Source: Desulfolithobacter dissulfuricans
GTDB lineage: Bacteria > Desulfobacterota > Desulfobulbia > Desulfobulbales > Desulfobulbaceae
DNA length: 64,000 nucleotides
Direction: 5' to 3'
NCBI RefSeq assembly: GCF_025998535.1
Contig: NZ_AP024233.1
Coordinates: 1,525,219-1,589,218 of the forward strand
Shown piece after piece: positions 1 through 64,000 of the stretch. The position numbers and the translations under genes were made by a program. Numbering within the stretch: the stretch's first letter is position 1; each line of letters starts with the position of its first letter. The notes beneath the pieces are model-generated. The model worked only from the letters and a program-made list of their open reading frames with translations, made no database searches and was not told the origin of the DNA.

Positions 1-229
1 ACAACCATATTGTTTCCCTTCTCCGGGTCCGGAGCAGGAGACTGCCTGAAGGTGCACCGACCCCCGACCAGTGGCCGGAAAACGGTTCCTTGGATGTCAG
101 CCGGCCCTGAGCCGCAGGACAGCCGCTGCAGGTTTTTCAGTTTTTTATTGTTTGTTGTTCTTCCCGGCCCTGTAAACGGGAAGACAATGCCATGAATTTC
201 GTTACAGGAGTTATGGAGAAAAAAAGACA
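1..229. other. Upstream region of transketolase, no convincing gene
   Basis: An open frame runs from the left edge to a TGA at 193-195, but its composition and lack of recognisable sequence argue against coding. Two structures are visible: a short inverted repeat at 21-34 (CTCCGG, GT, CCGGAG) and an 8-bp perfect stem TCTTCCCG/CGGGAAGA at 159-166 and 177-184 with a 10-nt loop, preceded by a T-rich stretch. The second lies in the probable 5' leader of the transketolase gene. No poly-T follows it on the plus strand, so it is more likely a leader hairpin than a terminator. Confidence 0.35.
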
Positions 230-2161
230 ATGGTTCTGAAGTTAGATGTCAGCAAATCAGAATTGAGCAGCGAAGAGATTCAAGAGCTCCAGGCAATGCG
301 CAAGCGGTGTGCCCGGCGCATTCTGCTCTCCACCACCCTGGCTGCCTCCGGCCATCCCGGTGGCTCGCTCTCCTCCCTGGACATGCTGCTGGTCATGTAT
401 GCCATGATGAAGCATGATCCGGCAAATCCCCGCATGCCCGAGCGGGACCGGGCCGTGATGTCCATTGGTCACATCTCCCCGGGTGTCTACTCTGTCCTGG
501 CGGAAAACGGTTATTTTTCCGAAGAGGACTTTCTCCAGGGATTTCGCCGCACCGGTTCTGGTTTTCCAGGCCATGTGGAGTCCATTGTCCCCGGGGTCGA
601 ATGGGACACGGGTAACCTGGGGCAGGGGCTTTCCACCGCTGTCGGCATGGCCCAGGCCCACAAGGTGAAAGGGGAAACCAACCGGGTTTTCTGTCTCATG
701 GGTGACGGTGAACACCAGAAAGGCCAGCTGGTGGAAGCAATGCGCTATGCCCGTAAATACAGGCTGGACAATCTCATCGGCCTTGTGGACCGCAACCATC
801 TGCAGATCTGCGGCTCCACCGAGGAGGTGATGCCCCAGTCGATCCGCAAACTGTACAGCGACATGGGCTGGGAGGTGATCTACCTGGAAGACGGTCATGA
901 CTACAATGCGCTCTTCCAGGCCATTTCCCGGGCCTACGGCAACACCAGCGGCGTACCGGTGGTGATCATTGCCCGTACCATCATGGGCAAGGGCATTTCG
1001 TTTATGGAAAACCAGGCCAAGTATCACGGTTCGCCCCTCAAGCCGGAACAGCTGGCCGAGGCCCTGGCTGAACTGGGCGTGGAAAACGATCTTGAAAAAT
1101 GGCAGGAACTTCGCCAGCAGCCGGTACGGACCCACACCATCATGGCGCCGCGCACCGACTATCCCGAGGTTTCCCCAGGTGAGCCCATCCTCTACGACGC
1201 AAAGACCATGACCGACAACCGTTCCGCCTATGGCAACGCCCTGCTCGGACTGGCCGAGGCCAACAACAACGGGACCCCGGTGATCACCGGTATCTCGTGT
1301 GACCTGGAAGGATCGGTCAAGATGGGCGGATTCCATAAACATTCACCCGAGGCCTATTTTGAGGCCGGTATCCAGGAACACCATGCCGCGGCCATGGCCG
1401 GGGCCATGAGCTGTGAAAACCTGGTCACCTTCTTCTCCACCTTTGGTGTTTTTGCTGTTTCCGAGGTCTACAACCAGAACCGGCTCAGCGATTTCAACCA
1501 TGCCAACATGAAGATCGTCGCCACCCATCTGGGGCTCGACGTGGGTGAAGACGGGCCGACCCACCAGGGCATCGATTACCTGGGACTCTTTAAAAATCTG
1601 TTCCGGTTCTCGGTCTTCATGCCGGCCGATCCCAACCAGACCGACCGTATTGTCCGCTATATTGCCACCAGCCCTGGAAATCATTTCGTGGGCATGGGGC
1701 GCTCCAAGACGCCTGTGATCACCCGGGAAGACGGCTCAGTGTTCTTTGACACCGACTATGTCTTTACACCGGGTCGGGCAGACTGGCTGCGGCGGGGCAG
1801 CGACGCGACCATCATCACCTACGGCGCGGTGACTCCGAGCTGTATCGAGGCCTGGAAATTGCTGCAGGAGGCCGGTATCTCAGTGTCGGTACTGAACATG
1901 GCCTCGCTTATTCCGCTCGATCGCGACAGCGTGATCGAGGCCGCCAAGGCCGGTCCCCTGGTCACGGTGGAAGACCACCACGTGGAGAGTGGGCTCGGCG
2001 TCAGTGTGGCAACCGAGCTGGTCGAGGCCGGCGTCTCGACACCGCTGGTTCGTCTCGGGGTTCGGCGCTATGGTGGTTCGGGCAAACCGGCCGAGCTCTA
2101 TCAGCAGCAGGGACTGGATGCCCGGTCCATTGCCGAGACGGTCCGGGAACTGCTTAAATAA
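230..2161 (+). CDS. tkt: Transketolase
   Basis: This 643-residue protein matches the full length of bacterial transketolases. Such enzymes use thiamine diphosphate to move two-carbon ketol units between sugar phosphates in the non-oxidative pentose phosphate pathway. The N-terminal half has the SGHPGG segment around His42 and the thiamine-diphosphate/Mg motif GDGE at 158-161, closed by DRN near 187-189. The central pyrimidine-binding domain follows from about residue 325, and the small C-terminal domain from about 520. A GGAG lies some 12 nt before the ATG, which is longer than ideal. The gene stands alone, facing the leuS-lptE unit across a shared terminator. Dihydroxyacetone synthase or a related ketolase is a less likely alternative. 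Confidence 0.93.
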   Translation: MVLKLDVSKSELSSEEIQELQAMRKRCARRILLSTTLAASGHPGGSLSSLDMLLVMYAMMKHDPANPRMPERDRAVMSIGHISPGVYSVLAENGYFSEEDFLQGFRRTGSGFPGHVESIVPGVEWDTGNLGQGLSTAVGMAQAHKVKGETNRVFCLMGDGEHQKGQLVEAMRYARKYRLDNLIGLVDRNHLQICGSTEEVMPQSIRKLYSDMGWEVIYLEDGHDYNALFQAISRAYGNTSGVPVVIIARTIMGKGISFMENQAKYHGSPLKPEQLAEALAELGVENDLEKWQELRQQPVRTHTIMAPRTDYPEVSPGEPILYDAKTMTDNRSAYGNALLGLAEANNNGTPVITGISCDLEGSVKMGGFHKHSPEAYFEAGIQEHHAAAMAGAMSCENLVTFFSTFGVFAVSEVYNQNRLSDFNHANMKIVATHLGLDVGEDGPTHQGIDYLGLFKNLFRFSVFMPADPNQTDRIVRYIATSPGNHFVGMGRSKTPVITREDGSVFFDTDYVFTPGRADWLRRGSDATIITYGAVTPSCIEAWKLLQEAGISVSVLNMASLIPLDRDSVIEAAKAGPLVTVEDHHVESGLGVSVATELVEAGVSTPLVRLGVRRYGGSGKPAELYQQQGLDARSIAETVRELLK

Positions 2162-2188
2162 GGATTGCCACCCAGATAGCAGAAAGAA

Positions 2189-2231
2189 AAAAAAGACGCG
2201 ACAGCCGCTATCTGGCTGTCGCGTCTTTTTT
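2189..2231. terminator. Bidirectional rho-independent terminator
   Basis: An 18-bp perfect inverted repeat has its arms at 2189-2206 and 2214-2231 with a 7-nt loop. The outer pairs are A:T and give a T-run on either strand, while the inner stem is GC-rich (GACGCGACAGCC). It sits between two convergent genes, transketolase (plus) and lptE (minus), so it probably ends both transcripts. Confidence 0.9.
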
Positions 2232-2278
2232 TATGTCCTCTTTGTCTTCTGGCCAGCTTGAAAATTTTGTTTTTTCTG

Positions 2279-2836
2279 CTACCGGCCGGGGCTCTTTTCT
2301 GTCTCTTTTCTTCTCTGTTCCTGCCGCAGCCTCTCCAGGGTTCCAAGATAGATCCGTTCCGAGAGATCGGCAATAATCTGCTCCACCGCCTCCTGTTCGT
2401 TGATGCTGGTGGTGTTGTCGCTGAGCTGGTATTCCTCGCTCCATACTTCCCGCGGGACCTCCCAGAGCAGGGTGCCGTTTTTCAGGTCTTTGAGCACGTA
2501 GCGGACCTGGAGCCGGACCTTGACCTCTTTTGTCTCGGCATTGCCATCCCAGGATATGCTGGGCAGATCGATGGCGACGATTTCACCGGCCAGAATCAGA
2601 TCGGCCCGCTCCCGATCCCGGATCAGGTTGATACTGGGCGATTTCTGGAACCAGCGGGCCAGAGAGTGGTAGATTCTGGTGTCCAGGTCCAGCTGGTTGG
2701 TGCGGTTTTTCCACTGGGGCATGTAGACGGTCTTTTCCGGTCCATCATAGATGTGGGGAAAATAATAACCGCAGCCGCCGAACACAAGTGTAAGCAGCAG
2801 GACGGTCAGGAGTTGACCCCTCTTGTACAGTCTCAC
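2279..2836 (-). CDS. lptE: LPS-assembly lipoprotein LptE family
   Basis: The protein begins VRLYKRGQLL and has a hydrophobic signal segment ending in the lipobox GGC at residues 20-22, so it should be a lipoprotein anchored through Cys22. The body resembles the LptE/RlpB family, the partner of LptD that inserts lipopolysaccharide into the outer membrane: a conserved YxFPHIYDG start after the anchor, a central AD-LILAGEI strand, and a C-terminal helix rich in Glu and Arg. I chose the GTG at 2836 because AGGGGG precedes it closely and it puts the signal peptide at the N-terminus; an upstream ATG at 2914 would lie inside leuS. The gene follows leuS by about 40 bp, the same pairing as leuS-lptE in many Proteobacteria. 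Confidence 0.8.
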   Translation of the reverse strand: MRLYKRGQLLTVLLLTLVFGGCGYYFPHIYDGPEKTVYMPQWKNRTNQLDLDTRIYHSLARWFQKSPSINLIRDRERADLILAGEIVAIDLPSISWDGNAETKEVKVRLQVRYVLKDLKNGTLLWEVPREVWSEEYQLSDNTTSINEQEAVEQIIADLSERIYLGTLERLRQEQRRKETEKSPGR

Positions 2837-2876
2837 GTGATACCCCCTGTCGTGGTATGGGCTATGGGTCTGTGGT

Positions 2877-5366
2877 TCAGACGACGATATTGACCAGCTT
2901 GCCCTGAACCACAATAATCTTTCTGGGTTTTTTGTCGCCGGTGAACTTCTGGACCCGTTCGTCGGCCAGAGCCTGTTTTTTTAAGTCCTCCTCCTGGATA
3001 GCCGCCGGAACCTGCAGCCGGGCCCGGACTTTGCCGTTCACCTGGACCACAATGGTTATCTCCTCTTCCTTCAAAGCCTCGGGATCACAGGTGGGCCAGG
3101 GTTCCTGATCCAGAAGTGTGGTATGTCCCGTCTGTTCCCAGAGTTCGGCGCAGAAATGGGGAACCATGGGAAAGAGAAGCCGCAGGATGGCCTCCAGGGC
3201 CTGGCGCAGGACCGTGCGGTGGATCCTGGCTGCCTGCTCAGCGGTCAGCCGGGAGATCTGATTGGTCAGTTCCATGACCGCTGAAATGGCGGTGTTGAAA
3301 TGGAAGTTGGTTTCAATGGAATCGGTAACCCGCTGGATCGTCTGGTGTGTCTTGCGGTAGAGGGCCCTATCGGTTTCGTTCAGGTCGCTGATCCGGATAT
3401 CCTGGGGTTCCTCCTGAAAGCAGTCCAGGCTGGAGTTGACGAGCCGGTATACCCGGTTGAGAAAACGCGACGCCCCGTCCACCCCCTGGGCGTTCCATTC
3501 CAGATCCTTTTCCGGCGGCGCAGCGAACAGGGAAAAGAGACGGGTGGTGTCGGCCCCGTATTGATCGATGAGATCCGAGGGATCCACCACGTTGCCCTTG
3601 GACTTGGACATCTTGGCCCCGTCCTTGATCACCATGCCCTGGGTCAGGAGATTGGTAAACGGTTCGTCGATGTTGAGGTAACCAAGATCCCGCAGCACTT
3701 TGGTGAAAAACCTGGAATAGAGCAGGTGGAGGATGGCATGTTCCACCCCGCCGATGTACTGGTCCACCGGCAGCCAGTAGCCGGCCTTTGCCGGATCCAG
3801 CGGCGCCTGGTCGTTATCGGGGCAGGTGTACCTGGCAAAATACCAGGACGACTCGACAAAGGTATCCATGGTGTCGGTCTCCCGCCTGGCCGGACCACCG
3901 CAACCGGGGCAGCTGGTGCTGTAGAACTCCTCTTGCTGGTGAAGCGGGGCGTGGCTGCCGTTTGGATCGTTTGTGCCCGGCAGGGTTACGGGCAGCTCAT
4001 CGGCGGGTACCGGGACCACGCCGCACTCGGGACAGTGGATGATCGGGATAGGGGCGCCCCAGTACCGCTGGCGGGAGATACCCCAGTCCCGAAGCCGGTA
4101 GGTGATGTGCGGTCGGCCAAAACCCTTGTCGGCGGCATAATCGATGATGGCCTTTTTGGCTTCCTGCCAGTCCATACCGGTGAACTCAGCGGAATCGACC
4201 AGTTTTCCAGGACCGGTCCAGGCCTCCTCCATGGTCTCGCCGGCCAGGTGGTTTCCTTCCGGCTGGATCACCGGACGAATGGGCAGACCATATTTTCTCG
4301 CAAACTCGAAATCACGCTGATCATGGGCCGGGACGGCCATGACAGCTCCGGTGCCGTATTCCATGAGTACAAAGTTGGCCACATAGATGGGCACCCTTTC
4401 GCCGTTGAAGGGGTTGATGCAGTAAGCGCCGGTGAAGACACCATGCTTTTCCGGTTCCTCGTCCACGGCCAGGCGCTGTTTCTCAATCAGAGTCTTTTCT
4501 ATGAACTCCCGGACCCGGGTTTCCTCCTCGCGTCCCTGGATGAGTTTGTCGATGAGCGGATGTTCCACGGCCAGCGACATGAAGGTCACCCCGAAGATGG
4601 TGTCGGGCCGGGTGGTAAAGATGGTGATCTTCTCCTGGCTGTCCTCCACCGGGAAATCGCAGGCCAATCCTTCGCTGCGGCCGATCCAGTTGCGCTGCAT
4701 GGTGACAACCTTTTCCGGCCAGCCGGTGAGCTGATCCAGGTCTTCCAGCAGTTCGTCGGCATAATCGGTGATCTTGAAAAACCAGCCGTACATGGTTTTG
4801 GGCAGGACATGCTCGTCGCAGCGCCAGCAGCAACCGTCGATGACCTGTTCCCGCGCCAGCACGGTCTGGCAGCTCTTACACCAGTTGACCGTGGTCTCCT
4901 TGCGATACACCAGCCCCTTTTCAAGCATCTGCAGAAAGATGAGCTGTTCCCACCGATAATAGGAGGGATCACAGGTGGCCAGTTCCCGGTCCCAGTCGTA
5001 ACTGAGGCCCATGGCCTTGAGCTGGTCACGCATGTAGGCGATATTATCGTAGGTCCAGGTAGCAGGATGGATACCGCGCTTCAGGGCAGCGTTTTCCGCC
5101 GGCAGGCCAAAGGCGTCCCAGCCCATGGGATGAATGACATTGAAACCCTGCATGCGTTTGTAGCGGGCAATGACATCACCGATGGAGTAGTTGCGGACAT
5201 GCCCCATGTGGATCCGGCCGGAGGGATAGGGAAACATCTCCAGGACATAATATTTCTTGCGGGAAGGATCTTCGCTCACCTTGTACGGTTTTTCTTCGGC
5301 CCAGCGTTGCTGCCATTTGGCCTCGATGGTCTTGAAATCGTACCTGTCGCTCGACTGTCTATCCAT
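2877..5366 (-). CDS. leuS: Leucyl-tRNA synthetase
   Basis: The 829-residue product is a class I aminoacyl-tRNA synthetase that charges tRNA-Leu in the cytoplasm. The HIGH signature appears as HMGH at residues 53-56 and the KMSKS loop as KMSKS at 585-589. Between them lies the large CP1 editing domain (roughly 220-420, with the threonine-rich TTRPDTIFG motif). A Cys-rich zinc-type segment (CKSC then CCWRC) lies around 155-185. The C-terminus has the anticodon-binding and tRNA-contacting domains. Length and motif order are those of bacterial LeuRS. It follows dnaB on the same strand by about 80 bp and precedes lptE. Confidence 0.97.
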
Positions 5367-5445
5367 GACTCTCTGTGGTTTGGTTGTTTACATGAATCCG
5401 TGCAGCTTGCCGGGTTGCCGCCCCGGCCGGGCAGGGGCGTGGCTC

Positions 5446-6837
5446 CTAGCTGTATCCTTCTCCCGGAGGCTGCATGGGGGTGTAGTTTTCAAACGTAGTG
5501 TACTGGGAGAGGAAGGTCAATTTGACCGTACCAATGGGCCCATTACGCTGTTTGCCGATGATCACCTCGGCAATGCCCCGGTTGGGGTTGTCCTCTGCGG
5601 TGTTATACACCTCGTCGCGGTAGATGAAAAGGATAAGGTCGGCATCCTGCTCAATGGCGCCGGACTCACGCAGGTCCGAGAGCTGGGGCCGCTTGTCGTT
5701 TCGAGATTCCAGGCTGCGGTTGAGCTGTGAGAGGGCCACCACCGGGACATCGAGTTCCTTGGCCATGGCCTTGAGCGAGCGGGAGATGTCGCTGATCTCC
5801 TGGGTACGGTTCTCGATATTGGACTTACCCTTCATCAGCTGCAGATAGTCGACCACAATCAGGCCAAGGTTATGTTCGGCCTTGAGGCGTCGGGCCTTGG
5901 CGCGCATGTCGAGCACGCTCATGGCCGCTGTATCGTCGATGAAGATGGGCGCGTCGGTGAGCATGCCGGTGGCCCGGGTCAGTTTGGGCCAGTCGCTTTC
6001 CAGCAGCCGGCCGGTCCGGATTCGCTGGGAATCGATGCGGCCCACAGAGCAGAGCATACGCAGGGCCAGCTGTTCCATGGACATCTCAAGACTGAAGACC
6101 CCCACGGATACCTTCTCGATAAGAGCGGCATGCTGGACCATGTTCATGACCAGGGCGGTCTTGCCCATACTGGGGCGGCCGGCGAGAATGATCAGGTCCG
6201 AAGGCTGCAGCCCGGCAGTCATCCTGTCAAGTTCTTCATAGCCTGTGGCCACACCGGTGATATGTTCCTTGCGTTCAAAGAGCTTGGTTACCCGTTCAAA
6301 GGCCCGGGGCACGATCTTGGCCATGGGCTGGAAGCCCTGACCCTTTTTGGCCTGGGCGATCTCAAAGATGGTCCGCTCGGCGTCGTCAACCAGGGAGTCG
6401 ATATCGTCCTGTTCTTCGTAACAACGGGCCGCCACTTCTGTGGCGCTGCGGATGAGGCGACGGAGAATGGATTTCTGGCGGATTATTTTCGCGTGGTGGA
6501 CCAGGGTCCCGGAAAAGGGGATGATATCGGTCAGTGAGGCCAGGTAGGCAGGACCGCCGACCTGATCGAGTTTGTTCTGGTCGCTGAGAAGGTTGGTGAC
6601 CGTGATCAGGTCATGGGGTTCTCTTTTTTCAAAGAGCTGGACCATGGCCTGGTAGATCAGCTTGTGGGCGTCGCGGTAGAAATCTTCCGGCTCGAGAATC
6701 TCGACAATTTTGATCAGGGATCCATCCTGAATGAGGACAGTCCCGAGTACGGCCTGTTCCGCCTCCACATTCTGGGGCGGCAGGGTACCGGTATGGCGCT
6801 GTTCCTGTGGTACGGGTGACGATGTTTGCAGAGCCAT
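5446..6837 (-). CDS. dnaB: Replicative DNA helicase DnaB
   Basis: The 463-residue protein has the two-part DnaB layout. The N-terminal helical domain (about 20-125) includes the PQNVEAEQAVLGT motif typical of the family. The C-terminal RecA-like motor domain has Walker A GRPSMGKT at 220-227, a Walker B segment ending VVDYLQLM, and the arginine-finger region near the C-terminus. It is the hexameric 5'-3' helicase of the replication fork. It lies between rplI and leuS on the minus strand, matching the common rpsF-rpsR-rplI-dnaB order. No intein or large insertion is present. The ribosome binding site is weak. Confidence 0.96.
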   Translation of the reverse strand: MALQTSSPVPQEQRHTGTLPPQNVEAEQAVLGTVLIQDGSLIKIVEILEPEDFYRDAHKLIYQAMVQLFEKREPHDLITVTNLLSDQNKLDQVGGPAYLASLTDIIPFSGTLVHHAKIIRQKSILRRLIRSATEVAARCYEEQDDIDSLVDDAERTIFEIAQAKKGQGFQPMAKIVPRAFERVTKLFERKEHITGVATGYEELDRMTAGLQPSDLIILAGRPSMGKTALVMNMVQHAALIEKVSVGVFSLEMSMEQLALRMLCSVGRIDSQRIRTGRLLESDWPKLTRATGMLTDAPIFIDDTAAMSVLDMRAKARRLKAEHNLGLIVVDYLQLMKGKSNIENRTQEISDISRSLKAMAKELDVPVVALSQLNRSLESRNDKRPQLSDLRESGAIEQDADLILFIYRDEVYNTAEDNPNRGIAEVIIGKQRNGPIGTVKLTFLSQYTTFENYTPMQPPGEGYS

Positions 6838-6916
6838 ATCAGTTCAGCTGGAGAAATGTCTAAACCGTGTAGGGTTCAGACAGAAAAAAGGCGGTGTTAT
6901 CCACTGTCAGAAACGA

Positions 6917-6957
6917 CGAATGGTTTTTCCTGCATAGTGAGCGGGAAAAACCATTCG
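6917..6957 (-). terminator. Long hairpin between rplI and dnaB
   Basis: A perfect 14-bp stem has its arms at 6917-6930 and 6944-6957 with a 13-nt loop. It lies just downstream of the rplI stop codon. The stem itself contains TTTTT/AAAAA, but no T-run follows it on either strand. It may end or attenuate the rplI transcript, or act as a processing site before dnaB. Confidence 0.55.
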
Positions 6958-7015
6958 CCTGGCAAGCAACTGATTGCGGCTGCCGACAGGACCGGCAGCT
7001 CCGTGCTCTGGCAGC

Positions 7016-7477
7016 CTAAGCCGCGTCACCCGCGGTTTCCGGTACCACCTGCACGATGATATCGGTGGTCATCTGGTAACCCACCTTGACAGCAACCTTG
7101 ACTTCGCCGATGGCCTTGATCGGCTCAGCCAGCAGAATGGCTTTGCGATCTACAGCAATGCCGGCTTCGTCAAGTTTCTCTGCAATATCGCTGGTGGTAA
7201 CGGAACCAAAGAGCCGGTCCTCTTCGCCAACCCGGCGGGCGATTTCAATGGTCTTGCCTTCCAGCTTCTCGGCCAGGGACTGGGCAGCCTTTTTCTCCTC
7301 TTCGAGTCGGGCGGCGATGGCAGCCTTCTCCCGTTCGAGGCGGGCCATGTTTTCCTTGTTCGCGGGTACGGCAAAACCTTTGGGAAAGAGATAGTTTCTG
7401 GCATAGCCAGGCTTGACATTTACAATGTCTCCTTCCTGTCCAAGATTGTCAATTGTCTTTTTCAGTATGATTTCCAT
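7016..7477 (-). CDS. rplI: 50S ribosomal protein L9
   Basis: The 153-residue protein begins MEIILKKTIDNLGQEGDIV and has the GYARNYLFPKGFA segment typical of the L9 N-terminal 23S rRNA-binding domain. A long charged connecting helix (about 40-75, rich in Ala, Glu and Lys) and a globular C-terminal domain follow. L9 sits at the base of the L1 stalk. AAAGAGGA lies in good position before the ATG. It is separated from the upstream DUF2232 gene by a terminator, so it may have its own promoter in the interval 7478-7700. Confidence 0.97.
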   Translation of the reverse strand: MEIILKKTIDNLGQEGDIVNVKPGYARNYLFPKGFAVPANKENMARLEREKAAIAARLEEEKKAAQSLAEKLEGKTIEIARRVGEEDRLFGSVTTSDIAEKLDEAGIAVDRKAILLAEPIKAIGEVKVAVKVGYQMTTDIIVQVVPETAGDAA

Positions 7478-7704
7478 CGGTTGGATCCTCTTTCGTCATA
7501 TTCGCAAGAATTATCGAAAAATGAAGCTGTACAGTACCCGCCTGGATTAAGTGGTTCGGATCAGAATGGGCTGTGAACTTCTTCCGGTCCTTCTGAAAAA
7601 CTGTCAATGGCTTTGGTACCAGTGTTTGCCGGTAAAAATTTTCTTTCCGGGCATGGTGTCCAGGGAACAGCGTTTCAAAAACGACCTGCTTTGTACGGCA
7701 TCTG

Positions 7705-7732
7705 AAAAACAACCGGCATCCACCGGTTGTTT
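7705..7732 (-). terminator. Rho-independent terminator after the DUF2232 gene
   Basis: A perfect 10-bp stem, AAACAACCGG/CCGGTTGTTT, has arms at 7707-7716 and 7723-7732 and a 6-nt loop. Read on the minus strand it runs straight into TTTTT at 7709-7705. It lies a few bases past the stop codon of the minus-strand membrane-protein gene, so it should separate the rpsF-rpsR-DUF2232 transcript from rplI. Confidence 0.8.
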
Positions 7733-7739
7733 CGTCTTG

Positions 7740-8723
7740 TCAGGTGTTTTGGTGTTCGTCCGCCGGCGGGGTCTGGAATTTTCTGAAATCCAGCCAGACA
7801 TCGGCCAGCCCCAGCATAGCCACCAGCAGCAACCCGTAGCTCTGGACAATGAGGATAATATACAGAACCATCCTCAGATATCCAGGTACTTTCCACCGGT
7901 CAAGCAGAAAAACAACCACCGCCAGACCCTGGAAGAAGTAGAGCAGCCCCATGACCAGGGCGAGACAGGTACCCAGGTCACGAATGAATCCCCGGCCAAC
8001 CAGGATGAGCAGTCCGGCCCCGATTATTCCCCACACCAGCCGGTCGGGCAGCTGCCACTTGCTGTATGGGGGCCAGGGGGCAAATTCCGGATGCAGACGC
8101 CTGAGTATCCTGCTGCCGGCAACCAGGTTGAGCCAGACGGTCAGCAGCAGGGAGCAGGCAAGTACCCCGGGCAGCACCCGGGGGATCAGCATCCTTATGT
8201 CATCGACCACTTCTTTCAGGGCCAGGAGCATTTCCGGAGAAAGCTCGGTGCTCTGGCGGTAGGCCTCGTAGGTCTGGGCAAATCCAGCATCCAGCATCTC
8301 CACGAGATGGCGGTAGGGATTAACCCCCTGGGTCATTCCGTAGATGGCCCAGAGAATAAACCAGGTAAGGCCGAGAACAAAAACGCCGCGACCGCCGGCC
8401 GCGACCGGTGATTCGCCCTGGATCGTGCTTCGGTACAGACTGTAGCCCAGCGGTACCAGGCTCAGCACGAGAAGCTCCATGCCGAGCTCACCGGTACCTA
8501 TCGCCACCATGAGTGAAACGACAAGACCGTTTCGCAGATAGATGCTCCCCTGACGCAGGCCATGCACCCGGAGGGTATATAGTACCGGGATGGCCAGCAG
8601 TCCCGCCCCCCAGCTGAAGAGGGAGGGAATCAGAACCGGCAGGGAAAATACGGCGGCCAGCAGGACCGCCGGACCCGATAGTGGCGAATTGTTCGCGGGT
8701 CTGGCGCTGTCATGCTCCGCCAC
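7740..8723 (-). CDS. DUF2232 (YybS-like) integral membrane protein
   Basis: The 327-residue protein is strongly hydrophobic, with about eight predicted membrane segments. The first cluster spans roughly residues 20-115, a middle pair lies near 135-155, and four more lie between about 205 and 315. A soluble, acidic loop around 165-190 sits between the halves. The pattern and location match the DUF2232/YybS family, which is often encoded between rpsR and rplI in Desulfobacterota and Firmicutes. No biochemical role is established for the family, and I assign none. It lies 13 bp after rpsR and is followed by a terminator. Confidence 0.75.
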   Translation of the reverse strand: MAEHDSARPANNSPLSGPAVLLAAVFSLPVLIPSLFSWGAGLLAIPVLYTLRVHGLRQGSIYLRNGLVVSLMVAIGTGELGMELLVLSLVPLGYSLYRSTIQGESPVAAGGRGVFVLGLTWFILWAIYGMTQGVNPYRHLVEMLDAGFAQTYEAYRQSTELSPEMLLALKEVVDDIRMLIPRVLPGVLACSLLLTVWLNLVAGSRILRRLHPEFAPWPPYSKWQLPDRLVWGIIGAGLLILVGRGFIRDLGTCLALVMGLLYFFQGLAVVVFLLDRWKVPGYLRMVLYIILIVQSYGLLLVAMLGLADVWLDFRKFQTPPADEHQNT

Positions 8724-8736
8724 AGTTAGTAATTGC

Positions 8737-8976
8737 TCAGAACTGGGTTGGGCCTGTGTACGGCAGAAGGGCCAGCTGGCGGGCGCGTTTTACCGCTTCG
8801 GTCAGCTGTCTCTGGTGCCTGGCACAGGTACCGTAGATACGTCTGGGAATTATCTTGCCCCGTTCCGTAACAAAATTACGCAGGGTTTTGACATCCTTGT
8901 AATCTATAACCAGCTCTTTATCTGTGCAGAACCGGCACACCCGGCGACGGGAAAATACTCTTTTGCGTGGAGCCAT
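8737..8976 (-). CDS. rpsR: 30S ribosomal protein S18
   Basis: The 79-residue protein has the S18 hallmarks: a basic N-terminus with RRRVCRFC, the [18 protein letters not shown] core, and the [18 protein letters not shown] helix at the C-terminus. S18 binds next to S6 on the 30S platform. The two N-terminal cysteines (CRFC) suggest a zinc-retaining form. It lies 36 bp downstream of rpsF and 13 bp upstream of the DUF2232 gene, so the three are probably cotranscribed. Confidence 0.97.
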
Positions 8977-9012
8977 TGTACTTCTCCTTATGTTCTTGTC
9001 CCGGTTCGGGAA

Positions 9013-9423
9013 TTACTCGGTTTTCTCTTCAGTTGAGGCGGTCTCTTCAGCAGCACCGGCCTCTTCCTCGGTTTCTTCAGGTGCAGCTTCGGCGGCCACC
9101 AGTTCCATTTCCCTGGCGATTTGCTCGGCATCGATGGAATCGGCCAGCTTGATGGTGAGGTAGCGCAGGACCCGGTCATCGATGCGGAAGATACGCTCCA
9201 ACTCATCAACAGCGGCAGCCGGGGCGGCGTAGTTGATATAAACGTAGTAGCCCTGGACCTCTTTCCTGATCTCATAGGCCAGTCGTTTCATGCCCCAGCG
9301 ATCAAGATTGATGATCGTGCCGCCATCATCGGTGATGATGGCATTGGTACGATCGATGATTTCCGTGAACTGGTCTTCGCCCAGGTTTGGGCGCAGAATG
9401 TAGGTGGTTTCGTAGTGACGCAT
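9013..9423 (-). CDS. rpsF: 30S ribosomal protein S6
   Basis: The 136-residue product begins MRHYETTYILRP, the usual S6 start, and continues with the DRWGMKRLAYEI segment that contacts 16S rRNA and S18. The C-terminal 30 residues form an acidic tail rich in Glu and Ala, as in several Desulfobacterota and Proteobacteria S6 proteins. GAGGAGG is well placed 5-6 nt before the ATG. It is the first gene of the rpsF-rpsR-DUF2232 unit. Confidence 0.97.
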   Translation of the reverse strand: MRHYETTYILRPNLGEDQFTEIIDRTNAIITDDGGTIINLDRWGMKRLAYEIRKEVQGYYVYINYAAPAAAVDELERIFRIDDRVLRYLTIKLADSIDAEQIAREMELVAAEAAPEETEEEAGAAEETASTEEKTE

Positions 9424-9449
9424 GATTCCTCCTCTTGGTCAAAACGGCC

Positions 9450-9478
9450 CTCGCTTCAATCCCTGGGGTGAGAGCGAG
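9450..9478 (-). promoter_or_regulatory. Hairpin in the rpsF leader
   Basis: CTCGCT at 9450-9455 pairs with AGCGAG at 9473-9478 in the short leader between the putative promoter and rpsF. S6-S18 complexes autoregulate through leader hairpins in many bacteria, but I cannot match this one to the known bulged CCG motif, so the role is only a suggestion. Confidence 0.3.
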
Positions 9479-9502
9479 AAGGTTAATGTTGGTGAACATC
9501 TC

Positions 9503-9531
9503 AGTTAACACTGATGCATGCATAGTGTCAA
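9503..9531 (-). promoter_or_regulatory. Possible sigma-70 type promoter for the rpsF operon
   Basis: On the minus strand a perfect -35 box TTGACA (9531-9526) is followed by a 17-nt spacer and TTAACT (9508-9503). The -10 box matches only half the consensus, although a TG dinucleotide lies just upstream. The site is 80 bp before the rpsF start codon. Confidence 0.5.
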
Positions 9532-9576
9532 CAGAAAACTCACCGGCTCAAGAGATGGAGTCAGAGGGGATGGGCG

Positions 9577-9972
9577 TCAGGAGTTTTTCTTCTCGTCCGC
9601 CTTGATGGCTTCCCACTGACGGCGGAGCGCTTCGTCGTCGCCGGTGGCCGCACCAGCAAAGACATGGGGATGACGGCGGATCATTTTTTCACAGATGGAC
9701 GACAGGGCATCAGTCGCGGTGAAGCAATCCTGGTCGCTGTACATGGCGGTGAGCATACCAAGGATATAAAAGAGATCGCCGATCTCCTCGCAGACGTGGT
9801 CCGGATCATCCCTGTCAATGGCCTGGGCCAGTTCCTCTGTTTCCTCAAGGAGGTATTTTTTCAGGCTTTTCGGGGTCTGCCGCTGATCCCAGGGACAACC
9901 ATCGGCGGACCGGAGCCGGGCGATGATATCCCTTAGGCGTAGGAACTCTCTGGCATCACTGGTGTAATTCAT
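9577..9972 (-). CDS. MazG-family nucleotide pyrophosphohydrolase
   Basis: The 131-residue protein is a single MazG domain. Conserved elements are GCPWDQ(R)QTPKSLKKYLLEE near the start, the EExxE helix (EETEELAQAI), and the second metal-binding EEIGDLFYIL helix. MazG enzymes hydrolyse nucleoside triphosphates to monophosphates plus pyrophosphate. E. coli MazG has two such domains in about 263 residues, so this is a one-domain form. I take the ATG at 9972; a TTG two codons upstream is also in frame. It is the last gene on the minus strand after the chemotaxis cluster, 50 bp past the response regulator, and is probably unrelated to chemotaxis. Confidence 0.85.
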   Translation of the reverse strand: MNYTSDAREFLRLRDIIARLRSADGCPWDQRQTPKSLKKYLLEETEELAQAIDRDDPDHVCEEIGDLFYILGMLTAMYSDQDCFTATDALSSICEKMIRRHPHVFAGAATGDDEALRRQWEAIKADEKKNS

Positions 9973-10023
9973 GGGCAATTACTCTCATGGACCTGCACAT
10001 ATTGCCTGGGTGGCCTGGAACAG

Positions 10024-10593
10024 CTATTGGACGCCGATAATTTTCAGGGCCTCTGCTATCCGCACCCCTTCCTCTTTTTCCGGGTCCGAGAGAATTTTCC
10101 GCAGCTGGTCCAGCTTGAGCTGCAGGTCAGCGGCGGTAATTTCCAGGTACTGGATGGTCTGGGCGGCCGAAGATTCCGTGACATCCATGGCCTCTCGCAG
10201 ATCATCGGCATTGCGGATCAGGGATTTGACCTCGCTGATCTTTTCCAGGCGGATGAAGAGCTCATCGAAGTTAACCGGTTTCTCCAGGTAATCCACCGCC
10301 CCCTTTTTCATGGCCTCCACCGCGGTGTCGATGGATGAATGGGCTGTGATAACTATAACCTCGGTGTCGATGCTCTTTTCCTTGACCACCTGCAAAAGCT
10401 CGATACCGCCGATGTCACCGGGCATGACCAGATCGGTGACCACCACATCAAAGCGTTGGCTAGCGAGTTTGCGGGTCGCCTCAACACCATCGCCGGCAAC
10501 CGTTACCTCATAGCCGGCATCCTGCAGTCTTTTTTCCAGCAGACGCCGGACAACCGGATCATCGTCTGCAACGAGAATGGACATATGGTTCAT
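10024..10593 (-). CDS. Response regulator with helical C-terminal extension
   Basis: The 189-residue protein has an N-terminal receiver domain (about 4-122). It shows the acidic pocket DDD near residues 10-12, a phosphoacceptor Asp in VVVTDLVMPG, and the conserved Lys in YLEKPVN. A helical segment of about 60 residues follows, with no recognisable DNA-binding or enzymatic domain. I chose the ATG at 10593 because AAGGAG lies 5 nt upstream. The gene closes the che cluster, 54 bp after cheR, and is a likely output of CheA in addition to the receiver at the end of CheA itself. No free-standing CheY of normal size is seen in the cluster. Confidence 0.85.
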   Translation of the reverse strand: MNHMSILVADDDPVVRRLLEKRLQDAGYEVTVAGDGVEATRKLASQRFDVVVTDLVMPGDIGGIELLQVVKEKSIDTEVIVITAHSSIDTAVEAMKKGAVDYLEKPVNFDELFIRLEKISEVKSLIRNADDLREAMDVTESSAAQTIQYLEITAADLQLKLDQLRKILSDPEKEEGVRIAEALKIIGVQ

Positions 10594-10647
10594 AGCAACT
10601 CCTTGCACCGGGTGCGCTGTACTTTCCTGGATCCTGGATGGCACATA

Positions 10648-11484
10648 TTACTTGAGCTGATAATAGAGGGCCCTGAGATGTCTCTTGGGGACAAAACGGG
10701 AGCATATACCGGTCAGGGATTCGGTGGCGCCAATGATGAGATATCCGTCGGGTTCCAGGACATCGGCCAGCCGGTTGAAGAGTTTTTTCCGATCTTCCAT
10801 GGTGAAATAAATGGCAACATTGCGGCAGAAAATGATGTCAAACTTGCCAAGACCGGTGAAGGGCCGCATCAGGTTGAGTTTGCGAAAGGTGGCCATCACC
10901 CGCAGTTCATCCTTGACCTGCCAGTAGCCGCCGACTGGAATGAAGTATTTTTGCAGTTTGTCCCGGCCAAGTCCCCGTTCAATTTCAAACTTATTGTATC
11001 TTCCCCTGGAGGCCTGGGCAATGGCTGTGTCTGAGATGTCGGTTCCCAGCAGCTTGATGTTGTATTTTGAGGTATCGCCCAGCAGTTCCTTGAGGACAAT
11101 GGCAATGGAGTAGACCTCCTGGCCGGTGGAACAGGCGGCGCTCCAGATCCGGATTCTCGGCTTGGAGAATTTGGATTTGGGGGTTCGCCGATCGATCAGG
11201 TCGGGAAGAATCTTGTGCTGAAGGAGTTGAAACGGTCCTGCATCGCGAAAGAAGAGGGTTTCATTGGTGGAGATGGCATCGATTATCTTGCGCTCAATGA
11301 GCTTGCGGGAATCGGAACGGGCTTTCTGGTACAGTTCCTTGAATGTTCTACAGCCCAGTTCCTCTGCGACCTGGGAGAGCCGGGTCTCAATAAGATATTT
11401 TTTACTTGCATCAAGATGGATCCCGGATACCTCATGGATATACTTGGTGATTATCTTGAGCTCTTCTGGTGTGATTTTCAGCAT
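10648..11484 (-). CDS. cheR: Chemotaxis protein methyltransferase CheR
   Basis: This 278-residue enzyme uses S-adenosylmethionine to methylate glutamates on chemoreceptors. The N-terminal helical domain (about 1-75) ends at STNETLFFRD. The methyltransferase core then has SAACSTGQEVYSIA (SAM motif I), LLGTDIS, DIIFCRN and a terminal GATESL strand. The length is standard. It lies between cheB and the response regulator on the minus strand and would balance the CheB methylesterase on the two receptors encoded upstream. Confidence 0.95.
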   Translation of the reverse strand: MLKITPEELKIITKYIHEVSGIHLDASKKYLIETRLSQVAEELGCRTFKELYQKARSDSRKLIERKIIDAISTNETLFFRDAGPFQLLQHKILPDLIDRRTPKSKFSKPRIRIWSAACSTGQEVYSIAIVLKELLGDTSKYNIKLLGTDISDTAIAQASRGRYNKFEIERGLGRDKLQKYFIPVGGYWQVKDELRVMATFRKLNLMRPFTGLGKFDIIFCRNVAIYFTMEDRKKLFNRLADVLEPDGYLIIGATESLTGICSRFVPKRHLRALYYQLK

Positions 11485-11557
11485 GCAGTGGACCGGCGGT
11501 TATGCTTCAGACAGGGATAAGACCACAGTGTCTTGTTGGTGGTCACGTGCTTTAGCA

Positions 11558-12256
11558 TCATTTGACAGTTTTAATAATCTCATCGGCGATTTTGTCGAGC
11601 GGAGCCACCACGTCCAGCAGACCTTTTTCCGCCGGAGCCTTGGGCATGCCGTAGACCACACAGGTTTCCCTGTCCTGACCGATGATCCAGGCACCCTTGC
11701 GCTTGAGAATCTCCAGCCCCTTGGTCCCGTCGGACCCCATGCCGGTCATGATGACGGCAGTGGCCCGGCCAACGTAATAATCGGCCACCGAGCGGAACAG
11801 ATAATCGACCGAGGGCTTGCAGCTGTTCTCCGGTGGATCATTGGTGATCTTGATGAGTCGGTTCTGGCCGTCGGCCGAGGCGACCAGTTTCATCTGCTTG
11901 CCGCCGGGCGCGATGTAGGCCACATTGGGCTGGATGGCCTCCCCGTCCTCAGCCTCTTTGACCATGATTGCACACTTGCTGTTGAGGCTGTTGGCCAGCG
12001 ACTTGGTGAAAACCGGCGGCATGTGCTGAACAATAACGATGGGCACTCCAAGATCACCGGGCAGCATGGGCATCATCCGGGCCAGGGCATTGGGGCCTCC
12101 GGTGGAGACGCCAATGGTGACGATCTCGGATTTACTCTGCCGGACCGTGCCCTTGCAGGGCAGTGGCCGGCTTCCACCGGCAGCAGGCCGGGTGGCCGGA
12201 ACGGTTTTTTGACTGCGCAGGGAAGAACCAATGGACCTGGCCGTGGTCGTTTTGCG
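11558..12256 (-). pseudogene. cheB: CheB methylesterase domain (C-terminal part of frameshifted cheB)
   Basis: This frame holds the protein-glutamate methylesterase domain that removes methyl groups from chemoreceptors. The catalytic triad is visible: Ser in IGVSTGGPNAL (codon 12106-12104), His in VQHMPP, and Asp in MTGMGSDGTKG. The domain is continuous from linker sequence near 12256 to the stop at 11558. The first ATG in this frame is at 12076, after the serine, so translation from it would give an enzyme without its nucleophile. The receiver half lies just upstream in another frame. One extra G in the run at 12257-12261 would restore a single normal CheB. Either a sequencing error or a real disruption would explain this. 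Confidence 0.85.
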
Positions 12257-12711
12257 CCCCCAGGTTTGCGGCCACGGATTGCACCTACGGTGGTTCGACC
12301 ACGCTGAAAAGCCTTGATCAGCGGTGCCAGCAGATCATGGAGTTGTTTCTTGCTCTCGAGAATATTGTTGGTGCTGGGTTTGAGGATGAAGTCAAATGCG
12401 CCGAGTTCCAGGGCCTTCATGGTCATTTCCCCGCCTTCGGTGGTAAGGGTCGAAACCATGATGGCGCTGGTATCGGGAGCTTCCTTCTGCAGGGCTTCGA
12501 GCACCTCGATACCGTTCATCTCCGGCATCTCGATATCCAGGGTCAGAAGATCCGGCTTTAAGGTCCGGACCTTGGACATGGCGATCTTGCCGTTATGGGC
12601 TACCCCGACCACCTCTACCCCGGGCATTTCCGAGAGGATATCACTGACCGCCTTACGGTAGACAACCGTGTCATCGACGACCAGGACCTTGATTTTTTTA
12701 TTAAGCATCAA
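12073..12711 (-). pseudogene. cheB: CheB receiver domain (N-terminal part of frameshifted cheB)
   Basis: The first 125 or so residues are a standard receiver domain, with VVDDT near the start, phosphoacceptor Asp in TLDIEMPEMNG and the conserved Lys in FILKPST. After the helix LLAPLIKAFQRGRTTVGAIRG the frame drifts into Pro/Arg-rich sequence with rarer codons, and it ends at a TGA overlapping the ATG at 12076. The minus-one frame instead carries a natural-looking CheB linker leading into the methylesterase domain. The point of divergence is a run of five C (plus strand) at 12257-12261. This half alone could still be phosphorylated by CheA but would have no esterase. Confidence 0.85.
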
Positions 12712-12952
12712 CTTTGGCTGGTATGTTCATTGGGTTGCTATTTGCTGGACAGCCTGGTGTGCCGGCGTAGTGCAGTCTTTCCAGACAAATCTGCCCGGCG
12801 CTGCTCCATCACTGCTCCACACCCTCCCAGAGGGCAGGGAGTGGCTGATATTATGATTATTGCAGGTATAGTTTCCGTGCCTTTTCAGGGTTGTAGAACA
12901 GCAGCGCTTACGCGACCGGTTCGCTCCCGGAAGGCCCTCTGGCAGGGGCGGG

Positions 12953-13432
12953 CTAATTGACCCGGTGACCGGTCCGGCTCTCGTTCTCCATCTTGAGCAC
13001 TTCCTCCACATCCAGGATACCGATAAGTTTGTTATCGGTCTTGTAGACCCCGGTGAAGAAGTTTCCCTGGATACCGGACATGTTGGCCGGGGCCGGCTCG
13101 ATCTTGTCGGGATTGGCCATGACCACGTCACTGATCTGGCGTACCAGAAGGCCGATATGTTCACCCGGGGCATTGACGATGATGTTGCGCGGGTCGTCAC
13201 CGAGGCTGGTTTCGTCCAGGCCGAGTTTCTTGCCAAGATCGATGATGGTGACGATCTGTCCCCGGAGATTCAGGATTCCGGTGACATAGGAGGGTGCCTG
13301 GGGCACCCTGGTCATCTCCATGAGCTTGTTGATCTCCTGGACCTTGAGGATATCCATCCCGCACAGGGCGTCCCCGACATAGAAGGTTGCCAGCTCAAGG
13401 ATATTTTTTTCGGTTTTGGTGGTATTTGTCAT
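12953..13432 (-). CDS. cheW: Chemotaxis coupling protein CheW
   Basis: The 159-residue protein is a single CheW domain. It links the methyl-accepting receptors to CheA. Conserved segments are the LATFYVGD strand near the start, ILKVQEINK, the YVTGILNLRGQIVTIIDLGKKLGL block, and a C-terminal GILDVEEVLKME. I prefer the ATG at 13432 because GGAG lies 6 nt upstream; another in-frame ATG lies four codons before it. The gene follows a receptor gene by 43 bp. The 241 bp between cheW and cheB show no gene. Confidence 0.94.
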   Translation of the reverse strand: MTNTTKTEKNILELATFYVGDALCGMDILKVQEINKLMEMTRVPQAPSYVTGILNLRGQIVTIIDLGKKLGLDETSLGDDPRNIIVNAPGEHIGLLVRQISDVVMANPDKIEPAPANMSGIQGNFFTGVYKTDNKLIGILDVEEVLKMENESRTGHRVN

Positions 13433-13475
13433 AAACTGCTCCATAACAACTGTATTAAATTGCTCAGGGGGCTTG

Positions 13476-15632
13476 TCAGCTGAGGCGGAAACGGCTGATC
13501 ATATGTTTGAGTTCCTCGGCCAGCCGCTGCAGATCCTCGGCCTGGTCATGTACCTTCCTGCTGCCCTGGGAGATGCTGGAGGCCGCAGCATTGACCTGGG
13601 CCACGTCACTGGAGATCTCCTGGGAAACGCTGGAGCTCTGGGCCACGTTTTCAGCCACTTCACCGATGCCTTCACCGGCCTGGAGGATGTTGCTCGTCAG
13701 CTCGTGCATGGTGCCGGACTGTTCGTCAAGAGCAGTGGAAATGGAGGAGACGATGGAGTCGATCTCCCTGATAACATCGGTGATGTTGCGGATCCCCTCC
13801 ACCGTGACACCGGTGGAACTCTGGATATCTTCAATCTGCTTCTTGATCTCGCCGGTGGCCTCGGCGGTCTGCTTGGCCAGTTCCTTGATCTCGTTGGCAA
13901 CCACGGCAAAACCCTTGCCCGCTTCGCCGGCCCGGGCGGCCTCGATGGTGGCGTTGAGGGCAAGGAGATTGGTCTGCGAGGAAATTTCCGTTATGGTCTC
14001 GGTAACTTTGCCGATATCCTGGGCCGCCACACCAAGCTCGTCCACCTTGCTGGAAATATCACCCGCCTCGCTCACCGCGTTGCCGGTGATATCTTTGGCC
14101 TTGGATGTGTTTTCCTGGATCTCCCTGATGGTGGAAGAGATTTCTTCCGTGGCCGTGGTCATCACGTTGAGGTTGGCGGCTGCCTCCTCTGTTGCTGCGG
14201 CCACGCTGGCCATGTTGGAACTCATCTCTTCGGCAGCCGCGGCCACACTTTCCGAGCGCTGTGCGGTTTCGGCCGAGGATTCATCCAGGGTGTTGGACAC
14301 CGTCACCAGGGATCCGGCGGCGCTGTTGAGGTTGAGGGCATTGTTCTTGATGTCCTCGACCATTTTGGCCACGTTTTTCAAAAAACCGTTATAGTACACG
14401 GCAACCTCGGAAAATTCATCCTGCACCACTGTTCCGAAAACTTCCTTGCATTCACTGCAGGAGCTGTACTCGCCGCTGGAAATTTTCGGGCACTGGGGGT
14501 GGTCCGACAGGGAGCCGGCTTCTTCCCAGCAGTATCCTGTCTTGCCGTACATGGTACAGTCGGTCTTGCCGCATTCGGCCACGGAGGAGCAGTTGACCCC
14601 TTCCACGCTGCTGGAGTCGAGATACTGGGTCAGGTCACCATTGCTGGCCTTTTCAAAGCGGGCGATGAGTTCGCTGATCGGCTTGTTGATAGTCTGGTTG
14701 AACAGGAGCCAGATCACGGCCTGGACCAGGAGAAGCGCTGCAATCCCGAGCCCGACAATGGTCAGCGCGGTCTTGCGGGCCTGGGCCAGGGGCGCGGTGA
14801 TGTCCCGGGGCACCACGAGGACCCCGGCGATTTTTCCGGAGTAATCGAGCAGGGGCTGATAGGCGGTCAGGATCTCGCGGCCATTTTTGCGGCTCGGTTC
14901 AACGACCAGGTCCGTACTCTGCATCATCTTGCGCAGTAGCGGTTCCTCGGTTTTGGAAATTTCACCGTTCTGGGTTGTGGCCTGATAACGGAATCCTGTA
15001 CCATCGGGTACCACCAGGGAGATATCTTCGCCGATGATCCGCTTGATTCTGGCGAGGAAGGCGTTGTCGAGCGGAGCGCCAAATTCCACCGACCCCACAT
15101 GTTCGCCCTCATAATCGATGGGTACCACGGCCCGGATGGAGAGGCCTGCCTTCCCCTTTTCAATGGCGGCGATAGAGGACTGGTTGGTATTGACGGTCAC
15201 CACGGTCTTGCGGAAGCTGGAAAGGTCATCGCCGAACTTGCTGGGTTTCTGTAGCCGGAGAAAGGAGATGGCCGGCGGCAGATGGAAATGAAAGACATTG
15301 AGGGAGGTGTGCTCCTGCAGTTCCTTGTACAGGGGCAGACAGAGCTGCAGCATGGAGGTTCTGTTCCTGGTGGCAAGATACTCCTGTACGGCTGGAATAT
15401 GGGCCACGGTCTGGGCCAGCAGCTGGGTCTTTTCCTTTTCCGATTCGATGAAATCCTGAATCCGGCTTGTCTGCTCCTGCAGCTGTTCGCGGCTTTCAGC
15501 AAGCGTCTGTTTGGTGGTGCTGGTGTAAAAAACCCACACAGGAATTATAACCAGGATGGCAACCACAGCCCCGAGGGCCACCAGGAATCTGGTTTTGATC
15601 TTCCTGGGCCGCAGTTTCTGCAGAAAATTCAT
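13476..15632 (-). CDS. Methyl-accepting chemotaxis protein, double-Cache sensor with Cys-rich insert
   Basis: The 718-residue receptor has membrane segments at about 17-36 and 287-310 enclosing a periplasmic sensor. The motif around FLRLQKPSKFGDDLSSFR points to a dCache_3-type ligand domain. A HAMP region follows. At about 344-400 there is a cysteine-rich stretch (ten Cys, including GYCWEEAG and CSECKEVF) whose spacing resembles the two-CW domain of the small protein at 23551. The rest is the signalling coiled coil with its tip motif [20 protein letters not shown] near 550-575. It is transcribed with cheA, a second receptor and cheW. The insert is cytoplasmic by topology and could bind metal, which is inference. 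Confidence 0.92.
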   Translation of the reverse strand: MNFLQKLRPRKIKTRFLVALGAVVAILVIIPVWVFYTSTTKQTLAESREQLQEQTSRIQDFIESEKEKTQLLAQTVAHIPAVQEYLATRNRTSMLQLCLPLYKELQEHTSLNVFHFHLPPAISFLRLQKPSKFGDDLSSFRKTVVTVNTNQSSIAAIEKGKAGLSIRAVVPIDYEGEHVGSVEFGAPLDNAFLARIKRIIGEDISLVVPDGTGFRYQATTQNGEISKTEEPLLRKMMQSTDLVVEPSRKNGREILTAYQPLLDYSGKIAGVLVVPRDITAPLAQARKTALTIVGLGIAALLLVQAVIWLLFNQTINKPISELIARFEKASNGDLTQYLDSSSVEGVNCSSVAECGKTDCTMYGKTGYCWEEAGSLSDHPQCPKISSGEYSSCSECKEVFGTVVQDEFSEVAVYYNGFLKNVAKMVEDIKNNALNLNSAAGSLVTVSNTLDESSAETAQRSESVAAAAEEMSSNMASVAAATEEAAANLNVMTTATEEISSTIREIQENTSKAKDITGNAVSEAGDISSKVDELGVAAQDIGKVTETITEISSQTNLLALNATIEAARAGEAGKGFAVVANEIKELAKQTAEATGEIKKQIEDIQSSTGVTVEGIRNITDVIREIDSIVSSISTALDEQSGTMHELTSNILQAGEGIGEVAENVAQSSSVSQEISSDVAQVNAAASSISQGSRKVHDQAEDLQRLAEELKHMISRFRLS

Positions 15633-15736
15633 GTTGTCCTCCAGAGATAAATTAGTTGTCCCATACTGACTGATTGTTTCTGAAAAAACCGAGACAGCAG
15701 TTCAGGGTATGCAGTCATGACAAGGACTAATATTTT

Positions 15737-17383
15737 TTACACCTTGAACTTCCGGACCAGATTGTCAAGAGCTTTCGCCAGGTCTTTGAGTTGTTCCGCG
15801 TTGGAAGCCAGTTTAGAGGATTCATCATTGATTGCAGATGCCTTGCTGTTCACTTCAACTATGGCAGTTGCAACTTCATTGGATACCAGGGAGCTTTGCG
15901 CCACATTTTCGGTGACCTCCTGAATTCCTTCGGAGGCCTGGACGATATTTTCAGTGATCTCATGGGTGGTGGCAGTCTGTTCTTCCAGGGCTGTGGCGAT
16001 GCCGCCTACAATCTCGTTGACTTCTTTAACAGTTTCCGCAATCTCGCGAATTTCTGTAACCGTCACCTTGGTAGAGGACTGGATGGATTCGATCTTCTGC
16101 CGGATATCCTTGGTCGCTTCGGCAGTCTGTTTGGCCAGTTCCTTGATCTCGTTGGCAACCACCGCGAAACCCTTGCCAGCTTCCCCGGCCCTGGCTGCCT
16201 CGATGGTGGCGTTAAGGGCGAGCAGGTTGGTTTGTTCCGAAATTTCAGTGATGGTTTCAGTTACTTTGTCGATCTCGCTGGCAGCAGTACCCAGTTCATT
16301 GACCCGGGTCGACGCTCGCTGGGATTGGGAAACAGCATTCTCGGTAATGTTTCGTGCGTTTTCGGTATCCTGGGTGATGGTGTTGAATGTTACGGTCATT
16401 TCCTTGACCGCTTCTGCCATAATGGAGACATTGGTGGATGTTTCCTCGACTGCGGCGGCCACGGTATTCATATTGGAGGACATCTCGCCTGCTGCTTCAG
16501 CCACAGCGTGAGAACGGTCGGAAACTTTTTCCGTCTCCGAGGAAACATGGGTGGAAATAGCAAAGAGTTCTCTGGATGATGTGTCCAGATCACCCGCATT
16601 GTCGCTGATGTGTTGGATTATCTTGCGCAGATTACGAGCCATGCTATCCAGGCTGGTACCTATCTGGCCCAGTTCATCGGTACCGGAAATATTTGCGACT
16701 GCAGTGAGATTACCATTGCCAAAGGTTTCGGTGAACGAACGGATCTTCTCAAGCCTGCTGCCGATGGACTGTACCGTGGAGAGGGCGAACGCAATGGCGG
16801 CCAGACCAAAAATGACCAGAACGACCTGTATGGTGATAAGCAGTCGAACCGATCCTTCGGCATTTTCCTGCATGATGGTTACCGCTTCGTTCATCTTTTT
16901 CAGCAGGTCCATATTCCCTTTGATGATGGTGTCAAGGATGGCATCGACCGGCTGCTCACTGGTGAGGACCGTGTTTATTCTTCCCTTGCACGACTCCCAT
17001 TGCTGGGCGACAACTTTCAGTTGTTCCAGTGCGTTGCTTGTTGCAGCAGGCAGTGTTACGTATTTGCTGCTCTGGGCATCAAGGGTAAGCGGTGCCTGCC
17101 CGGAATGAATCAGCGCGTTGAGTGTCTTGTCAAAGATGGTGGTGGTGTTTTCAACTTGTTCTGCAAGTCTTCTGTCAATCTTGCCGGTTTTTTCCCTGGC
17201 AAGCTGAAACTGCAGCAGTTCCTTGGCCATTTTCTGGGTCAGCATTCGTTGCCTGCCGGCCAGGTTGATGACTAGGCTGTCATTTTTCTGCTTTGATGTC
17301 ACATACCAGGTGGCAAGGAACATGCACACGATAATGCAGGATAGCCCCAGAACTGTAGATATGAGTTTAAGTTTAATATTCAT
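15737..17383 (-). CDS. Methyl-accepting chemotaxis protein with PilJ/NarX-type sensor
   Basis: The 548-residue receptor has membrane segments at about 8-30 and 180-203. The periplasmic part begins with [14 protein letters not shown] at residues 42-55. This matches the conserved box of the PilJ N-terminal domain family and of the NarX/NarQ nitrate sensors. A HAMP domain (about 205-260) leads into the signalling coiled coil with tip [20 protein letters not shown] near 385. The cytoplasmic half is closely similar to that of the neighbouring receptor. It lies 83 bp after cheA. The ligand is unknown; nitrate or nitrite is possible because of the P-box-like motif, but a pilus-related role cannot be excluded. 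Confidence 0.92.
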
Positions 17384-17466
17384 TGTTGTTACCGTTATGT
17401 TGTGGAATTATTTCCGTTTGATTTTATAGTTATTGCCTGACACTTTTTCACGGTCAGACATCCCTG

Positions 17467-20349
17467 TTATGCGGCCACAGCCTGTCTGGCGTACTTGTGG
17501 ACACTTTCCATGAGCCGTTCTTTGTCCAGCTTGATGTGATATTCGTTAAATCCCACGGCTTTGCCTTTGGCAATGTCTTCATCTGCGGCCAGCGTGGTCA
17601 GCGCGATAACCGGCAGATTGGCAAATCTGGGATCACTGCGGATCTTCTCTGTTAACTCGAATCCGTCCATGTTGGGCATCTCGATATCTGTCACAACAAG
17701 AGATATCTCATCGGCCCGTTCTTCCAGGGCATGGAATGCCTGGACTCCGTCTTCGGCCTCGATAACATGGTAGCCGGCTTCCTCCATGTATCCCTTGACC
17801 TGGTTGCGGAAGAAGTTGGAGTCTTCTACCACCAGGATGGTTGCAGCCTCCTCTTCCTCCACCACTTCACTGAGTGCAAGGTCGGCGAACCATTCAGGAT
17901 GAACGGCCTGGACAAGTTCAAAGATATCCACAAGCATAGTGGTCTGGCCATCAATAATGGCAGAACCCATGATGCCGGTCTGCTTGAGGGTGACATCGTC
18001 TATGTCTGCCGCCACTTCGATGGCATCCACCGGTCCGATGGCCAGGAGTCCGATATCCTTGTTCGCCAGGTGGAAAACGATAACCAGGAGATCGTCCTGT
18101 TCCTTGATCGGCTGGACCATGGCTACATCGTCAATGCAGAGCAGGGGCAGGCTGCCGCCTCGGTACTGCATGACCCGCCGGCCACCCACGTCTTCGATGT
18201 CTGTGATCTTGATTTTTTCAACCCGTTCCACCATGTTGAGCGGCACGCCGAACTGTTCTTCCTCGGAACTGCGGAAGATCAGCAGGGCCTGCTTGTCACG
18301 GCGGGCAATTATGGCCTCTTTGGCGGCCTCGGCAAGTTCCTGGGCCCGGTCCGAGCCTTCCATGGATGTAAGACCGGCCATCTGGGCCAGGTTGCTGACA
18401 TCGAGGATCAGGGCGATGCGTCCGTCCCCCATGATGGTGGCGCCGGCATAGCCGCGGCACTGCTGCAGATGACGGCCCAGTGGTTTGATGACTATTTCCT
18501 CGGAGTCGTGCAGCCGGTCGACGATGACCCCGTATTTCATGGTTCCGGTGGAAACAACGACAATATTCAGGGCCGAGGCTGGTCCCTGCCGCCGTTCGAT
18601 GGATTTTCTTTCATGGCGGTCCGTGTCATCGGGCGGTACTGTTTCCTCCCGGGATTCCGAACTGTCACGGAACAGGGGACTTTTTCTGGATCTCCGATCG
18701 GCGATATTGACCCTGCGGTCGAGTTTGGTCTCCCCATCCTTGGGATCGTAATAGGTCCGCTCGATTTCCAGGACGTCGGAAAGCCGGATCAGGGGCAGCA
18801 GGTTGCCGCGCAGGCGAACAACCTCGGCATCACCCACCCGTTCCACCCGGTCCTTGACCTGGGCGGCCGGGATGCGTAGCAACTCCTCCAGGTTGACCTG
18901 GGGTATGGCATACCGTTCGCCGCCGGTCATGACGATCTGACAAGGAATGATGGCCAGGGTCAGCGGCAGCTTGATGGAGATGGTGGTTCCCTTGCCGACC
19001 TCGGACTCGATCTCAATGGAACCGCCGAGCTTGTCCAGGTTGGTTTTGACCACATCCATACCAACGCCGCGGCCGGAGACATCGGTAACCTCCTTGGCGG
19101 TCGAAAAACCGGGCAGGAGGATGAGGTTGATCTTTTCCTTCTCCGACATGGTCTTGGCCTGTTCCGCCGTGATCAAACCCTTGTTTATCGCAGCCTGGGC
19201 GATCATGTCACCGTCCAGCCCCTTACCGTCATCGGAGATCTCGATCACCACCTGACCTGCTTCATGGTAGGCTTTGAGGACGATGAGTCCTCTGGCATCC
19301 TTGCCTTTTTTGATCCGCTCTTCCGGCGGTTCAATGCCGTGGTCCACCGAGTTACGGATCAGATGGGTCAGGGGATCGTTGATCGCTTCGATGATGGTCC
19401 GGTCCAGTTCGACCTCCTTGCCGACAATGGTGAGCTCGATCTGCCGGCCAAGTTTCTTGGCCAGATCGCGGACCACCCGGGGGAACTTGTTGAACACGTT
19501 ACCGATGGGCTGCATCCGGGTGAGCATGATGGCCTCCTGGAGCTCGGAGGTCACCAGGTCGATTCGCTGGCCCACCGCTTCGGCGTTGCGGACATCGCCG
19601 GAGGTTATGGTCTGCAGGAGCTGGTTTCTCGACAGAACCAGTTCGCCGGCCAGGTTCATCAACTGGTCGAGCAGGCTCACGTTGACCCGGATGGTGGTGT
19701 CGGGTTTGTGCGAGGTGGCGGCCAGTTTTTTCTTGGCCTTTTTGGGTGGGTCCGGAGTACTCTGTGTCGGGGCCGGCTCCAGAGACTTCGGTGGCGGTGT
19801 CTCAACCGTTGCCGCGGCCTGAACGGGTTCCGGCTCGGGCTCGCTTTCAGGCGTGACGGCCTCGGTTTCCACCTCTTCCTCTGCAGCTGTTTCCTCAGGC
19901 TTTTCTTCAGAGGCGGACTCAGGTTCAGATTCGCTGGCCGCTACCGGAGGCGCCGCGGCCTCGCCACCCTCATAGATGGCATTGAGCGCGTTCAGGTGCT
20001 CGGAAATATCCACCTCGTTGCTGTCATGGATGTTTTCGATCAGTTGCTGCAGTTCATCCGAGGCCTGAAGCAGGACATTGATGATTTCCGGGGTCGGAAC
20101 CAGCTTGCGGCTGCGGATAAGTCCCAGGACGTTTTCCGTCGCATGGGCCAGTTCCTGGATAACGGTCAGGCCCATGAAGCCGGCTCCACCCTTGATGGAG
20201 TGGGCAGCCCGGAAAACCTTGTTGACCAGGTCATCATCAATATCCGCCCCGGCATCCTCGATGGCCAGCAGATCATTCTCTATGTCCGCCAGATGCTCCA
20301 GTGATTCTTCTATAAAACCCTGTAGAATTTCATCATCTTCGATTGGCAT
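17467..20349 (-). CDS. cheA: Chemotaxis histidine kinase CheA with two CheW domains and a receiver
   Basis: The 960-residue protein begins with a phosphotransfer domain (His50 in AAHSIKGGAGF). An Ala/Glu/Pro-rich linker (about 165-235), the dimerisation helices and the ATPase domain follow, the last with NSVDHG, DDGKGLDG and GRGVGMDVV. Then come a CheW-like domain carrying a charged insertion, a second CheW-like domain (about 700-830) and a C-terminal receiver (VVEDSN, TDIEMPNMDG). It should phosphorylate itself in response to the receptors and pass phosphate to its own receiver, CheB and the response regulator. I chose the ATG at 20349, preceded by AAGGGAG; an upstream in-frame ATG at 20424 lacks such a site. 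It leads the operon. Confidence 0.93.
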   Translation of the reverse strand: MPIEDDEILQGFIEESLEHLADIENDLLAIEDAGADIDDDLVNKVFRAAHSIKGGAGFMGLTVIQELAHATENVLGLIRSRKLVPTPEIINVLLQASDELQQLIENIHDSNEVDISEHLNALNAIYEGGEAAAPPVAASESEPESASEEKPEETAAEEEVETEAVTPESEPEPEPVQAAATVETPPPKSLEPAPTQSTPDPPKKAKKKLAATSHKPDTTIRVNVSLLDQLMNLAGELVLSRNQLLQTITSGDVRNAEAVGQRIDLVTSELQEAIMLTRMQPIGNVFNKFPRVVRDLAKKLGRQIELTIVGKEVELDRTIIEAINDPLTHLIRNSVDHGIEPPEERIKKGKDARGLIVLKAYHEAGQVVIEISDDGKGLDGDMIAQAAINKGLITAEQAKTMSEKEKINLILLPGFSTAKEVTDVSGRGVGMDVVKTNLDKLGGSIEIESEVGKGTTISIKLPLTLAIIPCQIVMTGGERYAIPQVNLEELLRIPAAQVKDRVERVGDAEVVRLRGNLLPLIRLSDVLEIERTYYDPKDGETKLDRRVNIADRRSRKSPLFRDSSESREETVPPDDTDRHERKSIERRQGPASALNIVVVSTGTMKYGVIVDRLHDSEEIVIKPLGRHLQQCRGYAGATIMGDGRIALILDVSNLAQMAGLTSMEGSDRAQELAEAAKEAIIARRDKQALLIFRSSEEEQFGVPLNMVERVEKIKITDIEDVGGRRVMQYRGGSLPLLCIDDVAMVQPIKEQDDLLVIVFHLANKDIGLLAIGPVDAIEVAADIDDVTLKQTGIMGSAIIDGQTTMLVDIFELVQAVHPEWFADLALSEVVEEEEAATILVVEDSNFFRNQVKGYMEEAGYHVIEAEDGVQAFHALEERADEISLVVTDIEMPNMDGFELTEKIRSDPRFANLPVIALTTLAADEDIAKGKAVGFNEYHIKLDKERLMESVHKYARQAVAA

Positions 20350-20678
20350 ACCATGTGCTCCCTTGCAATATGGGACAGCAATGCTGTCATATCTTGTCGT
20401 AAATAGCGCCAGGCACCACGGCATTAAACGGGACTTTTTTTCCGTTCTCCGGCGGCGGGCCGATTCACGCCGAACAGTCCTGCAGAGGTCGCAGGACTAT
20501 CATAGTTAGTATTTTACGGGTATCCTTTCAGGGTTGTACAGATTTTTTTAGTCTGCCTGGAAAAAAAGACGCCGTATATGGCACAGAGCCCGGCCAGGAA
20601 AGAGATAAAATGACGCCCGGAAGCGACCAGGCCACCTGGTTTTTTCTTCTCGAGGATGGCGATGGGATTTAAGGTGTG
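20350..20678. other. Intergenic region upstream of cheA, with two hairpins
   Basis: No gene is seen between the cheA start and the FKBP gene end (both minus strand). A perfect 8-bp stem AGTCCTGC/GCAGGACT (20476-20483 and 20491-20498) lies in the cheA leader. Further on, ACCAGG-cca-CCTGGT (20626-20640) is followed on the plus strand by TTTTT (20641-20645). That is a terminator-like signal with no plus-strand gene before it. The region between could hold a small plus-strand RNA, but no clear promoter is visible. Confidence 0.4.
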
Positions 20679-21119
20679 TTATTTGTTGATTCCCACCAGG
20701 GTGACGGTATAGGTAATGGGCTTGCCGGCCAGGGGATGGTTATAGTCCACGGTGACGGTATCGTTGTTGACCGACAGAACCGTTGCCGGAACCTGTTCTT
20801 CCCGGCCGTCCTTTTCCAGGGCCAGGGAAAGAATCATGCCGGGCTTGGGCTCGATTTTTCCTTCAAAAATGGAGCGGGGCAGGGTATGGACCAGTTCCTT
20901 GTAATGCGGACCGTAGGCGTCTTCCGGAGCAATTGTCACGGTCCGTGTCTGGCCCGGTTCCATGCCCAGGAGGGAGACCTCCACTGCCGGGAAGATCTTG
21001 CCGTCACCGATGGATAGCGTGAGAGGCTTGTTCTCCGGAGTCGCGTCGATAACCTCGCCGGACTTAAGGGTGGCCTTGTAGGTGATGGTGACGGTATCGG
21101 TCAGGGCTACTGGAGACAT
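20679..21119 (-). CDS. FKBP-type peptidyl-prolyl isomerase (SlyD-like)
   Basis: The 146-residue protein matches the SlyD class. It begins with a DTVTITYKATL strand and an FKBP half-domain ending in SIGDGKIFPAVEVSLLGMEPGQTRTV. The insert-in-flap segment APEDAYGPHYKELVHTLPRS and a closing VTVDYNHPLAGKPITYTVTL block follow. Such proteins catalyse proline isomerisation and act as chaperones in the cytoplasm. It lacks the His/Cys-rich metal-binding tail of E. coli SlyD. I take the ATG at 21119, with AGGAAG just upstream; an in-frame ATG at 21167 with GGGAGG 11 nt before it is a fair alternative and would add 16 residues. It is divergent from hisI. Confidence 0.88.
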   Translation of the reverse strand: MSPVALTDTVTITYKATLKSGEVIDATPENKPLTLSIGDGKIFPAVEVSLLGMEPGQTRTVTIAPEDAYGPHYKELVHTLPRSIFEGKIEPKPGMILSLALEKDGREEQVPATVLSVNNDTVTVDYNHPLAGKPITYTVTLVGINK

Positions 21120-21282
21120 ATGGCTTCCTCTGCTTTGCTTTGGTGGATGGTCGTTGATCGCGGTCATTGTAAAGAATTCCTCCCTGTTTGACAATAGGCT
21201 CCTGAAAAGAAAGACCACCTCTTGACAAAGCAGGATTAAGCGCATAAATGTGCTAATTTCCTGAATGGAAGGAGAAAGATAT

Positions 21283-21846
21283 ATGGAACTGGAATGTGCA
21301 AAATACAAGGAGAAAATGGCCTCGGATGAGGCCAGCTGCCGCCACCCTGGTGATTACTGCACCTATCGGACATCGTGCATCATCCACTTCATGGGTATGG
21401 AAAAAAAATCAGACGGTACGACGAGCCCTCCCGATCCAGTGAGTCAAAAAAACGAAACAACTACTATGATACCACTAGATTTTTCCAAATCAGCCGACGG
21501 TCTTTTGCCGGCTATCGTCCAGGACCATGCCAGCGGCGAGGTGCTGATGCTGGCTTATATCAACGAGGAGTCCTGGAAAAAAACCCTGGAAACCGGCAAG
21601 GCTCATTACTGGAGTCGCTCGCGAAAAGCCCTGTGGCTCAAGGGTGAATCATCGGGCCATGTGCAGATGATCCGGGAGATCCTGGTGGACTGCGATGCCG
21701 ATACCGTGGTCTTCAAGGTGGAGCAGCTCGGTGGCGCCGCCTGTCATAAGGGGTACCGAAGCTGCTTTTTCCGCCGGGTGAGTGATGGAAAACTCGTGGT
21801 CGACCAGACGCCGGTGTTTGATCCCAAGACCGTCTACGGGTCATGA
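21283..21846 (+). CDS. hisI: Phosphoribosyl-AMP cyclohydrolase with Cys-rich N-terminal extension
   Basis: The HisI domain starts near residue 62 (MIPLDFSKS). It holds the [13 protein letters not shown] strand, the Mg-binding DCDAD and the zinc cysteines in [14 protein letters not shown]. It opens the purine ring of phosphoribosyl-AMP in histidine synthesis. Before it lie about 60 extra residues with Cys5, Cys19, Cys26 and Cys32 (DYCTYRTSC) and a polar linker. I chose the ATG at 21283 because AAGGAGA lies 7 nt upstream; the ATG at the start of the HisI domain (21466) has no good ribosome site, which supports a fused product. hisG follows by about 110 bp. No HisE domain is attached. Confidence 0.9.
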
Positions 21847-21953
21847 ACGGACTCCGGAGTCCGGGCAGACCATGTGAAAGATGAGAGATGCAGGCTTGCC
21901 CCCGGCCGTTGCCGGGGCAGCCTTACCCCGCTAACCGCTTCAACTTTAAGATT

Positions 21954-22826
21954 ATGAATCAACTTAAACTGGGAATTCCCAAAGGCAGCCTGGAAAAGGC
22001 TACCATCGACCTGTTTGCCAAATCCGGCTGGCAGATCAAAATGATGTCGCGAAACTATTTCCCCTCCATCGATGATCCGGAGCTCTCCTGCTCCATCTGC
22101 CGGCCCCAGGAGATGTCACGCTATGTGGAGTCAGGCATGCTCGATGCCGGGATCACCGGCAAGGACTGGACCCTGGAAAACGGCTCGGATATCGAGGTCA
22201 TCACCGATCTCGTCTACTCCAAGGTGAGCAAGAAGCCGACCCGCTGGGTGGTTGCCGTGCCCGGAGACTCTGACATCCACACCATCGAGGATCTCGAGGG
22301 TAAAAAGATCGCCACCGAACTTGTCAACGTGACCCGGAAGTTTTTCGAGAGCCGTGGCATCAATGTGGAAATCTTTTTTTCCTGGGGAGCGACCGAGGCC
22401 AAGGCGGTCTCCGGGCTGGCCGACGCCATTGTCGAGGTAACCGAAACCGAGACAACCATCCGGGCCCATGGTCTTCGGGTTATCCATGAACTCATGGAGT
22501 CCAACACCCAGCTCATCGCCAACAAAGAGTCGTGGCAGGATCCCTGGAAAAGAGAGAAGATCGAAAATATCGCCCTCCTGCTCCAGGGTGCTCTGCGGGC
22601 AGACCAGATCGTCGGACTCAAGATGAATGTCCCGCAGGAGAACTTTGACGAAATCCTCAAGATTCTCCCCAGTGTCACCGCCCCCACCGTGGCCCAGCTC
22701 TACAAGCAGCCATGGTTTTCCGTGGAAACTGTTATCTCCAAGCACCAGGTCCGCGACCTGGTACCCAGGCTGAAAAAGCTCGGGGCCGAGGGCATCATCG
22801 AATATGCTCTCAACAAGGTCATCTGA
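21954..22826 (+). CDS. hisG: ATP phosphoribosyltransferase, long form
   Basis: This enzyme makes the first committed compound of histidine synthesis from ATP and PRPP. The 290-residue length and the C-terminal regulatory region (about 215-290) mark it as the long, HisZ-independent form that histidine inhibits in relatives. Motifs include LGIPKGSLEKAT at the start, the YVESGMLDAGITGKDW segment, and the PRPP loop region ending in ADAIVEVTETETTIRAHGL. The ATG at 21954 fits the family start although the ribosome site is weak; an ATG at 21888 would add 22 residues of unrelated sequence. It follows hisI and precedes engB. Confidence 0.95.
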   Translation: MNQLKLGIPKGSLEKATIDLFAKSGWQIKMMSRNYFPSIDDPELSCSICRPQEMSRYVESGMLDAGITGKDWTLENGSDIEVITDLVYSKVSKKPTRWVVAVPGDSDIHTIEDLEGKKIATELVNVTRKFFESRGINVEIFFSWGATEAKAVSGLADAIVEVTETETTIRAHGLRVIHELMESNTQLIANKESWQDPWKREKIENIALLLQGALRADQIVGLKMNVPQENFDEILKILPSVTAPTVAQLYKQPWFSVETVISKHQVRDLVPRLKKLGAEGIIEYALNKVI

Positions 22827-22855
22827 ATGCATCTGCCTGCAGGAAACAGCATATA

Positions 22856-23443
22856 ATGGACTTTTCCCGGGTTGAGTTTATCAAGGGGGTCTACTCCTTA
22901 AAGGAGCTGCCCGAACCCATCTGGCCGGAGATCGCCTTTGCCGGGCGCTCCAATGTGGGAAAGTCCAGCCTGATCAACCGGCTGGTCAGGCGTCGGAACC
23001 TGGTCAAGACCAGTTCCCGTCCGGGCAAGACGCAGGCGCTCAACTACTTTTCCGTGGACGAGCGGATGTACCTGGTCGATCTGCCGGGGTATGGTTTTGC
23101 CCGGGTTCCCAAACAGATGCGCTCCTCCTGGGAACATCTCATTACCGGCTACCTCGAAAGGCGGGAGACCTTGGTCTGCGTGGTGGTGATAATTGACCTG
23201 CGTCATGAATTAAAAAGCCAGGACCGGGAGCTGGTGGACTGGCTCAGGCACCATCAAAAGCCCTTTCTTCCGGTCTACACCAAGGCAGATAAACTCTCGA
23301 AAAACAAGCAGATGAAGAATGCAGCCGCGCTGGATGCGGCCTTGACGATCACCCCGGATAAGCGGGTCCTTTTCTCGGCCAGAACCGGGCAGGGACGGGA
23401 AGATCTGGAAAGCAGACTTGCAAACTATGTTGAAAATTGGTAG
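22856..23443 (+). CDS. engB: Ribosome-biogenesis GTPase EngB (YihA/YsxC)
   Basis: The 195-residue GTPase has the P-loop GRSNVGKSS at 30-38. It also has the G2 threonine in KTQALNYF, G3 in VDLPGYGFA, G4 as TKAD and a G5-like SA(R)TGQG near the end. EngB assists assembly of the large ribosomal subunit and is usually essential. I selected the ATG at 22856, 29 bp after hisG, because the family begins shortly before the strand leading to the P-loop. A longer in-frame opening overlapping hisG is not conserved-looking. Confidence 0.95.
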   Translation: MDFSRVEFIKGVYSLKELPEPIWPEIAFAGRSNVGKSSLINRLVRRRNLVKTSSRPGKTQALNYFSVDERMYLVDLPGYGFARVPKQMRSSWEHLITGYLERRETLVCVVVIIDLRHELKSQDRELVDWLRHHQKPFLPVYTKADKLSKNKQMKNAAALDAALTITPDKRVLFSARTGQGREDLESRLANYVENW

Positions 23444-23550
23444 GTATTTTTGTGGCAACAGGTGCAGGAAAGATTTTCCGGTTTAAAGCGCAATAGTTAT
23501 TGCGCCAAAACCGCAAAAATCCATGGGCAACGGAACAAAGGAGGAGTCAG

Positions 23551-23826
23551 ATGTCGCTGAGATCAGATTGGCCGTGCTGGGAAATTATGCAGTGCAAACC
23601 AGAACATGCAGCCCAGTGTCCCGCATATCAGTCCTCGCGGCCCTGCTGGGAGGTCATGCAGGAGCTTGACGTCTTCTCGTTTAACATCTGTAAGGACTGC
23701 CTGGTCTATGTGATCAAGCAGAAGAATCCCATCTTCAGCAAGGAAGAAATCCTGAGCATCATGTGCCAGAAAGGGGTGGATGTCACTGGCAGATGCTGTG
23801 TGGCAGACTGTCATTCGGTGCGCTGA
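23551..23826 (+). CDS. Two-CW domain protein
   Basis: The 91-residue protein contains PCWEIMQCK and PCWEVMQEL, the paired Cys-Trp motifs that name the two-CW family. C-x2-C-x-V (CKDCLVYV) and a terminal CC followed by C complete eleven cysteines in all. Such domains occur in Desulfobacterota both as small proteins and inside chemoreceptors. A metal or redox role is likely from the cysteines but unproven. The start is clear: AAAGGAGG precedes the ATG at 23551. It stands between engB and lepA (opposite strand). The chemoreceptor at 13476-15632 carries a related stretch. Confidence 0.75.
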   Translation: MSLRSDWPCWEIMQCKPEHAAQCPAYQSSRPCWEVMQELDVFSFNICKDCLVYVIKQKNPIFSKEEILSIMCQKGVDVTGRCCVADCHSVR

Positions 23827-24140
23827 GACCAGTCCTTTTTCAGGTAGAGCCCCGCTTGCCGGAGACACCCCGGGACAGGAGTTCACTCTTTGAACATCCT
23901 TGCCTGCCTCGCTTACCTCTGAAATATCGGTCCGGTATATTCTGACTGGAGAGTTCGGTGTCATCGGCGGTCACCAGCCGATGACCTGCGAACTTTTTCC
24001 GTAAAAGCGGTGGTTTGACCGGCTGTCCGGTGACGGCCGGATAAACCGGCAGACGTACCCGGAGATCCAGTCGCAACCCTTCCTGCAGATTATCCTGGAA
24101 GTACCTGTTGCAGGAGATTTCCGGGCGTATGTTACCCGGC
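23827..24140. other. Intergenic region with a 9-bp hairpin
   Basis: No gene is seen. A perfect stem GTCATCGGC/GCCGATGAC (23960-23968 and 23977-23985, 8-nt loop) is followed by CTGCGAACTTTTT. It is a possible terminator for the plus-strand two-CW gene, although the T-run is 8 nt away. Another GC-rich inverted stretch (CCGGC/GCCGG) lies near 24018-24060. Confidence 0.45.
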
Positions 24141-25931
24141 TCAATCCGATTTGAGGACGGCCAGGAAGGCCCGTTGAGGTATCTCCACATTGCCCACGGT
24201 TTTCATCCGCTTTTTACCCGCCTTCTGTTTTTCCAGAAGTTTCCTTTTTCGGGAAATATCACCCCCATAACATTTTGCCGTTACATCCTTTCGCAGGGCC
24301 GATACTGTTGTCCGGGCGATGATGTTTCCGCCGATGGCCGCCTGGATGGCGATCTTGAACATCTGCCGCGGAATCTCTTCCTTCAGCCGTTCACAGGCTC
24401 TCAGGCCCCGTTCCCTGGCCCGGGAACTGTGGACAAGCTGGGAGAGGGCGTCCACCTGCTCCCCGTTCACCAGGATATCGAGTTTGACCAGGTCGCTTGG
24501 GCGGTAATCGATCAGTTCATAGTCAAAGGAACCGTATCCCTGGGTCACGGACTTGAGCTTATCGTAAAAATCGTAGATCACCTCGGCAAGCGGCAGCTCG
24601 CAGGTGAACTCGATCCGGCCGGGCATGGGATAGTGGTAGTTGGTATTCTCGCCTCGCCGCTCCATGCAGAGCGTCATGACCGCGCCCATGTAGCGCTCGG
24701 GAATATGGATGGTCGCCTTGATGAACGGTTCTTCGATGCGGTCGATGGAGCCGGGATCCGGAAAATAGGCCGGGTTGTCCACCTCACGCATGGTGCCGTC
24801 CTTGAGATAAAACTGGTACTTGACCGTGGGCACGGTGAGTATGAGCGAGATGCCGAACTCACGCTCCAGCCGCTCCTGAACCACCTCCAGGTGCAGGAGG
24901 CCTAAAAAACCGCAGCGGAAACCAAAACCAAGGGCTGCTGACGAGTCTTTCTGAAAAGTGAGGGCTGCATCGTTTAACTTAAGCTTTTCCAGAGCCGCAG
25001 CCAGGTCTTCATAATCATCGGTGGAAATCGGATAGATCGATGAAAAGACAACCTGTTGCACTTCCCTGAATCCAGGCAGGGGGGCAGGGCAGGGGTTGTC
25101 CTTGAGGGTGATGGTATCACCGGGTCTGGTGTCGGATACGGTCTTGACCCCGGCAATGATATAGCCTACCTGGCCGGCACAGAGTTCCTTTTGTGGCTCC
25201 CTGGTCAGGTGAAACAGCCCCACCTCCTCCACTTTGTACTCGGCCCCGTTGGACATGAAGATGATCTGGTCGCCGGGCCGGAGGCGGCCGTTGATAATCC
25301 GGACCGAGATAACCGTCCCCCGATAGGGATCGTAGTTGGCATCAAAGATCAGAGCCTCGAGCGGTTTATCCGGGTCGCCTTCGGGCGGGGGCAGGTACTT
25401 GACAATGGTCTCGAGCAGTTCGTCCACACCCTCGCCGGTCTTGGCTGAACACTTGCAGATCATGTCCGCATCCAGGCCCAGGTCCTCCTCGATGGACCGG
25501 ACCACCTTTTCAGGTTCGGCCGAAGGCAGGTCGATCTTGTTGATCACCGGGATGATCTCAAGATCGTTCTCCATCGCCAGGTAGAGGTTGGCCAGGGTCT
25601 GGGCCTCAACTCCCTGGGCAGCGTCGATGAGGAGCAGGGCGCCCTCGCAGGAGGACAGGGCCCGCGAAACCTCGTAGCTGAAGTCCACATGCCCCGGAGT
25701 GTCGATCAGGTTCAGAGTATAGGTCGTACCGTCCTTTGCCCTGTACGGCAGGCAGATGGTCTGACTCTTGATGGTGATGCCACGCTCCCGTTCGATGTCC
25801 ATGGAATCGAGCAGCTGGTCCTGGAACTCCCGGTCGGTGACCATGCCGCAAAGCTGGATCATCCGGTCGGAAAGTGTGGACTTTCCATGATCTATGTGAG
25901 CGATAATGCTGAAATTTCGAATATGCTGCAT
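24141..25931 (-). CDS. lepA: Elongation factor 4 (LepA)
   Basis: The 596-residue translational GTPase begins [19 protein letters not shown], identical in layout to E. coli LepA. The P-loop is at residues 11-19, G2 region RERGITIK, G3 DTPGH and G4 NKID. The domains after the G domain resemble EF-G domains II, III and V, and the LepA-specific C-terminal domain ends [15 protein letters not shown]. LepA acts on ribosomes under stress and in subunit assembly. The ATG at 25931 is taken from family alignment; two upstream in-frame ATGs would add sequence of low-complexity type. It is divergent from rpoH, with 264 bp between them. Confidence 0.97.
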
Positions 25932-26195
25932 GGGCAGATATAAACCTGTGTGAAATTTTTCCGCTTTTTCCATCGCAGAATGCGATTGGCCAAGCCGGGC
26001 AGAATTGATAGCATACTTCCGCTGAAAAAAAAACCATTCTGCGTTGAAAACACGAGAAAACAGGTCGTCAGGACAAAGGAATTTTGCGATTGACGGTGAA
26101 TTTTTTTCTCCGATGGTATATAATAATGTAAGTCCCTCCCTGGTTGAGGGATATTTTTTATTGTTGCCTGCGGACAGGTTACTGGAAACCAAAAC

Positions 26196-27215
26196 ATGAG
26201 CACAACCGGGTACGGTATGGCTGGACAGGACTCTCAAGACTCCCAAGACACCTCAACGGAACTGTTGCCGCGGCAGATTCATCCCCTGGTCGCTCTGCCG
26301 GACGAGGAGAACCTGCCTGCTGTCAGTAATCCTGCCCTGCACCGCTATCTCCAGGAAATCAGCCAGTATCCTCTGCTTTCCCGGGAGGAGACCGATGAGC
26401 TTGCCAGGCGGTTCAAGGAGACTGGTGACCCGGAAGCGGCTTATCGGCTGGTGTCTTCCAACCTGCGCCTTGTGGTCAAGGTAGCCATGGATTTCCAGAA
26501 GTACTGGATGCAGAACTTCATGGATCTCATCCAGGAAGGCAATGTCGGCCTGGTTCAGGCAACCAAGAAGTTCGATCCCTATAGAGGGGTAAAATTTTCC
26601 TATTACGCCGCCTACTGGATCCGGGCCTACATACTGAAATTTATCATGGACAACTGGCGCCTGGTCAAGATCGGCACCACCCAGGCCCAGCGCAAGCTTT
26701 TTTTCGGCCTGAACAAGGAGAAGAAACTGCTGGAGGCCCAGGGTTTCAAGCCGGATGTCAAGCTGCTGGCCGACCGTCTCAATGTCAAGGAAAGCGAAGT
26801 CATAGAGATGAGCCAGCGTATGGACAATTGGGATGTTTCCCTTGAAAGTCCGGTGCGCAGTGACTCAGAAGACGAGCAGAAAAATTTTCTTCCCTTTGAA
26901 GGCCCCGGGATTGAGGAGGTCGTTGCCGGCCGGGAAATGCAGGAAAGAATCCGGGAAATACTCGCCAGTCTGAAGGACCGGCTCAACGACAAGGAAAAGA
27001 TGATTCTGGATTCACGGCTGCTGAGCGACGAGCCCCGGACTCTGCAGGCCATTGCCGATGAATTCGGGATCTCCCGGGAGCGTGTGCGCCAGATCGAGGC
27101 GAATCTGCTGAAAAAACTCCGCCAGTACCTGGAGAAAGAGCTTCCTGATATCCAGAACTTTTTTGGCGACGACAACCAAGTCCCCACCCCAGGTGTCCGA
27201 AAGGCCGCATCCTGA
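26196..27215 (+). CDS. rpoH: RNA polymerase sigma factor RpoH (sigma-32 family)
   Basis: The 339-residue protein has sigma-70 region 1.2 ([20 protein letters not shown]) and region 2 ([36 protein letters not shown]). Next is the RpoH box [13 protein letters not shown], which separates heat-shock sigma factors from RpoD and RpoS. Region 4 is [21 protein letters not shown]. The 36-residue start is Gln/Asp/Ser-rich. The leader contains TATAAT at 26119-26124 and a small hairpin TCCCTC/GAGGGA at 26133-26151 followed by TATTTTTTA. This could be an RNA element, but I see no clear -35 box at the right distance. The ribosome site is weak. Confidence 0.9.
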
Positions 27216-27263
27216 TATCCGTCTCCGGTTCCCTCTTGTTTTTAATCGAAGGTCAGAGGAATA

Positions 27264-28448
27264 ATGAAAGTACCTCTTCTTGATTTGCAGCCGCAGATGC
27301 AGCCGCTGCGTGAAGAAATTCTGACAGCGGTCACCGCTGTCATCGATTCCACCCGCTATATCCTGGGCCCTGAGGTTGCCGGCCTGGAGGACGAGGTCGC
27401 CAGCTACTGCGGAGCGCACAGTGGCGTGGGGGTATCCAGTGGTACCGATGCCCTGCTTGTCAGCCTGATGGCCCTGGGAATCGGCCAGGGTGACCTGGTT
27501 CTGACCACGCCCTACACCTTTTTTGCCACCATGGGCTCGATCATCCGCACCGGCGCCATGCCGGTTTTCTGTGATATCGATCCTGTTTCCTTCAACATCG
27601 ATCCAGAGGCCATGGCCGAGATCCTGGAGGAGGATGCCCGGGGGGAGCGGCGGATCCGGGCGATCATGCCGGTGCACCTGTTTGGCCAGTGCGCTGCCAT
27701 GGAGCGGATTCTCGAGCTGGCCCGTCGCTACGAAGTGGCGGTCATTGAAGACGCGGCCCAGGCAATCGGGGCCGAGTATCCCATGATGACCGAACAGGGC
27801 GTTGTCTGGAAACGGGCCGGCAGCATGGGTGATACCGGTTGTTTCTCGTTTTTCCCCAGTAAAAATCTCGGCGGCATCGGTGATGGCGGCATGGTCACGA
27901 CCAACGAACCTGCCCTTGCCGGCCGGCTGCGCTCCCTGCGCAACCATGGGGCAGAGCCTAAATATTTCCATGCCAGTATCGGCGGTAATTTCCGGCTTGA
28001 TCCCATCCAGGCCACGGTGCTGCGCATCAAGCTCTCACACCTGGAGTCCTGGCACCAGGGACGACGACGCAACAGCGAAAAATATCGGCAGTACTTCTCC
28101 GATTCCGGTCTGAACGGAAGTCCGGTCCAACTGCCCGAGGCAGTGTACCGTGATTTTCCCGACGCTGCCGACCATAATTTTCACATATACAATCAGTTCA
28201 TCATCCGGGTTCCCCGGCGCGATGAGTTGCGGGCCTATCTCCAGGAGCACGAGATCGGCTGCGAGGTGTATTATCCCCTGTGTCTGCACCAGCAGGAATG
28301 TCTCAAGTCCCTCGACATGAGCACCCGACATTTTCCAGTTGCCGAGCAGGCGGCCCGCGAAAGCCTGGCCCTGCCCATCTATCCCGAACTTTCCGATGCG
28401 CAGATCCAGTATGTGGTTGAAACAATACACTCCTTTTATCATCGCTGA
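27264..28448 (+). CDS. DegT/DnrJ/EryC1/StrS-family PLP aminotransferase
   Basis: The 394-residue protein is a nucleotide-sugar type aminotransferase. It starts VPLLDLQPQMQPLREEI and has VGVSSGTDALLVSLMALGIG, the EDAAQAIGAEY aspartate region and the PLP lysine K200 in FFPSKNLGGIGDGG. The C-terminal lid EIGCEVYYPLCLHQQ matches family members that make amino sugars for LPS or other surface glycans. The exact sugar cannot be told. It follows rpoH by 48 bp and is followed 14 bp later by a TPR protein. AGAGGAAT lies before the ATG. Confidence 0.9.
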   Translation: MKVPLLDLQPQMQPLREEILTAVTAVIDSTRYILGPEVAGLEDEVASYCGAHSGVGVSSGTDALLVSLMALGIGQGDLVLTTPYTFFATMGSIIRTGAMPVFCDIDPVSFNIDPEAMAEILEEDARGERRIRAIMPVHLFGQCAAMERILELARRYEVAVIEDAAQAIGAEYPMMTEQGVVWKRAGSMGDTGCFSFFPSKNLGGIGDGGMVTTNEPALAGRLRSLRNHGAEPKYFHASIGGNFRLDPIQATVLRIKLSHLESWHQGRRRNSEKYRQYFSDSGLNGSPVQLPEAVYRDFPDAADHNFHIYNQFIIRVPRRDELRAYLQEHEIGCEVYYPLCLHQQECLKSLDMSTRHFPVAEQAARESLALPIYPELSDAQIQYVVETIHSFYHR

Positions 28449-28462
28449 AACGTGATGGCATC

Positions 28463-29806
28463 GTGAAACTCCACCTGTATAAATATGTCGGCTGCACGGC
28501 GTTGCTGCTGGTCCTGGGCCTTGGCCCTGCTCCGGCCGGTGGCGGACAGTCCGAGCCGGATCCCCCGGCAGAGGGTACCCTTGGAGTTCCGGAGAGGGAT
28601 ATCTCCTATCCCGGCCTGCTGGCTCCGGCCTGGAAACAGACCTGGGACCTGGCCCGACAGCTGGTTCGAGACCGCAAGCTGGGCGAGGCGCGGATCCAGT
28701 ACCAGCTTCTGCTTGAAAAAAAACCAGGGGTCGATGAGGCCCGCTGGGAATATACGACCATCCTTATTGAGCAGGAACATTGGGACGAGGCCGGCCGCCA
28801 GCTGGAACAGCTGCTTGAACATGACCCTGAAAACGGGAAGTATGTCCTGGCCCTGGCCCGGGTTTCACTGATGACCGGTAATTATGACCGGGCGCTGTCC
28901 CTGTATGGCCAGTTCTATGAACGCAATCCAGACAGTCCCAGGGCGGTCAATGCCCTGCATGGACTGGTCACGGTGCTGGAGCGGCAAAAGCGTCCTGAGA
29001 TGGTGCTGCCGCTGGTGGAACAGCTCATGCTGCGCGAACCGGAAAACAGTGCTTTGCAGCTCAAGGCGGCTCGGCTGGCCCTGGAGCTTGACAAGGTGGA
29101 GCGGGCCCGGAACCTGCTGCAGGCACTTCGTCTCAAAGAGCCGGATAATCCCGAGGTCATCGGCCTGCTGGCCAGGGCCGCGGATCGTCTTGGCCTGGTC
29201 GGGGAAGCGGCCCTCTGGTACCAGGTCTTGGTGGGTCTGGAGCCGGAAAACCGGCAGGCAAACAGGTGGCTGCTCGAGTATTACCACGACCTGAACCGGC
29301 CGGCCATGGAACTCCGCCACGTGGAGACCCTTTTAAAAGGAAGTCCTGATGACGCATCACTTCTTGAGCGGGCTGGTGTTCTGAATATGGAGCTGGGGCA
29401 GACCGGAAGGGCCCTTGATTATTTCCATTTCGCTCAGATGCTCGATCCGGACAGTGAACGGCTTGCCGGGGAAAAGAAAAAAGCCGAGGAAAAACTGGCC
29501 CGGGAACTGGTGGCGCTGGTGGAGAATCGCGGAGCCGACATGCTGTGGGCCGACCTGGACCGGATCACTTCTGACCGGATCGGGGTCTACCGGGCCATGG
29601 CCGAGCTGCTGCAGGCGCAGGGCAAGCAGGAGGAACGGATCGCTGTTCTGCGGATACTCTTTCTTGAAAACGGTCTCACTGCAGCTGAATGCTGCGACCT
29701 GGCACGTCTGCTCCTTGAACGCGGTCAGGGGCCGGTGCCGGACTGCTGCGAACCTGCTGCAAACAGACCCGGTGAGGGATTGGAGAACCATAACAGAACT
29801 CCTTGA
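28463..29806 (+). CDS. Secreted tetratricopeptide-repeat protein
   Basis: The 447-residue product starts with GTG and has a short basic N-terminus and a hydrophobic segment ending PAPAGGG, so it probably enters the periplasm. From about residue 55 on it is a series of helical TPR units, with repeated patterns such as LGEARIQYQLLLEKKP, WDEAGRQLEQLLEHDPENG and YDRALSLYGQFYERNPDS. TPR proteins are scaffolds, and the partner is unknown. It is next to the aminotransferase and could belong to the same surface-polysaccharide or envelope function, which is inference. The start has no clear ribosome site, so coupling to the upstream gene is likely. Confidence 0.75.
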   Translation: MKLHLYKYVGCTALLLVLGLGPAPAGGGQSEPDPPAEGTLGVPERDISYPGLLAPAWKQTWDLARQLVRDRKLGEARIQYQLLLEKKPGVDEARWEYTTILIEQEHWDEAGRQLEQLLEHDPENGKYVLALARVSLMTGNYDRALSLYGQFYERNPDSPRAVNALHGLVTVLERQKRPEMVLPLVEQLMLREPENSALQLKAARLALELDKVERARNLLQALRLKEPDNPEVIGLLARAADRLGLVGEAALWYQVLVGLEPENRQANRWLLEYYHDLNRPAMELRHVETLLKGSPDDASLLERAGVLNMELGQTGRALDYFHFAQMLDPDSERLAGEKKKAEEKLARELVALVENRGADMLWADLDRITSDRIGVYRAMAELLQAQGKQEERIAVLRILFLENGLTAAECCDLARLLLERGQGPVPDCCEPAANRPGEGLENHNRTP

Positions 29807-29920
29807 TGGGTACTGCCGGCTATCGGCTTTAGTTCTGGCTCACGATTTATTTTTTTATTTTATTTTATTCTAACTTTTAATTTACAACTTGTTTGTACGG
29901 GAATACAGGAGGACAGGACA

Positions 29921-30406
29921 ATGGTAGAACGAATTCCGATGTCAAAGACCGGACATCAGCGTCTTCGTGAGGAGCTTGACCGGCTTGAGCGCGTGGACCG
30001 GCATGAGGTGGTCAAGGCCATCGAGATTGCCCGGGCCCATGGTGACCTCAGCGAAAACGCCGAGTACCATGCGGCCAAGGAACGTCAGGGAATGATCGAA
30101 GGTCGGATCATGGAGCTCAAGGATAAACTGGGCCGGGCCGAGGTTATCGACTGCTCGCAGGTTCGCTGCGACAAGGCGGTCTTCGGTACGGTGGTGACCC
30201 TGATGGACATGGACACGGACGAGGAGGTAACCTACCAGCTCCTGGGTCCGGAAGAGGCGGATGTGAAAAAAGGCTCTATTTCAGTGCTCTCTCCCCTGGG
30301 CCGCTCCATCCTGGGCAAGGAGATCGGTGACGAGGTGGTGACCAAGACGCCCGGCGGAGTGCGTGAATTCGAGGTGGTCGATATCAAGCCCGCACCGGTG
30401 GAGTAG
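29921..30406 (+). CDS. greA: Transcription elongation factor GreA
   Basis: The 161-residue protein has the Gre coiled-coil finger with GDLSENAEYHAAKERQ and the globular C-terminal domain ending SPLGRSILGKEIGDEVVTKTPGG. Gre factors enter the secondary channel of RNA polymerase and promote cleavage of backtracked RNA. The acidic residues at the finger tip (Asp and Glu in GDLSENAE) are intact. AGGAGG precedes the ATG. An AT-rich tract (29845-29895) upstream probably holds the promoter. Confidence 0.95.
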   Translation: MVERIPMSKTGHQRLREELDRLERVDRHEVVKAIEIARAHGDLSENAEYHAAKERQGMIEGRIMELKDKLGRAEVIDCSQVRCDKAVFGTVVTLMDMDTDEEVTYQLLGPEEADVKKGSISVLSPLGRSILGKEIGDEVVTKTPGGVREFEVVDIKPAPVE

Positions 30407-30418
30407 GGGAGGGGAGGC

Positions 30419-31024
30419 TCAGCCCTCAGGTTTTTTCTCCCCGGGGGCCAGAATGCCGAGTTGAAAGATATCGGTTACCTGCTTGGCCGTTTCCTCGACC
30501 GTATACTCAGTTTCCAGATTCAGGTTCCATATCCTGGCTATTTCGTCCAGGGCCCCGAATATCGCCCTCTTGGCGATACCGGGCAGGATGTCTTTGCGAA
30601 AGACATTTTCTTCCTGCCCTTTTTTTATGATCGATGAGACAATATTGACGTATTCGCTGAACTTGTTGTTGCGGTAATCGCGGATCAGCTTGTTGGTCTG
30701 TCTGAGCTCGATCTGAATCACCTCGGCCAGGTTGCGGTTTTTCTTCATCTCCGTCAGGTGTTTGGTGATGAAGATTTCCAACATCCGCCGGGGATCGTCT
30801 TCCTTGGCCAGCAGGGTGGTCATCTGATCGACAAGACGGCCGATTTCCTGTTCGAATACCGAAATCAGGATGTCAAATTTATTGTTAAAATAAAGATAGA
30901 TCGTGCCGTCTGCCACCTTGGCTTCCTTGGCAATGTCGGAAATCCGGGCATTGAAAAAACCTTTTTTGGCAAAGACCTTAGTGGCGGCACGAATGATTTT
31001 GCCGTGTTTGTCTACTGATTTCAT
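30419..31024 (-). CDS. TetR/AcrR-family transcriptional regulator
   Basis: The 201-residue protein has the N-terminal TetR helix-turn-helix: KIIRAATKVFAKKGFFNARISDIAKEAKVADGTIYLYF, split here only by reading positions 8-45. The ligand-binding C-terminal domain begins near residue 80 and resembles the family that regulates fatty-acid metabolism, for example FadR of Bacillus or related repressors. The ligand is not determinable. A 6-bp inverted repeat GAATGA/TCATTC lies 34 bp upstream and is a likely self-operator. The gene converges with greA. Confidence 0.88.
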   Translation of the reverse strand: MKSVDKHGKIIRAATKVFAKKGFFNARISDIAKEAKVADGTIYLYFNNKFDILISVFEQEIGRLVDQMTTLLAKEDDPRRMLEIFITKHLTEMKKNRNLAEVIQIELRQTNKLIRDYRNNKFSEYVNIVSSIIKKGQEENVFRKDILPGIAKRAIFGALDEIARIWNLNLETEYTVEETAKQVTDIFQLGILAPGEKKPEG

Positions 31025-31479
31025 TATGTTATGTCAGTGGGAGATGAAGACGATAATGAATGAGTGTTCATTCTTTAAACTAACAGAGTGGTTTGTCAGG
31101 TGTCAAGTAAAAGAGAAATTGATGACATCGTGAAGTGATTTTTCCGTTTTCAGGGCGGTCTTGGGGGCTCCGGTGTTGAGTGTGCCTCCGGTTTCTGCTA
31201 CATTGCCCCGAAACAGTGATCAGAAGAGGGCAGAAGAGATCTGGGGGTTTCTCCTGGAGGCCGGGAGGGAGATGCGCTCTGTCGCATGGCCTGACCGGGC
31301 TGAGCATAGGAGCGTAACAGACTCCGGAGGTGCTGGCAGTAAAACCTCTTTTCTTCCGGCCATCTTTCAGGGCTGGCCGGGGACAGAGTTCCTCCTGAGG
31401 TTCTTTTTTCTTCTGGTCTGAGGCGCCCGCGGACAGAGATGGATGAGGCGGGTAACATAATGCATGGAGGGAGATATAT
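31025..31479. other. Intergenic region between tetR and purDE
   Basis: No gene is seen in these 455 bp between divergent genes. Contents are the putative TetR operator, a perfect stem CCGGCCA/TGGCCGG (31356-31362 and 31374-31380, 11-nt loop), and a short CCTC-CT-GAGG stem near 31393-31402 followed by TTCTTTTTTCTT. The last could be a terminator or attenuator ahead of the purine gene. GGAGGGAG lies just before the purDE ATG. Confidence 0.4.
31058..31073. promoter_or_regulatory. Putative TetR-family operator
   Basis: GAATGA-gtgt-TCATTC is a perfect inverted repeat with 6-bp arms and a 4-bp spacer, 34 bp upstream of the tetR start codon. The arrangement fits TetR-type operators and autoregulation. 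Confidence 0.6.
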
Positions 31480-33252
31480 ATGAAGGTTCTGGTAATCGGC
31501 TCCGGTGGCCGGGAACACGCGCTGGTATGGAAACTGCGCCAGTCGGAAAAGGTTAAACAGATCTACTGCGCCCCGGGTAATGCCGGTATTCGGCGACAGG
31601 CGGACTGCATCGATATCGCGGCCAACGATCTTCAGGGGCTGCTTGCGTTTGCCCTCAAGGAAAAGATAGATCTCACGGTGGTCGGCCCTGAAGATCCCCT
31701 GACTCTGGGTATCGTCGATCTGTTTGAGGAGAACGGGTTGCGCATTTTCGGGCCCAGCAAACAGGCGGCTGAACTGGAAGGGTCCAAGGTGTTCACCAAG
31801 AACTTTCTGAAAAAATACAACATCCCCAGCGCGTCCTACAAGGTGTTCACCAAACGCGGAGCTGCCAGAAAATATATCGACAAGATCGGTGCTCCCTGCG
31901 TGGTGAAGGCCGACGGCCTGGCCGCCGGCAAGGGGGTTATCGTGGCCCATACCAAGGCCGAGGCCAAGAAGGCCGTGGACCTGATCATGAAGGACAAGGC
32001 TTTTGGCGAGGCCGGCAACCAGGTGATCATTGAGGAGTTTCTCACCGGTGAAGAGGCCTCGTTCATCGCCTTTACCGATGGCAAGACGGTTCTTCCCCTG
32101 CCGTCCTCTCAGGATCACAAGGCCATTTTCGAAGGCGACCGGGGTCCCAATACCGGTGGTATGGGCGCCTATTCACCGGCTCCTGTGGTTACCAGGGAGC
32201 TTGAGATGCGGATCATGAACGAGGTGATGCTGCCTACCATCCGTGGGATGGAGGCCGAAGGGCGGCCTTATAAGGGCATGCTTTATGCCGGGATGATGAT
32301 CAACGGCGATCGGATGGATGTGCTGGAATTCAACTGCCGTTTCGGCGATCCCGAATGCCAGCCGCTGATGATGCGGCTCAAGTCAGACCTGGTAGAGATC
32401 TTCGAGGCAGCCATCGATGAGCGGCTGGAAGAGGTTGAGCTGGAGATCGATCCCCGGCCGGCGGTCTGCGTGGTCATGGCTTCCCAGGGATATCCTGGAA
32501 AATATGTGACAGGCAAACCTATCACCGGGTTTGTCAAGGCCTCCCACATGAAGAATGTCATGGTCTTCCATGCAGGAACCGCCATCAAGAACCGGCGCAC
32601 CGTCACTGCCGGTGGCCGGGTCCTTGGCGTGACCGCCATTGGCCAGGATATCGCCAGTGCGATCAAGACTGCCTACGAGGCTGTCGGGGTTATCCACTGG
32701 GACGGCTGTTACTACCGCCGCGACATCGGCTACAAGGCCCTGCAGAGAATGCGGAAAAAAGATGCACCGGCGGTGGCCATTGTCATGGGCAGCGATTCGG
32801 ACCTGCCGGTCATGGAGGCGGCGGCCGACTTTCTCAGCTCGGTGGACATCAAGCATAAGCTCATGATCTCCTCGGCTCACCGCACCCCGGACGCGGCGGC
32901 TAGCTTTGCGAAAAACGCCAGGGACGAAGGAATCAAGGTGATCATCGCCGGTGCCGGCATGGCAGCCCATCTGGCCGGCGTGCTCGCCTCCCATACCACG
33001 CTGCCGGTGATCGGCGTACCCATTGACGCCTCGCCCTTGAACGGTCTGGACGCCCTGCTCTCAACGGTCCAGATGCCCCCGGGCATTCCGGTGGCCACCA
33101 TGGGGATCGGTAAGGCAGGGGCCAGGAATGCCGCGGTCCTTGCGGCCAGGATCCTTGGGCTTGAAGATCAGAAGATCGCTGCGGCCCTGGAGCAGTTCAG
33201 CCGCGAGATGGCCGAACAGGTGAGCCGGAAAAACGAAGCTCTTGGCAGGTGA
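31480..33252 (+). CDS. purD-purE: Fused phosphoribosylamine-glycine ligase and N5-CAIR mutase (PurD-PurE)
   Basis: The 590-residue protein joins two purine-synthesis enzymes. Residues 1 to about 425 are PurD, with GSGGREHAL, the ATP-grasp core (DGLAAGKG, TGGMGAYSPAP, EFNCRFGDPECQ) and the terminal GVLGVTAIG-type domain; it ligates glycine to phosphoribosylamine. Residues from about 430 are PurE, with VMGSDSDLPVM at 434-444 and SSAHRTPD near 464-471; it rearranges N5-CAIR to CAIR. No stop or start interrupts the junction at YKALQRMRKKDAP. PurD is normally about 425 residues and PurE 160, so both are complete. The next gene overlaps it by 4 bp. Confidence 0.92.
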   Translation: MKVLVIGSGGREHALVWKLRQSEKVKQIYCAPGNAGIRRQADCIDIAANDLQGLLAFALKEKIDLTVVGPEDPLTLGIVDLFEENGLRIFGPSKQAAELEGSKVFTKNFLKKYNIPSASYKVFTKRGAARKYIDKIGAPCVVKADGLAAGKGVIVAHTKAEAKKAVDLIMKDKAFGEAGNQVIIEEFLTGEEASFIAFTDGKTVLPLPSSQDHKAIFEGDRGPNTGGMGAYSPAPVVTRELEMRIMNEVMLPTIRGMEAEGRPYKGMLYAGMMINGDRMDVLEFNCRFGDPECQPLMMRLKSDLVEIFEAAIDERLEEVELEIDPRPAVCVVMASQGYPGKYVTGKPITGFVKASHMKNVMVFHAGTAIKNRRTVTAGGRVLGVTAIGQDIASAIKTAYEAVGVIHWDGCYYRRDIGYKALQRMRKKDAPAVAIVMGSDSDLPVMEAAADFLSSVDIKHKLMISSAHRTPDAAASFAKNARDEGIKVIIAGAGMAAHLAGVLASHTTLPVIGVPIDASPLNGLDALLSTVQMPPGIPVATMGIGKAGARNAAVLAARILGLEDQKIAAALEQFSREMAEQVSRKNEALGR

Positions 33253-33890
33253 AGAACCGGGCAACTGCCAAGCAGCTTGAGCAGGCGGTTTCGGTCCTCA
33301 GGCAGGGAGGGGTGGTTGCCTTTCCCACCGAGACCTACTATGGCCTGGCTGTGGATCCATTCAATGACCGGGCCCTGGAGAGTCTTTTTACCCTCAAGAA
33401 ACGGGCTGGCGACAAGCCGGTGCTGGTCCTGGTCCGGGAGCCGGGGGAAATCAAATCTCTGGTGGCCTCGGTCCCGCCGGTCTATGAACAGCTGATTTCG
33501 CTGTTCTGGCCCGGCCCCCTGACCCTGGTCTTTCCCGCCCGTCCGTCGCTGTCGCACTGGCTGACGGGTGGGACCGGTACCATCGGCATCAGGCAGTCAC
33601 CCCATCCGGTGGCCCTGGCCCTGGTCACAGCCTTTGGTGGCCCGATAACCGCCACCAGTGCGAACATATCCGGTCTGCCGCCAGCCTGTTCGGCTGACAT
33701 GGTCCGGGCCGGTTTTGGCGCCCAGCCTGATTTTATCCTGGATGGCGGCCGCACCACCGGCAGCGGCGGCTCCACCCTGGTCGGCCTGGACCGGGAGGAA
33801 CAACTGTGGTGTCTGCGTGAAGGCATGCTTCCGCTGGAGACGATCAACAGGCAGATCTACCCCCGGAGGGTTCGCAGGCCGGCTCAGTAG
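33249..33890 (+). CDS. L-threonylcarbamoyladenylate synthase (Sua5/YrdC family)
   Basis: The 213-residue protein is a YrdC-domain enzyme that makes threonylcarbamoyl-AMP for the t6A modification of ANN-decoding tRNAs. Conserved parts are the GGVVAFPTETYYGLAVDPF start, KKRAGDKPVLVLV, LFWPGPLTLVF, and TATSANISG. It lacks the extra C-terminal domain of Sua5, so it is the short TsaC type. It starts with a GTG that overlaps the stop of purDE (GTGA), which suggests translational coupling. Confidence 0.92.
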   Translation: MKNRATAKQLEQAVSVLRQGGVVAFPTETYYGLAVDPFNDRALESLFTLKKRAGDKPVLVLVREPGEIKSLVASVPPVYEQLISLFWPGPLTLVFPARPSLSHWLTGGTGTIGIRQSPHPVALALVTAFGGPITATSANISGLPPACSADMVRAGFGAQPDFILDGGRTTGSGGSTLVGLDREEQLWCLREGMLPLETINRQIYPRRVRRPAQ

Positions 33891-34060
33891 GATGATCCCG
33901 GTGCAAGTCCTGGCCGGTGAAACAGGGGGAGGCCGGTAACGCGGCAGGGGATGTCTTGTTATGAAATCCGTTTCCGAAGGACCGGCCCAGGATGGTCAGG
34001 AATCGGGACTTTCAGAAACCTGATGGTTTCTTGAATCAACTTAAGACGGCAGGAGAGGGG

Positions 34061-34384
34061 ATGGCTGATCTACAATGGAACAGGGATTTTGCCCTGGAAC
34101 AGACCGGCGGGGATGAGGAGCTGCTCGAAGAGCTTCTGGAGTTGTTTACCATATCATCGGCCGGAGACCTCGAAGAACTCAAAGCCGCCGTGGCCGCCGA
34201 GGATCCGGAAGAGGTGATCAAAGCCGCCCACAGCATCAAGGGCGCATCGGCCAGCCTCGGGATCGAGGCGATCCGGGAACTGGCCCTGGCCATGGAGGAG
34301 GATGCCCGGCAGGGTTCGATTGGTGTTGCCAGGAGCCGCCTGGCCGAGCTGGAAGACTTGCTTGCCCTGGTGCAGAGGATATAG
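34061..34384 (+). CDS. Orphan histidine-phosphotransfer (HPt) domain protein
   Basis: The 107-residue protein is a single HPt four-helix domain. It has the phospho-accepting histidine motif AAHSIKGASASLG and flanking acidic helices (EELLELFTISSAGDLEELK). It would relay phosphate between a hybrid kinase receiver and a response regulator. The ATG at 34061 is preceded by AGGAGAG, so I prefer it to an upstream in-frame ATG at 33992. No kinase or regulator is adjacent; the nearest hybrid kinase in this window is at 51001-53631, and the pairing is only a guess. Confidence 0.87.
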   Translation: MADLQWNRDFALEQTGGDEELLEELLELFTISSAGDLEELKAAVAAEDPEEVIKAAHSIKGASASLGIEAIRELALAMEEDARQGSIGVARSRLAELEDLLALVQRI

Positions 34385-34394
34385 CCGTACCGAT

Positions 34395-34442
34395 AAAAAA
34401 ACGGGCCGGACTGTTCAACAGCAGAGAAACAGCCAGGCCCGT
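34395..34442 (-). terminator. Rho-independent terminator after the seleno-rhodanese gene
   Basis: ACGGGCC (34401-34407) pairs with GGCCCGT (34436-34442). A nested CTGTT/AACAG pair lies inside, and read on the minus strand the stem is followed by TTTTTT (34400-34395). It lies about 30 bp past the stop of the rhodanese gene. Confidence 0.78.
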
Positions 34443-34470
34443 CGGGATTTACGGATATGAAAGCAACTAC

Positions 34471-35784
34471 TTACTCTTCGATGTCACATTCCGTCCCTTC
34501 GCATTCCACCTCGGCTACCAGGAAGCTGGCCTTGTAACCATGCTTTTTCAGCTCCTGGGCGGCCATGTCGGCCCGGGCGCCGGTGGTGCAGTGGACAAAG
34601 ATCTCCTTGTCTTTGGGAAGTTCACCGAGCCGGCTGCTGAGCTCATCGAGCGGGATATGAATGGCTTTGGCAAATTTCCCCTCGGCCGCTTCCTCGCGTG
34701 TCCGGACATCGAGAATCGCCACGTTCCTGAGCTGACCTGCGACAGCTTTTTCAAACCGGGCCAGCGACACCTCTCCCTTGCCTGGCTTGCGCTGCCATCT
34801 TATCTCGGTCACCACCGGGCCCTGTTCCAGGGTGCCGCCTGAATTGACCCATCCCTCAATGCCACCGGGTACCAGGGATACTTTCTTGAAACCTTCCTGG
34901 CGCAGCAGTCTCCAGGCCCTGGCCGCTTCCTTCTCCCGGTCACTGTAGAGGACAACAGGTGCCTTGAGCGGAATTTCAGACATCATATCCTTGAGACTGG
35001 ACGCCGGAATGGACACGGAACGTGGAATACGGCCGGTCCGATCCTTGTCTGCATCACGCAGGTCGATGAGAACAATGTTTCCTTTGCTGATAAACTCGCG
35101 CCCTGCATAGGTCGGATATCCGGCCTTTGCCCACCCCGGCTCGCCAGCGAGCAGAACGCGGATGTTGGTATAGCCCAGTTTCTTCGCCAGACCGGCGGAT
35201 TTGGTGGACATACCTCAGGTGGGGCCCCCGCAGTAGAAGATAAGCTGGCGATCCTTGTCCGGTGGCAGCAGGGAAGCCATTTCTTTCGCCTTGTCCACCG
35301 GGATGGAGATCGCCCCGGGAAGGTGCGAGGCCTGGTAGCGTTTGGCCGGCCTGGAATCGATCAGGACAACATCTTTCCTGTCATCGAGCATGGCCTTGAG
35401 TTCGGCCGGTTTGATTTCGCTGACCCCGGCCGGCAGCTTGGCCAGCTTGGGCTTGATGGACAGGGCGTAGAGATCCTTGACCCGTTTTTCGCAGTTAATG
35501 ATGGCGGCGTGGCCCTTGACAGCAAAATCGAGCCCCTTGGTCCGGTCATCGAACTTGACCATGACCGTCTTGCTCTTGGCTCCCTTGCCCACCTTGATGG
35601 AAATGGTTCTGGCCTTGTTGGACCTGCCGACCACCTTGCCCTTCAGGACCTTGTCGCCCACCTTTGCCACGGTGGCCGGGGCTTGGCTTGCCGTGTCCTG
35701 TCCAGACTTGGGTTGAACGCAGCCATAGGTGAGCAGCGAAACCATGATGCACAGGGGCGCCAGTCGGCGCAGGGACTTTTTCAT
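34471..35784 (-). CDS. Three-domain rhodanese lipoprotein with in-frame TGA, probable selenoprotein
   Basis: Read through a single TGA (35217-35215), this frame gives 437 residues. It begins MKKSLRRL with a signal ending in lipobox TYGC at about 18-21 and a small beta-rich domain to about 110. Rhodanese domain 1 follows, whose loop reads FYCGGPT-U-GMSTKSA with Sec at 190; homologues usually have Cys there. Domain 2 has YSDREKEA and lacks the catalytic Cys. Domain 3 has HCTTGARA with Cys. The two open frames on either side of the TGA are in the same phase and split one domain in the middle of its active-site loop. GGAGG precedes the ATG. A sulfur-transfer role in the envelope is inference; the alternative is two separate proteins. 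Confidence 0.85.
35177..35217 (-). promoter_or_regulatory. Sec codon and candidate bacterial SECIS hairpin
   Basis: UGA occupies 35217-35215. Twenty-one nucleotides later a loop GGUCU (35193-35189) is closed by the perfect stem CGCC/GGCG (35197-35194 and 35188-35185). A C.A mismatch, a U-A pair and a lower CCA/UGG pairing extend it. The GGUCU loop equals the one I recall from the E. coli fdhF element, and the distance fits bacterial SECIS elements, which recruit SelB. Confidence 0.75.
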
Positions 35785-36133
35785 CGGGTACCTCCGTGTT
35801 GCTGATTCTGTGTTAGCGAATGGATCAATTGGATTGCTGTCACGATGATTGCAAGGAGGATGCCAGAGATTTCTTAAGATATGCGTAAAGATAAATCTCC
35901 AGTTTTTCAGCACGTTGTCATTTATTATTCCTCTCCTGTCCGTGGATCTGCAGGTAGCTGTGTTAATGTTGCCGTTGTTTTGCGTTAACAGTAACAGTTA
36001 ACAGTTAACTGTTATCCTGCCGGGCCATCCCGCAGTGATCCTGGGCAGACCGGGGATGTCGTGGTACATTGTATCCTGAGGAAAATCGACCGGCTTCAAG
36101 GTCGGCTAAAATGGATGAGAAAAGGAGGACACC
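35785..36133. other. Intergenic region with TAACAGTTA repeats
   Basis: No gene is seen between the divergent rhodanese and AF1514-like genes. The stretch 35984-36014 holds three copies of a TAACAGT-type unit ending in a perfect 16-bp palindrome at 35999-36014. The sequence near 35905-35935 is AT-rich and may contain the promoter of the rhodanese gene, although no good -10/-35 pair stands out. Confidence 0.4.
35999..36014. promoter_or_regulatory. 16-bp palindrome, possible regulator site
   Basis: TAACAGTTAACTGTTA is a perfect palindrome. It is preceded by direct copies of TTAACAG at 35985-36004. It lies 120 bp before the AF1514-like gene and 215 bp before the seleno-rhodanese gene, in the shared upstream region. 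The regulator is unknown. Confidence 0.4.
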
Positions 36134-36394
36134 GTGGAACGTGTCGATATAACCATAAACGGATATGCCATGGATTTTGACACCGCCCGGCAGATAGCCG
36201 CCCTGCTGGCCTCCCGGGACAACGAGTACACCACACTGGTGGCCTGGAACGACCGGGAACGAAATATCCATTCACCCCAGTGCCTGAAGTGCGAGATCAA
36301 GGGTGAGCCGGGCTGGGAGGTTTATGGTCGCAACCACGACGGGAGGCTGCGGATCAGTTTCAACGACGATCTCTTTGTCTTTATCTACAGCTGA
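36134..36394 (+). CDS. Small AF1514-family-like protein
   Basis: The 86-residue protein begins with GTG after AAAGGAGG. It resembles the short AF1514 family known from anaerobes: a MDFDTARQIAALLA helix, VAWNDRERNIHSPQC, and a C-terminal GWEVYGRNHDGRLRISFND beta stretch. Two cysteines are close together (PQCLKCE). No function is known for the family. It is divergent from the seleno-rhodanese gene and converges with hrpA. Confidence 0.65.
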   Translation: MERVDITINGYAMDFDTARQIAALLASRDNEYTTLVAWNDRERNIHSPQCLKCEIKGEPGWEVYGRNHDGRLRISFNDDLFVFIYS

Positions 36395-36414
36395 GCTGCC
36401 GGGAGGAAAGAATC

Positions 36415-39400
36415 CTATTCCACCCGGCAGCAGATCTCTTCGAGTTTCTGCCACTTGCGGGCCAGTCTTTTCTCGGACACCGGCATGGCTGTGCCCAGCT
36501 CCGGCGCGAAGACCGCCACCTTGAACTCCTCCACCATCTGCCTGTATTCCCTGATAAACTGTTTGCAGGCCTCGCTCCGGTGCCCGGCCGGGGGGAGGTG
36601 GTCGAGCCTGTGCAGGGCCCTGGCCAGCCGCCGGGCCTTCTGTTCATCCTTGGCCGGGGCCTGTTCCGCCCGCTGGACCCGCAGGGACAGGGCGCGGAGA
36701 TATCTCCTGGTATGGATTATATCGCCATAGACCATGGTGTGGAGAAAATCCGGAGGCAGCAGCCGGTCCACCTCCCGGTACCAGGCATCAAAACGCTCCT
36801 GGACAAAATGTCGCTGTCTCCGGGCGCGCTCACCCCAGGAGTGTATCTCCGCCAGGACCTCCCGTCGTACCCTGATCAGCTCCAGCACCTCGCCCAGAAG
36901 CGGCTGCAGGCTGCGAAATAACCCTTTTTCCCTGACCCGGGTGACTGTGTGCTCGAACTGTTCCCTGTCCGGCAACTCCGAGGTGGTCAGGTCAAAGATG
37001 CCATCCAGGAGAAATCCCTCCAGGGCCTCCCGGTTTTCCCTGGCCGTACCCTTGATGCCCAGTGCGATCCAGGAGCCGCTGTGGGTGGTGAAGGCAGCCT
37101 TGCACTCCCGGCGCACCAGTTTCATCTCCCCTGGAAACTGCAGGCTGTAGAGGAAACGCAGGCCCAACCGGTTCAGCTCCCGGCTTTTTTTCCGGTCCCT
37201 TATGCAGCGGAGCGTAAGGCACTGTCTGGTCTCGGCGATGAACAGGGTCGGGAAATAGAGGTCGGCGAGGTTGCCCTGGCTGTCGAGGACCGGAATCTGC
37301 GCCGGGATACCATCAAAATCCCACGTCCGGATCTCCTCGCGCCTGGGCAGGGATACCCTGTGGTCGTGGGCGGTCTTTCCGCTCCGGTGGGGCAGGTTAT
37401 TCGCCAGGGCCAGGATCTCCTGGAAAGACCGGCTGGTACCCATGGTTTTCCCTTCGCGATCCAGGAGCCTGTACCGCATGCGCAGGTGGGGCGGCAGGGA
37501 GGAGGTCTGCCAGTCGGTCCGGGTTATGGTGACGTGGTACTGTCTTAAAAGCGCCTTCTCCATGACCGGATAGAGAGATCCCCGGTAGAGCGTCACCCCG
37601 TCCAGTATGCGGTCCACGGCATGGGGCAGCGGGACCAGCAGCCGGCGCAGCCGTTTTGGCAACCCCTTGAGCAGATGGAGTATCTTGTCGGGCAGCAGGC
37701 CGGGAACCAGCCATTCAAAGAGCTCGGGCCGGATCTGGGCCACGTACTGCACCGGGATGTCCACGGTCACGCCGTCGGCCTCGTGGCCCGGTTCGAACCG
37801 GTAGTGGAGGCGCAGGGGACCTGGTCCGGCCTCCAGGATTTCCGGAAAGAGATAGAGTTCCTGTTCTTCCGGCAGTCCCTGGCAGATATCCTCTTCCCGC
37901 ATCCGGAGAAAGCGATCATCCCCTTTCCGGCGCTGCTTGAGGAACCGGTTGAGGGTGAATCGGTCATGGACCCCGACCGGCAGCCGCTGGTCGTAAAAGT
38001 CGTAGAGGACCTGCTCGTCCACCATGATACCGCGGCGGCGTATTCGTTCCTCCACTGCAGCGACCCGCAGGCAGAGGGCCAGGTTGTGCTTTAGAAAGGG
38101 ATAGTTGCCACCAAGCCTGCCGTCGACCAGGGCTTCCCGGATGAAGATCTCCCGGGCCTCCTGGCGGGTTTCTTTGCTGATTCGCCCATAGGCCACCTTT
38201 CGTCCGGCGGTCAGAACCAGTCCGAAAAGGGTGACCTTTTCAAAGGCGATGACCTGGCCAGGTTTCTTTTCCCAGTGTGGATCGGACCAGGAACGGCGGC
38301 AGAGTTCCCCACCCAGACGCTCCAGCCAGTCCACATCGATGTTGGCGGCGGTTCGGGCAAAGAGACGGGAGGTGGCGACAAAATCGGCCGCCACGATCCA
38401 TTCTCCACCTCGGTTGTACAGGGTCGAGCCTGGGAAGAGCATGACCTCGCGTCCTCCGGCCGCCTGGTAGATATTTTTTGTTGCTGTTTTTGTTTTTATT
38501 CTTGTCCCTGTTCTGTCGCTGCCGGACCGACCCTTTTCATCATTTTCATTTTTTCTTCTGGCGATATTTCTCAGAAATCCGGCGACCAGAGCCTGGTGGA
38601 TGGCCTCGTAGGATGCCTCCTCCCTGTTTTCCTGGAAACCCTGCTGTTCCTTTAAAATACGACGGATCTGGGCGTGGACGTCCATCCATTCCCGCATCCG
38701 CTGCCAGGACAAAAAGTTTGCCTTGCAGAACTTGCGCAGCCGGGACATGGAGCCCGTCTTTTCACCGGTATGATGGAAACGGTCCCAGATGTTGAGCAGG
38801 GTGAGGAAATCGGACTTCGGATGGAGAAACTGGAGGTGCGCTGCCTTGGCCTTGTCCAGCTGGTCCGCCGGCCTGATCCTGGGGTCCATGATGGAGAGCG
38901 CGGCGGCTATGATCATGATCTCCCGAAGAGCACCCAGAGCGTCACCCTCGATAATGATCCGGGAGATGCAGGGGTCCAGGGGCAGTCTGGCCATGAGTTT
39001 TCCGCGACCGGTCAGCCGATTAGCTCCGTCGAGTGCCCCGAGCTCACGGAGGATGGTATATCCCTCGCTGATGGCCCGGGGTGAGGGCGGATCGATGAAG
39101 GGAAACTCCCTGGGATCACCGAGCCTGAGGCTTATCATCTGGAGGATGACCTCCGCCAGGTTGGAGCGCTGTATCTCGGGCAGGGTGTACTCGCTGCGGG
39201 AAAGGTAATCTTCCTCGCTGTAGAGCCGGACACAGATCCCGGGCCCGGTCCGGCCGCAGCGACCGGCGCGCTGGTCACAGCTGGCCCGGGAGATCCGGGT
39301 GACATGCAGGCTTGTGGTCCGGGCCCGGACATTATACCTGGCCAGCCTGGCCAGCCCGGTGTCCACCACGTAGCGGATGCCCGGCACGGTGATGGAGGTC

Positions 39401-40236
39401 TCGGCCACATTGGTGGCGACAATGATCTTTCGTCTCGGGCTGGGCTTGAAAATTTTGCGTTGGTCCCGTCCCTGCAGCCGGCCGAAAAGGGGCAGGATCT
39501 CGTGATTGTCCAGTCCGTGGCGCAGTCCATCAATGGTGTCATGGATGTCCCGTTCCGTGGGCATGAAGACCAGGATATCACCCGGCTCGGGCCGCCGGGC
39601 AAGACGGATGGTTTCCCGCACCGCCAGGTCCACGTAGGTCTGGGCGGTTTCATCCAGGTCCTCGTCCACGTACTCGATGGTCACCGGATGGTTGCGGCCT
39701 GAAACCTGGATAACCGGCGCCTGGAAATGATCGCTGAATTTATCGGTGTCAATGGTGGCCGAGGAGATGATCAGCTTGAGTTCAGGCCGTCGGGATAGAA
39801 GCTGTTTCAGGTACCCCAGGAGAAAGTCGATGTTGAGGCTGCGTTCGTGGGCCTCGTCGATGATCAGCACGTCATAGGCAGACAGCAGTCGGTCCCCCCG
39901 GCTTTCGGCCAGCAGGATACCGTCGGTCATGAACTTGATACGGGTCGCGGGAGATGTGTGGTCCTGAAAACGGATCTTGTAGCCGGCAATCCCGGCTTCG
40001 CCCAGTTCCTCGGCCACCCGTTCGGCCACGGCCACGGCGGCGATCCGGCGGGGCTGGGTACAGCCGATGATACCCCTGGTACCCAGACCGGCCTCCAGGC
40101 ACATCTTGGGCAACTGGGTGGTCTTGCCCGAACCGGTGTCACCGGCGATGACCAGGGCCTGGTGCTCGCGGATGGCCTGGACAATTCGTTCTCGTTCTCC
40201 GGATATGGGAAGTTCAGGGGGATAGTGAAGACGCAT
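36415..40236 (-). CDS. hrpA: ATP-dependent RNA helicase HrpA
   Basis: The 1273-residue length and domain set match HrpA. The DEAH motor has Walker A GDTGSGKTT at 32-40 and DEAH at 127-130. Conserved helicase motifs SATID, TNVAETS and QRAGRCGRTGPG follow, then the HA2 and OB-type domains and the long C-terminal DUF3418-like region. HrpA is linked to RNA processing and rescue of stalled ribosomes in E. coli. Near residue 580 there is a low-complexity basic segment (RRKNENDEKGRSGSDRTGTRIKT), which may be a linker. It lies between galU (divergent) and the small AF1514-like gene. Confidence 0.95.
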   Translation of the reverse strand: MRLHYPPELPISGERERIVQAIREHQALVIAGDTGSGKTTQLPKMCLEAGLGTRGIIGCTQPRRIAAVAVAERVAEELGEAGIAGYKIRFQDHTSPATRIKFMTDGILLAESRGDRLLSAYDVLIIDEAHERSLNIDFLLGYLKQLLSRRPELKLIISSATIDTDKFSDHFQAPVIQVSGRNHPVTIEYVDEDLDETAQTYVDLAVRETIRLARRPEPGDILVFMPTERDIHDTIDGLRHGLDNHEILPLFGRLQGRDQRKIFKPSPRRKIIVATNVAETSITVPGIRYVVDTGLARLARYNVRARTTSLHVTRISRASCDQRAGRCGRTGPGICVRLYSEEDYLSRSEYTLPEIQRSNLAEVILQMISLRLGDPREFPFIDPPSPRAISEGYTILRELGALDGANRLTGRGKLMARLPLDPCISRIIIEGDALGALREIMIIAAALSIMDPRIRPADQLDKAKAAHLQFLHPKSDFLTLLNIWDRFHHTGEKTGSMSRLRKFCKANFLSWQRMREWMDVHAQIRRILKEQQGFQENREEASYEAIHQALVAGFLRNIARRKNENDEKGRSGSDRTGTRIKTKTATKNIYQAAGGREVMLFPGSTLYNRGGEWIVAADFVATSRLFARTAANIDVDWLERLGGELCRRSWSDPHWEKKPGQVIAFEKVTLFGLVLTAGRKVAYGRISKETRQEAREIFIREALVDGRLGGNYPFLKHNLALCLRVAAVEERIRRRGIMVDEQVLYDFYDQRLPVGVHDRFTLNRFLKQRRKGDDRFLRMREEDICQGLPEEQELYLFPEILEAGPGPLRLHYRFEPGHEADGVTVDIPVQYVAQIRPELFEWLVPGLLPDKILHLLKGLPKRLRRLLVPLPHAVDRILDGVTLYRGSLYPVMEKALLRQYHVTITRTDWQTSSLPPHLRMRYRLLDREGKTMGTSRSFQEILALANNLPHRSGKTAHDHRVSLPRREEIRTWDFDGIPAQIPVLDSQGNLADLYFPTLFIAETRQCLTLRCIRDRKKSRELNRLGLRFLYSLQFPGEMKLVRRECKAAFTTHSGSWIALGIKGTARENREALEGFLLDGIFDLTTSELPDREQFEHTVTRVREKGLFRSLQPLLGEVLELIRVRREVLAEIHSWGERARRQRHFVQERFDAWYREVDRLLPPDFLHTMVYGDIIHTRRYLRALSLRVQRAEQAPAKDEQKARRLARALHRLDHLPPAGHRSEACKQFIREYRQMVEEFKVAVFAPELGTAMPVSEKRLARKWQKLEEICCRVE

Positions 40237-40473
40237 GAAACGGAAAGGTTGACGACTGTTTTGTTGGCAGGTTGATACAGGGGCCGGCCCGGTTTTGCTG
40301 TTTCGGCATTGATTGTCCTATCCAAAAAATATACACTGAATGGGAGAGAACAGACAGTCTTTTCATGACCATACCCGGAACGCACCCCAGGCATGGGAAA
40401 AAACAGCGGCGTCCGGATGGGGTCCGACAGAGCTCGGGCCCGGTCCGAATTGCCGCAGGGAGGGAGGAACAGA

Positions 40474-41352
40474 ATGAAAAAAATCCGTAAAGCGGTCATC
40501 CCGGTGGCCGGACTCGGCACCCGCTTTCTGCCGGCCACAAAGGCCATTCCAAAGGAGATGCTGACCATCGTCGACCGGCCGACGATTCAGTATATCGTTG
40601 AGGAGGTGGTGGCCTCGGGGATCGATGAGGTGATCCTGATCACCAGTGCCGGCAAATCAGCGATTGAAAATCATTTTGATTACGATTTTCAGCTCGATAC
40701 CGTGCTCAAGGAAAAGAACAAGACCGACCTGCGCCGCGAACTGCAGGATATCTCCAACCTGATCGACATTGTCTCGGTTCGCCAGAAGGAACCCCTGGGC
40801 CTGGGCCATGCCATCTGGATGGCCAGGAATGTGGTCGGTGACGAACCGTTCCTGGTTCTGCTGGGTGACGATCTGGTCCGCAGCCGGGTCCCCTGCTGCA
40901 AGCAGATGATCGACCTCTACTCTCAGGTCCAGGAATCCATTGTCGCCATTCAGCGGGTCCCCATGGACCAGACCTACCAGTATGGTATCGTCGAGGGCGA
41001 GGAGACCGACCTGGAGCGGACCTTCAAGGTGCACCGGATGGTGGAAAAGCCTGCTCCCGGAACCTCGGACTCGAACATGGCCATTATCGGCCGCTACCTG
41101 CTCATGCCGGAAATATTTGAGCTTCTGGAAAAAACCACGCCTGGCCATGGGGGGGAGATCCAGCTCACCGATGCCCTGCTTGCTCTTTCCAACAGACGTG
41201 GTATGTATGCCTATGAATTTGAAGGCCGCCGATACGATGCCGGCGACAAACTGGGCTACCTGAAGGCCATTGTTGATTTTGCCCTGGAGCATCCAAGCCT
41301 TGGAGAACCGTTTAAAGAGCACCTGCAGAAATGCTGCGAACCTGGCAGCTGA
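40474..41352 (+). CDS. galU: UTP-glucose-1-phosphate uridylyltransferase
   Basis: The 292-residue enzyme makes UDP-glucose for LPS and other glycans. The nucleotide-binding start AGLGTRFLPATKAIPKEML, the catalytic and substrate segments (LGLGHAIWMARN, LLGDDLV) and the FEGRRYDAGDKLGYLKA motif near the C-terminus are typical of GalU. I use the ATG at 40474, preceded by GGGAGG, which gives the usual bacterial length; 27 upstream codons in frame look non-coding. It is divergent from hrpA. Confidence 0.95.
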   Translation: MKKIRKAVIPVAGLGTRFLPATKAIPKEMLTIVDRPTIQYIVEEVVASGIDEVILITSAGKSAIENHFDYDFQLDTVLKEKNKTDLRRELQDISNLIDIVSVRQKEPLGLGHAIWMARNVVGDEPFLVLLGDDLVRSRVPCCKQMIDLYSQVQESIVAIQRVPMDQTYQYGIVEGEETDLERTFKVHRMVEKPAPGTSDSNMAIIGRYLLMPEIFELLEKTTPGHGGEIQLTDALLALSNRRGMYAYEFEGRRYDAGDKLGYLKAIVDFALEHPSLGEPFKEHLQKCCEPGS

Positions 41353-41734
41353 GCGGAACCACGAAAAAATAAGCGCAAAAAGAAAATAAGAAAAAAGAAC
41401 AAGATGCGGCCTGCCGGGCTGGATCTCATGGTTCACGCCGCCCGGGACCCCGTCTCGGCATCGGATTGCGCTGGCCTTTCATGACCGGAAGGGTTGCACG
41501 CTCCGGAGCGTTCTCATGTTTCCTGTCATCTGGTCAAAATTGCGCTCTCCACCAACAACTAACCAGCATGGCTGGACCAGGTAAGCGACCGAAGGGAGAC
41601 TCCGGGTAAGCGACCGAAGGGAGACTCCGGGTTTCGGTACGGCTCAGTCACAGCAACCTATGAAAATCACTATGGAATTATTTAGACTTGTGGTGGTTTT
41701 CGGATAACCTGTTTTTGTCTTTACGGCTCTGTCT
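41353..41734. repeat. Intergenic region with palindrome and 25-bp tandem repeat
   Basis: No gene is seen. The interval holds a 14-bp perfect palindrome ACGCTCCGGAGCGT (41498-41511) and an exact tandem duplication of a 25-bp unit beginning GTAAGCGACC at 41581-41605 and 41606-41630. An inverted CCAGCATGGCTGG lies at 41564-41576. It may contain a promoter for priA near the AT-rich stretch 41660-41710. Confidence 0.7.
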
Positions 41735-44248
41735 TTGTCCTCAAACATTCATTACGAGGTGGCGGTTACCGCCCCCATCCGTCATACTTTGACCTATGCC
41801 GGTCCATCCCGATCGCCGGAGCCTGTGCCCATCGGCATGCGGGTCCTCGTCCCCATGGGCCGACGCCTGGTCACCGGCTATGTCCTTGAACACACCAGCC
41901 TGGATCCCGATGCTCCCTACGATATCAAACCCATAACCCGGTTGCTGGACCCGGAGCCCCTGCTACCCGAAAACCTGATTCCCTTCTGCCGCTGGGTGGC
42001 CGATTATTATCATCATCCCATAGGTGATGTCCTGCGAACAGCTCTTCCTGCTGGCCTGACCACCAGGAGTACCCTGGAAATTATCCTGACCGACAGGGGC
42101 AGGGAGGTGCTGGGTGTCTCGGACAACGGGGATGGCGAACCGGCCTGGCTCAGCGAACTGCTGACCCATGGGCGGTTGACTGATAAATCCCTCCGGAGCT
42201 ATGGCAAAAACAAGGACGCCGGTTTCAACCGGGTTCTCCGCCAGTGGGAAGAAAAGGGTCTGGTCATCAGGCGCCCCGGTATCCGTCAGGATGGGGCCCG
42301 GGGCCGGCGGGAAACCGTGGTGATCGGCATGGGGATGCCGGAGGAGAAACCTGAGGAAAAAGTTCTCTCCCGGTGGCGAAGCGCCCTTGCCAAAAGTCAC
42401 CCGGACCTGAAAAAGTCAGAGCTTCGCACCCTGGATCTCTACCTCTCCTGCTGCCTTCGGTTGGGTTGCCGGGCCGTGCCGAGGCCTGAGATGACCCGGA
42501 TCTACTCCGGAGCCGGCAAGGGGATACATTCCCTGGTGGCAAAGGGGATCTTCGCCCTTGAAGAGCGGCGGGTCTACCGCGATCCCTTTGGCCGGGTACC
42601 GGATTACCTGCCCGAACCCGAGCATCTCACCCCGGAACAGGAACAGGTTCTGGACAGGCTCGAGCCCGTGCTCACAGACAAAACCTTCCAGACCTTTCTT
42701 CTCCATGGCGTCACCGGTTGCGGCAAGACAGAGGTCTACCTGCAGGCGGCCTCCAGGGTGCTTGATGCAGGGGCAGACGTTCTCGTCCTGGTCCCGGAGA
42801 TTGCCCTGGCCTCCCAGCTGGAGGCTCAGTTTCATGCCCGTTTCAAGGGATTGCTGGCCGTGCTCCACAGCGGTCTCTCTGCCGGAGAACGCTTTGACCA
42901 GTGGCAACGGATCCGTCGGGGCAATGCCCGGGTGGTGTTGGGAGCCCGCTCGGCCATCTTTGCGCCGCTGCGAAATCCAGGTCTTATTATTGTTGATGAA
43001 GAACATGAACCGGCCTATAAGCAGGAAGATAAGCTGCGATACCATGGCCGGGATCTGGCCGTCATGCGTGGCAAGATGGCCGATTGCCCGGTGGTGCTGG
43101 GCTCGGCGACCCCTTCGGTGACCAGTTACCACCATGCCAGGAAGGGAAAATATACCCTGCTCACCATGGAGAGCCGGGTCCAGGACCAGGAGCTGCCCCG
43201 GGTGGAGGTGATCGATCTTGGCTCGATACAACGGTCCCGGCCGGATCTTTTCTTTTCCGATCGTCTGATTCAGGCGCTGCGGGAAAACCTGGAAAATCGC
43301 CAGCAGAGCCTGCTTTTTGTCAACCGGCGTGGGTTTTCGTCCTTCATGCTCTGCCAGGACTGCGGGCAGATACTCCAGTGCCGCCACTGTCGCGTGTCGC
43401 TGACCATGCACCGTGCGGCTGGAAAACTGGTGTGCCATTACTGCGGCTACACTCTGCGTCCGGACGTGATCTGTCCTTCCTGCGGAGCTGGAAAACTGAT
43501 CGGCCTGGGACTGGGCTCGGAACGGATCGAGCAGGAGGTCCTCCAGCTGCTGCCCCATGCCCGGGTGGCGCGGCTGGACAGCGACACGGCCGGCAGCGGT
43601 GGCAGAAAGGGGTATCTCTCCATACTCCAGGCTGTGCGCAATCGGGAAATCGATATACTGGTGGGGACCCAGATGATTGCCAAGGGGCTTCATTTTCCGG
43701 GCATGACCCTGGTGGGCGTGGTCTGGGCCGACAGTGGCCTGGGCATGCCCGATTTCCGGGCCCCGGAGCGGACCTTTCAGCTCCTGGCCCAGGTCACCGG
43801 CCGGGCCGGCCGGGGCGAGCTTCCGGGACGGGTGATCATCCAGACCCATCAGCCCGCCCATTACGCTATCGAATGCGCCCGGACCCATGACTACGACGGC
43901 TTTTTCAACCAGGAGCTGCTGCTTCGCCGTGAACTTGGTTATCCGCCGTTTGCCCGCCTGGTCAATATCCGTCTCAGCGGCCGAAATGATGGACGGGTTC
44001 AGCAGGCGGCCAAGACCATTGCCGCCTTTCTTCGTCAGTGTTCGACCAGGACCGATGTGGAACTCCTCGGGCCGGCCCCGGCGCCACTGGCCAAACTGCG
44101 TGACCGCTATCGCTGGCAGCTGCTGCTCAGGAGCCGACATCCGGCGCTTCTGCACAGACTCTGTCGTCAGCTGCTTGAGGAACAGCCAAGGCTCTGCCCT
44201 GCCACGGTGCGGCTTGGCCTGGATATCGACCCGGAAAACATGATGTGA
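41735..44248 (+). CDS. priA: Primosomal replication protein N' (PriA helicase)
   Basis: The 837-residue protein restarts collapsed replication forks. An N-terminal DNA-binding domain (about 1-110) is followed by the helicase core with Walker A GVTGCGKT at 325-332 and DEEH in VDEEHEPAYKQ. The zinc-binding insertion contains eight cysteines in CxxC pairs (CQDCGQILQCRHC, CHYCG, CPSCG). The motif GTQMIAKGLHFPG and the C-terminal helicase part follow. The start appears to be TTG at 41735, giving LSSNIHYEVAV; there is no ATG nearby upstream. It is the only gene in this direction before the histidine kinase. Confidence 0.95.
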   Translation: MSSNIHYEVAVTAPIRHTLTYAGPSRSPEPVPIGMRVLVPMGRRLVTGYVLEHTSLDPDAPYDIKPITRLLDPEPLLPENLIPFCRWVADYYHHPIGDVLRTALPAGLTTRSTLEIILTDRGREVLGVSDNGDGEPAWLSELLTHGRLTDKSLRSYGKNKDAGFNRVLRQWEEKGLVIRRPGIRQDGARGRRETVVIGMGMPEEKPEEKVLSRWRSALAKSHPDLKKSELRTLDLYLSCCLRLGCRAVPRPEMTRIYSGAGKGIHSLVAKGIFALEERRVYRDPFGRVPDYLPEPEHLTPEQEQVLDRLEPVLTDKTFQTFLLHGVTGCGKTEVYLQAASRVLDAGADVLVLVPEIALASQLEAQFHARFKGLLAVLHSGLSAGERFDQWQRIRRGNARVVLGARSAIFAPLRNPGLIIVDEEHEPAYKQEDKLRYHGRDLAVMRGKMADCPVVLGSATPSVTSYHHARKGKYTLLTMESRVQDQELPRVEVIDLGSIQRSRPDLFFSDRLIQALRENLENRQQSLLFVNRRGFSSFMLCQDCGQILQCRHCRVSLTMHRAAGKLVCHYCGYTLRPDVICPSCGAGKLIGLGLGSERIEQEVLQLLPHARVARLDSDTAGSGGRKGYLSILQAVRNREIDILVGTQMIAKGLHFPGMTLVGVVWADSGLGMPDFRAPERTFQLLAQVTGRAGRGELPGRVIIQTHQPAHYAIECARTHDYDGFFNQELLLRRELGYPPFARLVNIRLSGRNDGRVQQAAKTIAAFLRQCSTRTDVELLGPAPAPLAKLRDRYRWQLLLRSRHPALLHRLCRQLLEEQPRLCPATVRLGLDIDPENMM

Positions 44249-44388
44249 GAACTGGTCGCCAGAGGGGTAACGGACCACTTCCTGATGGGGCAGTAATAGA
44301 GCAAGATCCCGCCGGCAGGAAGTGGTCGGTATCCGGTGGCCGATGTCGTCTGTTACTATGGAAGAAGGGTGAAGAGGGTGAAAAAAAG

Positions 44389-44426
44389 AGACCCGGCAGG
44401 AAAAGGAGGGGAAACCTGCCGGGTCT
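44389..44426 (-). terminator. Strong hairpin, possible terminator of minus strand or leader element
   Basis: A 12-bp perfect stem has its arms at 44389-44400 and 44415-44426. On the minus strand it is followed by CTTTTTTT, so it has the form of a rho-independent terminator there, yet no minus-strand gene lies upstream of it in this window. On the plus strand it has no T-run. It could end a transcript starting inside the kinase region or shape the leader of the tiny reading frames. Confidence 0.5.
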
Positions 44427-44443
44427 GATAAGGAGGAGACTAT

Positions 44444-44512
44444 ATGGTAAAAAGCGGTATCGCTTGAATGGTCCCTGTCGCTGCTGCGTTTTATGTTTTG
44501 CCTATCTTTTAG
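44444..44512 (+). other. Two overlapping mini reading frames, possible leader peptides
   Basis: AAGGAGG precedes ATG at 44444, which opens 7 codons ending TGA at 44467. The second ATG at 44468 opens 14 codons (MVPVAAAFYVLPIF) ending TAG at 44512. The ribosome site is strong, but the frames are too short to be recognised, and the second is hydrophobic. Confidence 0.3.
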
Positions 44513-44769
44513 CCAAGATCGTGCCAGAAAAATTTTTTATTCGTAACATTTAGTTTTTATAGAATTTTTTCCCTGGTGGCCACAGAGGGGAAAAAAGAAT
44601 TGGGTTTGGGTGGGGACTGGACGGGTAAAAAATATACAGTTGATTGGACCGGCTGGGTAAAATTTACCCGCCCCGTGCCATCCACGGGATGGCTGGGCCG
44701 CATCTGAGCCACGGAGCAGCGGTCTTTTCCTTCGCACCGACCTACCATGGCAACTGGAGACTATCTTGC

Positions 44770-46566
44770 ATGAGCGGACTACAGGCAAAACTGATGAAAC
44801 TCTTTACCCGTCCACGTCTGCTCTATGTCTCTCCATGGCTGCTTGCTGCGGCCACAGGGCTTCTCGTTCTTATTGTCGTGACCTTTGCGCTCAGTAATAT
44901 TCGGCGCGAAAAACAGCTCATGACCACCTCCATGCTCCAGAAGGCCGCCACTCTCATGCGCGTGCTTCATTCCGGTTCCCGGGCCGCCTACCTGTCCGAT
45001 CTGCGTCGGGGTGGCTGGCTGTCGGACTCGTGGGAAGTCTATGTGCAACGGGTGATTGATCACGTTGCCGAGGACCCGGATATCAGGTTTCTGGGCGTGG
45101 TCGACGAGCATGGTCGGGTTATCGCCTGGAGTGACAAGAAGCTGACCGGCTCAACCATTTCCTTTGTCCGTCCCCCGGCTCCGACCAGCCAGTCGGAAAA
45201 CCAGTCCTCCCTGGTCTTTGAAATTGTCGGTATGGGAGAGGAAAGGGTCTTTGAGGCTGTTCGACCTTTCACCCCCTACCGGCCCATCATTCCTCCTTCG
45301 CCATTCAAGCAGCACTCGGGCCAGAACTTCAGTCCTGATTCCAAGCGGTATTACGTGGTGGTTGGCCTGGACATGCGCGACTATGACCAGACCCTTCGCC
45401 GGCTCCGCTTCCAGATCCTGATGATGTCACTGGCCATGCTCATGGTCGGTACCGGCGGATGGCTTTCCCTGGCTGCGGTCCAGGGATACCGGGTATCCCA
45501 GCGCACCCTGCAGGAGATACAGGCCTTTACCAGCCTGCTGATCGCCCGGTTACCGGTCGGTATCATCGCCACGGACAGCAAGGGCAGGGTATCGACCTGG
45601 AACCAGGCCGCTGCCGCCATGATCGGGCGGGAGGAGCGGGAAACCAAGGACAAGCGCCCCGGAGACGTCCTGCCCCGGGAGCTGGCCTCCTTCTTCTGCC
45701 GGGAAGTACGCGACGGCCACTGTGCCTCCCAGGTCCGCCAGGACGGGGAGATCAGGCTGCGTATCAACGATAAGGAGGTGGTCCTTTTCTGCAGCCGTAT
45801 TATGATTTTTGATAATGAAAACAGATACACCGGCCAGGTGCTGCTGCTCACCGACCTGACCATGCTCAAGATGCTCGAGCAGGAGATGCGGGAAAATGAA
45901 CGGCTGGCTGCGGTGGGAAGGATGGCGGCCGGAGTGGCGCACGAGGTGCGCAATCCGCTGAGTTCGGTCAAGGGCCTGGCCCTGCTGCTCAAGGGGAAAT
46001 TCAGGGAAGGAAGCCGGGAAAAGGAAACCGCTGATCTGCTGATCAAGGAGGTGGAACGGATGAACAGAACCATCTCCGAGCTCCTCAGCTTTGCCCGGCC
46101 CATGCCACCGCAGACCAGACCGGTGGACCTGCAGGAGCTGCTTGCCAAGATCATGCGCCTCATGGAACATGACATCACGTCAAGCGGCATTGAGGCAACC
46201 TTTGAAGCACCGGACGGGCTGAAGACCGTGGCCGGAGATCCGGACCGACTGCAGCAGGTCTTTATCAATATCTTCCTCAACGCAGTCCAGGCCATGCCCG
46301 ATGGCGGTAATCTCAGTGTCCGGGCCGAGACCGGCGACGACGGGGCCACCGTCCAGGTAACAGTGCGGGATACGGGCTGCGGCATGGACAGCGCCACCCT
46401 GCAGCAGGTTTTCTATCCCTACTTTACCACCAAGGACCAGGGAACCGGTATCGGCCTGGCCATTTCCCAGAAGATCATGGCCGACCACGGCGGCACGATC
46501 CAGATACGCTCAGTTCCGGGCCAGGGGACAGAAGTGATCGTGGAGCTGCCTGTCTTTTCAGGTTGA
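44770..46566 (+). CDS. Sensor histidine kinase (ZraS-like)
   Basis: The 598-residue kinase has a membrane segment at about 23-43 and a periplasmic sensor to about 220. A second membrane segment (about 225-245) precedes a PAS domain (about 265-380, NQAAAAMIG). The HisKA domain has AAGVAHEVRNPLSSVKG, and the ATPase domain has NIFLNAVQAM, DTGCGMD and GTGIGLAI. The layout resembles ZraS and related kinases that act on sigma-54 activators, but no response regulator is beside it. A GGAGA lies about 9 nt before the ATG at 44770. A longer upstream frame is unlikely to be used. The signal sensed is unknown. Confidence 0.9.
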   Translation: MSGLQAKLMKLFTRPRLLYVSPWLLAAATGLLVLIVVTFALSNIRREKQLMTTSMLQKAATLMRVLHSGSRAAYLSDLRRGGWLSDSWEVYVQRVIDHVAEDPDIRFLGVVDEHGRVIAWSDKKLTGSTISFVRPPAPTSQSENQSSLVFEIVGMGEERVFEAVRPFTPYRPIIPPSPFKQHSGQNFSPDSKRYYVVVGLDMRDYDQTLRRLRFQILMMSLAMLMVGTGGWLSLAAVQGYRVSQRTLQEIQAFTSLLIARLPVGIIATDSKGRVSTWNQAAAAMIGREERETKDKRPGDVLPRELASFFCREVRDGHCASQVRQDGEIRLRINDKEVVLFCSRIMIFDNENRYTGQVLLLTDLTMLKMLEQEMRENERLAAVGRMAAGVAHEVRNPLSSVKGLALLLKGKFREGSREKETADLLIKEVERMNRTISELLSFARPMPPQTRPVDLQELLAKIMRLMEHDITSSGIEATFEAPDGLKTVAGDPDRLQQVFINIFLNAVQAMPDGGNLSVRAETGDDGATVQVTVRDTGCGMDSATLQQVFYPYFTTKDQGTGIGLAISQKIMADHGGTIQIRSVPGQGTEVIVELPVFSG

Positions 46567-46571
46567 TCCGC

Positions 46572-46769
46572 TCAGCAGTTTTCGGGTTCCCGGCTGAAGT
46601 TCTGGTCGAGAAACTCGCATTCGACCGGAGTCAGGTCAAAACGGAGTTCCGCCTCGCGGATAAGCTGGACCCTGGTTTTTTTGCAGTCGGACTGGACCAT
46701 TTCACTGACCCAGCGAAGGGCTTTTTTCAGATTGGCCGAAGGCGGCTGTGTACACTGTGCGTCACCCAT
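46572..46769 (-). CDS. Small conserved protein, function unknown
   Basis: The 65-residue protein begins MGDAQCTQPPSANLKK and has the pattern KALRWVSEMV followed by RVQLIREAELRFDLTPVECEFL. This resembles a short family seen in Geobacter-type and Desulfo-type bacteria, recalled rather than checked. GGGAGG precedes the ATG at 46769. It converges tail to tail with the histidine kinase, with 5 bp between the stops. No function is assigned. Confidence 0.6.
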   Translation of the reverse strand: MGDAQCTQPPSANLKKALRWVSEMVQSDCKKTRVQLIREAELRFDLTPVECEFLDQNFSREPENC

Positions 46770-47058
46770 GTTTCCTCCCGGCAGGCCGATGGGACCTTGC
46801 CTTGCCATGTGCCATGGTTATAGTCTAGGTAAAAGTCTCTGGCGAGGTACGAAAAAAGCGTTCCATCCCGGAGAGACCAACTTTCATGTTTCGCTGTGGC
46901 TGGCGAATCTGGTCCAGCCATGCTGGTTTGTGGAGAATCCAAGTATACCCGGGTGGTCTGGGATTGCCCAATACTTTTCCTCCCGAGCAGGAGGGGATCG
47001 GCTTGACTGGTACCGAACGCCGGTGCTACAATTGAAGTAGACCACAAGGCAACAGGGG

Positions 47059-47619
47059 ATGCGCACCATGGAAAGCCTGACAGGATATTTTCTCATCTCA
47101 ACACCGCAGATGCCCGATCCGCGTTTTCAGGAGCAGGTTGTCTATATCTGCGCCCATAATGAGGAAGGTGCCATGGGCCTGGTCATCAATAACCCGCATC
47201 CCGAGATCACGCTGCTCGATGTGCTGCACGGGGCCAACATGCCCATTCCAGAGGGGGTGCTGCCGCCGGTGTACCTGGGTGGTCCGGTGGAAATGGAGGC
47301 CGGGTTCATACTCTACAGCGGGGACGGAAAATCCCGTCTCTCCCTGGAGATAACCCCGGAAATCCACCTTTCCCGGGATGCCGGTCTGCTGCACGATATT
47401 GCCCTTGGCAAGGGGCCCGAACATTTCCTCTTCATGCTGGGATATGCCGGCTGGGCTCCAGGCCAACTGGAAGCAGAGCTCATGGATAACGGCTGGCTGA
47501 CCGTGCCCGGCGACTTTGACGTTTTGTTCAATACTCCGGATGAAGAAAAATGGAAGCTGGCCGCCGGCAGGTATGGTATTGATATCGCCGTATTTGGTGA
47601 TGTCATAGGTAATGCCTGA
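47059..47619 (+). CDS. YqgE/AlgH family protein
   Basis: The 186-residue protein matches the DUF179 (YqgE/AlgH) family. It begins LTGYFLISTPQMPDPRFQEQVVYICAHNEEGAMGLVINNP and has a central VYLGGPVE strand and a C-terminal block FLFMLGYAGWAPGQLEAELMDNGW, all conserved in the family. The role is not settled; AlgH was linked to alginate regulation in Pseudomonas. Two possible starts lie three codons apart (47059 and 47068). It begins a series of plus-strand genes ending with lemA. Confidence 0.9.
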   Translation: MRTMESLTGYFLISTPQMPDPRFQEQVVYICAHNEEGAMGLVINNPHPEITLLDVLHGANMPIPEGVLPPVYLGGPVEMEAGFILYSGDGKSRLSLEITPEIHLSRDAGLLHDIALGKGPEHFLFMLGYAGWAPGQLEAELMDNGWLTVPGDFDVLFNTPDEEKWKLAAGRYGIDIAVFGDVIGNA

Positions 47620-47751
47620 CCAGAGGCGGCACCTGCAGCGGTGAAAGAGAGCCCCTCCGGGGGCATGAGCCACTGCAACCCGGCTTCGTGCAGGCCGGGG
47701 ATGTTTTTCCGGTGAAGACAACGAAACAGACAAGGAGCAGCGGGTCCGTCC

Positions 47752-48237
47752 ATGCAGGGGATAAATACGTCCTCTCATCCAGCCATGCCCCGGCGCCCGC
47801 AGATCATCATGCAAGAAAACGATTCCACAGTACCACGATTATCCGATATTTTCCGCTGCACCAGGTGCGGCTACTGCTGTCAGGGAGAAACCACGGTCTC
47901 CCTGGACCAGGAAGACCAGCAACGCATGGTCGACAAACTAGGCCTTCCCCGGGAAGAGGTCCGGGAGAAGTACTGGCGGGTCACCGGTAACGTGGTGCAG
48001 ATGAAGACCGTGGACGGGCACTGCATCTTCTATGATGAGGAAGCAGGCTGTACGGTGCATGAGGGCCGCCCCTGGCGCTGCGGCCAGTGGCCCCTGCATC
48101 CGAGCATGCTCTCGGATCGCAACAATTACGAAACCATCAAGGCATCCTGTCCCGGCATTACCAGGGACCTCGAGTACGAGGAGTTCTGCCGTATCCTCCA
48201 GGCCCTGCTCGAGCGGCAGGGGGTCCTTATCTGCTGA
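47752..48237 (+). CDS. YkgJ-like cysteine-cluster protein
   Basis: The 161-residue protein has the cysteine pattern FRCTRCGYCCQGE, GHCIFYDEEAGCTVHEGRPWRCGQWP and a later Cys in KASCPG. This is the zinc/iron chelatase-type family (PF03692) once named Fe-S oxidoreductase. The motif fits one metal or Fe-S site. Function in this family is mostly unknown. The start is uncertain: the ATG at 47752 has no clear ribosome site, and the ATG at 47809 gives a shorter, more typical N-terminus. It ends 2 bp before rlmH. Confidence 0.8.
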   Translation: MQGINTSSHPAMPRRPQIIMQENDSTVPRLSDIFRCTRCGYCCQGETTVSLDQEDQQRMVDKLGLPREEVREKYWRVTGNVVQMKTVDGHCIFYDEEAGCTVHEGRPWRCGQWPLHPSMLSDRNNYETIKASCPGITRDLEYEEFCRILQALLERQGVLIC

Positions 48238-48239
48238 AC

Positions 48240-48707
48240 GTGAAATTCATCTTTCCTTTCCTGGGCAAGACCAGGGAAAAATATCTTGACCAGGGAATCC
48301 GCGACTATGCCGGCCGGCTTAGCCGTTTTGTCACTGTGGACATGGTCTTTATCCGCGAGCGCCATGACAAGAATGGTCCGGACAAGACCGTGCGCAGAAA
48401 GGAGGCCGAACTGCTGCTGGCCCAGTGCCCTGCAAAGGGTCTGGTGGTGGCCCTGGACCCCGGCGGCACGCAGCCGGATTCGGAAAAACTGGCCCGGTTG
48501 GTTCGCACCTGGCAGGATGGCGGGGTGCGCAATGTCTGCTTTCTTATCGGTGGCCATCTCGGGCTGGACAGCTCGGTCCTGGCCCGGGCCGATGTGGTCA
48601 TCTCTCTGTCCCGTCTTACTTTTACCCACGAAATGACGCGACTCATTCTCATGGAACAGCTCTATCGGGCCTGTACCATCAATGGTGGGCAAAAATACCA
48701 TAAATAA
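48240..48707 (+). CDS. rlmH: 23S rRNA pseudouridine-1915 N3-methyltransferase
   Basis: The 155-residue protein is a SPOUT-class methyltransferase. Its knot motif is IGGHLGLDSSVLARADVVISLSRLTFTHEMTRL, followed by the C-terminal LMEQLYRACTINGGQKYHK, nearly the same as E. coli RlmH. It methylates pseudouridine 1915 in helix 69 of the 23S rRNA. It starts at GTG 48240, two bases after the preceding stop. No ATG is near enough to fit the family start, so GTG is the better choice. Confidence 0.95.
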   Translation: MKFIFPFLGKTREKYLDQGIRDYAGRLSRFVTVDMVFIRERHDKNGPDKTVRRKEAELLLAQCPAKGLVVALDPGGTQPDSEKLARLVRTWQDGGVRNVCFLIGGHLGLDSSVLARADVVISLSRLTFTHEMTRLILMEQLYRACTINGGQKYHK

Positions 48708-48711
48708 GACC

Positions 48712-49455
48712 ATGAACCTGGAACATGTCGAGCCGCATCTTGTCGACGACTTTGATCAGTTTGTCAGGGAAGTTCGGCAACACGCGCCTGTGCCCCTTCT
48801 GTCCATGCACGTGGTGGGCAGCGCCCTGACCGTGGATTTTGATCCGGAGACCTCGGATATCAACTCGGTGTGCGTCTTCCGGGAAATCAACACCAACCTT
48901 CTAGATTTTCTGGTCAGCCTGGGGAAGAAATACCGGGGGAGGCGTATCGGGGCGCCGGTGTTGATGACTCCGGAGTACATCCAGCGTTCCCTGGACGTGT
49001 TTCCCATCGAGTTTCTCAACTTCCAGGCCATTCACCTGACAGTGGCAGGCGAGGATATCTTCCAGACCATTGTCCTGCAGGACAGAGACCTGCGACTGCA
49101 GTGTGAACGGGAAATCAAATCCAAACTGCTCTGGCTCCACCAGAGCTATCTCCAGTCCCTGGGCGACAGTGATCTGCTGGCCGGGCAGCTGGCCAGGTCA
49201 ATCTCCGGCTACTTTCCCCTGTTCCGGGCCCTGCTCCGTCTCAGTGGCCTGAAAATCCCCCTCTCCAACCAGGAGGTACTGGCCTCGCTCAAGGAAATTG
49301 TCCACCAGGACACCTCGATTTTCGAGATCATCCATGACCTGAAGCGGGACACGGGCCACCCGTCGCGCCAGGAACTGGCCACCTGCTTTGACCGTTATTA
49401 TCGGGCCACCAGCGAGCTGGCCCTGTTTATCGATCAGCTGGACGACAGGGAATAG
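48712..49455 (+). CDS. Nucleotidyltransferase-like protein
   Basis: The 247-residue protein starts 5 bp after rlmH. Its N-terminal third has the sequence SMHVVGSALTVDFDPETSDINSV, which resembles the GS-x-DxD motif of nucleotidyltransferases. In typical members the second acidic pair is DID or DLD; here the third position is Asn (DIN). That may weaken catalysis or alter the substrate. The rest is helical (about 120-247). I know no closer family name. An ATG at 48682 is also in frame but lies inside rlmH. Confidence 0.6.
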   Translation: MNLEHVEPHLVDDFDQFVREVRQHAPVPLLSMHVVGSALTVDFDPETSDINSVCVFREINTNLLDFLVSLGKKYRGRRIGAPVLMTPEYIQRSLDVFPIEFLNFQAIHLTVAGEDIFQTIVLQDRDLRLQCEREIKSKLLWLHQSYLQSLGDSDLLAGQLARSISGYFPLFRALLRLSGLKIPLSNQEVLASLKEIVHQDTSIFEIIHDLKRDTGHPSRQELATCFDRYYRATSELALFIDQLDDRE

Positions 49456-49460
49456 CTGCC

Positions 49461-50249
49461 ATGGGACAACTGCAGAAAATGGGGCGGACATTTGTCCTTG
49501 TGCTCCTTTTCGTCTCCGGTATCGGGGCCTGGGGCCTGGTGACAGAAGCGGTCACCCCACCGGTTCCGGAGCGGCCGCCGGCCCGGGTCGTCGACCTGGC
49601 CGCTCTTCTCGACTCCGCGACCCGTCAGCAGCTGGAAAACGTACTGGCTGAACTGGAGCGGAAGACAGGTGCCCAGCTGGTGGTTCTGACCATCCAGTCC
49701 CTGGACGGGCAGGATATCAACTCCTTTTCCCTGGAAACCGCCGAGAAATGGCAGCTTGGTCAGAAGGACAGGGATAACGGGCTGCTGTTTACCGTGGCGG
49801 TAAAGGATCGCAAATATCGTTTCGAAGTCGGTTACGGGCTTGAGGAAATACTGCCTGACTCCAGGGTAGGGGCCATCGGGCGCCGCTACCTGGTACCCTA
49901 TTTCCGCCAGGGAAAATACCGGGACGGGATCACCGCGGCTACCATGGCCCTGGTGGCGGAGATCGCCCGTTCCAGCGGGGTGAGTATCAGCGGCAGTACA
50001 TCTGCCGGACCCGGAGTTGAAAAGAAAAAAGGTCCTGACCTGGCCGGGCCCGTTTTTCTTCTGATCCTCCTTCTATTCATGATCAGCGGGTTCCGTGACC
50101 GGAAAAGGAGAAGGGGGACCATGGTTCCCTGGATCTATACGGGAGGCACCGGCTGGTCCGGTGGCGACGGCTTCGGTGGTGGATTTGGCAGTGGCTTCGG
50201 TGGCGGCGGTGGAGGTTTCGGCGGCGGTGGGGCCTCCGGCGGCTGGTAG
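49461..50249 (+). CDS. TPM domain protein, secreted and membrane-anchored
   Basis: The 262-residue protein has an N-terminal hydrophobic signal segment (about 8-28). The TPM (YgcG) domain covers about 40-170 and includes VVDLAALLDSATRQQLE, ELERKTGAQLVVLTIQSLDG and FEVGYGLEEILPDSRVG. A second membrane segment lies at about 190-208, and the C-terminus is Gly-rich (FGGGFGSGFGGGGGGFGGG). TPM proteins are often near LemA, as here (129 bp later). The role is envelope-related but undefined. Confidence 0.9.
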   Translation: MGQLQKMGRTFVLVLLFVSGIGAWGLVTEAVTPPVPERPPARVVDLAALLDSATRQQLENVLAELERKTGAQLVVLTIQSLDGQDINSFSLETAEKWQLGQKDRDNGLLFTVAVKDRKYRFEVGYGLEEILPDSRVGAIGRRYLVPYFRQGKYRDGITAATMALVAEIARSSGVSISGSTSAGPGVEKKKGPDLAGPVFLLILLLFMISGFRDRKRRRGTMVPWIYTGGTGWSGGDGFGGGFGSGFGGGGGGFGGGGASGGW

Positions 50250-50377
50250 CCATTTTTCGTTTTTCCGTGCCGCCGGCCCAGTGAGTTTCGGGAAAATCCA
50301 CCATGACGTCGTCGTCAGGGGGTGCTCCGGACGGATTCTGGACGTAGAGAGATTGCACATGCAGGAGATATGACATC

Positions 50378-50953
50378 ATGAGTAATGGATTGAAGACCTT
50401 TCTGATTATCTTTGGCGTGACCTTTGCCCTGGTCCTGGGCCTTGTTCTGTGGGGAATGGGACAGTACAACAAGGTGGTGGCCATGGACGAACAGGTCAAG
50501 GCCCAGTGGGCCCAGGTGGAAAATCAGCTCAAGCGCCGTTTTGACCTGATACCCAACCTGGTGGAGACAACCAAGGGCTATGCCAGGCATGAAAAGGAGA
50601 TTTTTGAAAATCTGGCCCGGGCCCGGACCAGGTATTTCAGCGCCGGCTCGGTACCGGAAAAGGTGAAGGCCGCCGGTGATTTCGAACGGGCTCTCTCCCG
50701 GCTGCTGATGCTCAAGGAAAACTACCCCCAGCTCAAGGCCAGCGAATCCTTCCTGCGGCTGCAGGACAGCCTGGAAGGGACGGAAAACCGGATCGCGGTT
50801 GAACGGAGGCGCTACAACGAGGCGGTTCGCCGGCTCAACACCTACCGGCGAACGGTTGTCGGTCGGTTTTTCGCTGCCCTCGCCGGGGTGGAGGCGGCGC
50901 CCTATTTCGAACCACCGGCGGAAGAACAGCAGGCGCCCCAGGTTCGTTTTTAA
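50378..50953 (+). CDS. lemA: LemA family protein
   Basis: The 191-residue protein has a single N-terminal membrane segment (about 6-26). The LemA core follows: YNKVVAMDEQVKAQWAQVENQLKRRFDLIPNLVETTKGYA, with EKEIFENLARARTRY further on. The C-terminal helices end FRRTVVGRFFAALAGV. LemA proteins are membrane-anchored helical bundles of unclear function, often paired with TPM proteins. It is the last gene before a convergent hybrid kinase. Confidence 0.94.
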   Translation: MSNGLKTFLIIFGVTFALVLGLVLWGMGQYNKVVAMDEQVKAQWAQVENQLKRRFDLIPNLVETTKGYARHEKEIFENLARARTRYFSAGSVPEKVKAAGDFERALSRLLMLKENYPQLKASESFLRLQDSLEGTENRIAVERRRYNEAVRRLNTYRRTVVGRFFAALAGVEAAPYFEPPAEEQQAPQVRF

Positions 50954-51000
50954 GGCCAGACTCCCCGGAACCCTCGCCGTGGCCAGGACGGGGGACAGGT

Positions 51001-53631
51001 TCAGTCAGCCCGGCCAAGCTCCTCGCGGATGGCCTGGCCAAGCTGTTCCAGTGTGTAGGGTTTTTTCACCAGCATGGCCGCCCCGGCCTCAAAGACTTTC
51101 TCCACCTCGGATGAGGTTGCAAAACCCGTGGCGATGATGGCCCGCTGATCCTTTCTGATCTCAATGATCCGTTCGTAGGTCTCCCGTCCACTCAGTCCTG
51201 GTTCCATGATCATGTCAAGGAGAACCAGGTCTACCCGGTGATTACGTATATGGGCCACCGCCTCTTCGCCGCAGGCCACGGCCACCGGCCGGTAGCCCAG
51301 GTGTTCGAGCATGTGACAGGCGATCTCCCGCTGGGTCGGTTCGTCGTCAACGATGAGTATGGTCTCTCCGTTACCGGTCAGCAGGTCCAGATCCACTGTA
51401 CTGCGCGGTTTTTCCGGGAGCTCGTCGGTAACCGGAAAATAGATGGTGAACTGGGTCCCGTCCGGACCGGTAGCCACGTCGATATGCCCGCCATGGTCCT
51501 GGACCGCATTCCAGACAATTGTCAGCCCCAGTCCTGTTCCGCTTCGCCCCCCGGTCTTTGTTGTGTAAAAGGGCTCAAAGATGCGCTCCACATCCTGGGC
51601 GCTCATCCCCGGCCCGGTGTCCCGAACAGTGAGGATAGCGTATTCGCCGGCCGGCAGAGGATTACGGGTCTGACTGCTCTGGTCCAGCCGCCCGGTGTCG
51701 GTGGCGATCTCCACCCGTCCTGGACCATCTATGGCCTCGGCTCCGTTGTAGGCCAGGTTCATCAGGATTTTTCTGATATGGACCGGCGAGCAGCGGATTG
51801 GGGGGATTTCCGGCCGCAACCTGGTGGCAAAGACAACGCCGGGGTTGGCCTTCATGCACTGGCTGTGTTCGGCCGACTGGAGATAGCGGGTGATCAGGCT
51901 GTTAAGGGAGGCGGGTTCCTTTCTGCTGGCCGCGCCCCTGGCAACGGTCAGCAGATCGGCAACAATGGCGGCGGCCCGCAGGCCGGACTCGTTGATGACC
52001 TCGAGAGGCCTCTGCAGGGAGCTGTTTTCCGGAATCTGGCGCAGCAGAAGTTCGGGATAGCTGACAATACCGGACAGAATATTGTTGAGATCATGGGCCA
52101 CCCCGCCGGCCATCAGGCCGATGGCTTCCATTTTTCGGGACCGGCGAAGCTTTCTGGCCATGGCCTCCTTTTCCGACTCCATCCGTTTTTCCCGGGTAAG
52201 ATCATCATAAAGGACAACAACTTCACCGGAGGGCAGTTTATAGACACTGTTTTCCCGCCAGCTGAGGATGGTGTCATTCCGGGAGACCACCACCGGATGG
52301 TAGCGCGGTTCACCATCTTTCCACACCTGGCGAACGATTTCCAACAGGCCCGACGAGACGGTTTCAGGGAACATCCTGCTCATCCGGCGGCCAAGAATCT
52401 GTTCCCGGCTGATGCCTTCGATCTGTTCGGCTGCCCGGTTGAAATCCAGGAACACGAAGTCCTGGCCCTCTTCAACGGCACGTAACACGGCAACCCCACT
52501 CTTCATGTGATCAAAGAGTTCCCGGTAGCGGAGTTCACTTTTACGCGACGCTTCCCTGGCCTTTTTAATCTCGGTCAGATCGATATGAATGGAATAGAAT
52601 TCCTTTTCCCCCTGACTGTTGGTCAGGGCCACGTAACTGGCATAGACCGGTACCGGGAATCCTTTTTTGTCTCGGAGGACCGTTTCGCCGGAAGGCATGG
52701 TCCGTTCCTGACGGATCCACGCTTCAAGATCTTTCCGGAACAGGGGGCGCCGGCTGTCAAAGAGGATCAGCGAATCGATTTTCCTGCCCAGAGATTCCTC
52801 GGGGCGGAAACCAAACAGTTTCTCGCTGGCCCGGTTCCAGAACACCACCGTTTTACTGCGATCAAATCCCTGGACCGCGATATTGGGAAGATCACGGACC
52901 AGGGAGCGAAACCGGTGTTCACTGGCTACCAAGGCCTGCTGGACCTGTTTTTTCCGGGCGATTTCCCGCCGTAGCTCCGAATTGGTGACCAGCAGCTCGG
53001 CGGTTCGCTGGCGGACCTTTTCCTCGAGCTCTTCCTGGTGCAGGCTGACCTGGATAACCTGGGCCGTGGAGTTGGCCAGGTTCTCGACAATGGCGTGCTG
53101 TTCCGCGGTGATCCGGTGATCAGCGAAAAAGGCCAGGACCCCGTTGACCCTGCCGTTGTTATCACGCAGCTGGTAGCCGGCAAAGGCCACCAGACCGAGT
53201 CGGGCAGCCCACTGGTGGTTATGAACCCTGGGGTCGGAGGTGACCTCGTTGGTGAGAAAGGTAGCTTCCTTGCCCGAGGCGATCCGGCCTATCTTGTAAC
53301 AATCGTAGGGCACCCGTCCGTGAAAACCGTCGAGATGGGTATAGCGACCGCTGCTGGCAACCAGATGCAGGCAGCGGTCCCGGTAGCGGCAGAGATGACG
53401 GGGATCGTTTGAAGTGGCGTGGGGGCAGTTGTCACCACACCGGTCCCCCTGCTTGATCATCCAGATACGGCAGAAGTCAGCTCCGAAAACTGAAACAACC
53501 CCGTCACAGATTATTTTGAGCCGACCCTCAAGGTCCGTGGTGCTGAAAAGCCGGTCATAGATCTTGTTGACCCCTTCGTGCCAGCACAGTGACATGGAGG
53601 GGGCAGAGTCTTGAGGTGCTGTCATCTTCAT
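51001..53631 (-). CDS. Hybrid sensor histidine kinase (GAF-PAS-PAS-HisKA-ATPase-receiver)
   Basis: The 876-residue kinase has no signal or membrane segment, so it should be cytoplasmic. An N-terminal GAF-like domain (about 20-200) carries Cys54, Cys65, Cys69, Cys81 and Cys87, followed by the segment SGRYTHLDGFHGRVPYDCYKIG. Two PAS domains (about 236-355 and 365-485) follow, then HisKA with His513 in GVAHDLNNILSG. The ATPase domain has DTGPGMS and GTGLGLTI, and a terminal receiver ends the protein (DDEP, LLDMIMEPGLSG). The Cys cluster may bind a metal or Fe-S group, which is inference. No partner regulator is adjacent; the HPt protein at 34061 could be one. Confidence 0.93.
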   Translation of the reverse strand: MKMTAPQDSAPSMSLCWHEGVNKIYDRLFSTTDLEGRLKIICDGVVSVFGADFCRIWMIKQGDRCGDNCPHATSNDPRHLCRYRDRCLHLVASSGRYTHLDGFHGRVPYDCYKIGRIASGKEATFLTNEVTSDPRVHNHQWAARLGLVAFAGYQLRDNNGRVNGVLAFFADHRITAEQHAIVENLANSTAQVIQVSLHQEELEEKVRQRTAELLVTNSELRREIARKKQVQQALVASEHRFRSLVRDLPNIAVQGFDRSKTVVFWNRASEKLFGFRPEESLGRKIDSLILFDSRRPLFRKDLEAWIRQERTMPSGETVLRDKKGFPVPVYASYVALTNSQGEKEFYSIHIDLTEIKKAREASRKSELRYRELFDHMKSGVAVLRAVEEGQDFVFLDFNRAAEQIEGISREQILGRRMSRMFPETVSSGLLEIVRQVWKDGEPRYHPVVVSRNDTILSWRENSVYKLPSGEVVVLYDDLTREKRMESEKEAMARKLRRSRKMEAIGLMAGGVAHDLNNILSGIVSYPELLLRQIPENSSLQRPLEVINESGLRAAAIVADLLTVARGAASRKEPASLNSLITRYLQSAEHSQCMKANPGVVFATRLRPEIPPIRCSPVHIRKILMNLAYNGAEAIDGPGRVEIATDTGRLDQSSQTRNPLPAGEYAILTVRDTGPGMSAQDVERIFEPFYTTKTGGRSGTGLGLTIVWNAVQDHGGHIDVATGPDGTQFTIYFPVTDELPEKPRSTVDLDLLTGNGETILIVDDEPTQREIACHMLEHLGYRPVAVACGEEAVAHIRNHRVDLVLLDMIMEPGLSGRETYERIIEIRKDQRAIIATGFATSSEVEKVFEAGAAMLVKKPYTLEQLGQAIREELGRAD

Positions 53632-53856
53632 GTATTCGGGATTGCAGAAAGCCGGCTGTATGGACGGCAGAGACAGAGCGTGGATGCCCCGGAACCGGCA
53701 AACCTTTCTGACACGCCACAGGCTGCGGGGAAATGTGGGAGTATACCATGGTTGAGAATCCCTTCCAACGCAAAAGGATTTTCACGGCCACGTTGTGACA
53801 GTTGCAAAGTCGTGCAGGGGTGCGCCATCGGACCGGGTCAGGACAACTGAACCGAA

Positions 53857-54225
53857 TCAGCGTCGGTAAAATTTATGGTCGCCCCACTGGGCGACATAGG
53901 TCAGGCTGTCGGCCCAGGCGGGATGAATGTCCTTGCGGTGATAATAGGTGGCTCCGTTGGTGAAATCAGGGCTGATCATGGCCTTGAGGGCTGTGCGGAA
54001 ACATTCCTTGAAAGCCTCAGGTTCTCTGGGTAGATAGGAGTTCTTGGTGAAGGTCCAGCTGAACTGGTAGGGCGCGGTGACCACCTCCTCGACACTCTGG
54101 TTTTTTTCCAGGGCCCGGTTCAGGGTCACATGGGCCACGGCCAGTTTGCCGATCTGCGGCTCACTGCGTGCCTCGTGGTAGATGTTGAGAGTCAGCCAGA
54201 GCACCCCCTCAATAAAACTCATCAT
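53857..54225 (-). CDS. SleB-type cell wall hydrolase
   Basis: The 122-residue protein matches the Hydrolase_2 (SleB/CwlJ) domain: WLTLNIYHEARSEPQIGKLAVAHVTLNRA, then YQFSWTF, ATYYHRKDIHPAWAD and a closing GDHKFYRR. These enzymes cleave peptidoglycan. It has no signal peptide of its own, so it may be exported differently or act inside during remodelling. The probable catalytic Glu is in YHEAR. The ATG at 54225 is not followed closely by another candidate start; the ribosome site is weak. Confidence 0.85.
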   Translation of the reverse strand: MMSFIEGVLWLTLNIYHEARSEPQIGKLAVAHVTLNRALEKNQSVEEVVTAPYQFSWTFTKNSYLPREPEAFKECFRTALKAMISPDFTNGATYYHRKDIHPAWADSLTYVAQWGDHKFYRR

Positions 54226-54674
54226 GGAACGTGTTGCCTCTTTTTCGTCCGGCTGAGAAATGACCCGGGACCTGGAGAACGGATGGCGTCCCGGACGGAG
54301 AAGCGGCCCGGTGCTCCGTGTGCTCCGTGCGGGCTGCTCGTTTCTCCAGCTCGCCCGGATCCATGAAAAATTTTGCCCAAAAAACCATTTACTCCTATAA
54401 TAGACACTCCAGATGAAAATACAAGATAGAAAAGGAGAGCCATTCTCTGCTGGGAGTTGTTCTCTTTTCTATATAACACCCATGCAGGTTCCCACGGCCT
54501 GCACAACGTAACATGAAAGCTGTTGTCCCCCTGGAGGGTGGGACGAGACTTTCATATTAATACCCATGCAGGTTCCCACGGCCTGCACAACGAAACATGA
54601 AGGCTGTTTTCCCCCTGGAGGGTGGGACGAGACTTTCATATAAACTCTGGTGAAGCGCCGGATGCGCATCACGG
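54226..54674. other. Intergenic region containing an 84-bp tandem repeat
   Basis: No supported gene lies in these 449 bp. The interval 54226-54477 shows only G+C-variable sequence with an AT-rich part near 54375-54430. The tandem repeat follows. Short reading frames crossing the repeat on the minus strand are products of its 84-bp (28-codon) period and are not convincing genes. Confidence 0.5.
54478..54642. repeat. 84-bp tandem repeat, two copies
   Basis: Copy 1 begins at 54478 and copy 2 at 54562. They differ at a handful of positions (for example GTAACATGAAAGC versus GAAACATGAAGGC). Each copy contains a short inverted repeat TGCAGG...CCTGCA that could form a hairpin, and ends GGGACGAGACTTTCATAT. 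The period of 84 bp is a multiple of three, so all frames stay in phase. It may be an intergenic repeat family or part of a small RNA. Confidence 0.85.
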
Positions 54675-56657
54675 ATGAGGCGTAAAATCATGCACCCAGA
54701 TCTTCGTGTGTCCCTCGTTGTCCTCTGCGGGGTCTTTGTCTTTCTGCTCTGTCCCCTCCATGTTGTTTCCGGCCTCGCTGGCCAACCCCAGCCACCAAGC
54801 CTGCTTCGAGAGCTCAAATCGCCGCAGAAGGCTGCCCGCAGCGGCACCGCCGGATCGCAAAAGAAACGGATGGGGGTCAACCTGGAGGTCCTCAGGCAGC
54901 TGCTCCTTGGTCAGGCCGACACCGTACTCTTCCATGTGGCCGGAGAGGATGTCACCCTTAAGCGCAAGAGAATATCGCGGCGCAAAGACAGTTCGACCTG
55001 GGTCGGTACAGATCCCACCGGCCGCATCCGGGTCCTGTTGACCATTGGCAGGGACCATTTTTTCGGCAGGGCCCTGGTGGACGGCCGGGAGTTTTATTAT
55101 CGGCCGGATCCGGATACCGGTGAGTGCGTGATCGAGGAGCGCGACCCATCGCAGAAAGTTCCCCTTGGAGATGATGTCCTGACGCCGCCGAGTGCACCGG
55201 CGCCTTCGGCCGCTCTGTCGCTGCCGGCCACCGCGGCTGCCGTGGCCGATGACACCAGTGTGATCGATGTCATGGTTCTCTATACCAGTGGTCTGGCAAC
55301 AGACTATGTGACCACGGATCTCATCCAGAGCCGGATCCAGTATCTCATCGATGTCGCCAACGACAGTTACATAAACAGTAATATCAACACCCACTTACGC
55401 CTCGTCTACAGCCAGGAGGTGAGCTATGGGGATGATGTCCCGACGAGCGTTGCTCTGGATGATCTGACCGGCAACAACGGAGTGTTTGCTGATGTGGAGA
55501 CGCTCCGGACCCAGTACGGGGCCGATCAGGTGACCCTGCTCCGCTCCTTTGTCGGCGAATACTGCGGGCTCGCCTGGCTGATGACCGGCAATGATCCCGG
55601 TTATGCCTATGCCGTGGTCGCCGATGGTTCGTACCAGGGCAGCTATTGCGATGACCTGACCTATGTCCATGAGTTGGGGCATAACCTGGGATGCGCTCAC
55701 GACCGGGACCATGCCGCTTCCGGCGGTATCTATCCCTATTCCTACGGGTACCAGTTCGAGGCCGGAGGAGTGGGCTACAGGACCATCATGGCCTATGACT
55801 GTGTCGGTGGCTGCGCGCAGATCAACTATTTTTCCAATCCCGATGTATTGTATGAGGGGGTGGCCACCGGTGTGCCGGCCGGTCTGGCCGATGCAGCCGA
55901 CAATGCTGCCACCATCGAACAGACCAGGCTGGTGGTGGCCGGCTACCGGAGTTCGGTGCTCCCGGCTCTGCTTCCCTCGGCCAGGAGCCATGATTTCGGT
56001 TCCCTGGAAGTGGGAACCAATGCCAATTTTGCCCTCTACCTGAGTAACAACGGCACCGGTAACCTGGAAATCGGCCAGATCAGCAATCCGGACGCACCGT
56101 TCTCCATCGTTGAGGATAACTGCAGCAACCAGAGTATCGCCGCCGGCGAGCACTGCATCGTCTGGATCGGATGTACCCCGACCGCGCCTGGTCTCTATGA
56201 CAGCTCCTTCACCGTATTCAGCAACGACCCGGTGGAGCCGGAGTTTACCATGGTACTCAGCGCAACAGGCCAGTCCACCGCTCCGTGGATCACGGTGACT
56301 CCTACCTATCTCTCCTTTCCAAAACTTCTGCCCGGCCAGACCAGTGACCTGAGCGTCGCCATCGGAAATCTGGGCCTTACGGACCTGCAGATAGGGACCA
56401 TCGGCATGGGTGATTCCCTGGCTCCCCCATTCACCCTCCAGACAGATACCTGTTCCGGCCAGGTCCTGGCGACCGATACCTCCTGCAGTCTGACTGTCCG
56501 CTATGCCCCCCTCACGGCCACCGATTCCTGGCAGGACAGCTTTATCATCCCGTCCACTGATCCCGATGACAGCCAGGTCACCGTGCGGCTCCAGGTCAGG
56601 CGTTTTCCATGGGCGCTTTTTCTGCCTGCCATACTCAAAGGATCAGGGGCCCGCTGA
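54675..56657 (+). CDS. Secreted reprolysin-type zinc metalloprotease with choice-of-anchor D repeats
   Basis: The 660-residue protein starts with a hydrophobic export signal (about 10-33), then a propeptide-like region to about 195. The catalytic domain has HELGHNLGCAH with His332, Glu333, His336 and His342, followed by the Met-turn in YRTIMAYDC. Two beta-rich repeats of choice-of-anchor D type (about 435-535 and 540-645) follow, each with the FGSLEVGTNANF- or FPKLLPGQTSD-like start. It ends LFLPAILKGSGAR, a hydrophobic tail that may aid surface attachment. It should digest proteins outside the cell. It overlaps nothing; recD2 starts 4 bp after its stop. Confidence 0.9.
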   Translation: MRRKIMHPDLRVSLVVLCGVFVFLLCPLHVVSGLAGQPQPPSLLRELKSPQKAARSGTAGSQKKRMGVNLEVLRQLLLGQADTVLFHVAGEDVTLKRKRISRRKDSSTWVGTDPTGRIRVLLTIGRDHFFGRALVDGREFYYRPDPDTGECVIEERDPSQKVPLGDDVLTPPSAPAPSAALSLPATAAAVADDTSVIDVMVLYTSGLATDYVTTDLIQSRIQYLIDVANDSYINSNINTHLRLVYSQEVSYGDDVPTSVALDDLTGNNGVFADVETLRTQYGADQVTLLRSFVGEYCGLAWLMTGNDPGYAYAVVADGSYQGSYCDDLTYVHELGHNLGCAHDRDHAASGGIYPYSYGYQFEAGGVGYRTIMAYDCVGGCAQINYFSNPDVLYEGVATGVPAGLADAADNAATIEQTRLVVAGYRSSVLPALLPSARSHDFGSLEVGTNANFALYLSNNGTGNLEIGQISNPDAPFSIVEDNCSNQSIAAGEHCIVWIGCTPTAPGLYDSSFTVFSNDPVEPEFTMVLSATGQSTAPWITVTPTYLSFPKLLPGQTSDLSVAIGNLGLTDLQIGTIGMGDSLAPPFTLQTDTCSGQVLATDTSCSLTVRYAPLTATDSWQDSFIIPSTDPDDSQVTVRLQVRRFPWALFLPAILKGSGAR

Positions 56658-56661
56658 CCGC

Positions 56662-59124
56662 GTGGAAAAAAAACGGATCGAAGAAAAACTGCGTGGAGTC
56701 GTCGAACGGGTCACCTTTCACAACCCGCAAAACGGCTGGTCCGTGCTCAGGGTACGTCCCTTTGACGGACCCGCGGACCTGGTCACGGTCACGGTCCATC
56801 AGACCCGGGTCTTTGCCGGAGCCACCATGGAATTCAAGGGGGCCTGGACCGAGCATCCCAGGTTCGGCCGGCAGTTCAGGGCCGAACAGGCCACGGAGCT
56901 TAAACCCTCCTCGGCCGCCGCCCTGGAAAAATACCTGGGCTCCGGCCTGATCAAGGGGGTGGGGCCCAAGACCGCCCGCCGCATTGTCCGCCATTTCGGC
57001 CGCGAAACCCTGGATGTTTTTGAACACCAGATCGAGCGTCTCACCGAGGTGGAAGGCATTGCCGAGAAGAAGCTGCGCTCCATAACCCGGGCCTGGCAGG
57101 AACACCGGGCCATCCGCGACGTGATGATGTTTCTGCAGTCCCACGGGATATCCACCCTGTTCGCGGTCCGTATCTACAGGGAGTATGGCGATCGGGCCAT
57201 AGCCCTGGTCTCGGAAAATCCCTACCGGCTGGCCCGGGATTTTTATGGCATCGGCTTTTTTTCCGCCGACAGAGTGGCCCTTTCGCTTGGTTTTGCCCCG
57301 GACAGTCCCCTGCGTATCCAGGCCGCCATACGCCATGTCCTCTCGGCCAGTAGAGAACAGGGGCACTGTTACCTGACCCTGGAGCAGATAACCTCCCAGG
57401 TGGGTGAGTTGCTGGGCCAGGACCTGAGCCTCCAGATCGCCTCGCATCTGCAGACCATGGAACAGGAAAAAAGTCTCTGTGTCCGTCACCTGGCCGACAG
57501 CTCCGGGCAGGTGCGTCCCTGCTATTACTCCCGGACCCTCTACCATGAGGAGGAGTACGTCGCCACGCGGCTTGGCCGGATGACCAGGGAAATCCCGGTG
57601 GAAACCCGCCGGATCAGGGAATGGCTCGGGAAAAGGAGCCGGGAAACCGGGATTAAGCTCAGCGCGCAGCAGGCCCGGGCCGTGGAATCCATGGCCGGTT
57701 GCCATTGCGCCATCCTGACCGGCGGACCCGGCTGCGGCAAAACCACCACCACCAGGACTCTGGTGGAGCTCTTCGGGTTCCTGGGCCGCCGGGTCATGCT
57801 GGCCGCGCCTACCGGCCGGGCTGCCCAGCGAATGGGCGAGGTGATCGGCGCGGAAGCGAAAACCATACATCGGCTGCTGGAATTCCAGGGCACCGGCTTC
57901 AAACGAAACGAGGACAATCCCCTGGACACCGATGTATTGATTGTCGATGAGTGTTCCATGCTTGATATCAGCCTCATGGCCTCGCTCCTGAGGGCGGTGG
58001 GCGAAGAGACAAGCCTGATACTCATCGGCGATGCCGACCAGCTGCCGTCGGTGGGAGCGGGGAATGTATTACGGGACCTGATTGGCTCGGGCCGGATTCC
58101 CTGTTTCAGGCTGACCACGATCTTCCGCCAGGCCAGGAGATCCCGGATCATTGAGTTTGCCCACGATATCAATAACGGTCACCTGCCGCGGGTTGATTCA
58201 CCCTTTAAAAACCCGGATGTCTGGCAGAAATCCGACTGTTTTTTCATCGATTCCGAGGAGGCGACCCAGCAACAGCTGCGGTTCATTGCCAGGGTCCGGC
58301 AGCAGTATCAAACCATCCGGGAACGCGAAGGGCAAAGTGACCAGGATGTGTATGGTTTTGATAGAGCGGAGACGCCCACAGGCCGCGGGTATGGTCTGCA
58401 GATACCGGAACAGTTCAGCCACGTCAGCCTGGAGCGGCTGGTAACAGCCGACTCTGCAGCGGAGCAGCTCCGGGCTGTGCTGAAAAAGGTTCATCCATGG
58501 TCCTCTCTCTACTACGGCCTGACCGCTGTGGACGTGGTGCGCCGACTCTATGCCCAGTGGATCCCCAAGTACCACCCGGGTCGCGAAGTGCAGATTCTCT
58601 GTCCGATGATCCGTGGCAGTCTGGGTGCGGCCAGCCTGAACAGGACCATCCAGCAGACGGTAAACCCGCCGGCCCCTGACAGGCCGGAGCTCCTGGTGGG
58701 GGAAAGGACATTTCGCACCGGAGACCGGGTGATCCACCGGCGCAACAACTATGAGCTCGGGGTATTCAACGGTGATATCGGTGTTATCACCGGCATAGAC
58801 AATGAAAACCTCACCTGCACGGTCTCCTTTTCCCCGGATCAGCGGGAGGTGACCTACCGGCGGGAACAGATAGGCGAACTGGACCTGGCCTATGCCATTA
58901 CCGTGCACAAGGCCCAGGGCTCCGAGTTCGATGTGGTGATTCTGCCGGTGGTCACCCAGCATTTCCGCATGCTCTATCGCAACCTGCTCTATACAGGGCT
59001 CACCCGGGCGAAAAAGCTGGCCATCTTTGTCGGCTCCCGGCAGGCCCTGGCCATGGCGGTGGCTAACAGGGAATCCAATAAGCGCCAGACCGCGTTGCTG
59101 GAGCTGCTCACAGAAACCGCTTGA
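56662..59124 (+). CDS. recD2: RecD2-family 5'-3' DNA helicase
   Basis: The 820-residue protein starts at GTG 56662, 4 bp after the protease gene. Its first part has the OB-like and helix-hairpin-helix segments of RecD2 (LIKGVGPKTARRIV, LTEVEGIAEKKLRSI). The motor has Walker A GGPGCGKTTTT at 354-364, DEL-type strand IVDECSMLD, and motif VHKAQGSEFDVVILP near the end. Bacterial RecD2 is usually about 740 residues; the extra length lies around 560-625, between ATQQQLRFIARVRQQ and the SSLYYGLTAVDVV region. RecD2 acts alone in repair. No recB or recC is seen. Confidence 0.92.
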   Translation: MEKKRIEEKLRGVVERVTFHNPQNGWSVLRVRPFDGPADLVTVTVHQTRVFAGATMEFKGAWTEHPRFGRQFRAEQATELKPSSAAALEKYLGSGLIKGVGPKTARRIVRHFGRETLDVFEHQIERLTEVEGIAEKKLRSITRAWQEHRAIRDVMMFLQSHGISTLFAVRIYREYGDRAIALVSENPYRLARDFYGIGFFSADRVALSLGFAPDSPLRIQAAIRHVLSASREQGHCYLTLEQITSQVGELLGQDLSLQIASHLQTMEQEKSLCVRHLADSSGQVRPCYYSRTLYHEEEYVATRLGRMTREIPVETRRIREWLGKRSRETGIKLSAQQARAVESMAGCHCAILTGGPGCGKTTTTRTLVELFGFLGRRVMLAAPTGRAAQRMGEVIGAEAKTIHRLLEFQGTGFKRNEDNPLDTDVLIVDECSMLDISLMASLLRAVGEETSLILIGDADQLPSVGAGNVLRDLIGSGRIPCFRLTTIFRQARRSRIIEFAHDINNGHLPRVDSPFKNPDVWQKSDCFFIDSEEATQQQLRFIARVRQQYQTIREREGQSDQDVYGFDRAETPTGRGYGLQIPEQFSHVSLERLVTADSAAEQLRAVLKKVHPWSSLYYGLTAVDVVRRLYAQWIPKYHPGREVQILCPMIRGSLGAASLNRTIQQTVNPPAPDRPELLVGERTFRTGDRVIHRRNNYELGVFNGDIGVITGIDNENLTCTVSFSPDQREVTYRREQIGELDLAYAITVHKAQGSEFDVVILPVVTQHFRMLYRNLLYTGLTRAKKLAIFVGSRQALAMAVANRESNKRQTALLELLTETA

Positions 59125-59483
59125 GATCCAAAAAGGTCTGTCCGGCAGGTTTCTGAGACAGCTTTTGCACCCCTGGAAAACAAGCCGGAGAGCGGATCGT
59201 TCCGGCCTGGTTTTGCCCCCCGATTATCCAGCCCAACACCCACATGGTATGATCATCGCTGAGCGGCGATTCAGCCTCTTGTACAGGCATGTTCGTACTT
59301 TCTGCTTGATAAATCTCTATAATTCTGTTACCCTGAGAATCCTTATCATCCATTCCCGTTCCAAAAAAAATTGTTAAGATATTGGTTGCCGGCAGGATAA
59401 CTATACCCTGACGGTGCTATTTGTGCGCAGGCGGCACACCGCTATACCTGCAAAAAAAACACAGGTAAACCGAAGGAGTTTAT
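59125..59483. other. Intergenic region upstream of folD
   Basis: No gene is seen. TATAAT occurs at 59318-59323 but no matching -35 box lies 16-18 bp before it. A GC-rich hairpin (GCAGG...CCTGC, about 59428-59450) precedes a run of eight A. AAGGAG lies just before the folD ATG. The promoter of the folD-cooS-metF group is probably here. Confidence 0.4.
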
Positions 59484-60371
59484 ATGAGCGCGAAGATTAT
59501 CAGTGGCACAGAAACAGCAAAAGAAATCCGGGAAGAGCTCAAGGCCGAAGTGGCCGAGCTCAAGGAAAAACATAATGTGGTTCCAGGTCTTGTAACCATA
59601 CTGGTCGGCGAAGACCCTGCTTCCCAGTCCTACGTGGCTGCCAAGAACAAGACCGCCCATGCGCTCGGTATCCACTCCGAACAGGTGACCCTGCCCGCCG
59701 AAACCAGCGAGGAAGAGTTGCTTTCCCTGGTGGATAAATACAATAACGACGACAAGATCCATGGAATTCTCGTACAGCTTCCGCTGCCCAAGCACATCGA
59801 CGAGTCCAAGGTCCTCTATGCCATTGACCCGGACAAGGACGTGGATGGTTTTCATCCTGTTAACGTAGGCAAGATGGTGCTGGGCGAGCAGTGTTTTCTG
59901 CCCTGCACCCCCCACGGAGTGCTTGAGCTGCTGACCCGGGCCGGGGTGGAGACTTCGGGCGCCGAGGTCGTGGTGGTCGGTCGTTCCAATATCGTCGGTA
60001 AGCCGGTGGCCAACCTGATGCTCCAGAAGCGTGAGGGCGGCAATGCCACCGTGACCCTGTGTCATACCCGGACCAGGGACATGACTTTCCACACCAAGCG
60101 GGCCGATATCCTGATCGTGGCTGCCGGAGTGGCCAACATGATCAAGGGAGACCAGGTCAAGGAAGGCGTAGTAGTTATTGATGTGGGTGTGAACCGGGTC
60201 GGCATGTCCGAGTCGGGCAAGGCAATCCTCGCCGGCGATGTGGAGTTCGACTCTGTCAAGGAAAAGGCTGCCGCCATCACTCCTGTCCCCGGGGGCGTCG
60301 GTCCCATGACCATTACCATGCTGATGAAGAATACTGTCCAGGCGGCCAAGCAGTTCGCCGGGCTTGCCTGA
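59484..60371 (+). CDS. folD: Bifunctional methylene-THF dehydrogenase/methenyl-THF cyclohydrolase
   Basis: The 295-residue enzyme interconverts methylene-, methenyl- and formyl-tetrahydrofolate. Visible motifs are VGEDPASQSYVAAKNK (with the catalytic lysine), HGILVQLPLPKH, the cofactor-binding VVVGRSNIVGKPVANLML, and PVPGGVGPMTITML at the C-terminus. It fits the folate branch of the Wood-Ljungdahl pathway, as cooS and a MetF-like gene follow. GAAGGAG is well placed before the ATG. Confidence 0.97.
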   Translation: MSAKIISGTETAKEIREELKAEVAELKEKHNVVPGLVTILVGEDPASQSYVAAKNKTAHALGIHSEQVTLPAETSEEELLSLVDKYNNDDKIHGILVQLPLPKHIDESKVLYAIDPDKDVDGFHPVNVGKMVLGEQCFLPCTPHGVLELLTRAGVETSGAEVVVVGRSNIVGKPVANLMLQKREGGNATVTLCHTRTRDMTFHTKRADILIVAAGVANMIKGDQVKEGVVVIDVGVNRVGMSESGKAILAGDVEFDSVKEKAAAITPVPGGVGPMTITMLMKNTVQAAKQFAGLA

Positions 60372-60496
60372 TTTCCTGGCAGGATGACATGGGGCCGGCT
60401 CTGCCGGCCTCTTGTGTATATTTCTCCGGAGAATAGCCGACAAGTTCTCTTTTTTTCTCCGGCTCGCTGACTTACTTCTGACAAGGAGACCATATA

Positions 60497-62485
60497 ATGG
60501 CCAAGTCAAACGGATGCGACAAGTGTAACGATATAACCGGGGCTTCGACCCTTGATCTGCTGAACCAGGATCTTGCCAAGCAGGTCCGTACCGCCTACGA
60601 CCGGATTGAAGACCGGGGCATGTCCGCCTGTCTGTTCGGCTCCGGCGGCACCTGCTGCCGGAACTGCAATATGGGACCCTGCCAGATTATTGACGGGGTC
60701 GAGTCCATGGTCGGCATCTGCGGGGCCACGGCCGACACGGTGGCGGCCCGCAACTTCGCCCGGATCATTGCCGCGGGTACGGCCTCCCACACCGACCACG
60801 CCCGGGAAATGGTGCGCGGCTTCATTGCCACGGCCAAGGGCGAGACCCCACATGAGATCAAGGATGTGGACAAACTCCACAAGATGGCCAAGATCTTCGG
60901 CATCGAGACCGAGGGGAGGGATAAGAACGAGATCGCCCTGGAACTCGGGGAAAAGGCCCTGGCCGAGTTTGGCCAGCAGGAAGGCGAACTGGCCATGGTC
61001 AAGCGGGCTCCGGCCAAGCAGCAGGAGATCTGGCGCAAGGTGGGGGTTGTCCCCCGTGGTATTGACCGCGAGATCACCGAAATGATGCACCGGACCCACA
61101 TGGGTGTGGACCAGGAATACCAGAACATCATGCTCCAGGCCGCCCGGTGCGCCCTGGCCGATGGTTGGGGAGCCTCCATGCTCTCCACCGAGCTGACCGA
61201 CATCATGTTCGGCACCCCGACCCCCAAACGTGCCATTGTTGATCTGGGCGTGCTCAAGGAAGACCATGTCAACGTCACCGTCCACGGCCACGAGCCCCTG
61301 CTGGCCGAGTCGCTCTGTCTGGCTGCGGAAGATGAAGAGATCCTGGCCCTTGCCAGGAAGGTGGGAGCCAAGGGTGTCAACCTGGCCGGGGTCTGCTGTA
61401 CGGGTAACGAAATCCTCATGCGCCGGGGCATCCCGGTCGCCGGCTCCTTCATCCAGCAGGAGATGGTGCTTGCCACCGGTGCAGTGGAGGCCATGGTGGT
61501 TGATGTCCAGTGTGTCATGCAGTCGTTGGCCCAGGTGGTCAAGGGTAAACACACCGACATCATTACCACCAACTACCGTGCCAAGATGCCCGATGCCATT
61601 CACATCCAGTTCGAGGAACATGAGGCCTATAATTCGGCCAAGGAAATCCTCAAGCATGCCATCAACAACTTCAAGAAGCGGCGGGAGTTCTACATTCCCA
61701 AGGACAAGAAACTCGATGTGGTTGTCGGTTTCAGCCACGAGACCATCAACTACATGCTCGGTGGCCGCTTCCGGGCATCGTATCGTCCCCTGAACGATAA
61801 TATCATCAACGGCAGGATCCGTGGCGTCGGAGCCATCGTCGGCTGCGAACATTACAAGTATGCCGATGACGTTCATTTCAAGATTGCCGTTGAGCTGATC
61901 AAAAACAACGTCCTGGTCCTGGCCACCGGTTGTGCGGCCCAGGCTCTGGGTCGCCGTGGTCTGCTGCGGCCCGAGGCGGCCACCGAGTATGCCGGCGACG
62001 GGTTGCGCGAGGTCTGCGAGGCGGTCGGTATGCCGCCGGCCCTGCATGTGGGCTCCTGTGTGGACAACTCCCGCTTACTCATCGCCCTGACCGAGATGGT
62101 CAACGAGGGCGGGCTGGGCGAAGATATCTCGGAACTGCCCGCCTGTGGAACCGCACCCCTGTACATGTCGGAGAAGGCGGTTGCCATCGGTCAGTATTTT
62201 GTCAGTTCCGGAGCCCACGTCATCTTCCAGAATCTGCCGATCACCGGAGCCAAGAAGTTTACCGAATTCATCAAGGGCGGCATGAAGGAAGTCTATGGCG
62301 CCTGCTGGGACACCGAAGAGGATCCCATCAAACTGGCCCAGAAGATGATCAAGGCCATCGATGGAAAGCGCGAAGCTCTCGGAATCAACAAGAAGCAGGA
62401 CCGCGTGCTCTTTGATATGGCCATGCGCCGTGATCTGGAAGGCAGGACACTGCCCGATACGGGTTGTGGATCCGGAGCTCACTGA
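60497..62485 (+). CDS. cooS: Anaerobic carbon monoxide dehydrogenase, catalytic subunit
   Basis: The 662-residue Ni-Fe enzyme oxidises CO or, in the acetyl-CoA pathway, reduces CO2 to CO. Cluster D and B cysteines are at 45, 53, 54, 57, 62 and 75, in nearly the spacing of the Rhodospirillum rubrum enzyme. The NiFe cluster ligands are in VTVHGHE (His), GVCCTGNE, DVQCVMQ, GCEHYKY, ATGCAAQA and HVGSCVDN. All are intact. It lies 126 bp after folD and 115 bp before a MetF-like gene, so it likely works in the Wood-Ljungdahl branch. The acsB and corrinoid genes are not in this window but may follow. Confidence 0.97.
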   Translation: MAKSNGCDKCNDITGASTLDLLNQDLAKQVRTAYDRIEDRGMSACLFGSGGTCCRNCNMGPCQIIDGVESMVGICGATADTVAARNFARIIAAGTASHTDHAREMVRGFIATAKGETPHEIKDVDKLHKMAKIFGIETEGRDKNEIALELGEKALAEFGQQEGELAMVKRAPAKQQEIWRKVGVVPRGIDREITEMMHRTHMGVDQEYQNIMLQAARCALADGWGASMLSTELTDIMFGTPTPKRAIVDLGVLKEDHVNVTVHGHEPLLAESLCLAAEDEEILALARKVGAKGVNLAGVCCTGNEILMRRGIPVAGSFIQQEMVLATGAVEAMVVDVQCVMQSLAQVVKGKHTDIITTNYRAKMPDAIHIQFEEHEAYNSAKEILKHAINNFKKRREFYIPKDKKLDVVVGFSHETINYMLGGRFRASYRPLNDNIINGRIRGVGAIVGCEHYKYADDVHFKIAVELIKNNVLVLATGCAAQALGRRGLLRPEAATEYAGDGLREVCEAVGMPPALHVGSCVDNSRLLIALTEMVNEGGLGEDISELPACGTAPLYMSEKAVAIGQYFVSSGAHVIFQNLPITGAKKFTEFIKGGMKEVYGACWDTEEDPIKLAQKMIKAIDGKREALGINKKQDRVLFDMAMRRDLEGRTLPDTGCGSGAH

Positions 62486-62599
62486 CAGCTCTTTTGGTTT
62501 TGGTTACTGCCCGCGGGGCAGAAATACAAGTTGCTAAACATGTCTTGTGTCAGTGAACAGCAACCCTGTTCATGCTGCATATAGAGGGAAGGAGGATCG

Positions 62600-64000
62600 A
62601 TGAAATCGGGGAGCAATCTGGAGCAGGTGCTCAGGAGCGGGACATTTGCCGTTACTGGTGAGCTGGGACCGCCCAAAAACAGTGATCCTGAAGTCGTCAG
62701 GAAGAAGGCACGCATCCTCAAGGGAAACGTCGATGCGGTCAATATCACCGACTGCCAGACCGCCATTGTCAGGATGTCGAGCATCGGTGCCGGGCTGATC
62801 GCCCAGGCCGAGGGCCTGGAGCCGGTCATCCAGATGACCTGCCGTGATCGGAACCGGATCGGCATGCAGAGCGATCTGCTGGCTGCTTCGGCCATGGGGC
62901 TCAAGAACCTGCTCTGTCTGACCGGCGATCATCAGAAATTTGGTAATCACCCGGGATCCAAGGGTGTCTTTGACATGGATTCCATCCAGCTCCTCGGTAT
63001 GGTCCGGGACATGCGGGATGCGAAAAAATTCCAGTGCGGAGAAGAGATCAAGGGGCCAGCCCCGAAATTTTTCCTCGGCTGCGCCGCCAATCCCTTTGCT
63101 CATCCCTTTGAATTCAGGGCCGTGCGTCTGGGGAAGAAGATCGCCAACGGTGCCGACTTCGTCCAGACCCAGATTATCTATAATGTGGAGAAATTTGCCA
63201 GATTCATGGAGATGGTCCGTGATCTCGGACTGCATGAAAAGGCCTATATACTTGCAGGTGTTACCCCGCCCAAGTCTCTGGGTATGGCCCGGTACATGAA
63301 GAAATTCGTCCCGGGCATGGACGTGACCGATGAGGTCATACAGCGGATGAAAGATGCCAGAGACAAGCAGGATGAGGGAATCCAGATCTGCGTTGACATC
63401 ATCAACCAGGTCAAGGAAATCGAAGGTGTTGCCGGCGTGCACGTCATGGCCATCGAATGGGAAGAGGCTGTGGCGGAAATCTGTGAGCGGGCAGGGCTGC
63501 TTCCCAGGCCCACCTTTGAGACTATCGAAGAACAACCTGCCGCACCGGTCGCCGAGACCGAGACTGTTGTTGTACGTGAAGAGATTGCCGCACCGATTGC
63601 AGCGGCTCAGGATACCGAGGAGATTCTTGCCCGGGCCCGTGCCGAGGCAGAAGAGATCCTGGAGCAGGCCAGGCTGGAGGCCGAACGTATCAAGGCCAGT
63701 GCAGCCGGTTCTGAAGCTGCAGCTGAAGGTGTTGCCACAGTTACTGACGATGCAGGAGAACATGAAATGAACGAAAAAGAACGGTTAATGGCGCTTGAGT
63801 CTGTCAAACAGGGTCTTGCCGCCTTGAAAAAAGCATACGGACTCAGTGACGATCAGTTCGAGGCCCTGATGCAGTTTGCCGGTGCTGAATCCATTCTCAA
63901 AAAGGAACCCGAGGTGGCCAAGAGCGGCCCTGCTGCTCCGGCAGCACCGTCGGCGCCGGAACCCGCACCAAAGCCAGAGCCCGCCGTAGCCCCTGTGAAA
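62600..64000 (+). CDS. MetF-like methylene-THF reductase with extended C-terminus (truncated by window edge)
   Basis: The frame opens at ATG 62600, after GGAGGATCG, and remains open to the right edge (467 codons). Residues 1-300 are a MetF-type barrel: FAVTGELGPPKNSD, DAVNITDCQTAIVRMSS, IQMTCRDRNRIGMQSDLL, LCLTGDH, and FLGCAANPFAHPFEF. It should reduce methylene-THF to methyl-THF. After about residue 310 comes Pro/Ala/Glu-rich sequence, a charged helical stretch (about 338-370, EEILARARAEAEEILEQ) and a further helical unit (about 390-430). An Ala/Pro linker runs at the edge. Such an extension is unusual for MetF; what it connects to is not visible. Confidence 0.85.
   Translation, partial: MKSGSNLEQVLRSGTFAVTGELGPPKNSDPEVVRKKARILKGNVDAVNITDCQTAIVRMSSIGAGLIAQAEGLEPVIQMTCRDRNRIGMQSDLLAASAMGLKNLLCLTGDHQKFGNHPGSKGVFDMDSIQLLGMVRDMRDAKKFQCGEEIKGPAPKFFLGCAANPFAHPFEFRAVRLGKKIANGADFVQTQIIYNVEKFARFMEMVRDLGLHEKAYILAGVTPPKSLGMARYMKKFVPGMDVTDEVIQRMKDARDKQDEGIQICVDIINQVKEIEGVAGVHVMAIEWEEAVAEICERAGLLPRPTFETIEEQPAAPVAETETVVVREEIAAPIAAAQDTEEILARARAEAEEILEQARLEAERIKASAAGSEAAAEGVATVTDDAGEHEMNEKERLMALESVKQGLAALKKAYGLSDDQFEALMQFAGAESILKKEPEVAKSGPAAPAAPSAPEPAPKPEPAVAPVK

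Follow-up and report, generated by a model that had tools for sequence, protein, structure and literature searches.

Table 1 of a 2026 review (PMC13188914) lists five forms of selenocysteine (Sec, U) containing rhodanese, with the motifs UxxS, UxxG, CxU, UxxG and UxxxxU, and credits the first of them, a PF00581 protein with the motif UxxS (WP_010941598.1), to Zhang and Gladyshev 2005. A selenoprotein list in PMC5029168 has an entry 'Sulfurtransferase homologous to a rhodanese-like protein' with the numbers 24 and 25. In sulfate reducers and sulfur disproportionators, the enzymes of sulfane-sulfur chemistry outside the inner membrane are only partly understood, according to passages in PMC12998232 and PMC9751629. 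Here, we analysed a window, which is a whole stretch of 64,000 nucleotides of Desulfolithobacter dissulfuricans DNA, and characterised in it a gene for a three-rhodanese protein with one in-frame TGA. An initial annotation of this locus had proposed Sec at the TGA and stated that Sec in sulfurtransferases was already reported in Desulfobacterota; this is true, but it is better known than was implied, given the five forms above. Our analysis indicates that the gene very probably encodes a selenoprotein, in which the UGA of codon 190 would be translated as Sec by SelB and a tRNA-Sec(UCA), directed by a hairpin located downstream.

The gene occupies positions 34471..35784 of the window on the minus strand and encodes an exported protein of 437 amino acids plus a stop codon when the single TGA is read through, and homologues align with it over the full length. 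The frame, which runs from 35784 to 34471, comprises 437 codons, and its sole break is the TGA at 35217-35215 (35215..35217, minus strand), codon 190, which falls in a column of TGA and Cys codons in the homologues and which we read as Sec; the frame then ends at an ordinary stop codon. The two same-phase open frames split by a single TGA that had been described initially, with no strand given, are therefore borne out as one minus-strand frame. The local sequence, FYCGGPT-TGA-GMSTKSAGLAKKLGY, also agrees with the earlier placement of the TGA inside a rhodanese active-site loop, with the same domain resuming after it. This is the active-site loop of rhodanese domain 1, which reads FYC185-GGPT-U190-GMSTKSAGLAKKLGY. 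The Pfam rhodanese model, PF00581, matches the window protein in three stretches with 156.5 bits against a cut-off of 22.2, which places the protein in this family, and no Pfam domain other than rhodanese scored above cut-off on it. The AlphaFold2 model, with a mean pLDDT of 87.3 and a pTM of 0.78, can be described as a strand-rich N-terminal domain followed by three rhodanese domains.

The first segment of the protein (35719..35784, minus strand) is a predicted signal peptide with a lipobox-like sequence, LLTYGC, of which Cys22 is the predicted lipidation site; the lipobox pattern used is PROSITE-like. The same pattern fits 60 of the 104 haem-free homologues with an assigned start, and the N-termini of the homologues are hydrophobic, as judged by eye from their listing. 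The proposal that the protein is exported and lipid-anchored agrees with its own N-terminus, but the lipobox pattern does not extend to all members of the family. Residues 42-112 (35449..35661, minus strand) form the N-terminal domain, composed of β-strands [42-55], [60-65], [72-77], [93-101] and [104-112] in the AlphaFold2 model, and no Pfam match above cut-off was obtained for it.

Rhodanese domain 1, which consists of residues 119-228 (35101..35430, minus strand), was recognised by Pfam and by Foldseek alignment to BH2092 (3nhv), and it contains the C-x4-U loop. The Cys185 codon at 35230..35232 (minus strand) is located at the canonical rhodanese catalytic position, and this residue is Cys in 142 of 144 homologues. 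Domain 2 (34807..35091, minus strand) has no active-site Cys, residues 278-287 being Cys-free in 144 of 144 homologues. Domain 3 (34510..34773, minus strand) has a canonical loop, C399-T-T-G-A-R404, in which Cys399 is found in 140 and Arg404 in 135 of the 144 homologues. The catalytic Cys that characterises the rhodanese superfamily is accordingly provided by Cys185 and Cys399 in domains 1 and 3, and is absent from domain 2, as anticipated when the second domain was described as dead and the third as having an intact Cys. The initial annotation had also assumed a Cys-to-Sec change in one domain. Sec is indeed found in domain 1, but the canonical catalytic Cys is still there, and Sec190 stands at the sixth loop position counted from Cys185, of which the domain 3 counterpart is Arg404.

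Homologues matching at E 1e-30 or better were found in 123 of 195 related genomes, with the window's own genome counted. From 149 matches we retained a relatives set of 130 loci, which at the TGA column holds 90 TGA codons, 36 TGC or TGT codons and 4 paralogues that fail to align. The 19 matches left out, of which four have one TGA and 15 are stop-free, are the 17 weakest and two fragments. A phylum-wide draw gave 45 matches in 40 of 395 genomes. Twenty-five of these loci were read, 7 repeats of the relatives set were dropped, and the 18 new loci comprise 17 with TGA and 1 with Cys; among the unread matches, 6 have one TGA and 8 are stop-free, one of the latter a fragment. The 148 homologues together comprise 107 with TGA, 37 with Cys and 4 paralogues with a different, not alignable loop, a ratio of 107:37 that is not unbiased, since the unread matches lean to no TGA and the TGA share is thus higher in close than in distant relatives. 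The expectation that related proteins would have Cys at this position was correct, and the exchange of TGA and Cys is the pattern by which a bacterial selenoprotein is recognised. Among the loci of named genomes, which were scanned with a closer alignment (A2) because the wide one (A1) was too divergent, 71 TGA and 9 Cys were counted in the best 80 of 113, and these 80 loci and the 148-row set share some genomes. Their titles are mostly Desulfobulbaceae or Desulfocapsa, Desulfogranum, Desulfopila, Desulfofustis and Desulfobulbus, and some give only broad names. Cultured relatives in which the gene has TGA include Desulfogranum mediterraneum DSM 13871 (L188) and Desulfopila aestuarii DSM 18488 (L192).

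The four paralogues, L146-L149, which are excluded from all the 144-row counts, carry a CxxCH motif and have the loop YGVGGCLSP, which has lost the first Cys and is spaced differently. No further TGA was found within the aligned span in any of the 144 rows. For 15 pairs of relatives, dN/dS was 0.05-0.25 upstream and 0.04-0.25 downstream of the TGA (two more pairs reached saturation in at least one part), and purifying selection that is alike on either side of the codon indicates one protein, rather than a gene followed by debris.

In bacteria, the element that directs Sec insertion (bSECIS) is a stem-loop located just 3' of the TGA, with a G among the first two bases of its loop. A SECIS-type hairpin of this kind, UCCGCC-GGUCU-GGCGAA, is found at 35183..35199 (minus strand), in which positions 35194-35197 pair firmly with 35185-35188 and the loop consists of 35189-35193. 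The five-base apical loop, GGUCU in the window, starts 21 nt past the TGA and is closed by four pairs. In an alignment whose rows are gap-free over the 45 bases that start with the TGA or Cys codon, all four pairs and a G at the second base of the loop, in keeping with the bSECIS rule, are present in 107 of 107 TGA rows, whereas the four pairs are kept in 6 and the loop G in 10 of the 37 Cys rows. The codon usage over the hairpin differs accordingly. At codon +8, 84 of the 107 TGA rows and 2 of the 37 Cys rows have GGT. At codon +10, GCG is used by 96 of the 107 and 6 of the 37, against a background of 15-18% of the Ala codons further downstream in the same genes. The stem's two outer pairs are not kept in roughly half of the TGA rows.

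Compensatory changes are seen in the stem, in which GCC with CTG is exchanged for GCA with CTT, and TCC with GCG for TCT with GCA; L242 and L254 combine GCG with GCC. Over the 96 distinct rows of alignment A3, the covariation score was 0.162 against a shuffled mean of 0.080 (sd 0.011; 0 of 500 as high), in shuffles that do not allow for the relatedness of the rows, and it was at most 0.061 when the partners were slid. Cells changed on both sides numbered 31 versus 14.6 in the shuffles; pairs changed on both sides numbered 4 versus 2.6 (45 of 500), which is not significant. The Cys rows gave 0.175 versus 0.153 (95 of 500), with no clear excess. When folding energies were compared with those of each sequence's own shuffles, the stretch from the window gene had a z of -2.75 and three TGA relatives had -4.18, -1.46 and -0.83, versus 0.14, 0.13 and -0.54 for three Cys rows. 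Rfam, searched over the window and at a lax threshold over the site, returned no SECIS family and one chance match to a lncRNA model. The search for a SECIS element suggested in the initial annotation has thus yielded a conserved SECIS-type hairpin with compensatory changes.

The genome encodes the machinery for Sec. It has one tRNA-Sec above cut-off (73 bits, anticodon TCA, that is UCA), SelB (380 bits, above cut-off, with its wing domains present), SelA (637 bits, above cut-off) and SelD (352 bits, above cut-off), the last of which has an in-frame TGA of its own in AAGUAAKL; the proposed check for selA, selB, selC and selD was therefore positive for all four. Among the 87 genomes that contain the gene with TGA, SelB was detected at E 1e-65 in 76, and 7 of the other 11 have a tRNA-Sec; in the remaining 4 of the 87, which are drafts that are 85-94% complete, neither SelB nor tRNA-Sec was seen. 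One genome, G153, scored as 99% complete, has two tRNA-Sec matches above cut-off (70.6 and 58.7 bits) and no SelB at E 1e-65. The reading of the TGA as Sec, as first proposed, is thus supported by the column of Cys and TGA codons, by the conserved hairpin with its compensatory changes and by the Sec machinery. We also looked for homologues with separate genes in place of the single frame, and for an absence of the Sec machinery, and found neither.

Regarding function, Cys185 and Sec190 most likely act together as a selenol/thiol pair outside the inner membrane, where they would reduce sulfane sulfur or relay it. The protein would be exported and, in this organism, probably lipid-anchored. Cys185 of domain 1 would accept sulfane sulfur from polysulfide, thiosulfate or a persulfide, and Sec190, which is located at the loop position that holds Arg in a canonical rhodanese, would attack the resulting persulfide, so that sulfide is released or the sulfur is passed on. 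The Cys185-S-Se-Sec190 bond left behind would be re-reduced by a periplasmic electron donor. A thiol/selenol pair would be suited to this chemistry, since it could take up sulfane sulfur and, as a selenenylsulfide forms, resolve it to sulfide. Domain 3, with its C-x4-R loop, could be a site for loading or handing on sulfur, and domain 2 may be a structural spacer. The mechanism taken as a whole, with loading at Cys185, resolution by Sec190, loading or handing by domain 3 and domain 2 as a spacer, is tentative, and we give it somewhat less than an even chance of being right in all its parts. In sequence and fold searches of the PDB, domain 3 resembles the rhodanese domain of the NADH-dependent persulfide reductase.

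Two homologues, L102 and L124 (genus code g5), have Gly in place of Cys185 and retain the TGA and the hairpin. The Cys-Sec pair is consequently not needed in every member, and Sec may be the more essential of the two residues. In L102, the Cys of domain 3 is also replaced, by Ser, and Sec is the only chalcogen left at the three active-site positions.

A CxxCH motif is located N-terminal to the three-rhodanese body in 26 of the 148 rows, which comprise 19 with Sec (L133-L138, L140, L141, L143, L144, L246, L248, L250-L253, L255, L256 and L258), 3 with Cys (L139, L142 and L145) and the 4 paralogues that do not align. Among six of these proteins tried, Pfam recognised no cytochrome domain. Judged from this motif, the sister group suggests a c-type haem as the electron partner. 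The genome contains dsrA (594 bits), which marks the organism as sulfite-reducing. Flanking genes were scanned for an operon partner and none was found: they correspond to GreA, TetR, purD-purE, Sua5, Hpt, DUF5619, an HrpA-type helicase and a nucleotidyltransferase. By neighbourhood clustering, the same genes are again found close to the homologue in some of 81 loci, and because these neighbours are housekeeping genes they give no hint of partners. One of them, at 31480-33252 of the window, is a fusion of the purD and purE domains (GARS and AIR carboxylase) in one gene. A wider proposal would be that Sec at the sixth loop position makes this sulfurtransferase a selenol/thiol oxidoreductase of the periplasm that acts on polysulfide or thiosulfate and is served by a c-type haem, fused to it in the sister group. 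The enzyme would then belong to the little-understood outer steps by which Desulfobacterota reduce or disproportionate sulfur. This is possible, and in our judgement rather doubtful.

The explanation that competes best with the selenol/thiol pair also takes the protein as a selenoprotein, but as an ordinary sulfurtransferase or sulfur carrier, in which Sec tunes the cradle loop or carries sulfur with no net redox chemistry. Every domain that Pfam recognises in it is a rhodanese, Cys stands in place of Sec in 37 rows and domain 3 has the canonical C-x4-R loop, all of which would be expected of a sulfurtransferase. However, the loop of domain 1 has two chalcogens instead of Cys and Arg, sister proteins have a haem-binding motif, and Sec is generally a mark of redox sites. 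We regard this explanation as unlikely, although it carries appreciable weight.

A role in handling selenite, tellurite or another metalloid, like that proposed for the ExtH-ExtS cluster of Geobacter sulfurreducens, is improbable. ExtH (GSU2940), as it is described in parts of PMC5877670 and PMC6148476, is a rhodanese-family lipoprotein of 49 kDa, and it is by this description only that it resembles the window protein, which at about 47 kDa in full length is of similar size. According to the same sources, its gene adjoins those of the porin ExtI and of ExtKL, a predicted Sec cytochrome, and loss of ExtI impairs the reduction of selenite and tellurite. In contrast to that porin and cytochrome cluster, the window gene is found among unrelated genes, and none of the eight flanking genes scanned encodes a porin or a multihaem protein, so that the adjacency to extI and extKL that characterises ExtH is absent.

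If the TGA were a true stop codon, two proteins would be made, the second of which would be re-initiated at the ATG two codons on (35211). This ATG, which comes after TGA-GGT in the window gene, is present at codon +2 in 83 of the 90 TGA rows of the relatives set. However, it is also present in 14 of the 36 Cys rows of that set, it is replaced by AAC or AGG in L102 and L124 and by CTC, CTG or CTT in several rows of the CxxCH type, and a stop at this place would split one rhodanese domain within its catalytic loop. Furthermore, the aligned span is free of TGA in all 37 Cys homologues, and the hairpin travels with the TGA, which argues against a real stop and leaves this reading very improbable. 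Decoding of the TGA as Trp, Gly or Cys, by a changed code or a suppressor tRNA, is more improbable still. The TGA is in frame and Cys is the sole alternative to it in the rows that align at the column, but TGA is also an ordinary stop codon, at which 18 of the window's 26 long non-overlapping ORFs terminate, as do 11 of the 90 TGA-bearing homologues of the relatives set; moreover, the hairpin is tied to the TGA and the genome has the full Sec pathway. A pseudogene or a sequencing error, which a lone stop codon in an otherwise open frame could suggest, is refuted in practice by the occurrence of the same TGA in 107 of 148 homologues and by purifying selection that is alike on both sides.

With the codon taken as Sec, the distribution of Sec and Cys was mapped on a maximum-likelihood tree of the 144 rows, made by a quick search after masking of the Sec column and the 12 residues that follow it. 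The tree requires 17 Sec/Cys changes, of which supported branches force 14, versus a mean of 32.9 when the states are shuffled (0 of 500 as low). The tree cannot separate gain from loss, and only a decaying hairpin, where one is left, suggests a direction. L033 and L035, which are Cys rows nested in TGA clades, retain GCC GGT, but in place of the GCG that the closing pair requires they have GCA, and they are likely to be recent Sec-to-Cys changes with decaying hairpins. Among the rows fetched, 31 genomes have only the Cys form, and SelB is present in 31 of 31; Cys thus serves even where Sec is available. For one of these 31, G085, a further match that was not fetched bears a TGA. Four genomes have both forms. 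We had considered that the Cys form might be explained by loss of the Sec machinery, and this was rejected on the presence of SelB in all Cys-only genomes among the rows fetched. Repeated switching between Sec and Cys with SelB kept makes this family a good natural system for asking why cells pay for selenium.

The same genome encodes a second Sec-rhodanese, which is of another type. It is a rhodanese-rubrerythrin protein of 277 amino acids (L020:1447-2277, C1:813343-814173), located about 4 kb from selB, in which TGA takes the place of the codon for the canonical catalytic Cys (FYU-RSGKRS) and is followed by a hairpin. A match to this protein was found in 26 of 96 genomes, and 13 of the 26 have one TGA. 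The TGA is at the same place in the eleven TGA loci read (L259-L269), and L270 has Cys.

Searches of the literature found no description of a three-rhodanese selenoprotein, and none for the combination of selenoprotein, Desulfobulb and sulfurtransferase. Sec in rhodanese loops is already known; no description was found of the exported architecture with three domains, of the sister group with CxxCH or of the repeated changes between Sec and Cys. No NCBIfam model reached its cut-off on the window protein and the TGA breaks the frame in most rows read, so that ordinary annotation is likely to split the gene or call it broken. In bacteria that reduce sulfate or disproportionate sulfur, the gene is a concrete candidate for the sulfane-sulfur chemistry that takes place outside the inner membrane.

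The PDB sequence and fold searches returned mostly rhodanese-type domains, including CDC25 and MKP-type domains of the same fold. BH2092 from Bacillus halodurans (PDB 3nhv and 3o3w), a CX4C rhodanese, aligned to domain 1 by Foldseek at 1.6 Å over 106 columns, and its CX4C loop, YCWGPACNGATKAA, aligns to that of domain 1 without gaps and has the same length. However, BH2092 consists of a single domain and has no Sec. Among the best matches to the whole chain are 1yt8 from Pseudomonas and EanB (6ktv, 6h98), which also have tandem rhodanese domains, but their overall arrangement is not superposable on that of the window protein (rmsd about 15-18 Å), and we know of no Sec in either of them.

Among the known Sec-rhodanese forms, domain 1 is similar to rhodanese_LYCAU (NF041203, form 3, CxU), with 97 bits, and in both proteins Cys precedes Sec. 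However, the score is below the cut-off of 115, and Sec is two residues after Cys in rhodanese_LYCAU and five residues after it in the window protein. TsoB (NF045694, form 5, UxxxxU) resembles the window protein in having two such residues five apart, with Sec at the second, and domain 1 matches part of its model with 61.5 bits (E 4e-17), far under the cut-off of 805 bits. From the spacing of the motif, both Sec residues of TsoB would be located in one loop. TsoB differs in having Sec at both positions and a DsbD-like part, whereas the window protein has Cys at the first. Form 1 is likewise a rhodanese-domain protein with Sec three residues ahead of Ser, and the window protein shows the same UxxS motif in U190-G-M-S193. 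The table of the review gives no architecture for form 1, which is compared here by motif alone, and it is plausible that the window protein and WP_010941598.1 are in the same family.
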